Below are positions 1 to 51,194 of a stretch of 51,194 nt of DNA, piece after piece. This DNA is from a virus, in IMG/VR virus record IMGVR_UViG_3300039210_000264, positions 1-51,194 of that record, one strand, 5' to 3'. How positions within the stretch are numbered: position 1 is the stretch's first letter; each line of letters begins with the position of its first letter. The translations under genes were made by a program, and so were the position numbers. The notes beneath the pieces were generated by a model. That model was not told the DNA's origin. It did no database searches and saw nothing but the letters and a program-made list of their open reading frames with translations.

Positions 1-98
1 CGTACCTGCCGCCAAAGGCTCGAACCGCACCTTTTGTCCCACACCAGTCGCGACAACCACCAACCCCACTAGCGTATATGGCGTGTTATCAGCCAGCA
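1..98. repeat. Terminal direct repeat, left copy
   Basis: These 98 bases are identical to 51096-51193. The next base differs (T at 99, C at 51194). A reading frame passes through the repeat in phase at both ends, so this is the overlap of a circular or circularly permuted molecule and not two separate loci. The unique length is then about 51,095 bp. It could also be a genuine short terminal redundancy; the sequence alone does not decide. Confidence 0.95.
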
Positions 99-606
99 TA
101 GCGTTCGTAACGAGCGTCACTACGCCAGTGATGTCGGCGGGCCATGACCCGTCGCTTGTGTATTCCAACGCTTGGTTGTTGACAGCCAGCATGTCGTAGC
201 CCGCCCATATTTGCGTTTCTCCACTGAGAGTCACAGGCGAGTTTGTGACGATTACACCCGTGCTTACGCGCGTGAGAATTGTAGCTATGTCGGTCATACC
301 CCCGCTCGCACCATCAAACGGGTCGATGGGCACGATCACATACCGCCCGTCGAATGGATCGGCCAGCGCAGCCGAGGCGTGCAAGGCCAGCTCCCCCAGC
401 GTGCCCCTGTCCGTGGCGTTCCCGGCCAGCGCATACCAGCCGTTGCCCACCTCAGTCACAGCCCCCGCCGCTGCGCCAAAGGCCGCGCCCGACTTTGAGA
501 GGGTGACTGTTGGTGTGAGGCCGCTCTTCCCTGTTACGTGATCCGCCGAGTCAGTCAGGAAGAACAGCATCGGGAACGTAGTAGATGATTGCTTGCGTAG
601 TTCCAT
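1..606 (-). CDS. Tail fibre-associated structural protein, N-terminal part (gene crosses the contig join)
   Basis: The ATG at 604-606 follows an AGGAGG (620-625). Reading continues off the left edge and resumes in frame at 51095, ending at 50976, for a total of about 241 residues. The N-terminus contains FFLTDSADHVTGKSGLTPTV, a domain recurrent in phage tail-fibre or baseplate-associated proteins of Gram-positive-type and environmental siphophages. The remainder is Thr/Gly/Ala-rich and looks beta-structured. It starts 6 nt after the stop of the beta-helix fibre gene, so the two are probably translated together and act in the same adsorption apparatus. Biochemical function is unknown. The structural assignment rests on the domain and on position at the end of the tail operon. 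Confidence 0.8.
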   Translation of the reverse strand, partial: MELRKQSSTTFPMLFFLTDSADHVTGKSGLTPTVTLSKSGAAFGAAAGAVTEVGNGWYALAGNATDRGTLGELALHASAALADPFDGRYVIVPIDPFDGASGGMTDIATILTRVSTGVIVTNSPVTLSGETQIWAGYDMLAVNNQALEYTSDGSWPADITGVVTLVTNAMLADNTPYTLVGLVVVATGVGQKVRFEPLAAGT

Positions 607-612
607 CCGTTT

Positions 613-2409
613 CTATATGCCTCCTATAATGCGCGAGCGAGAGATGCCACCACCGCCCTGTACCGCTATTGCTGTCCACAGACTGCCCGTCGCGTTCTTA
701 CCCTCAACCCTCACAATCGCCTGCTGTGCCGTAGCTGATGTGTATGTCAGCGTCAGCGTTTGCCAGTTCGTGTCATCCACCATGACGACTTCGGAGAGAG
801 GCGTCGCGCCGTTTATGTCCGTCGCGGCAAGCAGTTGCGCCTTTGGTGTGGCCGTCATGCCGTTGGTGTCCTTTTTCACGTACACCTTCACCGTGTTTGT
901 GCCCGCCTTGAGCAACAGAGGCAAGTCCACCCACACAGGGCTGTTCACCGCCGACTCGAATATGTACTGCCAGGTGGTAGTTATTGTCGTGCCAGGGGGC
1001 AGCGTTACCGTGTCCGACACGATGCGCCCGCCGCCCATCCACGCCTTGAGTGCACCCGCTACCCCGCCAATGTCAAACAGCCACGCGCCCTGCTGACGGG
1101 TGCCGTTCGCGCCCAGCGCGTAGTTGACGACCTGGGTAGTGGATGAGAGGGACGCGCCGTAGCCGTATACGTTCCCACCATAACCCAAATACACATCAGC
1201 AACTGTATTGCCGGATTGTGTACCATGTAACGTCGCGTTCGTGCAACCGTTCAGGCCGTACGTGTTGCTGCAGGCCGCGTTGTTGTACACGTTCGCGTTA
1301 GTGCAACTGGCCAGGCCCTGGGAGTTGCCGGAGGCCGCGTTGTTGTACACGTTCGCGTTCGTGCAACCGTTCAGGCCGTACGTGTTGCCGCAGGCCGCGT
1401 TGTTGTACACGTTCGCGTTCGTGCAACTGGTCAGGCCGTACGTGTTGCCGCAGGCCGCGTTGTTGTACACGTTCGCGTTAGTGCAAGCGTTCAGGCCGTA
1501 GGTGTTGCCGGAGGCTGCGTTGTTGTACACGTTCGCGTTAGTGCAACCGACCAGGCCTTGGGTGTTGCCGCAGGCCGCGTTGTTGTACACGTTCGCGTTA
1601 GTGCAACTGGCCAGGCCTTGGGTGTTGCCGCAGGCCGCGTTGTTGTACACGTTCGCGTTCGTGCAAGCGCTCAGGCCGTAGGCGTTGCCCGACACCTCGG
1701 CCTGTATGTCATGCCGGAGTGCGGTATTTGTGTTCGTGCCTATGAACACATACCCGTTGACCGTGTTGCCGGACGAAAATCGCACGTTGCTAGTCTGGAG
1801 GAGGATGCGTGCCCCCACAGCCTTAGCCGTTGTGAGGCCCGCCGTGAGTGTGATCTGCGTAGCGGAAATAGCGGAAATAACCCGCGTCTCAGTCGCGCCC
1901 GAATATGGGTAGTTCCAGATGAGGACAGTGTCGCCCACAGCCCACAGGTCGGTAGTTACGTCCGCGTCCACCGTAAGCACAGTCGCCCCCACGCCTGCCA
2001 GTACAGTCGTATGCAGCACGGGCACTGCGGGCACAGCGCTCCACACCGACACCCAGAGGTTAGTAACATTAACGTGGAACGTTGAGTTGAGATTGAAGAA
2101 CGTTTTAGCGGCGTAGGGTATGGGCACAGCTTGCGTACCGGCCAGCAGTTGCGCCATAGCCCCCGTACCGGACGTGCTACCCTGTATGTCCGCGCTCGCT
2201 TTGAGTTGGTATACGCCTGGCGTCGTGCTGACCTGGAGCGTCCCGCCCTTCCAGATGGTGACAGCCACACCCGTTACAAAAGCTGATTGGTTTACGTCAA
2301 AGGTGACGGTGTGCGCGATGATTACCAAGTCCGTGTCAACAGGCACCCCTAAGTCCCAGGTGCCTGGCGCACTCCAGAGGCCGTTAGCTACTGATGTTTT
2401 AGTTGCCAC
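613..2409 (-). CDS. Beta-helix tail fibre/tailspike-like protein with 20-residue repeats
   Basis: This 598-residue protein starts at a GTG with GGAGGTG just upstream, overlapping the previous gene by 11 nt. The N-terminal ~250 residues read like the capping region of right-handed parallel beta-helix proteins (GTWDLGVPVDTDLVIIAHTV). Residues ~245-400 are seven near-perfect 20-residue repeats of the type CTNANVYNNAACGNTYGL, each with Asn ladders and two Cys, resembling NosD/pectate-lyase-type helix coils. The last ~200 residues look like a carbohydrate-binding or Ig-like beta domain. Position among tail genes suggests a host-binding fibre or spike. I see no catalytic motif. The identical DNA repeats could allow slippage, so the coil number may vary between isolates. 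Confidence 0.75.
   Translation of the reverse strand: MATKTSVANGLWSAPGTWDLGVPVDTDLVIIAHTVTFDVNQSAFVTGVAVTIWKGGTLQVSTTPGVYQLKASADIQGSTSGTGAMAQLLAGTQAVPIPYAAKTFFNLNSTFHVNVTNLWVSVWSAVPAVPVLHTTVLAGVGATVLTVDADVTTDLWAVGDTVLIWNYPYSGATETRVISAISATQITLTAGLTTAKAVGARILLQTSNVRFSSGNTVNGYVFIGTNTNTALRHDIQAEVSGNAYGLSACTNANVYNNAACGNTQGLASCTNANVYNNAACGNTQGLVGCTNANVYNNAASGNTYGLNACTNANVYNNAACGNTYGLTSCTNANVYNNAACGNTYGLNGCTNANVYNNAASGNSQGLASCTNANVYNNAACSNTYGLNGCTNATLHGTQSGNTVADVYLGYGGNVYGYGASLSSTTQVVNYALGANGTRQQGAWLFDIGGVAGALKAWMGGGRIVSDTVTLPPGTTITTTWQYIFESAVNSPVWVDLPLLLKAGTNTVKVYVKKDTNGMTATPKAQLLAATDINGATPLSEVVMVDDTNWQTLTLTYTSATAQQAIVRVEGKNATGSLWTAIAVQGGGGISRSRIIGGI
1261..1680. repeat. Seven tandem 60-bp coding repeats in the fibre gene
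   Basis: Each 60-bp row from 1261 to 1680 repeats the same sequence with a few substitutions (for example the shared string GCGTTGTTGTACACGTTCGC). A degenerate partial unit precedes it at about 1230-1260. The units are in frame and encode the 20-residue beta-helix coils of the fibre gene. There are no unique spacers, so this is not a CRISPR array. Confidence 0.95.
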
Positions 2410-2659
2410 GGAACACCTCCGTCATACCCAACAATCTGGCAAGCAGAGGTGAGTTGTCCAGCACCGCCCGCCTTTGCTCATCAGGCATGGTAGGCCACGC
2501 ATCCTGTAGCGGCGCAAGCCAGCCGTCTACCCTGTCCAGTGCTGCAAGCATGGCTGTGCGCTGTCCTGTATTCAGCTTGATTGTGCGGCGTTGCCTCTGG
2601 CGTGCGGGGCGTGTGCCCGCCCCAACCGCCTGAGCCTGCTTACTGGATGATTGTGCCAT
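2399..2659 (-). CDS. Small tail-region protein of unknown function
   Basis: 86 residues. The ATG is preceded by GGAGG with 7-nt spacing. It overlaps the next gene by 11 nt and the previous gene by 20 nt, so it is part of a tightly coupled operon. The N-terminal third is basic and Gln/Arg-rich (RPARQRQRRTIKL). The rest is predicted helical (TMPDEQRRAVLDNSPLLARL). I do not recognise the family. Genes in this position, between the tip protein and the fibre, are often small baseplate or fibre-assembly proteins, but that is only positional inference. Confidence 0.75.
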   Translation of the reverse strand: MAQSSSKQAQAVGAGTRPARQRQRRTIKLNTGQRTAMLAALDRVDGWLAPLQDAWPTMPDEQRRAVLDNSPLLARLLGMTEVFRGN

Positions 2660-2849
2660 TCTCGGCCTCCACTACCCACGCGCTGAGAAGGTTGTCAATG
2701 TAGTCCACCTCTAGCGCGTCCACAGCCGCCTGAGTGTCGTCCGGCTGGGAGAGGAAGTGCCAGATGTGCCTCTCCCCATGCGAATTGTTGAGGTCTGTCA
2801 CTACATCGTAGCCGTCACATGTTGTGCTCTCTTCTATGATCGTTGCCAT
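2640..2849 (-). CDS. Small acidic protein of unknown function
   Basis: 69 residues starting at ATG 2849, preceded by AGGAGTAGG. A longer upstream extension of the frame is just the shadow of the neighbouring gene and has no start signal. The protein is acidic and has no recognisable motif (NNSHGERHIWHFLSQPDDTQ in the middle). It overlaps the next gene by 20 nt. Likely a minor tail-region product. Confidence 0.7.
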   Translation of the reverse strand: MATIIEESTTCDGYDVVTDLNNSHGERHIWHFLSQPDDTQAAVDALEVDYIDNLLSAWVVEAENGTIIQ

Positions 2850-2875
2850 TTTGCCTACTCCTACTCCTACCTCTG

Positions 2876-3370
2876 CTAAGGTTTTTGGTTGGCCGGAGTT
2901 GACAATCCGGACGTGCTCACAAAGATGTTGGGCGTAGCCACATGAGCCGTTGCTCCTGCTTCCTGTTGCAGCCACAGTTGCAGAGGAAAACCTATTGTGC
3001 CGCCCCCCACGCCCGTCAGCGTATGGATGCAGGCCCACGTATAGGTTGAGTAATGGAATGTCACAGGATCGCCCGCCTCTGGGTACGTCAACGCCCACAC
3101 CCCGTCCCCTATGAGATTGGCGCAAGCCATAAAGTCAACCTGGTTGCTCTGCTTGACGTACCTCAGATCAAGGATGGGCGCGCCCGAAGCGTCGTATACC
3201 TCGGTGCTGGTAGGCACGTATATAGGCACGTAGTTTGTGAACGTGCTAGGACTGTTTGCAGCCCCTACTGGATTGCTCAGAGCTATACCTCTCCCCAACA
3301 GAGCTATACCGGCCCCCAACAGAGCCACCAACACCCACCAGAACAGCAACAGTAAGAGTCTTATTTTCAA
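2876..3370 (-). CDS. Membrane-anchored or exported tail-region protein
   Basis: 164 residues if it starts at the TTG at 3368-3370, which has a perfect GGAGG 5 nt upstream. An in-frame ATG at 3382 is possible but has no SD. The N-terminus is a basic residue pair followed by a long hydrophobic stretch (LLLLLFWWVLVALLGAGIAL), a signal peptide or transmembrane anchor. The remainder looks like a small extracellular beta domain (SNQVDFMACANLIGDGVWAL). It is unusual to find an exported protein between tail tip and fibre genes. Possible roles include infection-cell surface modification, superinfection exclusion or a lipoprotein-like fibre accessory. No family recognised. Confidence 0.7.
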   Translation of the reverse strand: MKIRLLLLLFWWVLVALLGAGIALLGRGIALSNPVGAANSPSTFTNYVPIYVPTSTEVYDASGAPILDLRYVKQSNQVDFMACANLIGDGVWALTYPEAGDPVTFHYSTYTWACIHTLTGVGGGTIGFPLQLWLQQEAGATAHVATPNIFVSTSGLSTPANQKP

Positions 3371-3387
3371 GTGAACCTCCATTTGTC

Positions 3388-6300
3388 TTAAGCATACACC
3401 AAACGCCCCCATATTACGGGAGTGCATCGTAGATTGCCTGGCGTACCTGTCTTGACTACCTGAAACTCTAATGCCAGGTCGGTTGTGGCAGGCTGCGCGT
3501 TGATGGTTGTTACCTCCGACCTTGTCCATGTAGTAGCCGCCCATGCCGCCGTTGTCTGAGGTGTGGTCTGGACGTTCACAAATCCTGGCAGCGTTCTTAT
3601 GACTAGCGTCCAATTTGACAGCGCATTATTGGTACCGTTCACATAACCTATAAAACTCATGCGGGTAATGAAGAACGGGTAGTCGGCTCGTAGGGCTGCG
3701 TACTGCACTTCCTGTGTAGCCGCGCTATCGAACACCGCGCCCACGTAGTACGACCAGGGCAGCGTGATTTCAGGCCCAAGCCAGCGCGTGCCGTCACTCT
3801 CCAAAATGAGGCCACTCTGTCCGATGATGTCCCAGCCCACGCCGTTGCTGATGATGATGACGGACTGGTACTTCTCTACTAGCGGGTAGGTCAACAACCC
3901 ATCTATAGTCTCGGATGCGTTTGCATCAATTGTTACTTTGCCTGTATTTAGCTGTTTGAACTCATAGACACGCCCAGGGCAGCCCGCTGCTGCTGGTAAA
4001 GTCGCTGTGAAGGCCGAGGCCGAGTTGCATCGGTACTCGAATATGGTGGCGTCTGCGGTGAACGCGCCTGTTATTGTGGAGATACCACTGGCCCTGATCG
4101 CGTTAGAGAGTGTGGTTTCGCCCGCAACTGACAAAACGCCACTCACAGCAGACGGCCCGTTGAGTGCGATGTTGCTGCCTGATGCTGGTGTAATGTTTAC
4201 TACGCCCGCAGAGAAGTCTATACTTCCGCCTGTGTCTCCTGTTCCACTGTTAGTAGAACCTTGAATGACGCGGGGAAATATAGTACCGCCAGCTTCGTCC
4301 ATGCGTATTACGTCAACTTGAAATGTGCCTACGCCAGACGCTACCACTAGCTTGAAGTATGGTGCTGTATACGCGGTATTTGCGGGGAACGCGCCGTCGT
4401 CTATGAACCCACGCTGTAGGAGTTGAGTACCAGCCACCCACGCTAGAGAGCCGCCACCAGGCTTCACGGCTACAACGTCTGAAATGTATGCGCGACTTCT
4501 GTCGTAGCACGCCACCCCGAACGTCGGTGTTAGACCAGTTAGTGTTGAAAGAAGGTATCGGAAAGACAGGTCTATTCCCACCCCCTTGCCTAACGCCCAC
4601 GGAACCAGTGGCCCCTGAAATCTATGAGTAGCTACAGTGCTCCCCAATTTGACGAAACACTTACCCTCTGTCCAACCGCTAGTTGTGTCGTAGACCAATA
4701 CTCCTAAATTGTTGTAGTCCCAAGCAGCAGGCATTGTCCCCGCGAGGTTGGGTATTTCGAGTGAGCCGTTTTCTGGCACGCCGCCGCCGTTGTCGATTGC
4801 TCCAGGCTTGATCGCCGCCAGTTGTATTGCAGCCGGGCCTACACTGGCAGCCGCGTACTGGTTGGTTTGTATCTGCCGCACAAAGTCTGGCCAAGCGAAC
4901 CACACCGTACCAGTTGTAATCCCACCGGCGGTTGCCGAGTAAATCAGGGAGAAGCGCATCGCCAGCGCGGGCATGGTGATCTTCGCGTCAAGCGCCCGGT
5001 CAGGGAATGTAGTAGCCGTTATGCCCGTGAATACAGGCAAGCGCGCACCCACAGCGGTCGTGCCGTCCTGCTGGTACGGCTGTATGTACATATTGCCGAC
5101 CCCGCCCGAAGCAATCTTGGCAGCGCCCAGCGCGTCAAGAACCTCGGTGGGCGAGCAGTAATACTGAGGCGACTCGATCTCTTTCACGCCGGAAGGCGGC
5201 ACAACCACTTTGAGAGACGACAGCCCTGAGAACGGCGGGACCGTAGCATCCACAGAGAAGTCGCCGATGACGGCGGGCGAGATTGGTGTCCAGCCAGCTA
5301 TCGTCAGGTTATCGTCCGAGTCGCTGTTATCGAAGCCGCCAGGCGATAAGTTGTAGGTGGGCTTCTTACCCATAGGGTGCGCGACGGTTGCGCAGTATGG
5401 CGACTCCTGACCGTATTGGTCTATCACCATCGCCGATACCATGTAGGTTTGGCCCATCATCACGTTGTCAACTACTATGGGTACGACGGTAGGCCAGGGC
5501 GAGCCGGGAGGTATCGGTATGGCTCTGATCGGCCCTATCGGCGGTTGCACTGCCACAAACCCACCCTGATTATTGGCTAAGGCCGCATGGCCGACGGGAA
5601 CCAGCATCCAGTAGCTCCCCGGCCCGTGTATACCGTCAGTAATCGTGCCGAGCGTTGGCTCTGCGGGTGTGGCAGGTCTTGCCGCCGCTGTGCCTGTTAT
5701 AGTAGCCGCCGCCCCGTCTATACCATAGCCATCAATCGCGTTGACATTCAGGGTGTATGCCACCCCAGGTGTCATAATGAGGTTGGCGGACAAGGCTAGA
5801 CCCACATGATAAGTGCTTTGTACCCCATCCTGCGTTTTTACTAATCTATATCCAGTGATCCCCAATGAGTTGGGGTCAGACGGAGCCACCCAACTAAACC
5901 CGACCACGGCGTAATTATTTCTCCAGTCGTATACGTTTCCGGTCTCGGTTAGAGAGGTCGGGGGGCCCAGTAAGGGTATGGCCGGCGTCGTGAACTGCAA
6001 CGCCGGAGATGTGTAGTCGGACTGGTTGCGGTTCCAGTCCTCCATCTTCGCTCGCACCAGGTACGCTGTCGCGGGCTCAAGCCCTCCTACGCTGCCCCGA
6101 CCGGTCTGTGCAGGCAGCCTGTATACGTTCCCAGGTGGCCCACCGACGAGTGAAATGAGCAGGTATATCCAGCGCGCGTCATCCCTCGGCGGATCCCACG
6201 AAAAGTTCTCCGAGACCGTATTCGCACCGTCCCGGCTCCCCGCGCTCGCAGCCAGGCCCGTCGGCTTCGCGGGTGCTGTCCGATCCTCTAGCTGAGGCTG

Positions 6301-9075
6301 GAGCAGCAGCCCTAGCGGTTCCTCGTCCCCCCACTCGATGTCCGCCTCCCCCAATTCGAGCGAGTACAAAACCGTCGTCGCCTTCAGCTTGCGCTGCATG
6401 GTAGCGATCACCAAACGCACGTTCTGCCAGCCCAGCTTATCGGAGTTGATGAGCGCGACCCGCCCGTTCGTATACTCTTGCAATGTATCGAGGCTCACCG
6501 TTTGGCGTGGCTGACCGTGCCTGCCCACTATCGCATCCCCCAGCGCCTGCCTCTTGACCCGCGTATCGAGGTCGTCCCGCTTCACCATGTCCTTATCAGG
6601 CTTCGGCCCCCACTTCGCCACGCTCGCGGCGGAGGTCACTATCGTGTACGATAGCAGCTTGATGGTCACATTCGAAAGCGTCGCCCCCTGGTTGTAGACC
6701 GCCCCCTGCGCGTAGAACGGCACGCTGGCCGAGGGAGAGGGGTGGCCGCTCGACAGGAACTTCTGCTGGTCGTTGATGAAGTACCGCACCTCGTACGTGA
6801 CCGTGCCATCGTGCGCGACCACCGGCCTCACGGCGACCTTGAACCTGTCCCCCTCCGCGTAGGAGTAAGCGCTGCCCACCAACGTGCCCAGCTCTACCGA
6901 TTGTACCTGACGTGGGGATGCGCTGATGAGCCAGCCGAACGCAATCTGGTTGTAGTGTGTGATCGTGTTCGCCGTGCCGGTGCCGAACGCCATATCCAAA
7001 TAGGTCTGCCACACCGAGAAATCGTCGAACCGGGGAGTGAGAGATGATGCCGTGCCGATGCCGTGCTTGGTGGCCGCCTGGTTGAATGCGTCCGTGACAG
7101 TAGCGAACGGCCCGCCCGCGTTCCTGTAGAACTTGATCACATTCGCCTCTAGCGACACCTTGATCACATCCCCGTTGGCAGGCGTGACCGAATAAGTCGC
7201 CATCAGCGTCTCGACGCCCGCCACCCGCTTGTAGATCTTGTAGGCCGTCAGCTGAGCCTCCACGTACCACAGGTTGTTCGCGTCGCTTATCCTGAACGCC
7301 AGCCTCGTGCCCACGCCCGCTATTATGGCGAACGTGGCCTGCACAATTGCAGTGGACACCCCCGAATCTATCAACGCATACGACGGCCCCGTGCCGCCCT
7401 GTGGCCCCGCCTGGTTGCTCGCCACGCCCCACACCGCGCCCGTGCCCAGGACAGCCCACGCCTGGCCCGACTCCGCGACCCCTAGCGTGCCCAGGTTATC
7501 GGGCCGGTTGTAGCCATCCTGCACCTTCCACACCTGCTCTGCGCTGGCCGTCACCGACCCGCCGTCCTCTGTGATCGCCTGCTTGCTCGTGGCTCCCGCG
7601 TCCCAGGCGTTCGTGGTCGCCGTCTTCGTCAGGTCGCCATCCGACCCCCCCGTCACTCCCGTCTCGTTCTGCCAGCCCACCGGTTGCGGTTCGCTCCCCG
7701 GCCCCGCTATCGTCACGATGTTGATCATCGCCGACCGATCCGTGCCCACCTTCAGTTTCCAGTACCGCGCGCCTACCGCCCACACCCCGAAGTCGTCCCA
7801 CTTCGCGCCCACAGCTGCGTTCGTCCCTATCCCGTGCAGCGTGGCCGCCTGGTTGAAGCTGTCAGTATACGTGCCCTTCAGCACCGAGTTTATGTAAACC
7901 TGAATAGTGCTACCCGCGAGCGTCACCTTGATTCTGTGCCCGTTTGCCGGTGTTATCAGGATGGTGCCCAGAGTGGTGTAGCTCCCGGCCTGGTACCTCC
8001 GCACAAGGTAATTCGTGCCGCCGTTGTTCTCGACGACGAACCCCTCCCACTTGTACCCGGTCGCCGGGAGTGAGCTGATCCTGAACGCCAGCCTCTGCCC
8101 GTTCGCTATCGTGTCGAACGTGGCGCTCACATCCCCATCGGCCACGTAGCCCGTTAGCACGGCTATATCCTCGCCCACATGAGCCGCCAGGTACGCGCGA
8201 TTACTGCCGTCTATGCCCCACGTGCCGAGCAGCGCGGCCCACACCTGCCCCGTGTCCGACGTGCCTATCGCGGTCGCGCTCGCCGCCCTTCCAAAGCCGT
8301 CGTAGGCGTAATAAGCGTGGCCGTCCGGCCTGTCTGTGAGGGGAATAGGCTCCTGTGCAGCCAGCAGCCCGGAGTAGTAGTGCAACACCCGGAGCATGGC
8401 CGCAGCGCCCCCCACGCCCGGATTGTAGGGGTCGTTCCACTCGCAGCTTACGAACCACCGCCTGGCGGTCACTTTGTACCCCACGTCTGAAGGTTGCCCT
8501 GGATCGGCTGCCAGATCGGCCAGGATGTAGCCTAGGCTCTTGAGGTCGTAGTCGTTATGCGACCCGGCTTCGTACGTGATGAAAGGCCCGCCCACCTGCG
8601 ACACGGTGTCCCACGTGCCACTCAAGCCGAACTGAGCCACAGCAGCATCCAGCAGTGCGGTCACTCGCGCCGAGTCGTTGCCTATAGTCGCCTGATAGAA
8701 CGCCATGTGCGGGATGATGAGGTTGAAATCCTCCTCCGGGCCGTCGCACTCCACCCTGGAGTGCTTGTTCTCCGGCACGGGAGAGGGGAACACGGCGCTG
8801 ATCCTACCACCGAAATAATATTTGTTGAGCAGTGGGTTGCCGGTGTTTTCGTCGAGGTAAAGCACCTCCATCCCTGGGCGTGGCTCTATCGGGATGGGTA
8901 AGCCGTCGCGCTCGCTCCACACCTCCGCCATGTCGAGGCGCTGCCACTGCCCGTAGGCGTGCGCCTTCTCGCTGACGGTCTCTTTCCCCTGCACCAGCTT
9001 GGGCACCCACCAACTGACGTTGTACCAGGCGGGCGATGGTTGGTTGATGTCGCCAAACCATATTTGCCGGCTCAT
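3388..9075 (-). CDS. Giant tail tip/receptor-binding protein (1895 aa)
   Basis: The ATG overlaps the tape-measure stop as ATGA. The first ~230 residues resemble the tail-tip hub region of siphophage tail proteins (WFGDINQPSPAWYNVSWWVP; KYYFGGRISAVFPSPVPENK). Next come two LamG/concanavalin-like jelly-roll modules of about 180 residues with matching ends (FNQAATLHGIGT / FNQAATKHGIGT, then DDFGVW / DDFSVW). Two fibronectin-III-like modules follow (~residues 940-1140), then carbohydrate-binding-like beta modules. The C-terminus has a short fibre-type domain (VTIDANASETIDG) and a final beta sandwich. It follows the tape measure directly, the usual place for the distal tail/tip protein. It probably joins the tail hub and receptor-binding functions in one chain. 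Confidence 0.85.
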   Translation of the reverse strand: MSRQIWFGDINQPSPAWYNVSWWVPKLVQGKETVSEKAHAYGQWQRLDMAEVWSERDGLPIPIEPRPGMEVLYLDENTGNPLLNKYYFGGRISAVFPSPVPENKHSRVECDGPEEDFNLIIPHMAFYQATIGNDSARVTALLDAAVAQFGLSGTWDTVSQVGGPFITYEAGSHNDYDLKSLGYILADLAADPGQPSDVGYKVTARRWFVSCEWNDPYNPGVGGAAAMLRVLHYYSGLLAAQEPIPLTDRPDGHAYYAYDGFGRAASATAIGTSDTGQVWAALLGTWGIDGSNRAYLAAHVGEDIAVLTGYVADGDVSATFDTIANGQRLAFRISSLPATGYKWEGFVVENNGGTNYLVRRYQAGSYTTLGTILITPANGHRIKVTLAGSTIQVYINSVLKGTYTDSFNQAATLHGIGTNAAVGAKWDDFGVWAVGARYWKLKVGTDRSAMINIVTIAGPGSEPQPVGWQNETGVTGGSDGDLTKTATTNAWDAGATSKQAITEDGGSVTASAEQVWKVQDGYNRPDNLGTLGVAESGQAWAVLGTGAVWGVASNQAGPQGGTGPSYALIDSGVSTAIVQATFAIIAGVGTRLAFRISDANNLWYVEAQLTAYKIYKRVAGVETLMATYSVTPANGDVIKVSLEANVIKFYRNAGGPFATVTDAFNQAATKHGIGTASSLTPRFDDFSVWQTYLDMAFGTGTANTITHYNQIAFGWLISASPRQVQSVELGTLVGSAYSYAEGDRFKVAVRPVVAHDGTVTYEVRYFINDQQKFLSSGHPSPSASVPFYAQGAVYNQGATLSNVTIKLLSYTIVTSAASVAKWGPKPDKDMVKRDDLDTRVKRQALGDAIVGRHGQPRQTVSLDTLQEYTNGRVALINSDKLGWQNVRLVIATMQRKLKATTVLYSLELGEADIEWGDEEPLGLLLQPQLEDRTAPAKPTGLAASAGSRDGANTVSENFSWDPPRDDARWIYLLISLVGGPPGNVYRLPAQTGRGSVGGLEPATAYLVRAKMEDWNRNQSDYTSPALQFTTPAIPLLGPPTSLTETGNVYDWRNNYAVVGFSWVAPSDPNSLGITGYRLVKTQDGVQSTYHVGLALSANLIMTPGVAYTLNVNAIDGYGIDGAAATITGTAAARPATPAEPTLGTITDGIHGPGSYWMLVPVGHAALANNQGGFVAVQPPIGPIRAIPIPPGSPWPTVVPIVVDNVMMGQTYMVSAMVIDQYGQESPYCATVAHPMGKKPTYNLSPGGFDNSDSDDNLTIAGWTPISPAVIGDFSVDATVPPFSGLSSLKVVVPPSGVKEIESPQYYCSPTEVLDALGAAKIASGGVGNMYIQPYQQDGTTAVGARLPVFTGITATTFPDRALDAKITMPALAMRFSLIYSATAGGITTGTVWFAWPDFVRQIQTNQYAAASVGPAAIQLAAIKPGAIDNGGGVPENGSLEIPNLAGTMPAAWDYNNLGVLVYDTTSGWTEGKCFVKLGSTVATHRFQGPLVPWALGKGVGIDLSFRYLLSTLTGLTPTFGVACYDRSRAYISDVVAVKPGGGSLAWVAGTQLLQRGFIDDGAFPANTAYTAPYFKLVVASGVGTFQVDVIRMDEAGGTIFPRVIQGSTNSGTGDTGGSIDFSAGVVNITPASGSNIALNGPSAVSGVLSVAGETTLSNAIRASGISTITGAFTADATIFEYRCNSASAFTATLPAAAGCPGRVYEFKQLNTGKVTIDANASETIDGLLTYPLVEKYQSVIIISNGVGWDIIGQSGLILESDGTRWLGPEITLPWSYYVGAVFDSAATQEVQYAALRADYPFFITRMSFIGYVNGTNNALSNWTLVIRTLPGFVNVQTTPQTTAAWAATTWTRSEVTTINAQPATTDLALEFQVVKTGTPGNLRCTPVIWGRLVYA

Positions 9076-12000
9076 GACCCCACCCCCGCCAGGCTCATCC
9101 CGCCGTTCTTGCGCCGCGCTCTACGGCCCAGCGACACCAGCAGAGCGTGCTCATCGGGCGTCGCATCTGCTTGCAAGCCGCCAATGAATATGGGGTTGTG
9201 CATCACAGTCGTACCCGTGCCCTCCCCGGAGCGCGACCCCATTGGCGGCAGTTGCATCCTCGATAGAGGTATGATCGCTTCCGGCTCTGTTTCTCCTACC
9301 CATGCCAGTGTTTTACTGGTGACTACGCCACCCGTTGCAAAACCGGGTATGTTGAGCGGGGGTGGTGGTGGTGCCCCTGGGGGCGGGGCGCCCGGCAACA
9401 AAGCCAATTCGGCTATGTAGTCCTTCACCGCTTGCGTCATAGCATCCCACGCGGTCACAACTACAGTCTTCAGCCCATCAGTAGCCTTACCAAAGTTGAC
9501 TATCCCGCTCGTCGCATCCCCGTTTATGTACCCTACAAGTCCCTGAGCCGAGGTGAGCGCAGTATCGAACCCCGACCCGATCGAGCCGCCGGTGTCGCCG
9601 CCTATGGATGTGGCAACGTCAAACCCCGACTTCACCGCCGAGAAGATAGCCGACACGGACGAGCCGAACTTGGCGGCCTCCGCCGCGAAACCCGCAGGCA
9701 TGCCCTTCATTACTATCCCGAACTGGGTGAGCATGGTATAGATGTTGGAGAACGCACCTTCGATGGCAGCGGGATCAACCTTTGCCGCATCCCCCACCTT
9801 GAGTAGCGGGTCTATAGCAGCACCGATCCCGCTCACGATTGCCCCTATATCGGATGCCAAGCTCACCATAATGGGTGACGCTTGCCCCTTGAAGTCAGCA
9901 GCGCGCGCCCCGAACTCGGTTATGAACGTAACCAGCGTATTGAAGAAGGCGTCTACTACCTCTTGCGGTGGCGATACGAACACGGCGAGGTGGATCAGCG
10001 GGTCTATCGCTGACAGGAGGCCCGTAACTAGCTTGCCTACGCCCTCGCCCACCAGCCCCGCGATATTGGCGGTCTCTGGTGTCCACTCGGTTAGAATGAC
10101 TTGCTTGAAAGCATCCACGATGCCCATGAGTGAATCGTGGAAAGCGGTTATGGCGTCCTGCCCGGGCGCCTTGAAGTTCATGAGGGCCGTCATGCCCGCT
10201 ACTGAGCCGAGCACGCCGGATGCGAACTTGCCTATGCCCGCCCCCACGTCACCCAATATGAGGGCAAGGGCGGGCGTCCACTCGGTTAGCACGGTGTTCT
10301 TGAACGCACCTACCAAATACAGCAGGCTATCCCTGAATGAGTTGATCGCGTCGTCTGCAGGCCTCTTAAAACCCACAAGCGAACTCAACCCCGCGATAGC
10401 ACTTCCAACCCCAGTAACGAACTTGCCCAACCCGTCACCAATCTTGCCTACCGCATCCGCTATTAGTGGCGTCCATTCAGTGAGCGCCCATTCTTTGAGG
10501 TTGCCTACAAGGTACTCAAGGCTGTCCGTGAAGGCGTTTATGGCATCATCGGCGGGCCTCTTGAACGTGACCAGATTACCCAGTATGACAATAGCCTGAC
10601 CAATACCGTTTACAAATGTGCCCACACTCGTGCCGAACGTGGCAAGCATCTCAAGCGTGCTCTTGCTCCACTTATCTATCACCCTACGCATCAGGTCGGT
10701 AAGGTAATCGAGCGCGTCCACGAAGGACTGCATCGCATTATCGGAAGGCTTCCTGAAGTCGCGCAGCTTGTCCATCGCGGCCACAGCCTTCACGACCATG
10801 TCCATCGCCTTGCCCGTCTGGTCCGCGAAGAAGCCCATGAGTGCGAGCGCGTCTATGGACCACTTACCCGCTATATCGCCCAACTTGTTAGTGACGTACT
10901 GCACGGCGTTCATGAACGCATCGACGCTGCCGGCAGCCGGCGCCGCGAAGTCCTTCAGTTTACCCAGCGCATCCACGCCCTTCGATACCAGGTCCATGCC
11001 TTTGATAGCGGTATCCGTAAAGAGGGTAGTATGAGCGAGGAAGTCAACTCCGAAGTTCTGAGCAACCGTGCCCAACTTCTGCATGACGGCCTGCACCCCA
11101 GTGCCAAACGCCTCAACGCCCGCCGTGAAACCACCGGGCAGTTTGAAGTCACCCAGTAAACCAATGGCCGCTATGCCCTTCGTCACGGCATCCGACGTCT
11201 TGTTTACAATATCTATGACTGCATTGGCTGCTTCCTGAGCCAGTTGAAGTGCAGACTTGGCGGCACTTGTACCACCACCCTTAGCCCCACCACCCTTAGC
11301 CCCACCGCCCCCGGCTTTCGCACCACTAGCCGCCGCCGTGCTAGTGGGGTGGGTAGTCGACCAAGCTAGGGGGTCCTTAGGGCCACCATACTGCTCAATG
11401 CTAGTGTTGCTCGAGTCTCTCTGCTGCGAGGTTGCCCAAACCTGGCCCAAAGTATCCGTGTATGTCACACCACGCTGCGACCCGTAGGGATCGGACATGC
11501 CTTCCCTGGCAGGCCCACCAGTCCAGGGCCCGGGGGATGTGGGGTGTTGCCTTGCGTATTCTGCTGCTTGCGCCTCAGTGGACATGTACCCGGTTACTAT
11601 CCCTGACGGCACGGACGTTCCTACCCAACTTTGGGAATTCTGCGCCTGGTTCTGCTCGTAGTTACCCGTTCCCGATCCACCGTACCCCGCAACATAAGCA
11701 GCAGCAGCCTGTATGTTGGGCGCAGCACCTTTCGCTTGCCCCGCTGCCCCTGACGCCATTGCTGATGCGAAGGCCACCCCACATTCGTACCCTATATCCA
11801 TAGCCGCTTGCACATGGTTTAGCCCATTCACTGCATGAGCACCCGCCGCGCTCACATTCAGCGCGTTATCTCTGATGCCGCCAGTTACGCCCCCCGGCCC
11901 CCCGGCCCACGCCGAACCTACTGTATGGCCGAGGGTGCCCGCCGGCCCCGTTATATTCATTGTGGTCTGGACACCGTTAACCTGATCCGTGATGTCGCCC

Positions 12001-13178
12001 TGCTCGTCGTATATCCCGTTGGCAAGGTTCACACCATACCCATCGCCCGTGTCCGTGCCCGTCTGCTGGATAACCGCGCCCGTATCGGAAAAGTTCGTCT
12101 GCATAGTGCCGAGCGCGTCGGAGGATGACGTGTTGGCAATGCCCATAGAGTCTGATACCTTCGTACCGAACCCGCCAAACAGACCACCAAGCCAGTCGAG
12201 TGCGCCGCCTACTGCGTTCACTACGAAGATGATCAAGTCAAATGCGGGCTTCAGCACCGTGAGAATGGCGCTGGCTACGTCTACAATGAGCGTAATCAGG
12301 GGCACTAACAGGGATATGAGGACATTCAGCAAAGGCGATAAGGCCGTCATGACCTTTGCCAAACCCTGCTCGAATGCATTGTGCAGCTTGTCCATCGCGC
12401 CCGCGGTCGAGTTGCCGTACTTCTCGGCCTGCCCTGCAAATGTGGACTGGATTTGGCCTAATGCCTCTGTGGCAGTTGATCCCTCTTTAACTACAATCCC
12501 GTACCGCTTGAGGATGGCGATGTTGCCGTCATGTACTTTGCCTACAAGGTTGACGGCTAAGGCCAGGTCGATGTTCTTGCCCCTGGCCAGGTCCATAGCT
12601 ATCGCGTTTAACTTCTCGGCCTCAGTGACGTTGTGCGTGGACAAGACAAGCCTGCCCAGGCTGTTCTCAACCTGTATATGGGAGAAGGCCAACTTGCCCT
12701 GTTCCGCTATATACGGCTCGATTGCTGCTACGCCACCGGTCCATCCCTTAGCAACATTATTGACAGTTACGGTCAGTCGGTCCGTGGCGGATTGCTCCTC
12801 TGCCGCCGCCTTGACCCCATCCATCATTACCTTGACAAGTTCCCCGCCGATCATGGCTGCGCCGCCGAACGCTACGCCCATCATCCCGATCTTGCCAACA
12901 CCCTCACTTATCCCTGAGAATAGGCCCGCACTCTTTTCTTTCGATACCGTTGCTTCATTACCGAATTGTTGAACCGACGTAGTGGCTTTTGTCGTGGCCG
13001 CCTGGACAGCGCCCATCGAGGCCGCGCCCTTCTCCCCGGCCTGCTGTAGGACGGTGCCTGAGCGCGCGCCTTCCGTGCTCAGCACCCCCAGCTTTTGGGC
13101 AGACGCTGCTATGGCCGCGTCATGCTGGCTCGTGTTGGCCGTAAGGATCGTCTGCAGACTCGCCACAGTCACGGACAC
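9072..13178 (-). CDS. Tape measure protein
   Basis: 1368 residues from a GTG at 13178 with GAGGTG 5 nt upstream. Typical features are an Ala/Gly-rich, helical N-terminus (LQTILTANTSQHDAAIAASA), a strongly hydrophobic segment near residues 275-330 (LLNVLISLLVPLITLIVDV), and a long repetitive helical C-terminal half. From about residue 670 there are seven consecutive ~64-66-residue repeats, each opening with F-x-x-P followed by a helix (FKRPADDAINAF, FKRPADDAINSF, FKAPGQDAITAF and so on). Tape measure length sets tail length; at roughly 1.5 angstrom per residue this suggests a tail near 200 nm, which fits a siphovirus. It lies directly downstream of the tail chaperone pair, the conserved order. 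Confidence 0.93.
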   Translation of the reverse strand: MSVTVASLQTILTANTSQHDAAIAASAQKLGVLSTEGARSGTVLQQAGEKGAASMGAVQAATTKATTSVQQFGNEATVSKEKSAGLFSGISEGVGKIGMMGVAFGGAAMIGGELVKVMMDGVKAAAEEQSATDRLTVTVNNVAKGWTGGVAAIEPYIAEQGKLAFSHIQVENSLGRLVLSTHNVTEAEKLNAIAMDLARGKNIDLALAVNLVGKVHDGNIAILKRYGIVVKEGSTATEALGQIQSTFAGQAEKYGNSTAGAMDKLHNAFEQGLAKVMTALSPLLNVLISLLVPLITLIVDVASAILTVLKPAFDLIIFVVNAVGGALDWLGGLFGGFGTKVSDSMGIANTSSSDALGTMQTNFSDTGAVIQQTGTDTGDGYGVNLANGIYDEQGDITDQVNGVQTTMNITGPAGTLGHTVGSAWAGGPGGVTGGIRDNALNVSAAGAHAVNGLNHVQAAMDIGYECGVAFASAMASGAAGQAKGAAPNIQAAAAYVAGYGGSGTGNYEQNQAQNSQSWVGTSVPSGIVTGYMSTEAQAAEYARQHPTSPGPWTGGPAREGMSDPYGSQRGVTYTDTLGQVWATSQQRDSSNTSIEQYGGPKDPLAWSTTHPTSTAAASGAKAGGGGAKGGGAKGGGTSAAKSALQLAQEAANAVIDIVNKTSDAVTKGIAAIGLLGDFKLPGGFTAGVEAFGTGVQAVMQKLGTVAQNFGVDFLAHTTLFTDTAIKGMDLVSKGVDALGKLKDFAAPAAGSVDAFMNAVQYVTNKLGDIAGKWSIDALALMGFFADQTGKAMDMVVKAVAAMDKLRDFRKPSDNAMQSFVDALDYLTDLMRRVIDKWSKSTLEMLATFGTSVGTFVNGIGQAIVILGNLVTFKRPADDAINAFTDSLEYLVGNLKEWALTEWTPLIADAVGKIGDGLGKFVTGVGSAIAGLSSLVGFKRPADDAINSFRDSLLYLVGAFKNTVLTEWTPALALILGDVGAGIGKFASGVLGSVAGMTALMNFKAPGQDAITAFHDSLMGIVDAFKQVILTEWTPETANIAGLVGEGVGKLVTGLLSAIDPLIHLAVFVSPPQEVVDAFFNTLVTFITEFGARAADFKGQASPIMVSLASDIGAIVSGIGAAIDPLLKVGDAAKVDPAAIEGAFSNIYTMLTQFGIVMKGMPAGFAAEAAKFGSSVSAIFSAVKSGFDVATSIGGDTGGSIGSGFDTALTSAQGLVGYINGDATSGIVNFGKATDGLKTVVVTAWDAMTQAVKDYIAELALLPGAPPPGAPPPPPLNIPGFATGGVVTSKTLAWVGETEPEAIIPLSRMQLPPMGSRSGEGTGTTVMHNPIFIGGLQADATPDEHALLVSLGRRARRKNGGMSLAGVGS
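9930..11156. repeat. Degenerate ~195-bp coding repeats in the tape measure gene
   Basis: Seven units of 64-66 codons, recognised at the protein level by the recurring F-x-x-P...(D/A)-x-F opening and the TEWTP motif in several copies. DNA similarity is strongest between the neighbouring copies encoding FKRPADDAIN. This looks like internal duplication that lengthened the tape measure. Confidence 0.75.
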
Positions 13179-13203
13179 GTTTGCACCTCGTTTACTTGAC
13201 GAA

Positions 13204-13234
13204 GGGCGTCCTTTTGGTTATGTAAAGGACGCCC
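13204..13234. other. Strong intercistronic hairpin before the tape measure gene
   Basis: GGGCGTCCTTT (13204-13214) and AAAGGACGCCC (13224-13234) form an 11-bp perfect stem with a 9-nt loop, lying between the tail chaperone genes and the tape measure start. No U-tract follows on either strand, so it is a poor intrinsic terminator. It may instead protect or process the mRNA, or partly attenuate transcription. Confidence 0.7.
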
Positions 13235-13246
13235 CACGCTGGTCTG

Positions 13247-13857
13247 TCACCTGTTCCTCTGTTCAGCGAACCGGATCAACTCTTGCGCCTCCGCCTCTGC
13301 GCTAAGCGTTGCAAGCGCCCGTGTGACCCAGAACTGATAATCGAGATCGGGCAACGCCAAAAGCTCTACTACGCTCAGGCCAAGTACGGGCCCTACTTTG
13401 ATGTGAATGTACCAGTCGGGCTGGGCGATTTCTGACTCGGGTAGCTCGCCAAAGTAATGCGCCCCCAACAACGCGGCGAGCAGCCCCGCTACCTCTTTTT
13501 TGAGGGCGCTACTGACCCCCTATCCTTCCCTATCGCGGTCAGGACATCCGTCAGGATGCTGGCCGGCACCTGCGTGCGTATGCTTTCCGGGTCCAACTCT
13601 ATCGGCTGGTTGTCCTCATCCAGCAGATCCCAACTCGCGAGGATGGCCGCCATGAACTCGGCGTTCGCCTTGCCGATGGCGTCGATGTCCTGGCTGTTGA
13701 TCGCGGCCTGCTTCTCGGCGTCCTTCTCCAGGTTCCAGTCGGGCGAGAGGAAGTATTCCGCGTTGAGCTTGCCCCAGAGGTCTTTCGAGGCCCCCAGGGA
13801 GCGGTACACGTCCACCGTGCGCGTTCGGTTTGTAAGGTCTTTTAGGGAAATCGGCAT
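13247..13857 (-). CDS. Tail assembly chaperone, frameshifted GT-type product
   Basis: A -1 slip at AAAAAAG (13501-13495) joins the first 121 codons of the upstream chaperone to an 82-codon downstream frame ending at 13247, giving a 203-residue fusion (join SKK|EVAGLLAALLGAHYFGEL). The downstream frame has no SD of its own and only a weak possible start. In lambda-like siphophages the two tail chaperones (G and GT) are made by exactly this kind of frameshift just upstream of the tape measure gene. They wrap the tape measure before tube polymerisation. The slippery site, frame relation and position all agree. Confidence 0.85.
13489..13857 (-). CDS. Tail assembly chaperone, unshifted G-type product
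   Basis: 122 residues. The ATG is preceded by GGAGGAGAG. The sequence is charged and helical (KDLWGKLNAEYFLSPDWNLE; IRTQVPASILTDVLTAIGKD), as tail chaperones usually are, and it sits between tail tube and tape measure genes. It ends SKKR, with the last Lys codons inside the A AAA AAG slippery heptamer. Most ribosomes should stop at the TAG at 13489-13491, and a minority would continue into the longer product. Confidence 0.85.
   Translation of the reverse strand: MPISLKDLTNRTRTVDVYRSLGASKDLWGKLNAEYFLSPDWNLEKDAEKQAAINSQDIDAIGKANAEFMAAILASWDLLDEDNQPIELDPESIRTQVPASILTDVLTAIGKDRGSVAPSKKR
13495..13501 (-). promoter_or_regulatory. Programmed -1 ribosomal frameshift site (A AAA AAG)
   Basis: On the minus strand the codons read TCA AAA AAG AGG TAG. 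A AAA AAG is the canonical, very efficient bacterial -1 slippery heptamer. It is two codons before the stop, and the -1 frame stays open for 82 codons. The GC-rich sequence just downstream (GCGGGGCTGCTCGCCGC) can form a stem that may stimulate slipping. Confidence 0.88.
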
Positions 13858-13872
13858 TTGTCTCTCCTCCGT

Positions 13873-13922
13873 GAATGAATTAGTTGATGTTTACTCGGAA
13901 TGAATTAGTTGATGTTTACTCG
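13873..13922. repeat. 25-bp tandem direct repeat (two copies)
   Basis: GAATGAATTAGTTGATGTTTACTCG-type unit (25 bp, here described by position) occurs at 13873-13897 and again at 13898-13922, both identical. It is AT-rich compared with its surroundings and lies in the leader of the tail chaperone gene. It could be a protein-binding site or a slippage duplication; nothing decides between these. Confidence 0.85.
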
Positions 13923-14008
13923 GCATGAAGCCGGAGCAGGGGCGGGGTGGAGGAAAGACATAAACCTGTTCCCTACCCCTACCCCGGCGCTCCCTGGCTT
14001 TGTTAGGC

Positions 14009-15019
14009 TTAGGCGGTCTCGCAGATCGTCTGGAACTGGCCGGCAGCCTGCGCGACCTCGTCGATGAACAATCCGCACTCCCACTGCAAACCCACGAACT
14101 TGGCCTTGTCGATCTGGTTCATGTTGGGCACGTTCCGAGCACGAAGTACCAGGTCTACGATGAAGGTCTGTACGATGCCCGTCTCCAGCGTGACGCCCGT
14201 GGCCTTGAGCCGCAGGTACACGGGTGTACCGTTGCGCTTTGCCGACAGATTGAGCAGCCCCACGAAGTCCGTACCGGCTACGTCGAACGGCAGCGTCAAC
14301 AGCACCTTCGTGGCGGGCACTATACTGCCCAGCGAGTCCCAGGTGGGGGAGGCCGAGCCGATGAACGCTGCCTCGCCGAACGCAGGCCCGTATGTGTAGT
14401 CCAACCTGAATGCAGTGCTGATCAGCGTCGGCGCGGTCGACAGGAGGGCGTACGTGGTCGCGGAATAGAGATCGAACTGCATGTTCGAGATCGGGCTGGA
14501 CTTCAGGACGGTGGGCGACGGCGCCGTGAATGCGACGGCGGGCGTGACGAGCTGGCCGAACACATTCCCATCCATCATCGGCTTGTCGCGCTTCGAGATC
14601 ACGAAGTGGTGCGTGTTGAACACCACGTTCGCGTACTTGTTCACAGCGCCCGTGATACCGCGCTCCACCGAGTACGAGCGGTACACGATGGGCGTCTGGA
14701 TCGCGATGGGATAGGTGCGCGTCTGGGCTATGGTGAGCGGGCCAGGCACGGGCGTGGCTATTCCGTAGATCGAGTCGAGCATGAAGAAGCTCTCGTCGAA
14801 GGTTGGAGGGGCGTCCCACTTGCCATCCGACCATTCGAGGTTGTTCGTGTTGCTACTCGGTATGAGGTGGCCGTCTGCCATGTACTCCTCGTTAGGAGCG
14901 CCTGCGGGCATGATCAGGATTTTGGTGTTGGGTAACTGCTTGTTGGCAGTTACCGGCGTACCGTGTGTGGTCTCGCCCGCTAAATGTGTGACTTGTAGGT
15001 CGTCGGATCGCAACGTCAT
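14009..15019 (-). CDS. Major tail tube protein
   Basis: 336 residues. The ATG is preceded by GGAGGGAC. It is the only mid-sized, beta-rich structural protein between the tail terminator and tail chaperone genes, the standard slot for the tail tube. The opening (LQVTHLAGETTHGTPVTANK) matches the start pattern of siphophage tube proteins that introduce an early Gly-Thr-Pro loop. The sequence is rich in Thr/Val/Ala without long hydrophobic stretches. A reading frame on the same strand covering 13905-14834 is a shadow. The family is identified by position and composition, not by a catalytic motif. Confidence 0.78.
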   Translation of the reverse strand: MTLRSDDLQVTHLAGETTHGTPVTANKQLPNTKILIMPAGAPNEEYMADGHLIPSSNTNNLEWSDGKWDAPPTFDESFFMLDSIYGIATPVPGPLTIAQTRTYPIAIQTPIVYRSYSVERGITGAVNKYANVVFNTHHFVISKRDKPMMDGNVFGQLVTPAVAFTAPSPTVLKSSPISNMQFDLYSATTYALLSTAPTLISTAFRLDYTYGPAFGEAAFIGSASPTWDSLGSIVPATKVLLTLPFDVAGTDFVGLLNLSAKRNGTPVYLRLKATGVTLETGIVQTFIVDLVLRARNVPNMNQIDKAKFVGLQWECGLFIDEVAQAAGQFQTICETA

Positions 15020-15118
15020 TTGTTTGTCCCTCCGTTTATCTTCTTCTTCTTCTTCTTCGTTGTTTCGCTACCAGCGTCTCAGTTCAGTTCAGTTCAGTGA
15101 CTGCCTATTTCTCGGCCT
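15020..15118. other. Intergenic low-complexity stretch
   Basis: This gap contains a TTC run (about 15041-15057) and four tandem CAGTT units near 15080-15100. No gene, promoter or convincing hairpin is visible apart from the SD of the tail tube gene at its left end. Confidence 0.7.
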
Positions 15119-15400
15119 CTACTCTATGTTTGCCGGTGCCGGTTCGTCCCCCGCTCCCGCTTCCTCTTTCGCCTCTGTTTCTGTTTCTGTTGGTGCACCG
15201 TCCGGGTGCTTGACCCAGCCCGCCTTGATCTCCGCTGCGGTCGCCTTGCGGATCGAGCCTTCAGCGACCATCGCCGAAGCGTCCGACCCCAGCGCGCTCT
15301 CGCTTACTACGTCGCCCCGCGTCAGGTTGCCGACGAAGGGGAACAGCACCACGTACTGCTTCTCCTGCACAACCTGCTCTTCTTTCTTCTTGCTTGCCAT
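15119..15400 (-). CDS. Small Glu/Lys-rich protein of the tail region
   Basis: 93 residues with an SD (AGGAGG) 6 nt before the ATG. The middle has a short conserved-looking stretch (KQYVVLFPFVGNLTRGDVVS) and ends in an acidic Thr/Glu tail (TETETEAKEEAGAGDEP). Similar small proteins occur between neck and tail genes of siphophages, but I do not recognise this one. Confidence 0.7.
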   Translation of the reverse strand: MASKKKEEQVVQEKQYVVLFPFVGNLTRGDVVSESALGSDASAMVAEGSIRKATAAEIKAGWVKHPDGAPTETETEAKEEAGAGDEPAPANIE

Positions 15401-15427
15401 GTGACGCCTCCTACTACGCGATTGCGG

Positions 15428-15862
15428 CTAGGCCGCCTTTGCAACTACGTTCCACAGGATGTCCCAGCCGATATAGCTCACATCCCCTTCCTGCATATCG
15501 CGGGGTATGTCCTGCCCTCTAATGCAGCTGTACAACATCCCGCCGTCATAGCTCTCCAATACCGCGCCATCCAGCAGCACGTCTATCCTGGCCGCCACCT
15601 GCTCCACCAGGTCGTTACTGTTCTGGTGCCAGATCGACGTTCGCAGCACGAGAGCAGTCGCCGTGTGAGTGTTCGGCCCGGTCTTGATCGCGCCTTCTCT
15701 CTCCGATGTGCTCACCACCTCCACCACTACCACTGCCCCCGTCGTCCCACGGAGGGCCACCCGCCTGAAGACATTAGCGCCCCCCAGCAGCGTTACCAGG
15801 GTTGCGTCTCCTATGAGCTTAGTCCAGGCCCACCGCGCTGCATAGTTAGAGTCGAGAGCCAT
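15428..15862 (-). CDS. Probable tail terminator/tail completion protein
   Basis: 144 residues, starting one base inside the stop of the preceding HK97-gp10-like gene (TGATG). The pattern of a small alpha/beta protein with ALVLRTSIWHQNSNDLVEQV followed by a C-terminal strand is like the tail completion proteins (DUF3168 type) that always follow the gp10-like gene and precede the tube. It would cap the tail tube and join it to the head connector. The assignment is mainly positional. Confidence 0.65.
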   Translation of the reverse strand: MALDSNYAARWAWTKLIGDATLVTLLGGANVFRRVALRGTTGAVVVVEVVSTSEREGAIKTGPNTHTATALVLRTSIWHQNSNDLVEQVAARIDVLLDGAVLESYDGGMLYSCIRGQDIPRDMQEGDVSYIGWDILWNVVAKAA

Positions 15863-16212
15863 CAGAACCCTTGTGCTATTGTGCGCTGTATCGCGTGCTC
15901 AACGACCTCCGCCACTTGCGCCTCGGTCGCAAAGTGGTCAAATGCGGGAGTTAACGCTGGATGTCCTGGGCGATACATATTGCCCAATTCTTCATCCACT
16001 GCATAATCCACCCCGTAGCCCACGATTAGCTCGCCCTCCGCGCTGACTGCTATGAACAGAGAGCGTCGCATGTCCCCCGTGACGACGTGTGTGGCGGCGT
16101 ACGCCTGGTCGTAGATCAGCCCGCCCAGGTCTTCGAGGCCCACGTTGACCTCGCGCTGCAATCCGGCGTAGAGGCCCGTGAGGTGATTTTCTTTTGTGAT
16201 GACCTCTAACAT
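15862..16212 (-). CDS. HK97 gp10-like head-tail/neck protein
   Basis: 116 residues. The sequence TGDMRRSLFIAV...GVDYAVDEELGNMYRPGHPA...LTPAFDH is the characteristic signature of the HK97 gp10 family: Gly-Asp-Leu/Met plus Ser, then G-x-x-Y-A-x-x-x-E-x-G, then P-A-L-x-P-A. These proteins act in head-tail joining or tail completion. It lies in the usual order: adaptor, head closure, gp10-like, tail terminator, tube. Confidence 0.85.
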   Translation of the reverse strand: MLEVITKENHLTGLYAGLQREVNVGLEDLGGLIYDQAYAATHVVTGDMRRSLFIAVSAEGELIVGYGVDYAVDEELGNMYRPGHPALTPAFDHFATEAQVAEVVEHAIQRTIAQGF

Positions 16213-16258
16213 TTATTTCGACGCTCCTGTTCCCTACCTTCCCATTCCTCTTCTCAGC

Positions 16259-16639
16259 CTAAGATAGCAACAACTTGGTGAGCACTTGCCGGGAGAACTC
16301 CCGTGAGCGCCTGATGACGTGCAAGACCTCTAGCTCAAAACTCTCTGCCGTTTCGAGGTTCGTGACGACAACCACGTCTGTGCCCCTTACGTCCGTGTTG
16401 GCCCCAAATGTAACGGTGCTCTCCGCATCCTCGGCCAGTTGCTGCGCCCGTATTAGCTCCCTGCCCGTCAATGTGGCGTAGCGGCATGGCACGTCACTCG
16501 TTCGCACGGTCTGCGTCTCCGTGTATCCATTGGCCGTGTTGACGCGCGTGACCGTCTTGATGACCGCACTGTCCGGCAGGCCCCCGTCCATCTCCGCCCT
16601 GATGCTCGCGAGATCGGCGGTCGAGGCGTAGCCGCTCAT
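16259..16639 (-). CDS. Head closure/head-tail joining protein
   Basis: 126 residues, overlapping the preceding gene by 4 nt (ATGA). The chain is beta-rich with RVNTANGYTETQTVRTSDVP, then CRYATLTGRELIRAQQLAED, then a hydrophobic strand, the pattern of SPP1 gp16/lambda FII-like head-tail joining proteins (R-x-x-x-x-x-G-x-x-x-x, then P-C-R). It would close the portal after DNA packaging. Identification rests on sequence pattern and order. Confidence 0.75.
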   Translation of the reverse strand: MSGYASTADLASIRAEMDGGLPDSAVIKTVTRVNTANGYTETQTVRTSDVPCRYATLTGRELIRAQQLAEDAESTVTFGANTDVRGTDVVVVTNLETAESFELEVLHVIRRSREFSRQVLTKLLLS

Positions 16640-17070
16640 GGCCGTCCCCTGAACTGGCGCCGCTGGAGAGCTATCGGGTCGCCCGTGTAGAACGTGTCAT
16701 TCGGGTCGGCAAACCAGCCATCCGGCGTCTCGAGAGGGAAGTTGGCCTCCATCTGCCCCACCGCGGGCTCGTTGCCCGGCGCCGAGGCTATGGCCAGCGC
16801 GAGCTCTTCCTGCGTGCTTTGCAGCATCGCCACCAGGTTGTCGAACTTCTGGTGCAGGTCGAGCCGCTGCCCATCCTCCGCCACGTTGAAGGCACCACGC
16901 AGCCGCCCCATGAGAGCCTTGATAGCGTCTATCTTGACGTAGACGTATTGCAGGACCGCGGGCTTATCGTCGTGCTTGGTCCATAGAAGCTGGATTATCG
17001 CGCCGACCGTGCCGTCATCGCCGACCTCGGCGAGAAGCAGCGTCTGGTATTGTGCGGGGGATAGGGGCAT
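16636..17070 (-). CDS. Probable head-tail adaptor (connector) protein
   Basis: 144 residues, mostly helical (VYVKIDAIKALMGRLRGAFN; KFDNLVAMLQSTQEELALAI). It sits immediately before the head closure gene with a 4-nt overlap, the place of the gp6/gp15-like adaptor that binds the portal ring. No clear family motif is visible, so the role is inferred from position. Confidence 0.6.
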   Translation of the reverse strand: MPLSPAQYQTLLLAEVGDDGTVGAIIQLLWTKHDDKPAVLQYVYVKIDAIKALMGRLRGAFNVAEDGQRLDLHQKFDNLVAMLQSTQEELALAIASAPGNEPAVGQMEANFPLETPDGWFADPNDTFYTGDPIALQRRQFRGRP

Positions 17071-17087
17071 AGGCTTTGCTTTGGGGC

Positions 17088-17477
17088 TTACTTCTTGTCG
17101 TTAGGATCGACCGGAGGCACAAGGGTTACGGTTGCGGGAGGCGTTATGAGTGGGGTGAGGGGAGGCGTTGTACCGCCCGTCGTAGGAGGCACGCCCTTAT
17201 TGCCCTTGTCTGTGCCCTTGCCTGTGCCCTTGCCTGTGCCCTTGCCTGTGCCCTTCTCGGCGGTCAGCCTGGCCAGGTCGGCCTGCAACTGGTCGATCTT
17301 GGCCTGGAGGTCACTCGCCACAGCCGCTTCGGCCTCCGGGTCGCCGTCGGCGAGATCGGCTGCGGTGGGCAGGAACTCTGGGCGGGTGATAACGACGCCG
17401 TTGTGGATCACGCCCTCTCCTCGAGCGAGGATCTCTTCCATCTGGCCGCGGGTCAGTTTGTGCGGATTTACTGCCAT
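17088..17477 (-). CDS. Helical protein with KGTG repeats and a Pro/Thr tail
   Basis: 129 residues with SD AGGAG. The N-terminus opens with HKLTRGQMEEILARGEGVIH. A short coiled-coil follows (ASDLQAKIDQLQADLARLTA), then a low-complexity Lys-Gly-Thr-Gly repeat encoded by 12-bp DNA repeats at about 17204-17256, and a Pro/Thr-rich end. Genes right after the capsid often encode such head-associated proteins, but no function can be assigned. The 12-bp repeats may change number by slippage. Confidence 0.7.
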   Translation of the reverse strand: MAVNPHKLTRGQMEEILARGEGVIHNGVVITRPEFLPTAADLADGDPEAEAAVASDLQAKIDQLQADLARLTAEKGTGKGTGKGTGKGTDKGNKGVPPTTGGTTPPLTPLITPPATVTLVPPVDPNDKK

Positions 17478-17498
17478 TGCTTTCTTGCTCCTATTCTG

Positions 17499-17540
17499 AA
17501 AAAAGAGAGCCGCCTGTTCATCGTAGAGACGGCTCTCTTT
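17499..17540 (-). terminator. Intrinsic terminator after the major capsid gene
   Basis: AAAGAGAGCCG (17502-17512) and CGGCTCTCTTT (17530-17540) form an 11-bp stem. On the minus strand it is followed by a run of six T (17504-17499). It lies 44 bp after the capsid stop and is likely a partial terminator that keeps capsid mRNA abundant relative to downstream genes. Confidence 0.85.
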
Positions 17541-17583
17541 GCTATGCGCTCATTCGCCGGTGCCCGGCACTCTCCTAACCTAA

Positions 17584-18717
17584 TTAGAAGGGCGCGCTGG
17601 GTGCGATGGTGTCAGGGACGTAGCCTACGCGCAAGCAGGCGTTGGCCTGCAAGAGGTGCTTGCGGGGGAACCCACGCTGCACGCCCCAGTAGGTGATGTT
17701 CGGGGGGTTCCAGTTCTCAGGCGCGGTCGCGTAAGCGATAGGTCCGAGAGAAGGCCCGCCCGCTATGGGCTCTCCCATCAGGGCGGCTACAACGGTCTCC
17801 GATACAACGCCGTTGGCGAAGTCCCAGATCGAGGTGTCGCCGTCGAAGGCCGAAACGCTCAGGCTCACCGCGTTGAGATCCCAGAAGGGGAGCAGCGTGG
17901 AGTTGCCGGCGGCATCCTGCGTCTGGTAGCGCGCATCGTTGAACTCGATGGTCATGCCCAGGATGTTCGAGGCGAGCGCCTTCTGCTGGTCGAGGTTGGC
18001 CAGCGCGAGGTTCACAAAGCTCACGTTGGGAGCCAGGAAGGTGCGTGCCTTAGCCTGGAACTCTAGCGTGTTTATAGCCAGGCGGAAGGCCGCGGTCGAC
18101 ATCGTCACGCGGTCGTACACAACGCCGTAGCGTATGCGACCCACGAGCTGCACGCCCAGGATGTCGTTGATGGGGGTGGCGTTCGTCGCATCGGTCCAGG
18201 CAACAGCAGTTGTCACCTTGAGGTCAGCGGGCATGCCCCACGTGGCGCCGGTGAGCTTGATGCCCAGCCGGTTATAGTTCATTGAGTCCATCATCATGCC
18301 GGCGATGAGGGCCTCTTTCCGGTATGCGACGCCCGTGCGCACGTTGGCGAGCAGCCGGGTCTCAGCGTTCTGGAACAGGCCCAGCTTGTCGTTGGTGATG
18401 CCGCCGTTCTGCTTGATAGCGAGCCACTGGTTGATCTGGCTCTGGAGCATCGCCTGGCCGACTTTGAGGTTCGGGATGTTCGTTTCCTCGAACTGGAACT
18501 TGCCGGACGAATAGACGGCGGCCTTCTGGTCGTCCGCCACCAGGTCGGCTATCTGTATGTAGCCGATGAAGCGTGCCATAATATCGCCGTCCTCGGCGGG
18601 CGACTCTTTCACGCGCTCCGAGAATAGGAGACGCTGGGGCAGCGTCCGGGGGTCGAGTAGGCCCTGAAACACACCGTTGATACGTGTGTTCTCTAAAACT
18701 GTCATGCCTGCTACCAT
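17584..18717 (-). CDS. Major capsid protein (lambda gpE-like fold family)
   Basis: 377 residues with a strong SD (GGAAGGAGATC) before the ATG. Position, length and pattern match phage major capsid proteins of the gpE type: an N-terminal arm (LPQRLLFSERVKESPAEDGD), an EALIAGMMMDSMNYN helix followed by a G-T/G-x-x-W segment in the middle, and a C-terminal strand region ending in hydrophobic and Pro residues. It directly follows the decoration protein gene and is flanked by hairpins on both sides, consistent with high, separately controlled expression. HK97-fold is expected for the family and not directly shown. Confidence 0.85.
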   Translation of the reverse strand: MVAGMTVLENTRINGVFQGLLDPRTLPQRLLFSERVKESPAEDGDIMARFIGYIQIADLVADDQKAAVYSSGKFQFEETNIPNLKVGQAMLQSQINQWLAIKQNGGITNDKLGLFQNAETRLLANVRTGVAYRKEALIAGMMMDSMNYNRLGIKLTGATWGMPADLKVTTAVAWTDATNATPINDILGVQLVGRIRYGVVYDRVTMSTAAFRLAINTLEFQAKARTFLAPNVSFVNLALANLDQQKALASNILGMTIEFNDARYQTQDAAGNSTLLPFWDLNAVSLSVSAFDGDTSIWDFANGVVSETVVAALMGEPIAGGPSLGPIAYATAPENWNPPNITYWGVQRGFPRKHLLQANACLRVGYVPDTIAPSAPF

Positions 18718-18764
18718 GATCGTGATCTCCTTCCGGTTGCTGCCCGGTATTGTGTGCTGGTTGT

Positions 18765-18806
18765 GGGCGCTGCGCTCGCCGCTTATTCGTTTAGAGCGCA
18801 GCGCCC
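18765..18806. other. Perfect 13-bp hairpin between decoration and capsid genes
   Basis: GGGCGCTGCGCTC (18765-18777) pairs with GAGCGCAGCGCCC (18794-18806) around a 16-nt loop. There is no U-tract on either strand. It lies in the capsid mRNA leader, 48 bp before the capsid start, and may act as an mRNA stabiliser or processing site. Confidence 0.75.
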
Positions 18807-18821
18807 GCCGCTAGTTGAGAG

Positions 18822-19631
18822 CTAGGATACGTACTGCATCCTGGCGAACGCCGCGATGAACTCGGTCACTGTCGGCCCGTTGGCCAGGGAGTGAGTGCCG
18901 GTGGTCATGAGCAGGCGGGGCTTCCAGGCCTTGCCGCCGTCGAACACGGCGGGGTTGTCGCTGTTGGGAGCGCCAAAGCCGAACAGGGGCAGCTCGGTAA
19001 CTGTCTCATTCAGCACGAAGCACTCGCCGGGGGTCAGCGTCTGCCGGCCATCGGTGGCCGCGGAGTCGTACGGGCCGTACTTGCCGTAGCTGGCACCGCC
19101 TACCACAACAGCGATGACTACCGTCGGTGTAGTGCCACCTGTGAGGCTATTGTTAGCCAGCACGATGGTGGACACTGTCACCTCGAAGGTGGGGAAGGCC
19201 ACCGTCCACGGCCCGCCCGCCGAGCCTGTCACAGTCACGTTACCTACACCGTAGATCGCTTCGAGCGCGGTCTGCACGGCGGCTGCTGTGGCGGCCTGCG
19301 CAATCGCGGTGGTTGTGGCCGTGAACCCGTTGTCCGGGCGTGTGCCCGTCACGGTGAACGTGCCGCCTGTAGGTATGCCGGTCTCAGTGAGGGTCTGGCT
19401 CGGCCTGTTGGTGATGCGGCAGAGTACCTGGCCGTAGCGCAGGTACTTTGCGCCTATGGGGATGACGTTGCCGTCGATGAGCGTGACAGCAGCGCCGGAG
19501 ACAGCGGTAACTGTGCCCGGCCAATCTACTGTGACGCCTGCTAGCTTCCAATCCGCTTCCGAGGGGTCAGATGCAAGCACGAACAGCGGATTGCCCGTGT
19601 TGCCTAAAGTCTGTCTTCCGAATCCTGGCAT
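18822..19631 (-). CDS. Probable head decoration protein with an extra beta domain
   Basis: 269 residues from an ATG with SD AGGAG. Located immediately before the major capsid gene, as lambda gpD-type decoration proteins are. N- and C-terminal parts look like the decoration core (TVTAVSGAAVTLIDGNVIPI; LTPGECFVLNETVTELPLFG). The centre (~residues 85-190) is a Thr/Val/Gly-rich insert resembling an immunoglobulin-like or repeat domain displayed on the surface (GNVTVTGSAGGPWTVAF). Such inserts on decoration proteins are known to bind carbohydrates or particles, but here this is inference. Confidence 0.7.
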   Translation of the reverse strand: MPGFGRQTLGNTGNPLFVLASDPSEADWKLAGVTVDWPGTVTAVSGAAVTLIDGNVIPIGAKYLRYGQVLCRITNRPSQTLTETGIPTGGTFTVTGTRPDNGFTATTTAIAQAATAAAVQTALEAIYGVGNVTVTGSAGGPWTVAFPTFEVTVSTIVLANNSLTGGTTPTVVIAVVVGGASYGKYGPYDSAATDGRQTLTPGECFVLNETVTELPLFGFGAPNSDNPAVFDGGKAWKPRLLMTTGTHSLANGPTVTEFIAAFARMQYVS

Positions 19632-19729
19632 GGTTTTCTCCTATTGTGTTGAGTTGCGTCTAGCCCCCACGGGCGCTAATTCGCCGCTATGCTTTGCTTG
19701 CTGTCTGTCTACGCTCTACTCTTTACGCT

Positions 19730-21331
19730 CTACTTCTCTTCTTTCTTGTCCGGGTAATTCTCCTGGGCGAACTTCTTGCCCTGCTCGAGGCCCTGCTGGT
19801 ATGCATCCAGAGGCTCCGTGGCCGTAGCCTTCAGCACCATTGCACCTTCGGGCAGGGTCGCAATGGGGTGGTCCCGGAGGAGGTCATGCTGAGGCATGAG
19901 CGAAAGCACGGTGCGCGCAAGCTCGGCTCGCGAGAGGGACACCTGCCTGCCGTCCGCCTTCTTGAAGGTTAAAGTGGCGGGGGCCAACTCGTCGTCCAGC
20001 ATCGCCTGGTTGAGGTATGCCACGGCCTCGGGTCGAAGGCCGGGCAATAGCCTCTGGTCCTGCACGAGGCCGTTGATGAAGAGGCGAGCAGACTGCTCCC
20101 GCTCTTTGGCTGTGAGCTGCTCGACCTTGGCCTCCAGCTCTTGGACGCGCGGATCGGTGGGCTGGGAGAGGGAAGAGGCTGCGGCATGGGATAGCGTCTC
20201 GCTCGGCTTCGGCACTTCAGGAGCCTGGTCGCCATCCGCCTCCGCAGCCTCTCCTTCCTCCACGCTCCCCTCTTCGTCTTCCCCTTCGATTAGCTCTTCC
20301 TCGTCTTCGATGTCGCGCTCCCCTTCCCCCTCCTCCGGGGGCACCACGGAAAACACCTGACGGAACTTCTGCACAACTTTGTCGGCGAAGCTGTCTGCGT
20401 GCTGCTCAATAATGTCGTCGTACATTGCAAAGTCTCCTTTGTTCGCCAGCCGCGAATACGAGCTTCTGGCCTGAGCCAGCGCGCCCGGCGGCAGCTTGTG
20501 ATGGCGTGCGGCCTGCACAGCCTTAGAGAATCCGGCCCCCGGCACCGCGCCGTCATACACCCCCGACACCTCTGCCGGCTTGCCGTCGTACAAGGTGTAG
20601 GTGGCTGTGCCGTCTGGTACCCCGCGCGCTTTCTGCGCGTCCTGCTGCTCCTGGCTCATGCCGAATGTCGTCCCGGCGTAGTGCGGGCAATCGGAGGAGT
20701 CGAAGTCCGCGCCGCAAATGTCGCACAGGCAATAGCCGCCATAGAGCCCCATCGACACGTCGAACAGCGTCCCCGCCTGGATGCTCTTGTAGAGCGTGTC
20801 AGTGGACGGCCCCGACTGCCCGTTGGGGTATACCCCCCGGAGCATGTACATCTGGAGCATCACGCGCTCATAGGGGGCAGGGCTGCCGTCCTGGGCAGGG
20901 TAGCGCTCAAACCTGCCGGCGAACACGACCCCGAAGGGAAGTTCGGAGGGGGTGGAGAGAGAACCCGTGCGGTGCGAGTTCATGAAGGCGAACCGGTTGG
21001 CGGCCATCACCTGGATGTTCTTCAGGGTCGAGGTGTGCAAGAACATCGAGCGGTCTTCGATGTAGCTGGAGTTGGCGGCTTCGAGGGGCACGATGTAGAT
21101 CTGCTCAAGCGTCAGCGGCGTAGCGTTGGGCGGCAGGCCCGCATTGATCATGGCGAGCGCATCCTGGTCTGACTTGGGCAAGTGCCCGCGCACATGATCG
21201 GGACCGCCCGGCTCTCCATAGGCCGGCATCTGCTTGGCGAGGTGGATAGCCGCGGCATTCACGCCGTACTTGAGAGCATCCAGTCGATTCCTCTGAGCAC
21301 ATTTCTGAGGATCAAGTCCTGTAATCGGCAT
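19730..21331 (-). CDS. Capsid maturation protease fused to scaffold
   Basis: 533 residues with SD GAGGAGCT. The N-terminal ~250 residues fit a prohead serine protease: His120 in FAFMNSHRTG and Ser193 in FDVSMGLYGG are the likely catalytic pair of this herpesvirus-assemblin-like family. Immediately after Ser193 sits a compact zinc-ribbon-like insert (Cys201, Cys203, Cys206, Cys215, His217), unusual for the family. Residues ~330-365 are almost entirely Glu/Asp, then a coiled coil (VQELEAKVEQLTAKEREQSA) forms the scaffold part. It lies between portal and decoration genes. Protease-scaffold fusions usually cleave themselves during capsid assembly. Confidence 0.8.
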   Translation of the reverse strand: MPITGLDPQKCAQRNRLDALKYGVNAAAIHLAKQMPAYGEPGGPDHVRGHLPKSDQDALAMINAGLPPNATPLTLEQIYIVPLEAANSSYIEDRSMFLHTSTLKNIQVMAANRFAFMNSHRTGSLSTPSELPFGVVFAGRFERYPAQDGSPAPYERVMLQMYMLRGVYPNGQSGPSTDTLYKSIQAGTLFDVSMGLYGGYCLCDICGADFDSSDCPHYAGTTFGMSQEQQDAQKARGVPDGTATYTLYDGKPAEVSGVYDGAVPGAGFSKAVQAARHHKLPPGALAQARSSYSRLANKGDFAMYDDIIEQHADSFADKVVQKFRQVFSVVPPEEGEGERDIEDEEELIEGEDEEGSVEEGEAAEADGDQAPEVPKPSETLSHAAASSLSQPTDPRVQELEAKVEQLTAKEREQSARLFINGLVQDQRLLPGLRPEAVAYLNQAMLDDELAPATLTFKKADGRQVSLSRAELARTVLSLMPQHDLLRDHPIATLPEGAMVLKATATEPLDAYQQGLEQGKKFAQENYPDKKEEK

Positions 21332-21334
21332 GGG

Positions 21335-21553
21335 TTATAGCTCCTCGCTCTTGATGCGCATCATGTTGCCAACTACCACTTTGATGGCCTGGGTCGCTTG
21401 CTTTAGCGACTCTTCCAAGGCCGTAATGTCGGCAGGCACCGTAAAGCTAACCTCGACATAGCGCTTGGATGGGCGGCGCTGTAAACGCTTGCCAGATGCT
21501 TTAGCTTTAGCGTCCCGCTCGTTTGGCTCGTTTGTTCTGATTTCTTTGTTCAT
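21335..21553 (-). CDS. Small basic protein before the protease gene
   Basis: 72 residues from ATG 21553; its stop is 3 nt from the next start. The upstream frame extension to 21595 passes through a terminator hairpin, so the shorter start is preferred although its SD is weak. The N-terminal half is Lys/Arg-rich (AKAKASGKRLQRRPSKRYVE), followed by a likely helix (ALEESLKQATQAIKVVVGNM). No family recognised. Confidence 0.6.
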   Translation of the reverse strand: MNKEIRTNEPNERDAKAKASGKRLQRRPSKRYVEVSFTVPADITALEESLKQATQAIKVVVGNMMRIKSEEL

Positions 21554-21567
21554 AGGTTTTGGGCAAC

Positions 21568-21591
21568 AAAAAAGGCCTTCCGAAGAAGACC
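21568..21591 (-). terminator. Intrinsic terminator with a UUCG tetraloop
   Basis: On the minus strand GGTCTTC-TTCG-GAAGGCC is followed by six T (21573-21568). The 7-bp stem has one G-U pair and the very stable UUCG loop. It would end transcripts coming from the HNH gene, 194 bp downstream of that gene's stop. Confidence 0.9.
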
Positions 21592-21784
21592 ACATGAAGC
21601 GGTACTCAGAAGGCCAGATAAACCGGCACGATATATTAGGTTATGAGAGGCTTACTAAGTGCCCATCAGCAACAAACACACGGTTCTGTCGCCTTCACCC
21701 TACTCGCATACACGGTTGCTTTTGGGAGAGCAAGGTTTCGGCCTCACACTTATACACATAGACTAACATAGGAGGGTGCAAAAG
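21592..21784. other. Gene-free stretch after the HNH gene, with a weak minus-strand promoter
   Basis: No coding frame is supported. A possible minus-strand promoter has TTGACT (21788-21783), a 17-bp spacer and TAGTCT (21765-21760); the -10 matches the consensus at only 3 of 6. The stretch is AT-richer than its neighbours and may be the non-coding flank of a mobile HNH element. Confidence 0.5.
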
Positions 21785-22327
21785 TCAAGGGGTATGTTTG
21801 CGTCTATTTAGAGCTTGCATGCGTTTGGTCGCCCAGCGGCAATTCTCAGGCGTATAGTTACCGTCGGGGTCGATCCTATCTATTGAGTGCTGAGGGCTGG
21901 ACTTTGGCCCCATATCTTCAAGGAAGTTGTGAAAGCTTTCAAGCCAGCGCTCGCAGACACGGATGCCTCTAGCGCCATAATAGGAATAGTTACCAGCACT
22001 GGGGCTATTGCAGCGAACTTTCATGCAGACCCAGGATCGATGTTCAGCGCTTGAATTGATGGGGTCTTTCGGTCTGCGTGGCCCAATACCTAGTGAGCGA
22101 CGCCGCTGCTTCTCGTGTTCGCGCATCCTTTGATTGTAGGCGCGGTCATTATTTCGGCGGCTCGTTTGGGTATTATTGTGGCATTGCTTACAGATAAGCA
22201 TGCGCGCAAGCCTTGACGGTTTGTGCACAGGAAACTCGGTTAGGAGCTTTTCCGTCTGGCACTTCTTGCATACGCGCTTACCTGATAACGCCTCTTGATC
22301 TAATAGAAGGTGTGGTATACTTCTCAC
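21785..22327 (-). CDS. HNH-type homing endonuclease
   Basis: 180 residues from a GTG at 22327 with GGAG upstream. The N-terminus has a zinc-ribbon (CKKCQTEK...CKQCHNN) common in phage HNH nucleases. The C-terminal half contains YYGARGIRVCERWLESFHNF, then SIDRIDPDGNYTPENCRWAT, the typical signature of free-standing phage HNH/AP2-like homing enzymes. It is flanked by its own possible promoter and a terminator, and its base composition is AT-richer than the structural genes around it. These are signs of a self-contained mobile insertion between portal-linked and capsid genes. Confidence 0.85.
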   Translation of the reverse strand: MRSIPHLLLDQEALSGKRVCKKCQTEKLLTEFPVHKPSRLARMLICKQCHNNTQTSRRNNDRAYNQRMREHEKQRRRSLGIGPRRPKDPINSSAEHRSWVCMKVRCNSPSAGNYSYYGARGIRVCERWLESFHNFLEDMGPKSSPQHSIDRIDPDGNYTPENCRWATKRMQALNRRKHTP

Positions 22328-22357
22328 GTCAGTGGTCTCCTTTCAAGACGGCTGATC

Positions 22358-22403
22358 AACCCCCGGCAGATCGAACTGCGCGGGGTTTTCCTCTTTTAGT
22401 ATA
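22358..22403. promoter_or_regulatory. Hairpin and possible extended -10 promoter upstream of the HNH gene
   Basis: AACCCC...GCAG / CTGC...GGGGTT form a hairpin at 22358-22387, followed on the plus strand by a T-rich run, so it could be a plus-strand (antisense) terminator. On the minus strand, TATACT at 22403-22398 has a TG one base upstream (extended -10) but no good -35. This may serve the HNH gene. Confidence 0.45.
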
Positions 22404-22431
22404 ACACGAATATTCTGCTTTTGCCGAGTAG

Positions 22432-22638
22432 TCAGTGTCTCGGAAAACGGTTGCGATGGCCGCACCTCTCACCGTTCTGCTTGTTGTGGCACTGGATGAA
22501 CACAGGGTTCTCGTAGGGCCCTTTGGGCATCGTACCCCGCGTGATGGGCGCGCCGCACACCTCGCAGCGCTCGTACTCGAGACGGTCGTACTCGGACTTC
22601 GGGCGCTGGTCCGTTTGTGCTGGCCTCTGATCACTCAT
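22432..22638 (-). CDS. Small zinc-ribbon protein after the portal gene
   Basis: 68 residues from the ATG at 22638 (MSDQRPAQTDQRP). The C-terminal part has CEVCGAPITRG and a second cluster CHNKQNGERCGH, spaced as a four-ligand zinc ribbon. It starts 20 nt after the portal stop. The role is unknown; it could bind DNA or help assembly. Confidence 0.65.
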   Translation of the reverse strand: MSDQRPAQTDQRPKSEYDRLEYERCEVCGAPITRGTMPKGPYENPVFIQCHNKQNGERCGHRNRFPRH

Positions 22639-22657
22639 GGTCATCACCATCGCCCTG

Positions 22658-24265
22658 CTATGCCCCCTGCTGCTGGTCCGAGCCATCCGAGTTATCGCCG
22701 CTCTGAGTATCGCCGTTGCCGGCGTCTCCCTCGTTGGCGTCCGGGTTCTGGTCCGCGTTGCTCTCGGTGGGAGTGGGCTGACCCTGCGCGGCTATCGCTT
22801 TAGCAGCATCCGCCTTCGCCTGCTTGCGGTCGGCCAGCTCCCCTGCCCAGGCCTCCGGGTCGCGCACGGGCACGCCCATCATCTCGTCCATGGCACCGAA
22901 CTGATCCTGGGCGAAATAGCCCGCCGCCGTCAGCCGTGCCACAGCCGCCATCATCGCGGCCTGATCCTGCGCCTCTGTGTCTCCCAGCGACACAAGCGGC
23001 ACGAGGTGCATTGCGTCCTCTCCGAAGTTGTATCGCACCAGGGGGCCGAACACCTCTTCTCTCAAGGTCCATTCTATTATCCCGCGCAGGTAGGCTATCA
23101 GGATGCCGAACACGTCCTGGTGGGTCTGGGAGGCCGCCCTCGCCATGTGCTTGCCCTCTTCCGTGGTCAGCGTTTGCATCAAGAGGCCCTTCGCGATGTC
23201 GTCGTTCATCGCCTTGTGCTCCTCGAAATAGACGCCCCCCTCGTGCGCCGACTCGACCAGGGAAAGCGTGCTTCCGTAGCGAGCCGTCTTGACGCCACCT
23301 GCCCGCAGTTGGGACAGGGCATTGGTGTTCTTCGCGAGCATGCCACTTACGACGCCGGTTTTCGAGTCCTGTACGGTTGCATTGGCGTCGGGGGGCAGGG
23401 TCTCATACAGGATGCCCTGAGCAAAGCGGGACATGAACTGCATCCGCGCCACGTTCATCTGCTGCTTCTCCCACCACGGGCCGTACACCTTGCCCACGTG
23501 CGTCGTGCCGCGGGGGTCGCCGTTCTTAGGCTTGTGTGTTGGTATCACGAACTTGGAGCGCGGGATCATGCGATCCTTCAGCTCATTCTCGCCCATCGCG
23601 CCCGCTCCCACCACGGGCAGCCCCTCATTCGGCCTATAGTAGATGAGGCCCAGCACGGTGTTGTAGAGGTCCACCGTGAAGGCCGTCGCTTCGTGCGGGC
23701 GGCATTTGAGGTCCGAGAGCACCAGCTGTTCCCCATCCTCCGGCGTTACGGTGCGCAGGGCGTAGATCTGCTCCGCCACCTTGTGCCCCATCTTGAGCAT
23801 GCCGTCTATCAACTCGTACAGCACGGCCATCGCGGGCCGGTTGAGATGCTCGATGCAGTAGGCGCAGAAGTCGCGCGCCTTCACTGAAGCGTCGTACACA
23901 GGATCCACCACGCCCGTATCAGGCGGCTTCACGCTCGCCAGTAACTGCAACCCCTCGGCCAGCACAGCCATTACCAGGATAGACTGCGTTGAGTAGACCT
24001 GCGGGTCGCGATCCATGTCCACTTCGTACAGCTTCGACCCGAAGGCCGCCGTCAGCTCATCCGCAGGGGAGGGGAGGGCACGCAGCCACCGCTCCGCCGA
24101 TACCCACGCCCACGCATTCCACTGCGCCGACGGTACGATCTCTTCGGTGAGGTCGGCGCGCGCCTCAATAGGCGTTGCGCCCTGCGCTTCCTCTATGGCC
24201 GGTGGAGTATATACCTCCACTATCTCGGTGCCGCTCGGTCCTGTTTGCTCGATTGTTGTGCTCAT
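22658..24265 (-). CDS. Portal protein (DUF935/Mu gp29-like)
   Basis: 535 residues from ATG 24265, preceded by GAAGGGGC; a further upstream ATG at 24304 overlaps terminase and lacks an SD. The pattern fits DUF935-type portals: an N-terminal wing, AVLYELIDGMLKMGHKVAEQ, a beta region (PRSKFVIPTHKPKNGDPRGT, the typical F-x-x-x-x-x-x-x-x-P-x-G loop), then a long helical stem. The C-terminus ends in a Gln/Asp/Asn-rich low-complexity tail. It follows the large terminase directly. It forms the dodecameric vertex through which DNA is packaged. Confidence 0.88.
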   Translation of the reverse strand: MSTTIEQTGPSGTEIVEVYTPPAIEEAQGATPIEARADLTEEIVPSAQWNAWAWVSAERWLRALPSPADELTAAFGSKLYEVDMDRDPQVYSTQSILVMAVLAEGLQLLASVKPPDTGVVDPVYDASVKARDFCAYCIEHLNRPAMAVLYELIDGMLKMGHKVAEQIYALRTVTPEDGEQLVLSDLKCRPHEATAFTVDLYNTVLGLIYYRPNEGLPVVGAGAMGENELKDRMIPRSKFVIPTHKPKNGDPRGTTHVGKVYGPWWEKQQMNVARMQFMSRFAQGILYETLPPDANATVQDSKTGVVSGMLAKNTNALSQLRAGGVKTARYGSTLSLVESAHEGGVYFEEHKAMNDDIAKGLLMQTLTTEEGKHMARAASQTHQDVFGILIAYLRGIIEWTLREEVFGPLVRYNFGEDAMHLVPLVSLGDTEAQDQAAMMAAVARLTAAGYFAQDQFGAMDEMMGVPVRDPEAWAGELADRKQAKADAAKAIAAQGQPTPTESNADQNPDANEGDAGNGDTQSGDNSDGSDQQQGA

Positions 24266-24290
24266 TTTGAAGCCCCTTCCCTTTGCGTAC

Positions 24291-25877
24291 CTATCTGTAG
24301 CCATATGGACTTGGCAGCCCCACCGCTGTGCTGTTCCCGTAATAGTTGTGTTCCAGGTCGTCCTCGTAGTCTCCGACGCCCAGTGCTGACGGCTCGTAAT
24401 CCAGGCCGCCCAGCCCGCAGGCCTGTAGCGCCAGCACGAAGGAAATAGCTCTGTCGTCGTGCTGGTTCCTGGGAGCCCGGAGGGTCGCGCCCTCGATGCT
24501 GGTCAGCTGGGTGTAAGTGGTGAAGTTGTGGAGGATAGCTCCGCGCTCCCTGAAGGTAACAGTCGCGTCGTCATACAGCTTGACCTTGGACGGGTGCACA
24601 GTCACCCAGCCCGGCTTCTGGTCCCCCGGATAGCACAGCAGCATAACGTCAGGGTAGTCGCGCTGGAGAGTGAGAATGACCGTGCCGCCGTGATTGTTGC
24701 GCTCAACGAGCACGGGCGCATGGTTATAGTAGAGGGAGAGGGTAGCGGCGTAGGCGGCTGTGACGTCCGGCTCATACTTGCCGGCGAGGGAGGCCACTTC
24801 CTCCCCCGAGAGCTGCTCGACCACTGAGATCGACGAGTCGTCCGATGTGGGATTGCCCTCGGCTGGATCCACGCCCACGCGGTATGACAGGCCCTCGACC
24901 GGCTCACGGTAGATCTCCAGTTGAGTGAGCGCGGGGCCATGGTGCTTGGTCAGCACGGGCATGTCGACCCAGCAGCGGAGCAGCCAGGGGGCGGGGATGC
25001 GCTTGTCCTGCGAGCGAGGGGAGAGGGCCTGCGCGTCGTTCGCGGGGTATGATTCGTACACGTCATCGAGCGCGCCCGTGCGAATCATACTGTCTTGCAC
25101 CTGCTCCTGGTACCACTCGGGCGTACGGCTTGGCCTCACGTTCCACGGCAAGAAGAGGCACCGCCACGGCCCCTCCCCGCGCTTGGCCGCACGGTAAATC
25201 CTCTTGAACTCGCTCTCCGGGTTCGACTTGTCCGACTTCGATAGCAGCAGCATCTTGCCGCCGCCGTCTATAGTTGGCTTCACCGCGCGTATCAGACTAC
25301 CCTGGTCTTCCACCAGGTCGAACTCGTCGGCCAGGGCGAATGTAGTCGTATAAGCGTCGCCCGCGCTGGTAGGAAAGGCGCGAGCAACAGACCCGTTCGA
25401 GAGTTGCCAGTGTCGGTTGTTGTCCACCAGCACCTTGAACTGCATCCAGATAGGCAGCCTGTAGAACATCCCTTTGAGACGCTCCATGCCCAGCAGGTAA
25501 TCGGCCTCTTCCTGCCGACGTGAGAATATGGAGATGCTGGCGACCGGCTTGAAGAGCATAAGCCAGAGGATGTATGCGAGAGCTAGCCACGACAAACCAA
25601 GCTGCCTGGCCTTGAGTATTACGGTGAGCGGGTGAGCATGGATGAAGTTCAGCGCGTGGATCTGTGCCGGCCATAGGTGAAAAGGCGACCACGTCTTCTC
25701 AGTTGCATCATAATAGTTGGCATAATTGTCAGCAAAATACGTAGCCGACATTGAGCACTTTAGCCATTCTTGCTTTTTGTTTAGACCATTTTCTGAGATC
25801 GAGCGCGATGGATGCGCCCCCATAGGTAGCATACGCTGGGGGTTGGGCGCTAGTACGCGGTCAAACGTGCCGGGCAT
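24291..25877 (-). CDS. terL: Terminase large subunit
   Basis: 528 residues. The ATPase half has a deviant Walker A (KARQLGLS, residues 89-96) and a Walker B with catalytic Glu (ALADEFD, Asp184-Glu185). The nuclease half has the RNase H-like acidic residues Asp337 (VGVDPAEG), Glu392 (VLVERNNHGG) and Asp474/475 (HDDRAISF). It starts directly after the small terminase stop. It cuts concatemeric DNA and pumps it into the prohead through the portal. Confidence 0.97.
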   Translation of the reverse strand: MPGTFDRVLAPNPQRMLPMGAHPSRSISENGLNKKQEWLKCSMSATYFADNYANYYDATEKTWSPFHLWPAQIHALNFIHAHPLTVILKARQLGLSWLALAYILWLMLFKPVASISIFSRRQEEADYLLGMERLKGMFYRLPIWMQFKVLVDNNRHWQLSNGSVARAFPTSAGDAYTTTFALADEFDLVEDQGSLIRAVKPTIDGGGKMLLLSKSDKSNPESEFKRIYRAAKRGEGPWRCLFLPWNVRPSRTPEWYQEQVQDSMIRTGALDDVYESYPANDAQALSPRSQDKRIPAPWLLRCWVDMPVLTKHHGPALTQLEIYREPVEGLSYRVGVDPAEGNPTSDDSSISVVEQLSGEEVASLAGKYEPDVTAAYAATLSLYYNHAPVLVERNNHGGTVILTLQRDYPDVMLLCYPGDQKPGWVTVHPSKVKLYDDATVTFRERGAILHNFTTYTQLTSIEGATLRAPRNQHDDRAISFVLALQACGLGGLDYEPSALGVGDYEDDLEHNYYGNSTAVGLPSPYGYR

Positions 25878-26585
25878 TTATTCCCCGTCCTCGTCTTCAT
25901 CCGGCTCGCGGTCTTCCTGTTCGTCGAACGAGGGCATGGATGGCATAAGAGGTGCGTGCTTCTTTTCCCACTGGTCGAGAGCGCTTTGGGCAGACGATAG
26001 GTCTTCCGCGCTGATGTTGACGGCTATGCTCGAACTCTCTACGCGCAGCTTACGCTCGCCTTTCTCACTGGCTACATCCGAAAGCACCCCCCGAATCTGC
26101 TCAACCAGGGCGGCGTTGAAGCGCACAATATCTACCCGCTCCGCATCCTCCCCACTACCGATCTGCTTTACGTCGGGCAGCCACAGCTTCGTGCGGTCCC
26201 CCTTATCGTCCTCAAAGAAATATTGGGCATACAGGTCGGCTTCGATTGCCTTCAGCCGTGCAACGCGCTTGAAGTCGAGGCCGATCCCCTCCTCCATCAC
26301 CAGGCGGCGCTCCTCGGCCATCCGCGCGTTCTTCTCGTATTCTATGGCCCCGTCGTATTCCTCTGCCCTCCCCGGCCACCCATACTTCACGCTCCACGTG
26401 CGGAGCGTGCCGTGCTTGGTAGTGGGCGAGCCCGGAGTGCGCTGGTACTGCTCGGCCAGCTTCTTCATGTCGCGACCCGGCCCCCAGCGCAGCCAGTCGT
26501 TGCAGGCCACTATCACCTTGTGTGATTCACCGAGGGCGGGCACGCCTGCCAGTAGTTCTGTTTTGCGTGGTGCTTTATTTGGCAT
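25878..26585 (-). CDS. terS: Terminase small subunit
   Basis: 235 residues, ending with a TAA next to the terL start. An N-terminal helix-turn-helix-like region (DMKKLAEQYQRTPGSPTTKH, then TLRTWSVKYGWPGRAEEYD) matches the DNA-binding domain of small terminases. A helical centre (ADLYAQYFFED) and an acidic tail (EDREPDEDEDGE) follow. It recognises the packaging site; a pair of 15-bp direct repeats just upstream may be part of that site. Confidence 0.85.
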   Translation of the reverse strand: MPNKAPRKTELLAGVPALGESHKVIVACNDWLRWGPGRDMKKLAEQYQRTPGSPTTKHGTLRTWSVKYGWPGRAEEYDGAIEYEKNARMAEERRLVMEEGIGLDFKRVARLKAIEADLYAQYFFEDDKGDRTKLWLPDVKQIGSGEDAERVDIVRFNAALVEQIRGVLSDVASEKGERKLRVESSSIAVNISAEDLSSAQSALDQWEKKHAPLMPSMPSFDEQEDREPDEDEDGE

Positions 26586-26716
26586 AGTTCTTTAGGCAAT
26601 AAAAAAGACGACTACCATTCGAGGACGTGGTGCGTCCCTCTGAAAGTAATCGCCTGCGCGGTAAGCTCGTGACGTGAGCGCCTGCGCGGTAAGAAACTAT
26701 TTTGATTTATGTAAAG
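26586..26716. other. Intergenic region upstream of the terminase genes with direct repeats and a weak terminator
   Basis: CGCCTGCGCGGTAAG occurs at 26651-26665 and 26679-26693, exactly 28 bp apart. On the minus strand a broken stem (GACG...ACCA / TGGT...CGTC) precedes a run of six T near 26604-26599, a possible weak terminator. The repeats next to terS make this a candidate pac or cos region. Confidence 0.6.
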
Positions 26717-26992
26717 CTAAGTTAGTTTTACCTGCGGCCCGCCCCGGACGTGGCCTGTCTGAAGATTGACCTGTATGCGACCTGTCCAGCTCTGCTCTTC
26801 AGCGAGAGCCAGCCGCTCGGCCACCTCCACCAGCACTTCGGCCAGGTGAGGGTGTAAGGCCAGCAGACCGGCAATACGGGCGTACTGCTCGACCGGCCCC
26901 TGCGTCTCCAGTTGGGAGTCGGGGCCTATGGGTACTATATTAGCACGTGGTTTACTTGCCGTCAAGAGCCTCAGCCTTTTGCGTAGTGGCAT
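26717..26992 (-). CDS. Small protein of unknown function before terS
   Basis: 91 residues from the ATG at 26992, with GGAGG 12 nt upstream; it overlaps the previous gene by 41 nt. Basic N-terminus (MPLRKRLRLLTASKPR), then a helix-rich centre (IAGLLALHPHLAEVLVEVAE) and a short C-terminal beta-like end. No family recognised. Confidence 0.65.
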   Translation of the reverse strand: MPLRKRLRLLTASKPRANIVPIGPDSQLETQGPVEQYARIAGLLALHPHLAEVLVEVAERLALAEEQSWTGRIQVNLQTGHVRGGPQVKLT

Positions 26993-27326
26993 TCGGGTCG
27001 CGTGCCTCCTCTTTTATGGGCCAAGCTGCGGTGGCCAACTTTAGCAGTTCCCTGCCTTGCGCTAAGGCCACTATTTTTTCCCCCAGTGTGAGTGGGCGCT
27101 GTATCGCATCAACCAAAGCTCCGTTTAGCACCATCGCCACCTCTAATGCCTGGTCACGCTGCAATTCAAGTACAGGGATGCGGTTATGCTCTGCCTCTAT
27201 CTGCTTACAATCCTTTGCCTTTTGACACGTAGCCACAATTCTCATGTTGTAGCCTACCACCCAGTAAGCGTCCGGTGTCCCAGGGCCGCTCGCGTTCCAC
27301 TGTGACCAGTGTTCTTGCTCACTCAT
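26952..27326 (-). CDS. Hypothetical early/middle protein
   Basis: 124 residues with SD AAGGAG. It contains a helix-rich middle (AEHNRIPVLELQRDQALEVA) and IQRPLTLGEKIVALAQGREL. No recognised domain. It sits at the end of the run of small genes that leads into terminase. Confidence 0.7.
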   Translation of the reverse strand: MSEQEHWSQWNASGPGTPDAYWVVGYNMRIVATCQKAKDCKQIEAEHNRIPVLELQRDQALEVAMVLNGALVDAIQRPLTLGEKIVALAQGRELLKLATAAWPIKEEARDPNATTQKAEALDGK

Positions 27327-27328
27327 TT

Positions 27329-27664
27329 CTATGTCTCCTTTTTACCCGTGACTTGGACAATCCCCTGCATGCCGCTCAGCACACGGTAACCTCGCGGCAG
27401 GGTATGCAGAAAGCGCATGTTATAGGCACTATACTGCCCCTCCATCTCCCTCAGCATGTACCACTCCGGCAGCCGACGGGCAGGCCATAAGCGGCACGCA
27501 TAATCAATCACACCCTCTCCAAACTCCCCCAGCAATCGCACCTGTGCGGCTGCCAGATGTGGGTGGTATTTATCACGCCACCGCGCATACCGCAATGTGC
27601 CCGCTCGTAGTCTTTGCAAGCGGCTGACACGCAATCTTAGCAGGCGGCGGCGGCGGCTATACAT
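27329..27664 (-). CDS. Arg-rich hypothetical protein
   Basis: 111 residues with SD GGAGG. The first 50 residues are very basic (MYSRRRRLLRLRVSRLQRLR), then aromatic and Arg-rich helices. The charge suggests nucleic acid binding, but no known fold is seen. Starts 13 nt after the previous stop. Confidence 0.7.
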   Translation of the reverse strand: MYSRRRRLLRLRVSRLQRLRAGTLRYARWRDKYHPHLAAAQVRLLGEFGEGVIDYACRLWPARRLPEWYMLREMEGQYSAYNMRFLHTLPRGYRVLSGMQGIVQVTGKKET

Positions 27665-27677
27665 GCTCTTCTCCCTC

Positions 27678-27947
27678 CTACCTCGCAGGCAAGGGTGTCA
27701 GTCGATCCTCCGGCACCCCGGCTGCTCGCTCTCTCCATCTCTGAGTGTATATAGTGCACTTGTACGTCGCTCGCTCGCGCCTGGGCCGAAGACGATCTCT
27801 GCGCTGATACTGTTGGCGACTAGTGGCTTTAGGTATGCGCCTGTGGTCTATGCTCCCCATGCAGGCAATACACCACCCGCCCGAAGACGAGATAAACCAA
27901 ACGTCCGGCTCACCCCTGCCGCAATTGGTGCATTTGCGCTCACTCAT
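27678..27947 (-). CDS. Zinc-ribbon protein
   Basis: 89 residues. CTNCGRGEPDVWF and GGWCIACMGS give C-x2-C ... C-x2-C spacing of a zinc ribbon at the N-terminus. The rest is Arg-rich. It overlaps the preceding gene by 8 nt. Function unknown; one of many small cysteine-pair proteins in this region. Confidence 0.75.
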   Translation of the reverse strand: MSERKCTNCGRGEPDVWFISSSGGWCIACMGSIDHRRIPKATSRQQYQRRDRLRPRRERATYKCTIYTQRWRERAAGVPEDRLTPLPAR

Positions 27948-28179
27948 GCTCTTGCTGTGCTCCTTCTCCCGTACCCAGTCCTACCAACTGGAAGATATGT
28001 GTAACCCTCTCCGCCTCAAACCTCCAGAATGCGGGGTCCAGCTGAGCAATCGGGTGAGGCTCTTCCCCGCTCGGCATTGGTCCCTTCCCGCTTAGGAAGA
28101 CCGGCCTGTACTCGGTTGGCGCGATACGCGCTCGCACATAGTTCGGCGATTGTCTCAGCCTGCGCTCAAAGTTACTCAC
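27940..28179 (-). CDS. Hypothetical protein
   Basis: 79 residues from a GTG at 28179, with AAGGGGGG 7 nt upstream. No cysteine pairs or recognised motif (NYVRARIAPTEYRPVFLSGK). It is in the operon of small early/middle genes. Confidence 0.65.
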   Translation of the reverse strand: MSNFERRLRQSPNYVRARIAPTEYRPVFLSGKGPMPSGEEPHPIAQLDPAFWRFEAERVTHIFQLVGLGTGEGAQQEHE

Positions 28180-28191
28180 CGCTTGCCCCCC

Positions 28192-28461
28192 TTACCACAT
28201 CTCGGGCGGTGCTATTCGATACTCACCGGCCTGATCAAGACGAACTCTCCACTCTTCTTGCGCGGCGTAAAACTCGCCTTCAATGCCAGGCGCGATGATA
28301 GCAGACCACTTCTTGCGCGTTGGCACGCCCGTGCCTACGTAGCAATCCGGGCACGGCCCCAGGAATGCTACGTTCATAAAAGCATCCATACCGACCCGAA
28401 CCTTCCCCTTGCCGCCGCAGGTCTCACATACTGGGTACAACTCATAATCAAGCCCAATCAC
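28192..28461 (-). CDS. DnaJ-type zinc-finger protein
   Basis: 89 residues, starting at a GTG that overlaps the previous stop (GTGA). CETCGGKGKV and CPDCYVGTG are two C-x2-C-x-G-x-G knuckles as in the DnaJ central domain. The C-terminal half is aromatic and charged. It may act as a small chaperone-like or RNA-binding protein; function not known. Confidence 0.75.
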   Translation of the reverse strand: MIGLDYELYPVCETCGGKGKVRVGMDAFMNVAFLGPCPDCYVGTGVPTRKKWSAIIAPGIEGEFYAAQEEWRVRLDQAGEYRIAPPEMW

Positions 28462-28757
28462 GTCTTACCCCTCACTTTCAGCACCCGACGCCGACCGAGC
28501 GTCGGGCTGCCAACAAAGACCTCGCCTTTCTCTTGCAGTACCAGCACCTCATCAGGCGTAAGCTCTACCACTACACCCAACTGGTCCAGGAACCATAACG
28601 GAGATCGTCGCGCACGCCAGCAGTCCCCGCAGATAGGCGCGGATGTCTCGGGCAGATATATCGGCAACCAATGAACCAGGTCGTGGCCACACATGGTACA
28701 AGGCTCCAAATCTCGTGGTGCAGTTACAGTTTCTGTCCACGCGCCCGCCTCACTCAC
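28458..28757 (-). CDS. Zinc-ribbon protein
   Basis: About 99 residues if it starts at the GTG at 28757, which overlaps the previous small gene's stop as GTGA; a GTG at 28766 is also possible. CTMCGHDLVHW and ICGDCWRARRS form a C-x2-C ... C-x2-C ribbon. The second half (LTPDEVLVLQEKGEVFVGSP) is beta-rich. Unknown function. Confidence 0.7.
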   Translation of the reverse strand: MSEAGAWTETVTAPRDLEPCTMCGHDLVHWLPIYLPETSAPICGDCWRARRSPLWFLDQLGVVVELTPDEVLVLQEKGEVFVGSPTLGRRRVLKVRGKT

Positions 28758-28885
28758 CTGTTCCACGTACGTTCACATCGCTGGCATGCGCATACCTGCC
28801 TTTGCCTGCACGGATGTCTACGATCTACCTTGAAATAGCAGGACCAATGTGCCCGATGAAATAGTCTGCACCATAGTTCTTTCAC
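28754..28885 (-). CDS. Tiny cysteine-rich protein, translationally coupled
   Basis: A 43-residue frame from a GTG at 28885 whose last base pair overlap with the upstream stop reads GTGA; AGGGGGTG lies just upstream. The sequence has Cys at 6, 16, 26, 32, 34 and 37 and ends VCACQRCERTWNR, a typical zinc-knuckle end of small phage proteins. It fills what would otherwise be a gap between the RusA-like gene and the next zinc-ribbon gene, with overlaps on both sides. Confidence 0.65.
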   Translation of the reverse strand: MKELWCRLFHRAHWSCYFKVDRRHPCRQRQVCACQRCERTWNR

Positions 28886-29280
28886 GCTTTCACCCCCTCA
28901 TAGCTCACGCTTACAGTCACCCACACCGCCGGCAACTGGTGTGCATCGTAGGCAGGCTGAAGAGTTGAGAACGCGAAGTGCCTATCGTTGATGCCCGTCC
29001 CCTCCTCGACCGCATCGTTCACCAGCTCGGCCAGGTTATGCAGGTCAACGGCATGGTTGGCGTCGAGGAAGCGCGCGCTAATCTGAACGCTTACGGGAGG
29101 GCCAGGCGAGAGGATGCCGTCTATGAACAGCACCATGCGCACGCTATTCGCGAGGTCGCTCTTCCACTGCTTGGCCTCATCGTTCATGCCGTAGCGCCGA
29201 TTGCCCCCTTTCCAAAGGTGGTTCTTACTCAGGGACATGCCCGGATAATCCATGCCGATAGTGAAGGTATGCTCTCTCAC
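28882..29280 (-). CDS. RusA-like Holliday junction resolvase
   Basis: 132 residues from a GTG (29280) overlapping the previous stop. The signature DANHAVDLHNLAELVNDAVE followed by GTGINDRHF matches the RusA family: an Asp-Asn start, the D-x-x-N-L helix and the late (D/N)-D-R/x-x that carry the metal-binding acidic residues. RusA-type enzymes resolve branched DNA and are common in phage recombination modules. It would act with the Bet/RecT protein encoded 7 kb upstream in the same transcription direction. Confidence 0.68.
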   Translation of the reverse strand: MREHTFTIGMDYPGMSLSKNHLWKGGNRRYGMNDEAKQWKSDLANSVRMVLFIDGILSPGPPVSVQISARFLDANHAVDLHNLAELVNDAVEEGTGINDRHFAFSTLQPAYDAHQLPAVWVTVSVSYEGVKA

Positions 29281-29768
29281 TCTTCCCACCCCGGCCCGAA
29301 GAACCACCCCATCGAGCCTGTATGGTAAAAGTCCACCAGCTGCTTGGACAGAGCAGGCGCAGGCGTCCACAGGCGAAGCGTACCCTTGACAGGGATAGGC
29401 TCAGGCAGCACTCGCACTTTCTCAAATGCCCACGCCCAGCGCCCATATGAGAAATCGCCAAACGCTTTTTCCTCATCGCTAAGTGGGTTCAGGATGTAAT
29501 GAGCTAGACGGCAATCCACCAGCTCCCCCACGGCCAGTATTACACCGAGCGGGAGTTCATGAACGCTGTAGTAGCCTGCATTTATAAGGGTGTCCCTGAA
29601 GCGCGCGTCATTGGCCGTAAGCTCTCGCGCCCACTTCGGATACCCCTTCGCTGCGTGTATCGCTACCAAGCCTCTATACTCTGTCCGCCAGGAGCGCGTT
29701 TCGAAACGCTTCGCGCCTATCGAAAGGAGAGTTGCCCACGGTTGCGTCAACGACAAGGCCTTGATCAT
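29277..29768 (-). CDS. ASCH-domain protein
   Basis: 163 residues, starting at the ATG overlapping the preceding stop (ATGA). The sequence ALSLTQPWATLLSIGAKRFE...TEYRGLVAIHAAK...GVILAVGELVDC...WAWAFEKVRVLPEPIPVKG is the ASCH fold signature (Q-P-W at the start, G-x-K-x-x-E-x-R, A-x-x-x, and a late W/F-x-L/F-x-x). ASCH proteins bind RNA or modified nucleosides and some are nucleases or hydrolases. The precise substrate is unknown. Confidence 0.85.
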   Translation of the reverse strand: MIKALSLTQPWATLLSIGAKRFETRSWRTEYRGLVAIHAAKGYPKWARELTANDARFRDTLINAGYYSVHELPLGVILAVGELVDCRLAHYILNPLSDEEKAFGDFSYGRWAWAFEKVRVLPEPIPVKGTLRLWTPAPALSKQLVDFYHTGSMGWFFGPGWEE

Positions 29769-29998
29769 TGCTTGCCACCACCTTCCAGCGCTGCATCGCC
29801 CCACGCTATCGCACCCTGCACGCGCTTGATGCACTCCTCGCACAGACGCGCATGGAAGCTCTCCTCCGGCACGAGCTTCGGCACGCCCAGCACTGGTTGG
29901 CTGAGGTCGATCTTATTTATGACCATGTAGTACGCCGGCACGTTGAGGGGATGCATGCTACCGCACCGCTCGCACTGCCAGAACGATTTCTTCACCAT
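29765..29998 (-). CDS. Zinc-ribbon protein
   Basis: 77 residues. CERCGSMHPLNVPAYYMV near the start and RLCEECIKRVQ later give the C-x2-C ... C-x2-C ribbon. Its stop overlaps the ASCH gene start. Unknown function. Confidence 0.75.
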   Translation of the reverse strand: MVKKSFWQCERCGSMHPLNVPAYYMVINKIDLSQPVLGVPKLVPEESFHARLCEECIKRVQGAIAWGDAALEGGGKQ

Positions 29999-30444
29999 TA
30001 CTCTTTCTCAGGAGGTGCAGGTACGGCCTCCATCTTCACAGTGAAGACTGTATTCATGGCCACATACCGCTTTGTCAAGAACTGGCCTTTGACCTTGATT
30101 GAGCTGCTGGCTGCCGCTTCCAGCCCGCTTGTGCCGAACTGATCCGCCATGTTCTCGATGTGCTCTACGAGCAAGGCGATAATCTGATCGGCGTTCCTGA
30201 AAGCACCCGGTATGATCGCCTGTTTGTGGTCCGTACCACGCACCGCGACCGCAGCCGGGTTTGCCTCTTGCAGGAAGTCCTCTACGATCTGCCTAAACTC
30301 TCCGTTCTCGTCAACTTCACTATTTGCTGGCATGATGCCCTCCTTCTCCATCTCATCTTTCAGTGCCGCCTCAAACTCCGGCGAGACTAAACTGTCTCCG
30401 CTGCCCTTGTGGTCGATGTGGTAGGTTGTCTTTACTCCGCTCAT
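29998..30444 (-). CDS. Hypothetical protein
   Basis: 148 residues from the ATG at 30444, with GGGAG upstream. Soluble, mixed charge; central helix region (ADQIIALLVEHIENMADQFG) and a C-terminal beta end. No recognised domain. Its stop shares a base with the next start. Confidence 0.7.
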   Translation of the reverse strand: MSGVKTTYHIDHKGSGDSLVSPEFEAALKDEMEKEGIMPANSEVDENGEFRQIVEDFLQEANPAAVAVRGTDHKQAIIPGAFRNADQIIALLVEHIENMADQFGTSGLEAAASSSIKVKGQFLTKRYVAMNTVFTVKMEAVPAPPEKE

Positions 30445-30496
30445 GGTTCTATTGCTCCCTTCAAGTGGCAACTTCTGCCAGATAGCGCCTAAGCGC

Positions 30497-30739
30497 CTAT
30501 GCGTCTACAGCCTCCACGAACTGCTCGTGGAACCTGGTCGAGCCGCACAAGCACACTACCTTGGGTCTGCTTGCTGTTATGCCGGCGGCGTCCTCCAGGT
30601 CCGCGCCCAATTGGTTGAGTACGGCAGCACTAGCCTTGTAGCGCCGGTTCTGGCTCTCCTTCAGTTGGCGCGCAATGTCGGTGAGCGAACGCTGGATGCC
30701 TGTCATTTTAGTTATGTCTACCCTCGTCGTTACTTGCAT
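30497..30739 (-). CDS. Small protein ending in a fragment of a deoxyribosyltransferase-like (DUF4406-type) domain
   Basis: 80 residues from ATG 30739 (SD AAGGAG). The first ~55 residues are a helix (GIQRSLTDIARQLKESQNRR). The last 25 read PKVVCLCGSTRFHEQFVEAV, the opening beta-strand and G-S-T-R-F loop of nucleoside 2-deoxyribosyltransferase-like/DUF4406 proteins. It then stops, so the rest of that ~120-residue domain is missing. Either it is a truncated remnant, or the gene fused a fragment to an unrelated helix. Confidence 0.6.
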   Translation of the reverse strand: MQVTTRVDITKMTGIQRSLTDIARQLKESQNRRYKASAAVLNQLGADLEDAAGITASRPKVVCLCGSTRFHEQFVEAVDA

Positions 30740-30774
30740 TTGCTTTGCTCCTTTGGCGGCACGATGGCCGCTCG

Positions 30775-31083
30775 TTAGTTGTTGTTGCGGTACGGGACGA
30801 TCCACCCGTGGAAGTAAGAACGTAGCACCCGCCCCTCTTCGCAAGTGAGATCTAGCAACGCCTCGCGCTCCTGCCTGGTCATGGCCCTGCACGGCACCCC
30901 CTCGATTACCTCCTCGCCCACGACCAGGATGAAGTACACATCCACCAGGTGTTTGGGTGGCGTGCCTGCCCACTCCGGGGCTACATCGTAGTGCAGCTTC
31001 TCGCTCAGCCGGGTGCCTCCTCTTCCTCGTTTTGTGTCGATTCGTGTCTCTGCTTGTTGCTGGGCACGCTCAATGGGCCTCAC
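30775..31083 (-). CDS. Hypothetical protein
   Basis: 102 residues from a GTG overlapping the previous gene by 14 nt. The middle has HLVDVYFILVVGEEVIEGVP followed by charged helices (MTRQEREALLDLTCEEGRVL). No recognised family. Confidence 0.6.
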   Translation of the reverse strand: MRPIERAQQQAETRIDTKRGRGGTRLSEKLHYDVAPEWAGTPPKHLVDVYFILVVGEEVIEGVPCRAMTRQEREALLDLTCEEGRVLRSYFHGWIVPYRNNN

Positions 31084-31648
31084 CGTCTTCAGCCTCCACG
31101 AGCTTGGGCCGGTACTCCGGCTTCAGTGTGGAGTGAAAGTACGGCCCGATCTGCTCCCCGTGCACGATGCAGTAGCGAGAGAGGCATAACAGCGTGCAGT
31201 CCGGGTACTCGCAGAGCGTGCCGGGTGTGGGCAGACCCTTCGTGCCGGCGGCGACCCTTTTCCAGCCGAGCAGCTTGCGTTGCTCCTGATCGCTCAGTTT
31301 GGCCTGCGTGTACTCGAGCGCCTCACTGCGGTTCTTCTCGGCCACAATGTCGAGCGCATTTACAGCATAGCCGTTGGTTCTCACTCTGGATGCGCGCTGG
31401 TAGTATTCGTCGATCTCTTCCAACTCCAGGTCTGCCAACACTTCGGCCCACGCCCCGATCATGAGCAGCTTGTCCACTCCCACGGGGAGGGGCTGATCAG
31501 TCGCTCGTCTTGCCTTCAAGATTATGTTCGCGAGCATGTCTACCAGCGCGCCACTCCATCTCTTCTCTAACGCTAGCCTCATTTTGCCGAGATCTAGCTG
31601 TTCCGGCTCCTGCTGGCTTGCTCTCTCGATGTCCATTGGTTGTACCAT
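31070..31648 (-). CDS. Hypothetical protein with a C-terminal cysteine cluster
   Basis: About 192 residues if it starts at ATG 31648 (SD-like AGGGGCGG, 8 nt upstream); later in-frame ATGs at 31636 and 31582 are possible. It overlaps the initiator gene by about 150 bp in another frame. The central part (LELEEIDEYYQRASRVRTNG) is helical. Near the end, LCEYPDCTLLCLSRYCIVHG forms a compact Cys cluster. Position next to the initiator suggests a replication role, but no family is recognised. Confidence 0.6.
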   Translation of the reverse strand: MVQPMDIERASQQEPEQLDLGKMRLALEKRWSGALVDMLANIILKARRATDQPLPVGVDKLLMIGAWAEVLADLELEEIDEYYQRASRVRTNGYAVNALDIVAEKNRSEALEYTQAKLSDQEQRKLLGWKRVAAGTKGLPTPGTLCEYPDCTLLCLSRYCIVHGEQIGPYFHSTLKPEYRPKLVEAEDGEAH

Positions 31649-32438
31649 TCTTGCTACCGCCCCTTTCCTTCTGCCACTTGTCTGCTTTGCGCATGGCAGC
31701 GAACCATGTTTGTGTCCAGTCCGTATAGCGATACTTTTGCCGGTTGGACTGCATACTGGCCTTCCATTCCTCGGTGGCCTCTCCAATGTCCAACTCGGGC
31801 AGGTTGCGGGAGGCCCAGGCCTCCATTTCAGCAGTCATCTTGAACATGGGCGGGAAAGACGTAGCTGGAGAAGAATCTGACGATGAAGAGGAGGAGGATG
31901 TGCTTTCAGGGGGTGTGGGTTGCGCGCTTGCGCGCTCCTCCCCCTCTATGGGATCATCCACTCTCTGGGTATTAGATTCTCTTTCTTGTTCTATATCTAC
32001 ATCTATACGCGTTACATTTGGTGTGTAACGCGTTACACCGCGTTTCACCTGTTCATCGGGCGGCTGTAACGCGTTTCTTTTGTTCTGTCTGTGACGTGTA
32101 ACGCGCTCCCTGATAGCCTCCGGCTCATCTGATGGCTTGGGTGCTTGGCGCTTGGCAAAGTTGATAAATGTCGTCTTGTTGCCCTCATCCTCAGACCATG
32201 CTACGATACGAAGCTTCACCAGTCGGGTAAGGGTCTGGCGCAATAGGTCAGTGTCGCCGCGCGACACCTCAACGGCCAGGAGGTCGAGGTCTTCATAGCC
32301 GGTTATAGTGCCCCGCTCGGTCTGCTCAGACGAAAAGCAAATAAGGCGATACCATACGCGATGCTGGGCGTCTGTTAGAGACTCCAACTTGGGGTCGTTG
32401 CGCGACTCGTTGTAAATCTTAAACCAGGGCCAGCTCAT
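31497..32438 (-). CDS. Replication initiator-like protein containing the iteron cluster
   Basis: 313 residues; the ATG overlaps the preceding stop. The N-terminus (MSWPWFKIYNESRNDPKLES...YRLICFSSEQ) is the winged-helix start typical of phage replication initiator/DnaD-like proteins. A low-complexity Ser/Thr/Glu linker follows (residues ~150-185), then a C-terminal helical domain (YRYTDWTQTWFAAMRKADKW, where W-x-x-W is typical of DnaD/helicase-loader ends). Repeats in its DNA at 32007-32105 look like origin iterons. It would open the origin and load the host helicase; no polymerase or helicase gene is seen. Confidence 0.75.
   Translation of the reverse strand: MSWPWFKIYNESRNDPKLESLTDAQHRVWYRLICFSSEQTERGTITGYEDLDLLAVEVSRGDTDLLRQTLTRLVKLRIVAWSEDEGNKTTFINFAKRQAPKPSDEPEAIRERVTRHRQNKRNALQPPDEQVKRGVTRYTPNVTRIDVDIEQERESNTQRVDDPIEGEERASAQPTPPESTSSSSSSSDSSPATSFPPMFKMTAEMEAWASRNLPELDIGEATEEWKASMQSNRQKYRYTDWTQTWFAAMRKADKWQKERGGSKNGTTNGHRESKPAGAGTARSRQNEASVREEMEWRAGRHAREHNLEGKTSD
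31966..32006. other. AT-rich stretch next to the iterons
   Basis: A run including TCTTTCTTGTTCTATATCT is markedly AT-rich compared with the GC-rich surroundings and directly abuts the repeat cluster, as expected of a DNA unwinding element. Part of the same coding gene. Confidence 0.5.
32007..32105. repeat. Iteron-like repeat cluster, candidate replication origin
   Basis: TGTAACGCG or its reverse complement CGCGTTACA occurs at 32008-32016, 32024-32032, 32029-32037, 32065-32073 and 32097-32105, with a one-mismatch copy (CGCGTTTCA) at 32039-32047. The second and third form a 16-bp palindrome GTGTAACGCGTTACAC (32023-32038). The cluster lies inside the initiator gene, just as lambda origin iterons lie inside gene O, and an AT-rich stretch adjoins it. 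Confidence 0.7.
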
Positions 32439-32932
32439 CGCAGCCGCCTTTCGTGGGCTGCTTCATGGCACGCCACGCAAAGTGTTTTAGCGTTGTTGGG
32501 ATCTGTGCGGCCCGGCGGGTAAGTTGCGAACGGGCGGATGTGGTGTACGTGCACCTCGATGCTATTGTCCCCACACCCCACGCACGTATAGTCATCACGC
32601 TCCAAAACCGCCAGCTTGAACTTCTCGTACTCTCGCGTGTGGCGCAGGTCTTGAGTACCTGGATCAGCTACAACCCAGTTCGGTTGCCAGCCGACAATCT
32701 GATAGCCATCGTCCACCTTGTCCCACAACCCCACGTGACACAGCTTCTTGACAAGCTCCTGCGTGTTAGCAACGTCGGCCAGTCTGCATATCTGCTCCAT
32801 AGGGATGAAGCCATCTGTCAGGTACTGGCCGCAATAGGCCAGCCCGCACACAAACAGCCACCCCGCGAGCGGCCCCGCCTTCACCACCTTCGGGTGGTTC
32901 GGGAATTGATCGTCGATCTTGAGCCAGCTCAT
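32435..32932 (-). CDS. Initiator-like wing fused to an HNH nuclease domain
   Basis: 165 residues from ATG 32932, one base after the preceding stop. The first ~100 residues (MSWLKIDDQFPNHPKVVKAG...CGQYLTDGFIP) resemble the N-terminal winged helix of the next gene's initiator. The C-terminus is an HNH nuclease core: VLERDDYTCVGCGDN, then HVHHIRPFA, then NAKTLCVACHEAAHE, with the two CxxC zinc pairs and His-His. This domain pairing is unusual; the N-terminus may recruit the nuclease to the origin. Confidence 0.8.
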   Translation of the reverse strand: MSWLKIDDQFPNHPKVVKAGPLAGWLFVCGLAYCGQYLTDGFIPMEQICRLADVANTQELVKKLCHVGLWDKVDDGYQIVGWQPNWVVADPGTQDLRHTREYEKFKLAVLERDDYTCVGCGDNSIEVHVHHIRPFATYPPGRTDPNNAKTLCVACHEAAHERRLR

Positions 32933-32933
32933 G

Positions 32934-33977
32934 CTATGCCGCCAACCCACTAAGCTCTCTGCCGACCGCGTAGATCTCTGCCCGCATATCCGCTACCGTA
33001 ACCTCCAGGTCCTTTATCTCCGATTCCGCCTCTGCCAGCTCCACCTGAAGCCTCCAGTACCTTGTCGTCATGCGAGCAACGTCAAGCTCTGCCCGCGTCT
33101 TCTCGAGCGCTTCCTGGAGGCCAACGATGATGGCCTCCAGGAAAAGAGGCGGCTGCGGGACGTTGGCCCGTAGATGGGCGTACATACTTGCCCACGGCTC
33201 GGGCAGAAGCGTTCCTGTCACCCAGTTCACCGGCTGCTCGTCTCCGGGATCCCCATCGCTCTCAAGCAATACATCGCCGACTACCTCGCTCCCCGGCTCG
33301 TCGATGACCTCCAACTCCTCGTGGGTAACTTCTATCTTCTGCGGGAGTGGGACGTCGGGGCCGGGCGCGGCGGCAGGCTGATGCCCGGAGGCGATCATGC
33401 GGTTGGGGTACTGGAAATCGTCCGTGCTGGGGATGATCACAACAGATACGCCTTTGTCCCATGGGTACTTTGGCCGGATCTGTTCCGCATATCCGCAGTC
33501 CATGCACACCTGCCACTCTGCCGGGTGTTTGCTCGGAGCATGCGCGCCGTCCAGGAAGAAGTGAGGGTACTTCTCTTCGATAACAGCGTCCGTTCCCGTC
33601 CACCAGTTCGTATGCTTCCCTACCTGACATGCAGCCTGTATGGACGCGGGTGGTGCAGTCTCCTGCTCACCCCCCTTTTCCTCCGCTCCATCCTCGCCGG
33701 CCTGGGGCAGGCTATGGCTATATCTCGGCGGCTGGGCGTCCTGTGCTATTAGCCCGTCTCGCTTGAGCCGGTAGATTCTGTAACCTATGGACCCTGTGGG
33801 CACACCGGTTGCCCTGCACAGGGCTAACTGCGTTTCCTTCTCGTAGTGATCGGCTATGTACTTGTCCTGCTCTTCCTTGCTCATGCCGGCCCCTGCCTCT
33901 TTCGTTGCTAACACCTTGCTATCTCCTCCGCGTACCACTCTAGGGCCGCGCTTGCTTGAAATCGAATAGGTATCCAT
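32934..33977 (-). CDS. Large protein with a C-terminal coiled coil
   Basis: 347 residues from ATG 33977 (SD GGGAG). The start looks like a small helix-turn-helix region (ALCRATGVPTGSIGYRIYRL), then a central domain with a Cys pair (WQVCMDCGYAEQI). The last ~90 residues are a coiled coil (RLQVELAEAESEIKDLEVTV). Neither role nor family is recognised; the order suggests replication or partition. Confidence 0.65.
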   Translation of the reverse strand: MDTYSISSKRGPRVVRGGDSKVLATKEAGAGMSKEEQDKYIADHYEKETQLALCRATGVPTGSIGYRIYRLKRDGLIAQDAQPPRYSHSLPQAGEDGAEEKGGEQETAPPASIQAACQVGKHTNWWTGTDAVIEEKYPHFFLDGAHAPSKHPAEWQVCMDCGYAEQIRPKYPWDKGVSVVIIPSTDDFQYPNRMIASGHQPAAAPGPDVPLPQKIEVTHEELEVIDEPGSEVVGDVLLESDGDPGDEQPVNWVTGTLLPEPWASMYAHLRANVPQPPLFLEAIIVGLQEALEKTRAELDVARMTTRYWRLQVELAEAESEIKDLEVTVADMRAEIYAVGRELSGLAA

Positions 33978-33991
33978 CCGTCTCGCTCCCT

Positions 33992-34156
33992 TCAGTCCAC
34001 ACCAAATAACAAACACACCAACAAAACAGCGCCCACCAGGGCGAACACTGCCGCCGTAAGAGCCACGCCCACCACAAAGCCCGCTGCCATACCCGCCCAG
34101 TCAATCAGGCGGGCGACCAACTTCAGAACCCGGAGGAGCCTATAGGTTCGCTTCAT
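33992..34156 (-). CDS. Small membrane protein
   Basis: 54 residues from an ATG 2 nt after the ParB-like gene stop. A basic start (MKRTYRLLRVLKLVARL) is followed by a long hydrophobic stretch (GFVVGVALTAAVFALVGAVL). It has one or two transmembrane segments. The frame ends 14 bp before the next gene's start. It may anchor a ParB- or replication-related complex at the membrane, but this is only inference. Confidence 0.65.
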   Translation of the reverse strand: MKRTYRLLRVLKLVARLIDWAGMAAGFVVGVALTAAVFALVGAVLLVCLLFGVD

Positions 34157-34158
34157 GA

Positions 34159-35445
34159 TTAGAGGTTGCCCTTCTCGGCTCGGCTAGCCAGTGTGTCCTC
34201 GTCGAGTGCTGCCAGCGCCACTGTGGCCGCGTTCTGTACGCCCCAGGCTTCCTCCGCGCGCCGCAATATCTCCACACGATCCGAATACACCCTCGACGTC
34301 GTGCCTACGCTCTTGCCGTCGTATTCCACTTCTAAGACCTGGGGCATCGCCAGCCGCGCGCAATAGACCATCAGATCGTTTTCGTACTCACAGGCCAGGA
34401 TGAGCGCGTCCATTTCATCGTGCATGGGCAGTCCCCAGGCCCGGCGCACGTCGGCCATGATATAGCCCTTATTGAGCGCGAGCGCCATCATGCGCACGTG
34501 CTCCATGTCGGCCAGTGGCATGGATACGCCGGCGATCACGTCTTGATCTCCATACACGCGCACAGCCTCGACCAACGCCGCCTGTACAACCTTCACGCGC
34601 TTGGTGCGCGCTTTGCCCTCGGCCATCCCCGCGCGCTTCTCATCCTTGCGCTTGGCCTCCAATTCCTCAACCGGGATGCCTGCCCGCGCTGCCTCCATTT
34701 CGGCATTCTGCTGGGCATACTTCTTCGCATCTTCTTGGTGCTGACGGTACCACTTCTGAACAGACTGGATGCCCTGTATGTCGGTCTCTGCGACGCGCAC
34801 CGACGACTCTTTTCCGACCCATTGTGCCGCTTGGTCGGCTTGCCAGTCGGCGATCGGCGTTTCCTTACCGAAGTCGTCAATCGGCGGCTCCTCGACTCTC
34901 AGGAGCGCCATGCCGTGCCCCGCGGACAGCCGCCCGTCGGCGATGTAGTCGAGCACCTTATCGGGCAGTCTCAACAGCCTCAGCAGGTTCGCCAGCGCCG
35001 GCTGCGACATCCCCAGCTTCGAAGCCAGCGTAGCCTGTGTCAGCTCCGGGTGCGCCTCCCTCAATCGCTTGCACGTCACGGCTAGGGCGACCGGGTTGAT
35101 GTCCTTGCGCTGGATGTTGCTCACCAACCTCTGTATCTCACCCTGCAACTGGCCGGGGGCCTCCACGACCACACAAGGCACGCTCCCCAGCCCCGCCAGC
35201 AGCGCCGCCGCCGCTCGCCTATGCCCTGAGTTGATGTATGTGTGGCCGTGCTTCCTGTAGACCCTCAGAGGCTCCAGGATGCCCACCTGCCGGATGCTCT
35301 CCACCAACCCCGCGAGGTCGGCGTCGCTCTCCGGCGTGATCTCCCCGTGCTCGTTATTCGGGTCGTTCTTCAACACGGCAGGGTCAATCCACGCCACCGC
35401 CATGCCCCCCTCAGTCGCCGCCGGGTGTTCTAAAGTGTTTGTCAT
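34159..35445 (-). CDS. ParB-like protein
   Basis: 428 residues from ATG 35445 (SD AGAGGAAG), overlapping the previous stop as ATGA. N-terminal ParB/Spo0J nuclease-like domain: VAWIDPAVLKNDPNNEHGEI, GLVESIRQVGILEPLRVYRK, GHRR (74-77, corresponding to the GERR box that binds CTP in chromosomal ParB), NIQR (110-113). A helix-turn-helix follows (LTQATLASKLGMSQPALANL, 135-154). The C-terminal ~230 residues have no recognised domain and lack an obvious ParB dimerisation end. There is no ParA gene in the window. It may bind the parS-like palindromes described below. Confidence 0.85.
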   Translation of the reverse strand: MTNTLEHPAATEGGMAVAWIDPAVLKNDPNNEHGEITPESDADLAGLVESIRQVGILEPLRVYRKHGHTYINSGHRRAAAALLAGLGSVPCVVVEAPGQLQGEIQRLVSNIQRKDINPVALAVTCKRLREAHPELTQATLASKLGMSQPALANLLRLLRLPDKVLDYIADGRLSAGHGMALLRVEEPPIDDFGKETPIADWQADQAAQWVGKESSVRVAETDIQGIQSVQKWYRQHQEDAKKYAQQNAEMEAARAGIPVEELEAKRKDEKRAGMAEGKARTKRVKVVQAALVEAVRVYGDQDVIAGVSMPLADMEHVRMMALALNKGYIMADVRRAWGLPMHDEMDALILACEYENDLMVYCARLAMPQVLEVEYDGKSVGTTSRVYSDRVEILRRAEEAWGVQNAATVALAALDEDTLASRAEKGNL

Positions 35446-35729
35446 TTTTCTTCCTCTCGTCGAGCAGCGCCGTCTGTCTCCACCGTGAATGCAGCGTCTG
35501 TGATCAGCGGTTGCAGATATCCGCTGGGGTTCTTTGGTTTTGGGGGCGCGCTCAGTTCCTCTGAATAATGACTGCCCCGGCGGATGAGCTTCATCTCGGC
35601 CCCCGGCGCGGCATATTTCAGCATGCACGCCCTACATAAGCGCGCTCCCGTGCCGGGCACCGTCAGCTCCCTCTCTGTGTCGCCCAACACACGCTGGCAC
35701 AGATCGCATCTCTTCGGTAGTGGTAGCAT
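35442..35729 (-). CDS. Zinc-ribbon protein, first gene of the ParB operon
   Basis: 95 residues with SD GGAGG. CDLCQRVLGDTER and LCRACMLKYAAP give a C-x2-C ... C-x2-C ribbon. The stop overlaps the parB-like start. A parS-like site lies directly in front of its SD, so the operon may be autoregulated by the ParB-like protein. Confidence 0.75.
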   Translation of the reverse strand: MLPLPKRCDLCQRVLGDTERELTVPGTGARLCRACMLKYAAPGAEMKLIRRGSHYSEELSAPPKPKNPSGYLQPLITDAAFTVETDGAARREEEK

Positions 35730-35741
35730 CTCGATCCTCCC

Positions 35742-35757
35742 TATTTGACGTGAAATA
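35742..35757. promoter_or_regulatory. parS-like site 3 (13 of 16 match)
   Basis: TATTTGACGTGAAATA (plus strand) differs from the canonical parS TGTTTCACGTGAAACA at positions 2, 6 and 15. On the coding strand it ends directly against the GGGAGG SD of the zinc-ribbon/ParB operon. The same left half TATTTCACGT occurs at the other two sites. Confidence 0.6.
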
Positions 35758-35849
35758 ACTCGTTGGGGTTGGCGCCGCCAGTGGGTTCGACCAACGCCGT
35801 GATAGCGGGCAGACTATCGCACGACTGACGGCGGATAATTGGCTCTGTT

Positions 35850-36227
35850 CTACGAACTCTTCCGCTGCTTATTTGCCTGCCAGATCGTCCTGTACCCCAG
35901 CCACTCCGGCGGCTCGCACTCGTTCGAGGACAGCCACTGCTCCACCGTCAATGCCTGCGCGCTCTTGACCCCATCGAGGTGCGGCGCCGGCGGGCCTTCG
36001 TGCCACACCACCACCACAGGTACGGGCGCGCCTACTCTCACCCCTTGCGACCGTACCGCAGGCTCGATCTTATCCCGCGCCTGGGTAGCGGCGCGAGCGG
36101 CGTGCAAGCCTTCAACCCCCCGATGGGCCTGAGCGTCAGCGCGCTTGATCCACAGACCGCATGCCGCCAGCATGGCGATCACCAGCAGCACCACGTCGAC
36201 CCCCGATAGATTACGTATCACATCCAT
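35850..36227 (-). CDS. Membrane-anchored hypothetical protein
   Basis: 125 residues with SD GGGGGAG. One N-terminal transmembrane helix (VDVVLLVIAMLAACGLWI), then a soluble Ala/Arg-rich domain. No recognised motif. The 120 bp between it and the ParB operon contain no gene. Confidence 0.65.
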   Translation of the reverse strand: MDVIRNLSGVDVVLLVIAMLAACGLWIKRADAQAHRGVEGLHAARAATQARDKIEPAVRSQGVRVGAPVPVVVVWHEGPPAPHLDGVKSAQALTVEQWLSSNECEPPEWLGYRTIWQANKQRKSS

Positions 36228-36254
36228 CTCACTCCCCCCACTCTCTATAGCGCC

Positions 36255-37223
36255 CTAAAAATCAACCTCTGCGGCGTTTGCCCCGTCCACACCCTCAGCG
36301 ACCACCGACGATGGCTCCGCCTCTAGTTTCTCGACTATATTCCGCAGGTGCTTCACCACCTGCATCTTGTCCGTCAGGTTCAACTCGGCGAACTTGGTGG
36401 ATGCCCCGCCCAGCGCCGCCTTGTATTGCGCGATCAGCTGCGCCGTTGTCCACCCGTGAGACCGCAGCGTCTTCCAGTGCTCATGGTATTCGTCCATCAT
36501 GCCCAGGTCGCGTTCGGGCTGCAGGCCCCCCAAGCCCACCAGGCGCGAGGGTTCGACGAAGACGATCTCCCCGGTCACTACGTCCACCGGCTCGCCCGAC
36601 GACGTGCGCTTGCGTGCCGGAGGCGTTACATCCCTCACCGCGCGCTGCTGGTTGTCCGCCTGCTCCATCTCCTCCGTCGTATATAGGCCGCTCGTCTCCG
36701 CCGGAAACGCCTTGCGCAAGGCGGCGCTTTCTCCACACTTTCCAAGCATGACGTGTGGCTTCGAGGCCCACATATGCGTCGGGCTGCCATCTCGCTTGCG
36801 CGCCACGTATTCCGAGTACATCACTGTGCAGGCTACCTCGTGCCACTCCCCCCGAACCCACTTCATGACGTACGCCGTCGCGCTCACCAGTTGCCCCCCC
36901 TCGTCGTACTTAAAGAGCGTGTCCGCCCCCGGCGCATAGTCCCCGGTGCGATCCGCCACCAGTCGCAAGCCGTGGATCGAGACCTGGATTTTCATCACCT
37001 CAGTCTTGCTATCCGCGTCCCACCGCTTTATGGCGTATATCTGGTCAGCAAAAGGATCGAGGCCCGTCTGGTTGCATCTGCTCACGAACAGCACAAGCTC
37101 GTCGTCGGTCGCTCCCTTCGCAATCGTCCGTTTGATAAGCTCTATCCGCTCCGCGCTCAGACCACTGCCACCTGACTGCTGCTCCGTTTGCAGCGCTGTA
37201 ATTGATGTCACGTTGTCTTTCAT
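36255..37223 (-). CDS. bet: Bet/RecT-family single-strand annealing protein
   Basis: 322 residues from ATG 37223 (SD AAGGGG). LSAERIELIKRTIAKGATDD, then ELVLFVSRCNQTGLDPFADQ, IYAIKRW, VMKIQVSIHGLRLVADRTGD and MLGKCGESAALRKAFP are the strand and helix motifs of lambda Red-beta-type proteins. The C-terminal ~130 residues are variable. It binds single-stranded DNA and anneals complementary strands in phage recombination. An exonuclease partner is not recognised nearby. Confidence 0.93.
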   Translation of the reverse strand: MKDNVTSITALQTEQQSGGSGLSAERIELIKRTIAKGATDDELVLFVSRCNQTGLDPFADQIYAIKRWDADSKTEVMKIQVSIHGLRLVADRTGDYAPGADTLFKYDEGGQLVSATAYVMKWVRGEWHEVACTVMYSEYVARKRDGSPTHMWASKPHVMLGKCGESAALRKAFPAETSGLYTTEEMEQADNQQRAVRDVTPPARKRTSSGEPVDVVTGEIVFVEPSRLVGLGGLQPERDLGMMDEYHEHWKTLRSHGWTTAQLIAQYKAALGGASTKFAELNLTDKMQVVKHLRNIVEKLEAEPSSVVAEGVDGANAAEVDF

Positions 37224-37267
37224 CCTGCTTACCCCTTTCAGGTCTATGACCTGCATATCTGCGTCGT

Positions 37268-37687
37268 TTATGCTTGCGCTTCGAGAAGAAGGTTCTCTTC
37301 GTTCGCTTCGATCAGCTTGCGGATCACGTTCTTCTGGCCCCGAACGATCTTCTCCAGCCGCGCCTTCTCCCCTGTCAGGTCTTCCACATCGCGTTGGAGC
37401 TTCCGGTAACGCAACTGGCTGATCTGCACCGTGCTGCCGTGTGCCAGCCTTATCTCCCCTTCTCCCGGTAGCTCCTCAAGCGTCGGACGATGCACCCGAA
37501 TATCCCTGGCCTCGTACTGCTTCGTGAACGCGCTCCACGCGCCCTTAGCCAGCCTGTAGCCCGCGCCCACTTTCAGGTCGAGCACGATCTCGGCTTCCTG
37601 CACGGTGATCCACTCTTTGCGGCGGATGCCTTCCAGCACCTGTCGCATATTGGCCCCCTCACTTCTCAGCTTCTCGCTCCATCTCAT
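37268..37687 (-). CDS. Coiled-coil hypothetical protein
   Basis: 139 residues from ATG 37687 (SD GGAGG). The N-terminus (MRQVLEGIRRKEWITVQEAE...LDLKVGAGYRLAKGAW) looks like a small DNA-binding helix-turn-helix, and the C-terminal half is a coiled coil (YRKLQRDVEDLTGEKARLEK). The reading frame upstream of the ATG stays coding-like for ~16 codons but lacks a start codon. It lies next to bet and may help it; not established. Confidence 0.65.
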   Translation of the reverse strand: MRWSEKLRSEGANMRQVLEGIRRKEWITVQEAEIVLDLKVGAGYRLAKGAWSAFTKQYEARDIRVHRPTLEELPGEGEIRLAHGSTVQISQLRYRKLQRDVEDLTGEKARLEKIVRGQKNVIRKLIEANEENLLLEAQA

Positions 37688-37831
37688 CGCATCGTCCTCC
37701 GTGGAAAACTTGTACTGCTCGTCCCAACTGTGCTACTCTTAGCGGGACGTATCAGGTTTGCTCACAACGCAGCCGAAGCCGTCACGTGAGGGGGTTGCGG
37801 TATGGACGCAGCTCCCTCTCCTCATACCCAC
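37688..37831. other. Intergenic region with no supported gene
   Basis: A 28-codon frame starting near 37817 has only a weak SD and low plausibility. The sequence contains a CACGTG (37783-37788) without the flanking parS pattern. Nothing further seen. Confidence 0.5.
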
Positions 37832-38155
37832 CTAAGCCGCCAGGTCGTCGCTGTCTCCCCCATCCTCTTGCACAGCGCGCCTGCTCTCCACGTACCCACG
37901 CACGGAGTAAATGAGGTGGTGGTTCAGCGCCACCTTCACCCCGCGCCGCCTGATCTGCCCGCACGCCTGGTCTATCAGCACGCAGTGATAGGTCTTGTCC
38001 ACAGCTTCCTGCGCCGCCCCCAAAACCCCCTGGTACTCCCCGTCGGTAACGAGCGCCCCGCCCGGACTGCTCACGCGCCCGGCCTGCACCAGCTTCGCCA
38101 CAACCTCCAACGCCGCGCCTTCCGCGATCTCGCTCTGAAACTCTCCTAAAGCCAT
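37832..38155 (-). CDS. Hypothetical early protein
   Basis: 107 residues, with AGGGGG upstream. Contains VVAKLVQAGRVSSPGGALVT and VLIDQACGQIRRRGVKVALN. No recognised family. Position in the early recombination operon. Confidence 0.65.
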   Translation of the reverse strand: MALGEFQSEIAEGAALEVVAKLVQAGRVSSPGGALVTDGEYQGVLGAAQEAVDKTYHCVLIDQACGQIRRRGVKVALNHHLIYSVRGYVESRRAVQEDGGDSDDLAA

Positions 38156-38213
38156 CCTCTTTGACCCCCTTTCTTTGTGAAGTGACGTGACCGTCTTTAC
38201 CAGCGCCGGATGA

Positions 38214-38729
38214 CTACCCCAACGAACTGGCCGCTACTACCTCACCCGCTTCTTCGTCTTCGTCTTCGTCTTCGTCCAAATCCCAATCGTTGGGATACGT
38301 TACGAACGCCCCCAGGTTGGCCGCCTTCGCCCACTGAATAGCCTCTTTGTCGTGGACTTCCGGGTGCTCACTCTGACCGGCCAGCGCTACCTGCAACCGG
38401 ACGACCGCCTCCGCCACGCAGTACGCGATCCAAACCTGGTTGAAAGGTGAGACCTTGCCCGTCACCATCTTTGGCTCCGTGGTAAGTGTCCGGCGCACCA
38501 TCTCGAACGCTTTCCGTGTGCGTATCACAACGCCCGTGATGTCGAGCCACAGCAGGCCGCCATGAAACGGCTCGTCAACGTAGCGCACCACCATCTCGAA
38601 GCCCTCAGCTATACGCCCGTCGTCCGGGCACCACTTGTCCCACCAGCGCAGGGAATTGCCCACGATCCGCTTCGCGTTCTCCCACGTCGGCTCTTCCAGG
38701 CTCCGTATCATCTCGTCAATCTCGCTCAT
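38214..38729 (-). CDS. Hypothetical early protein with an acidic tail
   Basis: 171 residues from ATG 38729, overlapping the HNH stop as ATGA; an upstream extension of the frame is an HNH shadow. Central aromatic helices (TWENAKRIVGNSLRWWDKW) and a strongly acidic C-terminus (DLDEDEDEDEEAGEVV). No family recognised. Confidence 0.7.
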   Translation of the reverse strand: MSEIDEMIRSLEEPTWENAKRIVGNSLRWWDKWCPDDGRIAEGFEMVVRYVDEPFHGGLLWLDITGVVIRTRKAFEMVRRTLTTEPKMVTGKVSPFNQVWIAYCVAEAVVRLQVALAGQSEHPEVHDKEAIQWAKAANLGAFVTYPNDWDLDEDEDEDEEAGEVVAASSLG

Positions 38730-39229
38730 TGCGTTTCCTCTGCCGGTATATGCTTCCAAAGTCGCCCGGCAATTACCTTGCTTATGCAGCTCGCATTCAC
38801 CCCATATTCTGAGGCGAGCGCGGCGCCCGTAGCCCCGTGCTTGTGCCCGGCACGTATACCGAGCACCTTCTCGACAGTAAGTTTCGCCCTCGGATGGGCC
38901 TCGCCGCGTACCGCCCGTCCTTTCTCTGCCATATCTCGCATATTGTCCGCTTGCGTGCCCAAAAACAGGTGGCTCGGTCGCACACACGCGGGGCTATCGC
39001 ATAAGTGAAGGACCCCCAGCCCGTCAGGGATGGCTCCGTTCACCGATTCATACGAAAAGCGGTGTGCCCTACCAGGGGCCCATTTGGTGCCTTCCTTCGT
39101 GTTGAACTGCCCGTAGCCATTCCAGGATTTACCAGCGGTCCAAAGCCAGCAACTCTCTGTCTTGTTCACCTTGTCCCAAAACCGTCTGCCCAGTTCCATG
39201 TCATTGGCCTCAGATTTCGATGGATCCAT
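38726..39229 (-). CDS. HNH homing endonuclease
   Basis: 167 residues. FWDKVNKTESCWLWTAGKSW, GYGQFNTKEGT, VLHLCDSPACVRPSHLFLGT, ADNMRDMAEKGR is the complete HNH_3 core of phage homing endonucleases. A C-terminal helix-turn-helix DNA-recognition motif follows (ALASEYGVNASCISKVIAGR). It has inserted in the early operon; its stop overlaps the next gene. Its SD, GGAGG, sits in the 3' arm of a hairpin (39241-39271), so translation may be switched on or off by structure. Confidence 0.9.
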   Translation of the reverse strand: MDPSKSEANDMELGRRFWDKVNKTESCWLWTAGKSWNGYGQFNTKEGTKWAPGRAHRFSYESVNGAIPDGLGVLHLCDSPACVRPSHLFLGTQADNMRDMAEKGRAVRGEAHPRAKLTVEKVLGIRAGHKHGATGAALASEYGVNASCISKVIAGRLWKHIPAEETQ

Positions 39230-39240
39230 TGATGGAAAAG

Positions 39241-39271
39241 CCTCCGCACCACTGTATAGTGGTGTTGGAGG
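39241..39271 (-). promoter_or_regulatory. SD-sequestering hairpin / weak terminator before the HNH gene
   Basis: On the minus strand CCTCC-AA-CACCACT-ATAC-AGTGGTG-C-GGAGG folds into a near-complete stem. The GGAGG arm (39245-39241) is the likely SD of the HNH gene whose ATG is at 39229, so it is held in the stem. A short T run (CTTTTCC) follows, so it could also be an attenuator. Translation blocking by RNA structure is known for T4 homing endonucleases. Confidence 0.6.
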
Positions 39272-39279
39272 TCGTCATT

Positions 39280-39840
39280 CTATGCAACTAACGCCGCTAA
39301 CTCATAATCTTCCAGGTCCAGCTCCATAGCGCTCAGAAAGCTCGACATGGGCGTTGCTGAGCATACCTGGCATACCTGTGCGTCTGGGTCGTTTTGGCAA
39401 CCACAGCGCCCGCAGATAAGCGGCAACTCGGCAAGCGATATAATCTCGCCCGTCTCTGCATCAACCCTTCTGTGCATGGAAGCACGCCTCGTGCTGTCAG
39501 CTATACGTCGGGCCGCTGCTCTCGATGCCTTCGCCGCGTGGTCGCATGGCTTGCCGTTGAGGGCGGCCATACACTCACAGGTGGCCCACAGGCCCTTGAC
39601 GTAGGAGTGGCCACCATGTAGTAGGCTCTTGTAAACGTACTGGTGGTAGCCGTGCTGTATCCCGCTGGTGCTCTTTACGTAGAAGACCAGCGCGCCCGTG
39701 CGAGGGTTCTGTCCGACCCATTGTGCATAGTGCTCACGGCGGGTGGCGCGCTCAAGTGCTGTCTCGATGCGAGCCTCCAGCGTATAAGCGGGGCGGGTGG
39801 ATTTCATTGCTTGTTTGCGGAATGTTGCTGTTGCGGTCAT
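39280..39840 (-). CDS. SWIM-like zinc-finger protein with a C-terminal zinc ribbon
   Basis: 186 residues from ATG 39840 (SD AAAGGAG). CECMAALNGKPCDHAAKASR is a C-x-C-x(n)-C-x-H SWIM finger, as found in some DNA-binding and ubiquitin-related proteins. Near the end CGRCGCQNDPDAQVCQVC is a zinc ribbon. The rest is charged. Its role is unknown; it is in the first early operon, third after the promoter. Confidence 0.75.
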   Translation of the reverse strand: MTATATFRKQAMKSTRPAYTLEARIETALERATRREHYAQWVGQNPRTGALVFYVKSTSGIQHGYHQYVYKSLLHGGHSYVKGLWATCECMAALNGKPCDHAAKASRAAARRIADSTRRASMHRRVDAETGEIISLAELPLICGRCGCQNDPDAQVCQVCSATPMSSFLSAMELDLEDYELAALVA

Positions 39841-39895
39841 GTTTGGCTCCTTTGCTTGGTATGGACTTGAAAGGATGTGTTTGTTGATTGGTGTT

Positions 39896-40099
39896 TTAGC
39901 CGACGCTGCTGAGGACGCGCTCTTGACGTGTGCGGAGTTCCATAATTTGGCGACGAAGCACCTCGGCCAGGGTGATCCCCGCCAGGGTCGCAGCGCTATC
40001 AACAATGCTGTAAAGCTCCGGCGATACCCACACCTGCATCAGGATCGTATTAGGGTTCGCTACCTTGCGGCTTGGTTTGCGTGTTTTCGTCCCTGCCAT
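39896..40099 (-). CDS. Ribbon-helix-helix-like regulator
   Basis: 67 residues with a good SD (GGTAGGAGATA). TILMQVWVSPELYSIVDSAA then TLAGITLAEVLRRQIMELRT fits a short beta-strand followed by two helices, as in CopG/Arc/MetJ proteins. As the second gene behind the early promoter it may be a Cro-like or antirepressor-type regulator. Small size and lack of clear ribbon residues keep confidence moderate. Confidence 0.6.
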   Translation of the reverse strand: MAGTKTRKPSRKVANPNTILMQVWVSPELYSIVDSAATLAGITLAEVLRRQIMELRTRQERVLSSVG

Positions 40100-40103
40100 T
40101 GTC

Positions 40104-40313
40104 TTATCTCCTACCAGCCAGGTTGTGCCTGGCTTTCATGTACGCCGGGTAAGTCGCGTCCCAATACTTGTCGGTTGCCAACTGCTTGACCGGCTTCGGC
40201 TCTAGGCCAGCTGCTTTGTCCGCTTCTCGCTGTGCCAGTACGCGGCAGATAAACAGTTGGCATGAAGGGCCGTGCTTGCAGTTGCTTGTGGTTTCGGTTG
40301 GGGTGCTCGTCAT
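40104..40313 (-). CDS. First early gene, small Cys-containing protein
   Basis: 69 residues with GGAG upstream. It starts about 38 bp from the transcription start of the early promoter. CKHGPSCQLFICRVLAQREA carries three Cys but no clear ribbon. Expressed first after infection, so an antidefence or regulatory role is possible; nothing shows which. Confidence 0.65.
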   Translation of the reverse strand: MTSTPTETTSNCKHGPSCQLFICRVLAQREADKAAGLEPKPVKQLATDKYWDATYPAYMKARHNLAGRR

Positions 40314-40357
40314 TGTGAACTCCGATATTTCCTCTATTCGTTCTGCTGTCTATGACC

Positions 40358-40386
40358 ATTATATCAGATATATATGCAGTTGTCAA
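40358..40386 (-). promoter_or_regulatory. Strong early promoter (minus strand)
   Basis: On the minus strand TTGACA (40386-40381), a 17-bp spacer, and TATAAT (40363-40358) give a perfect sigma-70 consensus, with TG one base before the -10. It should start near 40351 and transcribe the early operon. It is the PR-like counterpart of the repressor promoter. Confidence 0.95.
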
Positions 40387-40425
40387 TAGGTAAATCGAGA
40401 TTGGTATAGGGAATAACGAAAATGG

Positions 40426-40454
40426 TTACACTATATAGCGCACATAGATATAAT
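40426..40454 (+). promoter_or_regulatory. Repressor promoter (plus strand)
   Basis: TTACAC (40426-40431), 17 bp, TATAAT (40449-40454). Predicted start about 40461, exactly at the repressor ATG. The -35 elements of this and the early promoter lie about 40 bp apart back to back. The space between (including AATC-GA-GATT, 40393-40402) is the likely operator region, though no convincing repeated operator is seen. Confidence 0.8.
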
Positions 40455-40460
40455 GAATAT

Positions 40461-40928
40461 ATGGCTGTTACGGAGGATAGGGTGCTCCCCTTTGGCGCGG
40501 CGTTGCGATTTTGGCGTAAGCTCCGCGGTTTCAAGCAAGGCGCCCTGGCGCAGGCTTTGGGCATTACGCAGAGCACGTATTCAGGTTGGGAACGCCAGTC
40601 AGAGCCGCCACGGAACACGTTGGCAGTTGCGCAGTTGGCTGTCCTGCTGGGTGTAGAATATGAAGCGTTGAAGGAAGGGCGGATTGAGATGCCCGCGATA
40701 GCTGCGATTCAAGTATCAGAGCAGGACATGATCGAGACTATCGCTCGCCAGCGTGGTATCAGTCCTGAATTACTAAGGGACTGGATTATCGCGCTCATTG
40801 TTATGCCAGCAGAAACCCAGGAGATCGAGGTGGAAGGCGCACGTCTAAAGACACGTCTGTGGCAAAAGCAGCATAAACGCCTGAACGAGGCAAACGCTGA
40901 ATACAACGCTGAGATTGAAGAAGGCTAG
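40461..40928 (+). CDS. XRE-family phage repressor
   Basis: 155 residues if it starts at ATG 40461. An earlier ATG at 40422 lies upstream of the -10 and would not be transcribed from this promoter. The N-terminal helix-turn-helix is clear: ALRFWRKLRGFKQGALAQAL, then GITQSTYSGWERQSEPPRN. The C-terminal half is helical (LKTRLWQKQHKRLNEANAEY), without a visible LexA-type autoproteolysis serine/lysine pair. It probably keeps the lysogenic state by shutting the early promoter. Initiation on a leaderless mRNA is expected, as with lambda cI from its maintenance promoter. Confidence 0.85.
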   Translation: MAVTEDRVLPFGAALRFWRKLRGFKQGALAQALGITQSTYSGWERQSEPPRNTLAVAQLAVLLGVEYEALKEGRIEMPAIAAIQVSEQDMIETIARQRGISPELLRDWIIALIVMPAETQEIEVEGARLKTRLWQKQHKRLNEANAEYNAEIEEG

Positions 40929-40931
40929 AAC

Positions 40932-41246
40932 ATGGAGAAGCTACCACGCAAATACCTGCTACTGCATCCGGCAGTAGTGCCCGCCAAGTGGCTGGAGCTT
41001 GCCGACATTCTGACAGACATGGACACGGCGGCAGCGCACGAAGTAGTAGAGGGCGCACAGGCCCGGGCCTGGTGGGCAGGGTGGAGTGACGTGCGCCCGC
41101 CGAACACGTATGTAAGGGTGCTAGGTAGCCCACCACCAGCCGACTTCGACGCGCTGTGCATTGACGACACCCTACACCGCGCTTATAATCGTGGCACTGA
41201 CACCCACCAATCGACACCTTCGCGCCATAGCCATACAGTCGTATAG
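40932..41246 (+). CDS. Hypothetical lysogenic-operon protein
   Basis: 104 residues, starting 3 nt after the repressor stop with a modest SD. Rich in Trp/Ala near the middle (HEVVEGAQARAWWAGWSDVR). No recognised motif. Co-transcribed with the repressor, so it may be made in lysogens. Confidence 0.65.
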   Translation: MEKLPRKYLLLHPAVVPAKWLELADILTDMDTAAAHEVVEGAQARAWWAGWSDVRPPNTYVRVLGSPPPADFDALCIDDTLHRAYNRGTDTHQSTPSRHSHTVV

Positions 41247-41256
41247 GGAGGAACAC

Positions 41257-41352
41257 ATGTACAAACAACCAAACCAACCTCAGCAGGCGCCAACAGCAGC
41301 GCTGGTCGAGCAAATAGCCAGCGCCACTAAGTGTGCTAATATAGGGCAGTAG
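41257..41352 (+). CDS. Tiny peptide gene
   Basis: 31 residues (MYKQPNQPQQAPTAALVEQI and a short end). SD GGAGG sits 5 nt before ATG and the frame lies neatly between two operon genes. It is too short for a fold; the Pro/Gln N-terminus is unusual. May be a small regulator or spacer gene. Confidence 0.5.
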   Translation: MYKQPNQPQQAPTAALVEQIASATKCANIGQ

Positions 41353-41362
41353 GGAACAACCA

Positions 41363-41752
41363 ATGCAAATAGTACAATCTGCTATCGGCTTCTTGCGTGT
41401 GATAGGCTGGTTCGTGCTGGTGGGTGCACTCATATTCAGCGCCGTCTATCTATTCAGTGGGCTGGGTAATGTGACGGATGCCTATAAAGGGCTTTACCTG
41501 CTTCTAGCCGTGAGCATCCTGTTAGGTGGAATATTCGTGTGGGCGGTCTGCATTACGCTGGCGGCCATTACGGAGAACTCTATTGTCAGCCGCGACATAC
41601 TACAGCATGCAGGGCTGCGGTGGCTACGCGAGCGTGCGCACGCCGAGCTACCCCTACGCTATCAGATATACGATAACCACGCAGACCCCGTTGTAAAGCC
41701 TGCCTATCGTGATACGCGCGTAACCCGCCACGCTTTAAGTAAAATCACGTAG
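41363..41752 (+). CDS. Two-TM membrane protein of the lysogenic operon
   Basis: 129 residues. Two clear transmembrane helices (VIGWFVLVGALIFSAVYLF; LYLLLAVSILLGGIFVWAV) are followed by a charged cytoplasmic tail. Placed between repressor and integrase, and thus made in the lysogen. Small membrane proteins in this spot are often superinfection-exclusion factors, but this is inference. Confidence 0.7.
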   Translation: MQIVQSAIGFLRVIGWFVLVGALIFSAVYLFSGLGNVTDAYKGLYLLLAVSILLGGIFVWAVCITLAAITENSIVSRDILQHAGLRWLRERAHAELPLRYQIYDNHADPVVKPAYRDTRVTRHALSKIT

Positions 41753-41764
41753 GGGTACACAGCC

Positions 41765-42925
41765 ATGCCAAGAACCAGGAAACGTCGGCACAGGGCCAGT
41801 GGCGAAGGCACGATCTTTCAGCGCAAGGATGCCCGTTGGGTCGCCCAGACAGCGCCCCTGCCCCATCTCAATGGCGAGCGCAAAGCCTTCTACGGCAAGA
41901 CCTCGCAGGAGGCCCGCGAGAAACGCGCTGCGTACCTGGCAACCCTCCCCCGGCAGGCCAACCTCTCCTCGCAAAACTGGACGCTCGACGAGTGGATGGA
42001 CTACTGGCTCGAAAACGTAGTGCGCCGGAATCGCCGCGCCATCACACATCGAAATTATGAAGTCGTTATCACCAACCACATCGTCCCCCTCCTGGGCCAC
42101 CTCCGCCTACGCGAGCTTACCCTGCCCCACATAGAGAATTGGCTTGCCGAACTCCATACGGCACACCACCTGTCGAGCCAGTCAATACGCAACGTTTACG
42201 CCGTGCTCAGGGCTGCTCTCAACCATGCAGTCAAATCCGACCTCGTAATTCGCAACGTCGCTACCCTGGCCGATATGCCCAGGAGCGATACCCACAAGGC
42301 CCGACACCTTACCCCAGTTGAGTCCCGCGCGCTCCTGCGGGCCGTAAAGGGCGACCGCCTCGAAGCCCTGTTCGTCTTGTGCCTCTCCCTGGGCTTGCGT
42401 CGTGGCGAGGTGCTGGGCCTCACCTGGGACGACGTAGACCTCGACAAGGGCATCGTTCATATTCAGCACACCCGCTATCCCGTCAGAGGCGCCGACATAA
42501 TCGAAAACCCGAAGACCAGGGCCTCGCAGAGACACCAGGGCCTACCCAGCGTCACCCGCCAGTCGCTCCGGACGCACCGTGCCCGCCAGCAGCAAGAGCG
42601 CCTAAGACTGGGCGCCAAATGGCGGGGGCAGAACTATGTGTTCACCAATATCCGGGGCGCGCCCATGTCCACCAACATGTTCCGCTACCACCTCGACAAG
42701 GCTGTGAAGCGAGCGGGCATCGAGTCGTTGCACATCCACGGTCTGCGTCACACCGCCGTCTCGCTCATGATCAGGCAAAAGGTGGACATCAAAGTGATCT
42801 CCGAGGCTATAGGCCACACCAACATCGCCACTACGCTCGACATCTACGGTCACGTTTACGATGAGCAGCGCCGAGAAATGGCCGAGGCAATGGACGCGAT
42901 CCTGACCGACGAAAACATAATTTAG
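41765..42925 (+). CDS. int: Tyrosine recombinase (integrase)
   Basis: 386 residues. The N-terminal arm-binding domain is short and basic (MPRTRKRRHRASGEGTIFQR). A SAM-like core-binding domain follows (TLDEWMDYWLENVVRRNRRA). The catalytic domain has Arg in LGLRRGEVLGL (~212), Lys in ENPKTRASQ (~249), His-x-x-Arg in HIHGLRHTAVSL (~325-328), His in IGHTNIATTL (~349) and the nucleophile Tyr in DIYGHV (~360). It is followed by a likely attP. It would integrate and, with an excisionase, excise the prophage. Confidence 0.97.
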   Translation: MPRTRKRRHRASGEGTIFQRKDARWVAQTAPLPHLNGERKAFYGKTSQEAREKRAAYLATLPRQANLSSQNWTLDEWMDYWLENVVRRNRRAITHRNYEVVITNHIVPLLGHLRLRELTLPHIENWLAELHTAHHLSSQSIRNVYAVLRAALNHAVKSDLVIRNVATLADMPRSDTHKARHLTPVESRALLRAVKGDRLEALFVLCLSLGLRRGEVLGLTWDDVDLDKGIVHIQHTRYPVRGADIIENPKTRASQRHQGLPSVTRQSLRTHRARQQQERLRLGAKWRGQNYVFTNIRGAPMSTNMFRYHLDKAVKRAGIESLHIHGLRHTAVSLMIRQKVDIKVISEAIGHTNIATTLDIYGHVYDEQRREMAEAMDAILTDENII

Positions 42926-42934
42926 GGGCGTGTT

Positions 42935-43191
42935 GCTGTCAGGTCGCTGTCAATTCGTTGTTCCAAACCTACCCACCCACCCCAGAGAGGCCGAAATCAG
43001 GCACAAAAATAGCGCCCAGCAGTGGAGCGCTATTCAGTTAGGGTACATTCTACTATATTACGCGACGATTCCTTCGAGGGCAACTTAACTAAGCCTGGTG
43101 CATGGGAGTTGCACTATTTGGGGGTGCAGCCCCTCCAAAGGCCGGGCTAATTAACCGAGGAACAGAGGGCTACGCTGTCAAGATGCTGTCA
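42935..43191. promoter_or_regulatory. Probable attP region with paired arm-type repeats
   Basis: GCTGTCA-N4-GCTGTCA occurs at 42935-42952 and again at 43174-43191, in the same orientation and with the same 11-bp spacing, flanking about 220 bp. Between them GTGCA-TGGGAGT-TGCAC (43098-43114) is an inverted repeat with a 7-bp centre, like a tyrosine recombinase core. Location just downstream of int fits attP; the core is not proven. Confidence 0.65.
43005..43034 (-). terminator. Terminator between int and the minus-strand accessory genes
   Basis: AATAGCGC (43008-43015) and GCGCTATT (43027-43034) form an 8-bp stem with an 11-nt loop. On the minus strand T-rich sequence follows at 43009-43005. 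It would stop transcripts from the accessory genes before they reach int, and lies inside the probable attP. Confidence 0.7.
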
Positions 43192-43223
43192 TCCGGCACT
43201 GTCGTCAACGGTTGCCAGATACA

Positions 43224-43433
43224 TCAACGAGCCGCATACTCGTTCAGCCGCCGCAGAGCCTCACGTACACCACGCGACAAGTAGCCGCCGCCTAGCTCGC
43301 GGAGCTGGTCGGCGTCCTCGGCTGTCATGGTGAGCGTGTGCTTTGTCATCCGAGGCACACCCGTTTCTTCCGCGCTCTTCCGGCCAGCGCCGGGTCGCTT
43401 GCCTCCGTGTCTAATGTTGATAGTCTTCGTCAA
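43224..43433 (-). CDS. Small DNA-binding-like protein (GKRPGAGRK type)
   Basis: 69 residues from TTG 43433, with GGGGGG 7 nt upstream. GGKRPGAGRKSAEETGVPR is a basic, AT-hook-like motif seen in many small phage regulators. The C-terminal half (LTMTAEDADQLRELGGGYLS) fits a ribbon-helix-helix. It lies next to attP and might influence integration or excision; not established. Confidence 0.6.
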   Translation of the reverse strand: MTKTINIRHGGKRPGAGRKSAEETGVPRMTKHTLTMTAEDADQLRELGGGYLSRGVREALRRLNEYAAR

Positions 43434-43656
43434 TTTGCGGCCCCCCTTTTCTCCCCTCTATTATACGCTCATGGGCCGCCTCGCACTCTTCGCAGAAATA
43501 GTAGAAGGAGATGCCCTTCACCCCGCCGGCGTTCCAACGCACACTATTGCAAACCACAGCGCGCGCTTCGCAAATGACGCCCTATTGGTACCCCTGGCAT
43601 TTGATCCTCGGTTGATCCTCCACCTGGAGGGTGCGGCGTTCCGTAATACTTGCCAT
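43411..43656 (-). pseudogene. Cysteine-rich protein interrupted by an in-frame amber codon
   Basis: From ATG 43656 with a G-rich SD, 24 codons are followed by TAG at 43584-43582. The same frame then continues for 56 more codons to TAG at 43411. The rejoined protein has paired cysteines (KCQGYQ|amber|GVICEARAVVCN, then YFCEECEAAHERI), as in the other small zinc-ribbon genes. Other genes use TAG as a real stop, so general amber recoding is unlikely. It is a recent nonsense mutation, a sequencing error, or readthrough. Confidence 0.7.
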
Positions 43657-43709
43657 TGCCCCCCCTTTCGAGTTGGGCGCGATCGTGGTGGCCGCGCCCT
43701 GGCTTTTGT

Positions 43710-44078
43710 CTAAGCACACAGCCGGCAGTGGTGATCCTGCCAATCATCGCACTTGACCACGAACGGCGTGCTGACCCACACCGGATGCTCTATGCACTTG
43801 ACTATGGCGGCCGGTATGCGCTCCGGCTCGACCCAGCATATCGTCAACGACTCCAACTGCTCGACCATGTATAGGCCCTCGCCCCCGGCCAGCACCCTGC
43901 AAATCGCCAGCTCCGACCCGCTGCCATCGAACGCATCGTTGAGCAGCAGGTACGTCGTCCCCTCGTGTTCGACCCTGTAGCTGTTGCAAGCCACCCAGGA
44001 AGCCGTACGCTCGAAGTCCGCCTTGATCTCTTCCAGCGTGGCCGGCTTCACACTAAACCGCCGTATCTTGTGTATCAT
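43710..44078 (-). CDS. Hypothetical accessory protein
   Basis: 122 residues with SD AGGAG. ATLEEIKADFERTASWVACN then a beta-rich middle (TTYLLLNDAFDGSGSELAIC) and WVEPERIPAAIVKCI. No family recognised. Part of the minus-strand accessory block between the methyltransferase and attP. Confidence 0.7.
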   Translation of the reverse strand: MIHKIRRFSVKPATLEEIKADFERTASWVACNSYRVEHEGTTYLLLNDAFDGSGSELAICRVLAGGEGLYMVEQLESLTICWVEPERIPAAIVKCIEHPVWVSTPFVVKCDDWQDHHCRLCA

Positions 44079-44132
44079 CGTCTTTCTCCTATGGATGTGG
44101 GGCGCGGTCGCGGGGGCCGCGCCCTGCTACTG

Positions 44133-44849
44133 CTATCTAAACGCGACCCAGAGATCGCATCCCAGTCCTACCACAGCCCGCGTACCCGCCGTGCCGATGC
44201 CCATGCGATTGGTTTTACGGACGGGCGATCCCTCTTTTAGAAGAGGCCACAATTCGTTGATGTAATCTGTCCAGTCATCATGCCGACTCTTTGTGAAGTC
44301 TGTATTGAGGAAAAACAGCCGCCCCATTCCGTCAACAGCATCCGGCGACTCCGTCCCGTAATACTCCCCGGCAAACCGACCCTCGAAGAAATACCGCGCC
44401 AGGTTGTCAACGTGTTCTACCGCGCAAGGTTTGGATGTCATGAGCGCCAGCCCGTACCCGTCGCTCTCGAAACTCTTGTAATCGTACCAACTGTGCTCCC
44501 CATCCGGGCACACGTCCGGGTTCTGGTCCAGCCACCCCGCGAAACTGACCTCATCTCGAAACCACGCCGGCAGCTTCTCGCCTATCAAAAAGCGCTGTAC
44601 CTCTACGATCTCGCCACACTCGAACGCCGACTCGAAGAACACTCGGAACGAATAGGCATCCTGCCTATCGACCTGGACTTGTAGGAGCGCTAGCGCCCGC
44701 TCGGTGCAACGGTACGCCATACCGTCTATAGCAAACGTGCATTCCCGCCCGCAACTGTGAGCGAGGGGAGGCATCAAGGCTGTGCCACACGCAGGGCAGT
44801 GAATTACAACCGCCTTGCTTTTCGTTGATTCTCTTGATATAATCTTCAT
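44133..44849 (-). CDS. Zinc-ribbon protein of the accessory block
   Basis: 238 residues from ATG 44849 with SD AAAGGAG. N-terminal ribbon HCPACGTALMPPLAHSCGRE. The rest includes acidic and aromatic stretches (CGEIVEVQRFLIGEKLPAWF; NPDVCPDGEHSWYDYKSFES). No family recognised. It is first behind a well-formed promoter, so expressed, possibly in the prophage. Confidence 0.7.
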   Translation of the reverse strand: MKIISRESTKSKAVVIHCPACGTALMPPLAHSCGRECTFAIDGMAYRCTERALALLQVQVDRQDAYSFRVFFESAFECGEIVEVQRFLIGEKLPAWFRDEVSFAGWLDQNPDVCPDGEHSWYDYKSFESDGYGLALMTSKPCAVEHVDNLARYFFEGRFAGEYYGTESPDAVDGMGRLFFLNTDFTKSRHDDWTDYINELWPLLKEGSPVRKTNRMGIGTAGTRAVVGLGCDLWVAFR

Positions 44850-44933
44850 TGCAATCTCCTTTACCGGGGTTGTGTGCGGACGGTGTGGCCTCAAGAACTA
44901 AACCGTCCGCTTTTCTTATTGTTTCTACCTTAT

Positions 44934-44963
44934 AAGTATATCATACTTTTATCAAGATTGCAA
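44934..44963 (-). promoter_or_regulatory. Promoter with overlapping operator for the accessory block
   Basis: On the minus strand TTGCAA (44963-44958), 17 bp, TATACT (44940-44935). The inverted repeat AAGTAT-ATC-ATACTT (44934-44948) overlaps the -10, a likely repressor site. It drives the zinc-ribbon gene at 44849. Confidence 0.7.
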
Positions 44964-44974
44964 GGGTTTTAGGC

Positions 44975-44993
44975 ACGAATATCCGATATTCGT
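44975..44993. promoter_or_regulatory. 19-bp palindrome upstream of the methyltransferase
   Basis: ACGAATATCCGATATTCGT is a perfect inverted repeat about a central C. It lies between the accessory promoter and the methyltransferase start (45135), in the divergent control region. It resembles an operator for a regulator of one or both sides. Confidence 0.6.
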
Positions 44994-45134
44994 TTGCTTG
45001 CCGTGCCTGTTTTGGGCAGCAAAAAGCCCGCCTTGCCAGCCGGCCCGCCAGAGCGTAAAATGAAGACCACCGCACCGGCCCACATAGAGCCGGTCATTCT
45101 TCGCTATTGCACTGCACCAGGAGGCCCCCACGCC

Positions 45135-46649
45135 ATGCCGGAACAAGAACCCGCACAAGTAGCCAATACCCTATACTACGGCGACAACCTGCCTATCCTG
45201 AAAGAGCATATACGCACCGAGTCTGTAGACCTCGTATATCTCGACCCGCCCTTCAACTCGAACCGCAACTACAACGTCCTCTTCCGCGACGAGAGGGGCA
45301 CCGAGTCGGAGGCGCAGATCACAGCCTTCGAGGACACCTGGCACTGGGGAGAAGACGCCGAGCGCACCTACCACGACCTCGTGACCGGCGCGCCCGACCG
45401 CGTGTCAAAGATGATAGCCGCCCTGCGAGACTTCGTAGGCACTAATCAGATGATGGCCTACCTCGTGATGATGGCCGCCCGCCTGGTCGAGCTTCACCGC
45501 GTCCTAAAGCCTACGGGGAGCCTGTACCTCCACTGCGATCCCACGGCAAGCCACTACCTGAAGATAATGTTGGACGCGTTATTTGAGCCGATGAACTTTA
45601 GGAATGAAATCATTTGGAGCTATAAAAGGTACACAGCGAGCAGCAATAGGTTTCAGCGTCTCCATGACGACATCCTACTTTACGGCAAAGGTCAGCAGGT
45701 TACTTTCAATGACATTAGAGAAGAATATGGTGAGAAATCGGGCGTTGCTGACTCTCACTATAAGCAAGATGAAGATGGTCGTTGGTATCGTTGGCAGAAG
45801 CGACGGGGTCAGGAAGCGTATAAGGTTTATCTGTCAGAAGGCCGTCGTTTGGGTGACGTATGGGAGATACCAATCATCAATGCATCAGCGAAGGAACGAC
45901 TCGGCTACCCCACCCAAAAACCTCTCGCCCTCCTGGAGCGCATCATCGAGGCGAGCAGCAACCCCGGCGACGTCGTGCTCGACCCCTTCGCCGGGTGCGG
46001 AACGACCGTAGCCGCCGCTCAGAAGCTCGGCAGGCGCTGGATAGGCATAGACATCACCCATCTCTCCATCGCCCTCCTCAAATACCGTCTGGTGGCGATG
46101 TACCCCGGCATTACGTTCAAGGTGGTGGGTGAGCCGCCAGACATCGGTGCAGCTCGTCAGCTTGCGCAGGATGACCGCTACCAGTTCCAGTGGTGGGCGC
46201 TCTCACTCGTGCACGCCAAGCCCCTGGGCGGCCAGGAGGGGAGCAAAGAGGGCAAGAAGGGGTCTGACCGTGGCATAGACGGCGTGATCAACTTCTTCGA
46301 CGACAACACGGGCAAGCCCAGGCGCGTGCTGGTGCAGGTCAAGAGCGGGCACGTCAAGTCAGGCGATGTGCGCGACCTCCGGGGCACAGTCGAGCGAGAG
46401 GGCGCAGCTATGGGCGTCTTCATCACCCTCGAAGCCTTCACCAGCGAGATGAGCAGGGAGGCAGTCAGCACCGGCTACTACACGTCCGAGGGCTGGGGGA
46501 AAGACTACCCGCGCATCCAAATCCTCTCCATCGCCGACCTGCTCCGTGGTGCCGAGGTCAAGATGCCGCCCGCGTTCGGCACATTCAAGGAAGCGCAGCG
46601 TGTCAAGGCGCAGGGCCAGCAGTTGGGGTTCGGCGAACTGGACGATTAG
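45135..46649 (+). CDS. Beta-class DNA methyltransferase fused to an Mrr-like nuclease domain
   Basis: 504 residues from ATG 45135, with AGGAGG 10 nt upstream; an upstream TTG at 44994 lacks signals. Motif IV DPPF is at 37-40 and the SAM-binding FAGCGTT at about 285-291, the beta-type order, with a variable target-recognition region between. The last ~170 residues contain KGSDRGIDGVINF (~379) and VLVQVKSGHVKSG (~397-409), the D...(Q)xK core of Mrr-like PD-(D/E)XK nucleases, then ITLEAFTSEMSREAVSTGYY. It may modify and cut DNA, or the second domain may only bind or mark. It is the only plus-strand gene away from the int operon. Confidence 0.85.
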   Translation: MPEQEPAQVANTLYYGDNLPILKEHIRTESVDLVYLDPPFNSNRNYNVLFRDERGTESEAQITAFEDTWHWGEDAERTYHDLVTGAPDRVSKMIAALRDFVGTNQMMAYLVMMAARLVELHRVLKPTGSLYLHCDPTASHYLKIMLDALFEPMNFRNEIIWSYKRYTASSNRFQRLHDDILLYGKGQQVTFNDIREEYGEKSGVADSHYKQDEDGRWYRWQKRRGQEAYKVYLSEGRRLGDVWEIPIINASAKERLGYPTQKPLALLERIIEASSNPGDVVLDPFAGCGTTVAAAQKLGRRWIGIDITHLSIALLKYRLVAMYPGITFKVVGEPPDIGAARQLAQDDRYQFQWWALSLVHAKPLGGQEGSKEGKKGSDRGIDGVINFFDDNTGKPRRVLVQVKSGHVKSGDVRDLRGTVEREGAAMGVFITLEAFTSEMSREAVSTGYYTSEGWGKDYPRIQILSIADLLRGAEVKMPPAFGTFKEAQRVKAQGQQLGFGELDD

Positions 46650-46676
46650 AGGGGTACGCTAATATACTTGGCGCAC

Positions 46677-47576
46677 CTACGAAGCCAGCCAGGCCCCCAG
46701 CTCCACGTAACATTGCGGATCGCGCATAATCATGTTCGACCAACTTTGATCCACCCGGCCATTGCTCACGAACGGGCAGAAGCTCTTGATAGGCCCTGAC
46801 CACGGCTGAGCGGCCAGTAGGTCATACATCCGCATGACGGCCAGCATCCTCTGCACGTCTGTGAGCACCATTGACTTGACCGAGATCTCGTTTATCCACG
46901 CCTCCCCTTGTATGCGCTCCAATTCAATCCCCACGCGCCACAGGAGGCGGTTCTCGTCTTCGGGACTGGTATAGCTGTGGCAGTAAGCGTGCATACCGGC
47001 AGGCCCGCCGTTGTACACCTCGCCGCACGCTCTTGCCCAACTCTGCCGGCCAGGCTCCGGCGCGTCCCTCGGGGTCAGCCTTCGGTGCGACCAGCCAGGC
47101 GCGACCGTCACGATGCCCATCGGTGTGAGCAGTTTGCGCATCTCGCCGACCGCGTACTGGTGCAGCCACAAGCGCCCCTGCGGGAAGTTGGCCTCCGGTG
47201 CGTTCCCCCATTCGTGCCCATCGCCCCGCGTCAGGTCGTACTCTATCTCCGGCTCATTCCCCGCTATTGCAGCCTCGACCACCAACCCCGGCACATCCTG
47301 CCGGATCTCGCTGAGTTGCCGGGCGATCCGCGCGCGACCGTCTGCCGTGTAGTACGAGCCGTTCACATCTTGCTGGTTGCCCCGCGACGGCTCCTCGATG
47401 CGGAATATGACCGACACGCCCTCAGCAGCCAGCCGGTGCAACTGCTCCCGCCGGTTGTAACCGACCCCCAGGAACAACTGCACGCGATGGATGCCGCTTA
47501 CAGCACGATTGTTGTGGTCCTGTTCGGCCATTTCGTCAGGGAAGAAAAGACACCACGTACCCGATTTCTTTTGCAC
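46677..47576 (-). CDS. Glycoside-hydrolase-like protein, probable second lysin
   Basis: 299 residues from GTG 47576 with AAGGGGTG upstream; a TTG one codon earlier is less likely. The pattern is a TIM barrel of the clan A type: NEPE in VEAAIAGNEPEIEYD (acid/base after beta-4) and Glu in AWINEISVKS (nucleophile after beta-7), with GVSVIFRIEEPSRGNQ and GIVTVAPGWSHRR between. It is the last gene of the lysis operon, so it probably degrades host wall glycan; an adsorption or surface-glycan role is also possible. Its leader carries a parS-like palindrome. Confidence 0.65.
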   Translation of the reverse strand: MQKKSGTWCLFFPDEMAEQDHNNRAVSGIHRVQLFLGVGYNRREQLHRLAAEGVSVIFRIEEPSRGNQQDVNGSYYTADGRARIARQLSEIRQDVPGLVVEAAIAGNEPEIEYDLTRGDGHEWGNAPEANFPQGRLWLHQYAVGEMRKLLTPMGIVTVAPGWSHRRLTPRDAPEPGRQSWARACGEVYNGGPAGMHAYCHSYTSPEDENRLLWRVGIELERIQGEAWINEISVKSMVLTDVQRMLAVMRMYDLLAAQPWSGPIKSFCPFVSNGRVDQSWSNMIMRDPQCYVELGAWLAS

Positions 47577-47588
47577 CAAAACACCCCT

Positions 47589-47604
47589 TATTCCACGTGA
47601 AATA
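47589..47604. promoter_or_regulatory. parS-like site 2 (13 of 16 match)
   Basis: TATTCCACGTGAAATA differs from parS TGTTTCACGTGAAACA at positions 2, 5 and 15. On the minus strand it runs directly into the AAGGGGTG SD of the glycoside-hydrolase-like gene. Confidence 0.6.
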
Positions 47605-47608
47605 CGAA

Positions 47609-47983
47609 CTATGCCGCCCGCAGCTTGCCCTCAGCCTCGATAGCCACCGCCACGCGTCCCAGGTAAGCCGACGCGAGCGCGACCGCGGCCCGTTCCATCG
47701 AGGGCCACGCCTGCAATGAGAACGCGCCGAACGTGACCCAGCCATCAGCAACCTGACGGACAGATCCCACGTGCCGGTCAAACTCGCCGTCCGCTATGCC
47801 CACCAGGTAGAGCCGAGGATCGCCGCTGCGATACAGCACGATCTCGGTCCCTACCAGGTAGAGCCTGTGGTGAACGCATATCTTCACAGGCTCCTGCCAG
47901 GCCACTTCCAGCATGTGCCGCATGCCCAGCTGGCCTTTGTGCGGGAGTTTGGTTTTGCTCATTGCGGCGGTCAGCTTGTCCAT
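47609..47983 (-). CDS. Hypothetical lysis-region protein
   Basis: 124 residues from ATG 47983, overlapping the previous stop by 1 nt. Beta-rich (ICVHHRLYLVGTEIVLYRSG; RLYLVGIADGEFDRHVG). No recognised family. It lies between the helix-hairpin-helix gene and the glycoside-hydrolase gene. Confidence 0.65.
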   Translation of the reverse strand: MDKLTAAMSKTKLPHKGQLGMRHMLEVAWQEPVKICVHHRLYLVGTEIVLYRSGDPRLYLVGIADGEFDRHVGSVRQVADGWVTFGAFSLQAWPSMERAAVALASAYLGRVAVAIEAEGKLRAA

Positions 47984-48222
47984 CACGCCGCCATTCCGGT
48001 CAACGCGATCCAGGTTGCCGCATCAAGCGATAGCAGCCACACCAGAAGCCGCGCGCGCTGGGGGCCTATGCCGTTAATTGGCGTGAGGTCTTTGGGTTGT
48101 ATGCCCTTGTCGTATCGCGCCACGAGCTCAGCGCGCGACGTGATATGCAAGATAGAGATGATGATCGGTATCTGCCAGGCGTGCTGGCCGGGCGGTAAAG
48201 TCGTTGAATTGGTTGTGTTCAT
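47983..48222 (-). CDS. Helix-hairpin-helix-like small protein
   Basis: 79 residues from ATG 48222 with GGAGG 5 nt upstream; the longer start at 48234 would overlap the parS-like palindrome. LTPINGIGPQRARLLVWLLS is a helix-hairpin-helix motif (G-I-G-P-x-x-A), which binds DNA non-specifically. It is not a typical lysis gene, and the palindrome just before it suggests it is under a special control. Confidence 0.65.
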   Translation of the reverse strand: MNTTNSTTLPPGQHAWQIPIIISILHITSRAELVARYDKGIQPKDLTPINGIGPQRARLLVWLLSLDAATWIALTGMAA

Positions 48223-48232
48223 TTCAGCCTCC

Positions 48233-48250
48233 ATATTTCACGTGAAATAT
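48233..48250. promoter_or_regulatory. parS-like site 1 (18-bp perfect palindrome)
   Basis: ATATTTCACGTGAAATAT is a perfect palindrome. The inner 16 bases match parS TGTTTCACGTGAAACA at 14 of 16; the two differences are symmetric. The outer ATTT/AAAT matches the Noc site instead, so it combines parS and Noc-type features. It abuts the GGAGG of the helix-hairpin-helix gene. Confidence 0.75.
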
Positions 48251-48293
48251 CAATTGATTGATATTTAGCCATCTGGCAACCGTTGGCACTTGT

Positions 48294-48641
48294 TTAGCCC
48301 ATCAGAGGTTTCCACACCTTCAGGTAGAGGAATTGACTGCCGATCAGCACCTGTAGAGCAGCAAAGACTTTTTCGTACAGTGTCTCCCAGTCCCAGGCCG
48401 CGGCCCCGAGCGTGGCCTGTATTGCGTACACACCGATGATGATCACGAACGGCAGGGAATAGGCCAGCACCGTCTTCGCGAAGTCACCCAGCTCGACGTG
48501 CTTCCATCTCTGCCAGCCCCAGATGACCAGCCCGATGATGAACGCGGTAGCTGCTGACCAGCCCGCTTCGGTTGCCAGCCATGCCAGCAGCCCTAAGAAC
48601 GTCGAGGGGTCCGGATTTGCTAGTTGTTGAATTAGTCCCAT
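48294..48641 (-). CDS. Holin-like membrane protein
   Basis: 115 residues with AGGAGG upstream. About three hydrophobic helices (ATAFIIGLVIWGWQRW; VLAYSLPFVIIIGVYAIQ; FAALQVLIGSQFLYLKVW) and a position directly after the amidase gene fit a phage holin. Signal for lysis timing is not visible. Confidence 0.7.
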   Translation of the reverse strand: MGLIQQLANPDPSTFLGLLAWLATEAGWSAATAFIIGLVIWGWQRWKHVELGDFAKTVLAYSLPFVIIIGVYAIQATLGAAAWDWETLYEKVFAALQVLIGSQFLYLKVWKPLMG

Positions 48642-48704
48642 TGTCTTCTCTTGCCTCCTATTGGTATTTACTATTGGTAGTGGTTATTGGCCGATCCTGT
48701 AGAG

Positions 48705-49607
48705 CTACTTCGCCGCGCAATCGCATGTATGCCCGGCATCCGCCTTGTAAGCCTGTAACTCAGCGCCCACCAGTCCCCACATGACTACGGGCGTGCCCAA
48801 CTCGGTGTGATATTCCATTCGTGCGCGTTCAAAGTATTGTGTGGTGCCGGTCCAACTTCCCAGCGTCTCCTGCATTTCCGGCGTGATTGGATAGCCCACG
48901 TGCAACATGGCCATGTTGCTCCCGTCGAGCGGGATCTGCTCAAGCCTCTCCCACGCGCCCTTGAAGGCGTTGGAGATGTACTGCCCTGTTTCCTTGAAGA
49001 ACCGGTTGTTGGGCTGGGGATCCGGCAGCACCGCGCCCTTTCTGTAGAGCTGGGTGAAGTCCAGCATCTTGCCCGGGCAGGGGGTGTTGTTGCCGAAGTC
49101 CGGCCCGCCGCCGTAGATCTCGCCGCACTCTCCATGTCCGAAGACGTGCTCAGCCTTAGCCGGAATGTCGTACCTCGACGTGAGCCAGTCCAGCATAGCG
49201 GTCGAGCTGGCCAGCATCTCCGCCGTGGGCTGCTCCCCGTCGCCCAGCACGTGCACCACCGCGAGGCCATAGGGGTTGCCGTTGGTGGTGTTCCACAACA
49301 GCCGGTCCTCGTCGTTACACTGGTAGATCCGCCCGCTCTGGAAGATGGCGTAGGTGTACATAAGGGCGTACCCGTAGATGGGGTTGCCCTGGCTGTCGGT
49401 GCCCCAAACCTTGTTGATGTGGAAGTTCGCGTCGGCCACCAGGTGCGCGATCTCCTGCTCCTCTGTGGCCGAGGCCGCGAGCCGATCGGCACTGTAATGC
49501 ACGAAGATATAGAAGACGTGCGCAAGCGCGCGGAACATGGTGGCCAGTTGTGCGGTATGCGGCAGCTTCGCTCTCACGTCTATGATGTTAGGTCTCGATT
49601 TGCTCAT
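48705..49607 (-). CDS. N-acetylmuramoyl-L-alanine amidase endolysin
   Basis: 300 residues with SD GGAGGG. Amidase_2/PGRP-type zinc site: His37 in FVHYSAD, His159 in HVFGHGECG, Cys178 in NTPCPGKM, with AVVHVLGDGEQPTAEMLASS forming the core strand and helix between. The C-terminal ~110 residues look like a small cell-wall-binding or unrelated domain. It cleaves the bond between MurNAc and the peptide stem. The gene overlaps the HNH gene by 4 nt. Confidence 0.85.
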   Translation of the reverse strand: MSKSRPNIIDVRAKLPHTAQLATMFRALAHVFYIFVHYSADRLAASATEEQEIAHLVADANFHINKVWGTDSQGNPIYGYALMYTYAIFQSGRIYQCNDEDRLLWNTTNGNPYGLAVVHVLGDGEQPTAEMLASSTAMLDWLTSRYDIPAKAEHVFGHGECGEIYGGGPDFGNNTPCPGKMLDFTQLYRKGAVLPDPQPNNRFFKETGQYISNAFKGAWERLEQIPLDGSNMAMLHVGYPITPEMQETLGSWTGTTQYFERARMEYHTELGTPVVMWGLVGAELQAYKADAGHTCDCAAK

Positions 49608-49948
49608 GGCTTTGGCCCTCCGTTCTGCGCGTCTGTTATTCTCTGTACACCCAACGCAGCCACGCTCCTCTGGTACTTGTTGACCGACCTCAATATTGGT
49701 TTGCTGGCTAGCATAGCCTCAATCGCGCTGTGAACGTTTTCGTGCGCATTAGAGCATAGGGCTTGTGTGCGATTGTCCAGCACGGCTCCCCATATCCTGT
49801 TTTGATATTGTTTCGGAAATATGTGGTGAAGTTCACATATTACAGGCGTCGGGCAGTGTCGCTTTACGCAAATACACGGGTGCGTCTTGAACGGTATCTC
49901 CGGCCCGACCCCAAGTTCTATTCCTATGTCTTTTATCGGAACTGTCAC
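49604..49948 (-). CDS. HNH endonuclease in the lysis operon
   Basis: 114 residues. CELHHIFPKQYQNRIWG, then DNRTQALCSNAHENVHSAIE form an HNH core with the His pair, Asn and final His; an upstream Cys cluster (HPCICVKRHCPTPVIC) looks like a zinc knuckle. It is inserted into the lysis operon with overlaps to its neighbours, so it is probably a stable homing nuclease rather than a packaging HNH. Confidence 0.8.
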   Translation of the reverse strand: MTVPIKDIGIELGVGPEIPFKTHPCICVKRHCPTPVICELHHIFPKQYQNRIWGAVLDNRTQALCSNAHENVHSAIEAMLASKPILRSVNKYQRSVAALGVQRITDAQNGGPKP

Positions 49949-49949
49949 C

Positions 49950-50375
49950 TTATTTCTCCTCCCATGCTCGCGCTTGTGTCCGGCCTTCTCCCACGAAATG
50001 CGCCGCTACTGCTGTTTCGTATCCCACTTCGATTAGCTTTTCTGCCTCGTGGCGTTGGCGATCAACGCTCTGGCTGCAATCCACCTGCAGCATCCTCACA
50101 GGCTTCATCCACGCGCGTTCCACAGGGTCGTAGAGGGACACGAGTGCCCTATGCCCGATAGTGGCGCAATAGGGTGCTGAGTAGTACCCCACAACGCCCC
50201 GTAGATCGTCCTGCGTGATTAGCCCTTGCCTCAAGCGCACCTCTATCACTCTCTGCATGAGGCCGTCCGAATAATAGAGCGCCCGATGTATTGTGTAGCC
50301 CTGAGTAGACATGGGCAGTGGCGTTGGCGTTGGCAGTAAGGCCACGATTAGACTGAGCAGGACGAACGGGTTCAT
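49950..50375 (-). CDS. Secreted protein with a Pro/Thr linker
   Basis: 141 residues. Signal peptide (MNPFVLLSLIVALLPTPTPL) followed by a compact domain with two Cys (GYYSAPYCATIGHRALVSLY; PVRMLQVDCSQSVDRQRHEA). The pattern vaguely recalls RlpA/double-psi-barrel wall proteins, but no catalytic residues can be identified. Its place among lysis genes suggests an envelope role. Confidence 0.6.
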   Translation of the reverse strand: MNPFVLLSLIVALLPTPTPLPMSTQGYTIHRALYYSDGLMQRVIEVRLRQGLITQDDLRGVVGYYSAPYCATIGHRALVSLYDPVERAWMKPVRMLQVDCSQSVDRQRHEAEKLIEVGYETAVAAHFVGEGRTQARAWEEK

Positions 50376-50923
50376 CTTGTTTTCCCTTCACCAGCCTCGG
50401 ACCCGCCAGTTCCTGTGTCGCTTGAAAACGCAACGTGTTCATGCACTTCATGTTCTGGCGGAGGGGCGACGGGTGAGGAAGTGGTTACAGTCGTTACCGT
50501 TTGCGTATCAGATGATGCCGCAAGCGCGTCATCCCTTCCTTGCTGGATAGCCATCTGAGCAAGTTTCCCTCTCTGCTCAGAGTCACTCCGCGTCAGGTCT
50601 ACCATCTCGGTCATGCGCCCATCAATCTGCTTCTTTATTTCCGCCACCTTCACCGTTGCTTCGGTCGCTTGCGCCGTCGCCTCAATCGCGTGGTCGGAAG
50701 CCTGCCCCGCCTTTCTCGCGGCTTCCAACGCTGCGAGTTGGGTGAAGAATTGTGGAACGATTAGCCCCAACGCCGCAAAAAGGATCGGGATAATAAGCAC
50801 AGCATCCTTACTGTCCCATATGGCAATTGCTACCGCAGCCGCTGCGAAGAACACCACAATCCCCGTAACCGATAGCACGATAGTGTTCATTCCATTCTTG
50901 TTGCCGTTAGTCCCATTAGCCAT
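50372..50923 (-). CDS. Membrane and coiled-coil protein of the lysis region
   Basis: 183 residues. Two N-terminal transmembrane helices (IVLSVTGIVVFFAAAAVAIA; AVLIIPILFAALGLIVPQFF), then a coiled coil (QATEATVKVAEIKKQIDGRM) and a Ser/Thr/Pro tail. Similar two-TM plus coiled-coil proteins sit beside phage lysis genes, as holin- or spanin-like factors. It overlaps the secreted-protein gene by 4 nt. Confidence 0.7.
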   Translation of the reverse strand: MANGTNGNKNGMNTIVLSVTGIVVFFAAAAVAIAIWDSKDAVLIIPILFAALGLIVPQFFTQLAALEAARKAGQASDHAIEATAQATEATVKVAEIKKQIDGRMTEMVDLTRSDSEQRGKLAQMAIQQGRDDALAASSDTQTVTTVTTSSPVAPPPEHEVHEHVAFSSDTGTGGSEAGEGKTR

Positions 50924-50975
50924 TTCATACTCCTTTTGTGTACCTCTACTTCTTATTGCCCACAGCCACGCCGTC

Positions 50976-51194
50976 CTAGCCTGGTTTGGCCCGCACGACG
51001 AGCTGCCCGCCCTTCCCGATAGCCATTGGCTGTGTATCGCCCGTCTTGACGAGCGAGATGTCGTACCGCCCCGTGTAGGGCGCTCTCAGTGTGGCCGTAC
51101 CTGCCGCCAAAGGCTCGAACCGCACCTTTTGTCCCACACCAGTCGCGACAACCACCAACCCCACTAGCGTATATGGCGTGTTATCAGCCAGCAC
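50976..51194 (-). CDS. Tail fibre-associated structural protein, C-terminal part (continues at 606..1)
   Basis: This is the end of the gene that starts at 606 near the left edge; 51095-50976 adds 40 codons ending in a stop. Bases 51096-51194 are the duplicate overlap, so the apparent GTG start at 51194 is an artefact of the window end. The left copy reads ATG at the same place but as an internal Met codon. The end sequence (YDISLVKTGDTQPMAIGKGG) is beta-rich. Confidence 0.8.
   Translation of the reverse strand: MLADNTPYTLVGLVVVATGVGQKVRFEPLAAGTATLRAPYTGRYDISLVKTGDTQPMAIGKGGQLVVRAKPG
51096..51193. repeat. Terminal direct repeat, right copy
   Basis: Identical to 1-98. The final base (51194, C) does not match base 99 (T). 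It shows that the window is one full turn of a circular or permuted genome plus overlap. Confidence 0.95.

Follow-up and report, generated by a model that had tools for sequence, protein, structure and literature searches.

The DNA analysed here, called the window below, is an IMG/VR virus record of 51,194 bp. Matches to Pfam and PHROG families indicate genes for an integrase, RecT, a ParB-like protein, a methyltransferase and a terminase, a gene set from which we conclude that the window is a temperate phage. Its minus strand encodes a replication initiator-like protein, whose gene and internal repeats (iterons) are arranged as follows:

31497-32438, minus strand: gene for a replication initiator-like protein of 313 aa, with an N-terminal helical domain, a basic helix, a disordered linker and C-terminal helices (PHROG, AlphaFold2)
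32067-32123, minus strand: proposed recognition helix EAIRERVTRHRQNKRNALQ, codons 106-124, class V with H, predicted word GTAACG (motif and AlphaFold2)
31851-32066, minus strand: low-confidence linker, codons 125-196, probably disordered, holding most of the putative origin DNA (AlphaFold2)
31966-32007, no strand assigned: AT-rich stretch with purine-rich hexamers in the gene strand (ATAGAT GTAGAT ATAGAA ...), a candidate unwinding element (sequence, AT content)
32008-32016, minus strand: iteron TGTAACGCG, exact match
32024-32032, plus strand: iteron TGTAACGCG, exact match, one half of the palindrome
32029-32037, minus strand: iteron TGTAACGCG, exact match, the other half of the palindrome
32065-32073, plus strand: iteron TGTAACGCG, exact match
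32097-32105, plus strand: iteron TGTAACGCG, exact match, overlapping codons of the basic helix
32039-32047, minus strand: near-copy TGAAACGCG with one mismatch, 10 bp from the next same-strand copy
32023-32038, no strand assigned: 16-bp palindrome GTGTAACGCGTTACAC, two iterons face to face, occurring once

The gene that comes next after the initiator gene (31070-31786) has no family match. Directly upstream, 32435-32950 (minus strand) codes for a small protein made of an initiator-like N-domain (phrog_2447, 8.7e-21) and an HNH nuclease (PF01844), reminiscent in its layout of Odn, the origin-directed nuclease of phage ICP1 (PMC8263062). About 2 kb from the iteron cluster, 34159-35628 (minus strand) encodes the ParB-like protein (HTH_ParB PF17762, 1.7e-16, plus ParB_N), in the same phage as the integrase.

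A sequence scan confirmed the elements described in the first-pass annotation, namely five copies and one near copy of the repeat, a 16-bp palindrome and an AT-rich neighbour inside an initiator-like gene. Beyond the five copies in 32008-32105, no exact TGTAACGCG is found in the 51,194 bp, and no 110-bp stretch elsewhere in the window repeats a 9-mer as often as these five times; in 30 first-order Markov resamples the top 9-mer count per 110 bp reached only 2-3. The copies within the coding sequence of 31497-32438 (minus strand) span four strand/frame classes and are therefore not a repeated peptide. When synonymous codons were shuffled 20,000 times, with the protein and its codon usage kept fixed, five GTAACG per 110 bp occurred in a single shuffle (P=0.00005) and the 9-mer count never exceeded three. 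The several strand/frame classes and the excess over synonymous shuffles thus indicate that selection acts on the DNA and that the repeats are a DNA signal. An origin of the repeats wholly in conserved protein sequence, which the first-pass annotation had raised against its own proposal, is contradicted by both results.

The copies are also phased. Read in gene orientation, same-strand spacings in the window are 32 and 41 bp for the minus copies and 21 bp for the plus copies, the latter preceded by near copies at distances of 31 and 10 bp, all of these same-strand iteron spacings being near whole helical turns. The same regularity is seen in relatives from families fetched without use of the word, where 237 neighbouring same-strand spacings comprise 117 of 10 bp and 89 of 11 bp, with further peaks at 20-22 bp (16) and 31-33 bp (9); only 18 of the 237 are divisible by three. 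As 10-11 bp is no multiple of a codon, these spacings represent one helical turn and not tandem codons. In the E. coli form L821, copies start at positions 128, 138, 148, 180 and 409, 419, 430, 440, 450 of the gene. A second iteron array encoded in an insertion inside the N-terminal domain (approximately nt 128-190 in E. coli) is present in L625, L672 and L819-L821.

These data bear on whether the repeats arose as a side effect of peptide repetition or codon bias within a low-complexity linker. The peptides VT, CNA, RY and ALQ do recur in the linkers, and many in-frame tandem matches to the word in databases, including many GTAACGC triples in viral contigs, are plain protein repeats. However, one word is read in several ways within one gene, the 10/11 bp spacing does not fit codon multiples and the cluster is lost in synonymous shuffles; for the phased arrays, spacing and frame already contradict a by-product, which we regard as hardly credible.

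Concerning base composition, AT content is 65-68% at about 31961-32020 versus about 43% in the surrounding region. In relatives, the 48 nt after the last iteron are 55% AT and 41% A, versus 45% and 26% elsewhere in the gene, and often contain GATACA- or GATAAA-like hexamers. This A-rich flank lies where an unwinding element would be expected. GC skew, which the first-pass annotation had named as a check, shows no clear switch at 32 kb of the window.

The label DnaD/initiator-like given to the gene held for its second half: the protein is initiator-like, and DnaD-like only by a weak PHROG match (phrog_10469, DnaD-like helicase loader, 2.8e-6), next to a match to phrog_1882 (8.1e-6). A Pfam search gave no match, including to the lambda O family and the DnaD domain, and a protein search for relatives in INPHARED and IMG/VR found none. 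The protein aligns with an initiator family that we call A2, and its helix arginines R112 and R117 are invariant. AlphaFold2 places the motif-bearing helix at residues 106-124 (block pLDDT 80-94), followed by a low-confidence linker at approximately 125-196, and models in the relative L546 a winged-helix-like domain with a helix at 98-124. In a viral library, the modelled A2 domain has its structural neighbours among phage replisome organizers and primosomal proteins; no near relative of the modelled initiator domain was found in the PDB. The reader of the word is most probably the basic helix that follows the winged-helix-like domain, rather than the DnaD-like domain itself.

The repeat sequence had been described from this phage, and the description of the repeats stands, but the word is not peculiar to it. 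Scanning viral contigs for TGTAACGCGTTACA gave 119 stretches, and at approximately 34 sites three or more additional core words lie within 200 bp; most of these 34 sites that have a long reading frame lie mid-gene in initiator-like genes whose N-terminal domains differ, with codons for a basic stretch (e.g. RERVRKYREKK) preceding the word. The arrays sit deep in the coding sequence, at about 0.42 of the gene. Many unrelated phages share GTAACGC in their initiator genes, usually with basic-helix codons beside it, and the bacteria whose phages and prophages carry the word are very diverse. The helix consensus from 44 non-redundant examples is [RK]-E-Q-[TN]-[RK]-x-R-[VQ]-x-[RK]-[YHF]-[RK]; arginine occupies position 2 in all 44 aligned motifs, this residue and the other basic anchors being built into the search pattern.

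The association also appears when the DNA is ignored. A scan for the peptide ERVRKYRE returned 11 proteins, seven initiator-like and four unrelated: in six of the seven, two of which are near-identical, the following 150 nt contain 2-8 GTAACG, as opposed to 0-1 in the four unrelated ones. Among GTAACGC triples in viral contigs, 15 of 141 lie near a helix, versus none of 124 for a reversed-word control, and those in bacterial genomes are mostly background (1 of 143). Helix and word are both absent from sampled genes with DUF1376, Lin1244_N and, for the most part, PF09681; bacterial genomes yielded almost no additional helix carriers from the DUF1376, Lin1244_N, PF09681, phrog_1882 and phrog_10469 families, and the experimentally studied Rep genes of TP901-1 and Tuc2009 lack the word. 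One alignment, A1, was too diverse for the scan. In L376, an uncultured Psychrobacter contig, a DUF1376-like initiator has twelve GTAACG copies before, not after, its helix AERVRKSRQERK.

A single universal phage word was dropped as an explanation, as relatives use other words. We collected three families, A2, A3 and A4, by their N-terminal domain only; the seeds carry the word, and the relatives were not selected for it. The over-represented word differs among these genes and tracks helix residues -1, 3 and 6:

Helix V or Q with an aromatic residue: word GTAACG, class consensus GTAACGC
Helix A, G or S with W: word CGAACG, class consensus CGAACGCAA
Helix K with W: word GGAACG, class consensus CGGAACGCA
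Helix K with S or Q: word GTCACG
Helix D before K: word GGACGT, class consensus CGGACGTCC
Helix M: word GCACGT, class consensus GCACGTGC
Helix K with Y: word GGGACA

Most of these words fit NNNACG with a variable first triplet. The predicted word is the commonest of the seven in 112 of 163 classified genes, another word in 7, and no word occurs twice in 44, so that 112 of 119 informative genes (all 42 of those in A3) carry the word of their own helix class. Mean copies per gene are 2.2-6.3 for the class word versus mostly 0-0.6 for the others; the V/Q class has means of 5.0 (A2), 3.4 (A3) and 2.5 (A4), the class of K with S/Q 2.8 (A2) and 3.4 (A3), and the K/Y pairing occurs in A2 and A4. In within-family permutations that covered all 2080 hexamers, P was 0.002 for four classes and 0.016 and 0.022 for two. 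As the same pairing is seen again in families whose N-domains are little related, it is not explained by shared ancestry within one family; a sign test within single families had too few supported independent pairs on the N-domain trees. Serine at position 6 alone as the determinant of GTCACG was ruled out, for L376, L626 and L627 have S with GTAACG.

Because the classes were defined with A2 and A3 already in view, A4 and the named phages scored later serve as a hold-out only in part. Applied to named phages, the fixed rule gave nine clear agreements, one weak one (Harrison, two copies) and three failures. The predicted word is present in 2-5 copies in Gordonia Leonard, Streptococcus PH10 and Listeria A500, three phages already seen before the rule was scored, as well as in ctOK67, ct2G2228, Aeromonas pAEv1818, Pseudomonas P7869, Escherichia Evi and Butyrivibrio Bo-Finn. 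Cyanophage Cy-LDV1 has no word under the rule, Arthrobacter Jinkies has CGAACG where GCACGT is predicted, and Gordonia Vasanti has GTCACG where GTAACG is predicted; L497/L810 have the helix without the word.

Two readings that assign the word to another protein can be judged from this covariation. The palindrome and repeats might be parS-like sites for the ParB-like protein of 34159-35628, as a gene with a ParB helix-turn-helix lies 2 kb away and parS sites are palindromes of similar length. However, many unrelated phages have the same word in their initiator genes, where it co-varies with the initiator's own helix, which makes this reading very unlikely. Binding of GTAACGC by a host protein common to many bacteria, and not by the initiator, would agree with the diversity of hosts whose phages and prophages carry the word; it appears highly improbable, given that the word differs in relatives whose N-domain is similar, and there goes with their own helix.

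A GTCACG-type gene is widespread in prophages of E. coli, with matches in 2,162-2,529 of 5,426 complete genomes (approximately 40-47%), the number varying with the stretch that is searched. It is annotated as DnaT-like ssDNA-binding domain-containing protein or phage replisome organizer, and is located after YdaT and, in two of three cases examined, directly before replication protein P. The first-pass annotation had likened the window to the lambda gene O arrangement, and in its anatomy this lambda-O-type reading is supported by the computed selection on the DNA, the helical phasing, the AT-rich neighbour, which in relatives is an A-rich flank, and the position of E. coli relatives directly before the P gene. 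Binding by the helix, melting and origin activity are what we infer from this anatomy.

The same observations could be read as autoregulatory operators, bound by the initiator to control transcription or translation of its own gene, with replication starting elsewhere. Covariation, phasing and location would be equally expected if the helix only regulated its own gene, but the arrays lie deep in the coding sequence and not at promoters, they are followed by an A-rich stretch, and in E. coli the relatives stand where lambda has gene O, ahead of the P gene, so that we hold operators to be an unlikely explanation. Judging from sequence, including the covariation of helix and word, it is quite likely that the cluster is the initiator-binding part of a phage origin located inside the initiator gene and read by the basic helix.

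In the mechanism that we propose, the initiator would consist of an N-terminal winged-helix-like domain followed by a basic alpha-helix, which would sit in the major groove and read the six-base word. With several copies spaced by 10-11 bp, or by two or three turns, the words would all face the same side of the DNA, and initiators could assemble next to one another on it. Melting of the adjoining stretch of A-rich hexamers would follow, and the helicase would be recruited by the C-terminal part or by the products of the next genes. The linker, being probably disordered, would tolerate DNA signals in whichever frame they fall. As parts of one gene, helix and word would be inherited together, drift together and give rise to a natural recognition code.

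More generally, we think it probable that a large superfamily of phage initiators, with varied N-domains and hosts from E. coli to Gordonia, uses a modular basic helix to read a word in its own gene, positions -1, 3 and 6 specifying the first three bases of NNNACG. As such a code would be readable from existing genomes, origins of thousands of unstudied phages and prophages would, with the same probability, be predictable from the protein. To our knowledge, most temperate phage origins are unmapped, and we found no earlier description of the word or of the code in the open literature. If true, a 12-residue motif would predict both the word of the origin and its position for a very large number of phages and prophages, one of which is carried by 40-47% of complete E. 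coli genomes with no annotation beyond DnaT-like, replisome organizer or hypothetical; it would provide a protein-DNA recognition code with many natural variants, explain the odd VT/CNA/RY linker peptides as DNA signals, and predict which phages compete for, or attack, each other's origins.

Some initiator-family proteins (L485:2891-3955, L565, L588, L787/L811) have an HNH-like domain right after the basic helix or, in L565, after the N-domain; L485 retains the helix SKERVRKYREK and one CGTTAC after the HNH part. Such HNH-bearing proteins may cut origins with the matching word.

Among known systems, the lambda origin likewise has iterons and an AT-rich stretch inside the initiator gene, and the gene of the E. 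coli relatives precedes a P gene. However, lambda has four long iterons, as opposed to a six-base word at 10.5-bp phase here, and a Pfam search does not relate the window initiator to lambda O. Phage replisome organizers (DnaD-like, PF09681, DUF1376, Lin1244_N) are also phage initiator-like proteins and structural neighbours of the modelled A2 domain, but the sampled DUF1376, Lin1244_N and most PF09681 members are without helix and word; the Butyrivibrio Bo-Finn protein, annotated as a replisome organizer, has both.

The basic regions of eukaryotic bZIP proteins resemble the phage helix in geometry only: both are basic helices, and the variable positions -1, 3 and 6 of the phage helix, with its fixed positions 2 and 7, correspond in spacing to the base contacts of bZIPs. 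The phage helix differs in having arginine where bZIPs have alanine, and no leucine zipper was noticed; the bZIP basic-region signature N-x(2)-[SAQ](2) does not match the window helix, which has I at -1 and R at position 2. Plasmid-type iterons are direct repeats of about 20 bp placed one unit apart, unlike the six- to nine-base word found here in both orientations at 10-11 bp spacing. Finally, PLE iterons are semi-palindromes of approximately 30 bp in a noncoding origin, and the excerpted text on PLE RepA and ICP1 Odn describes no residue-level recognition code (PMC8263062); they resemble the phages described here in having initiator-origin pairs that co-vary and swap as a module, and in the fusion of a nuclease to an initiator-like domain (PMC8263062).
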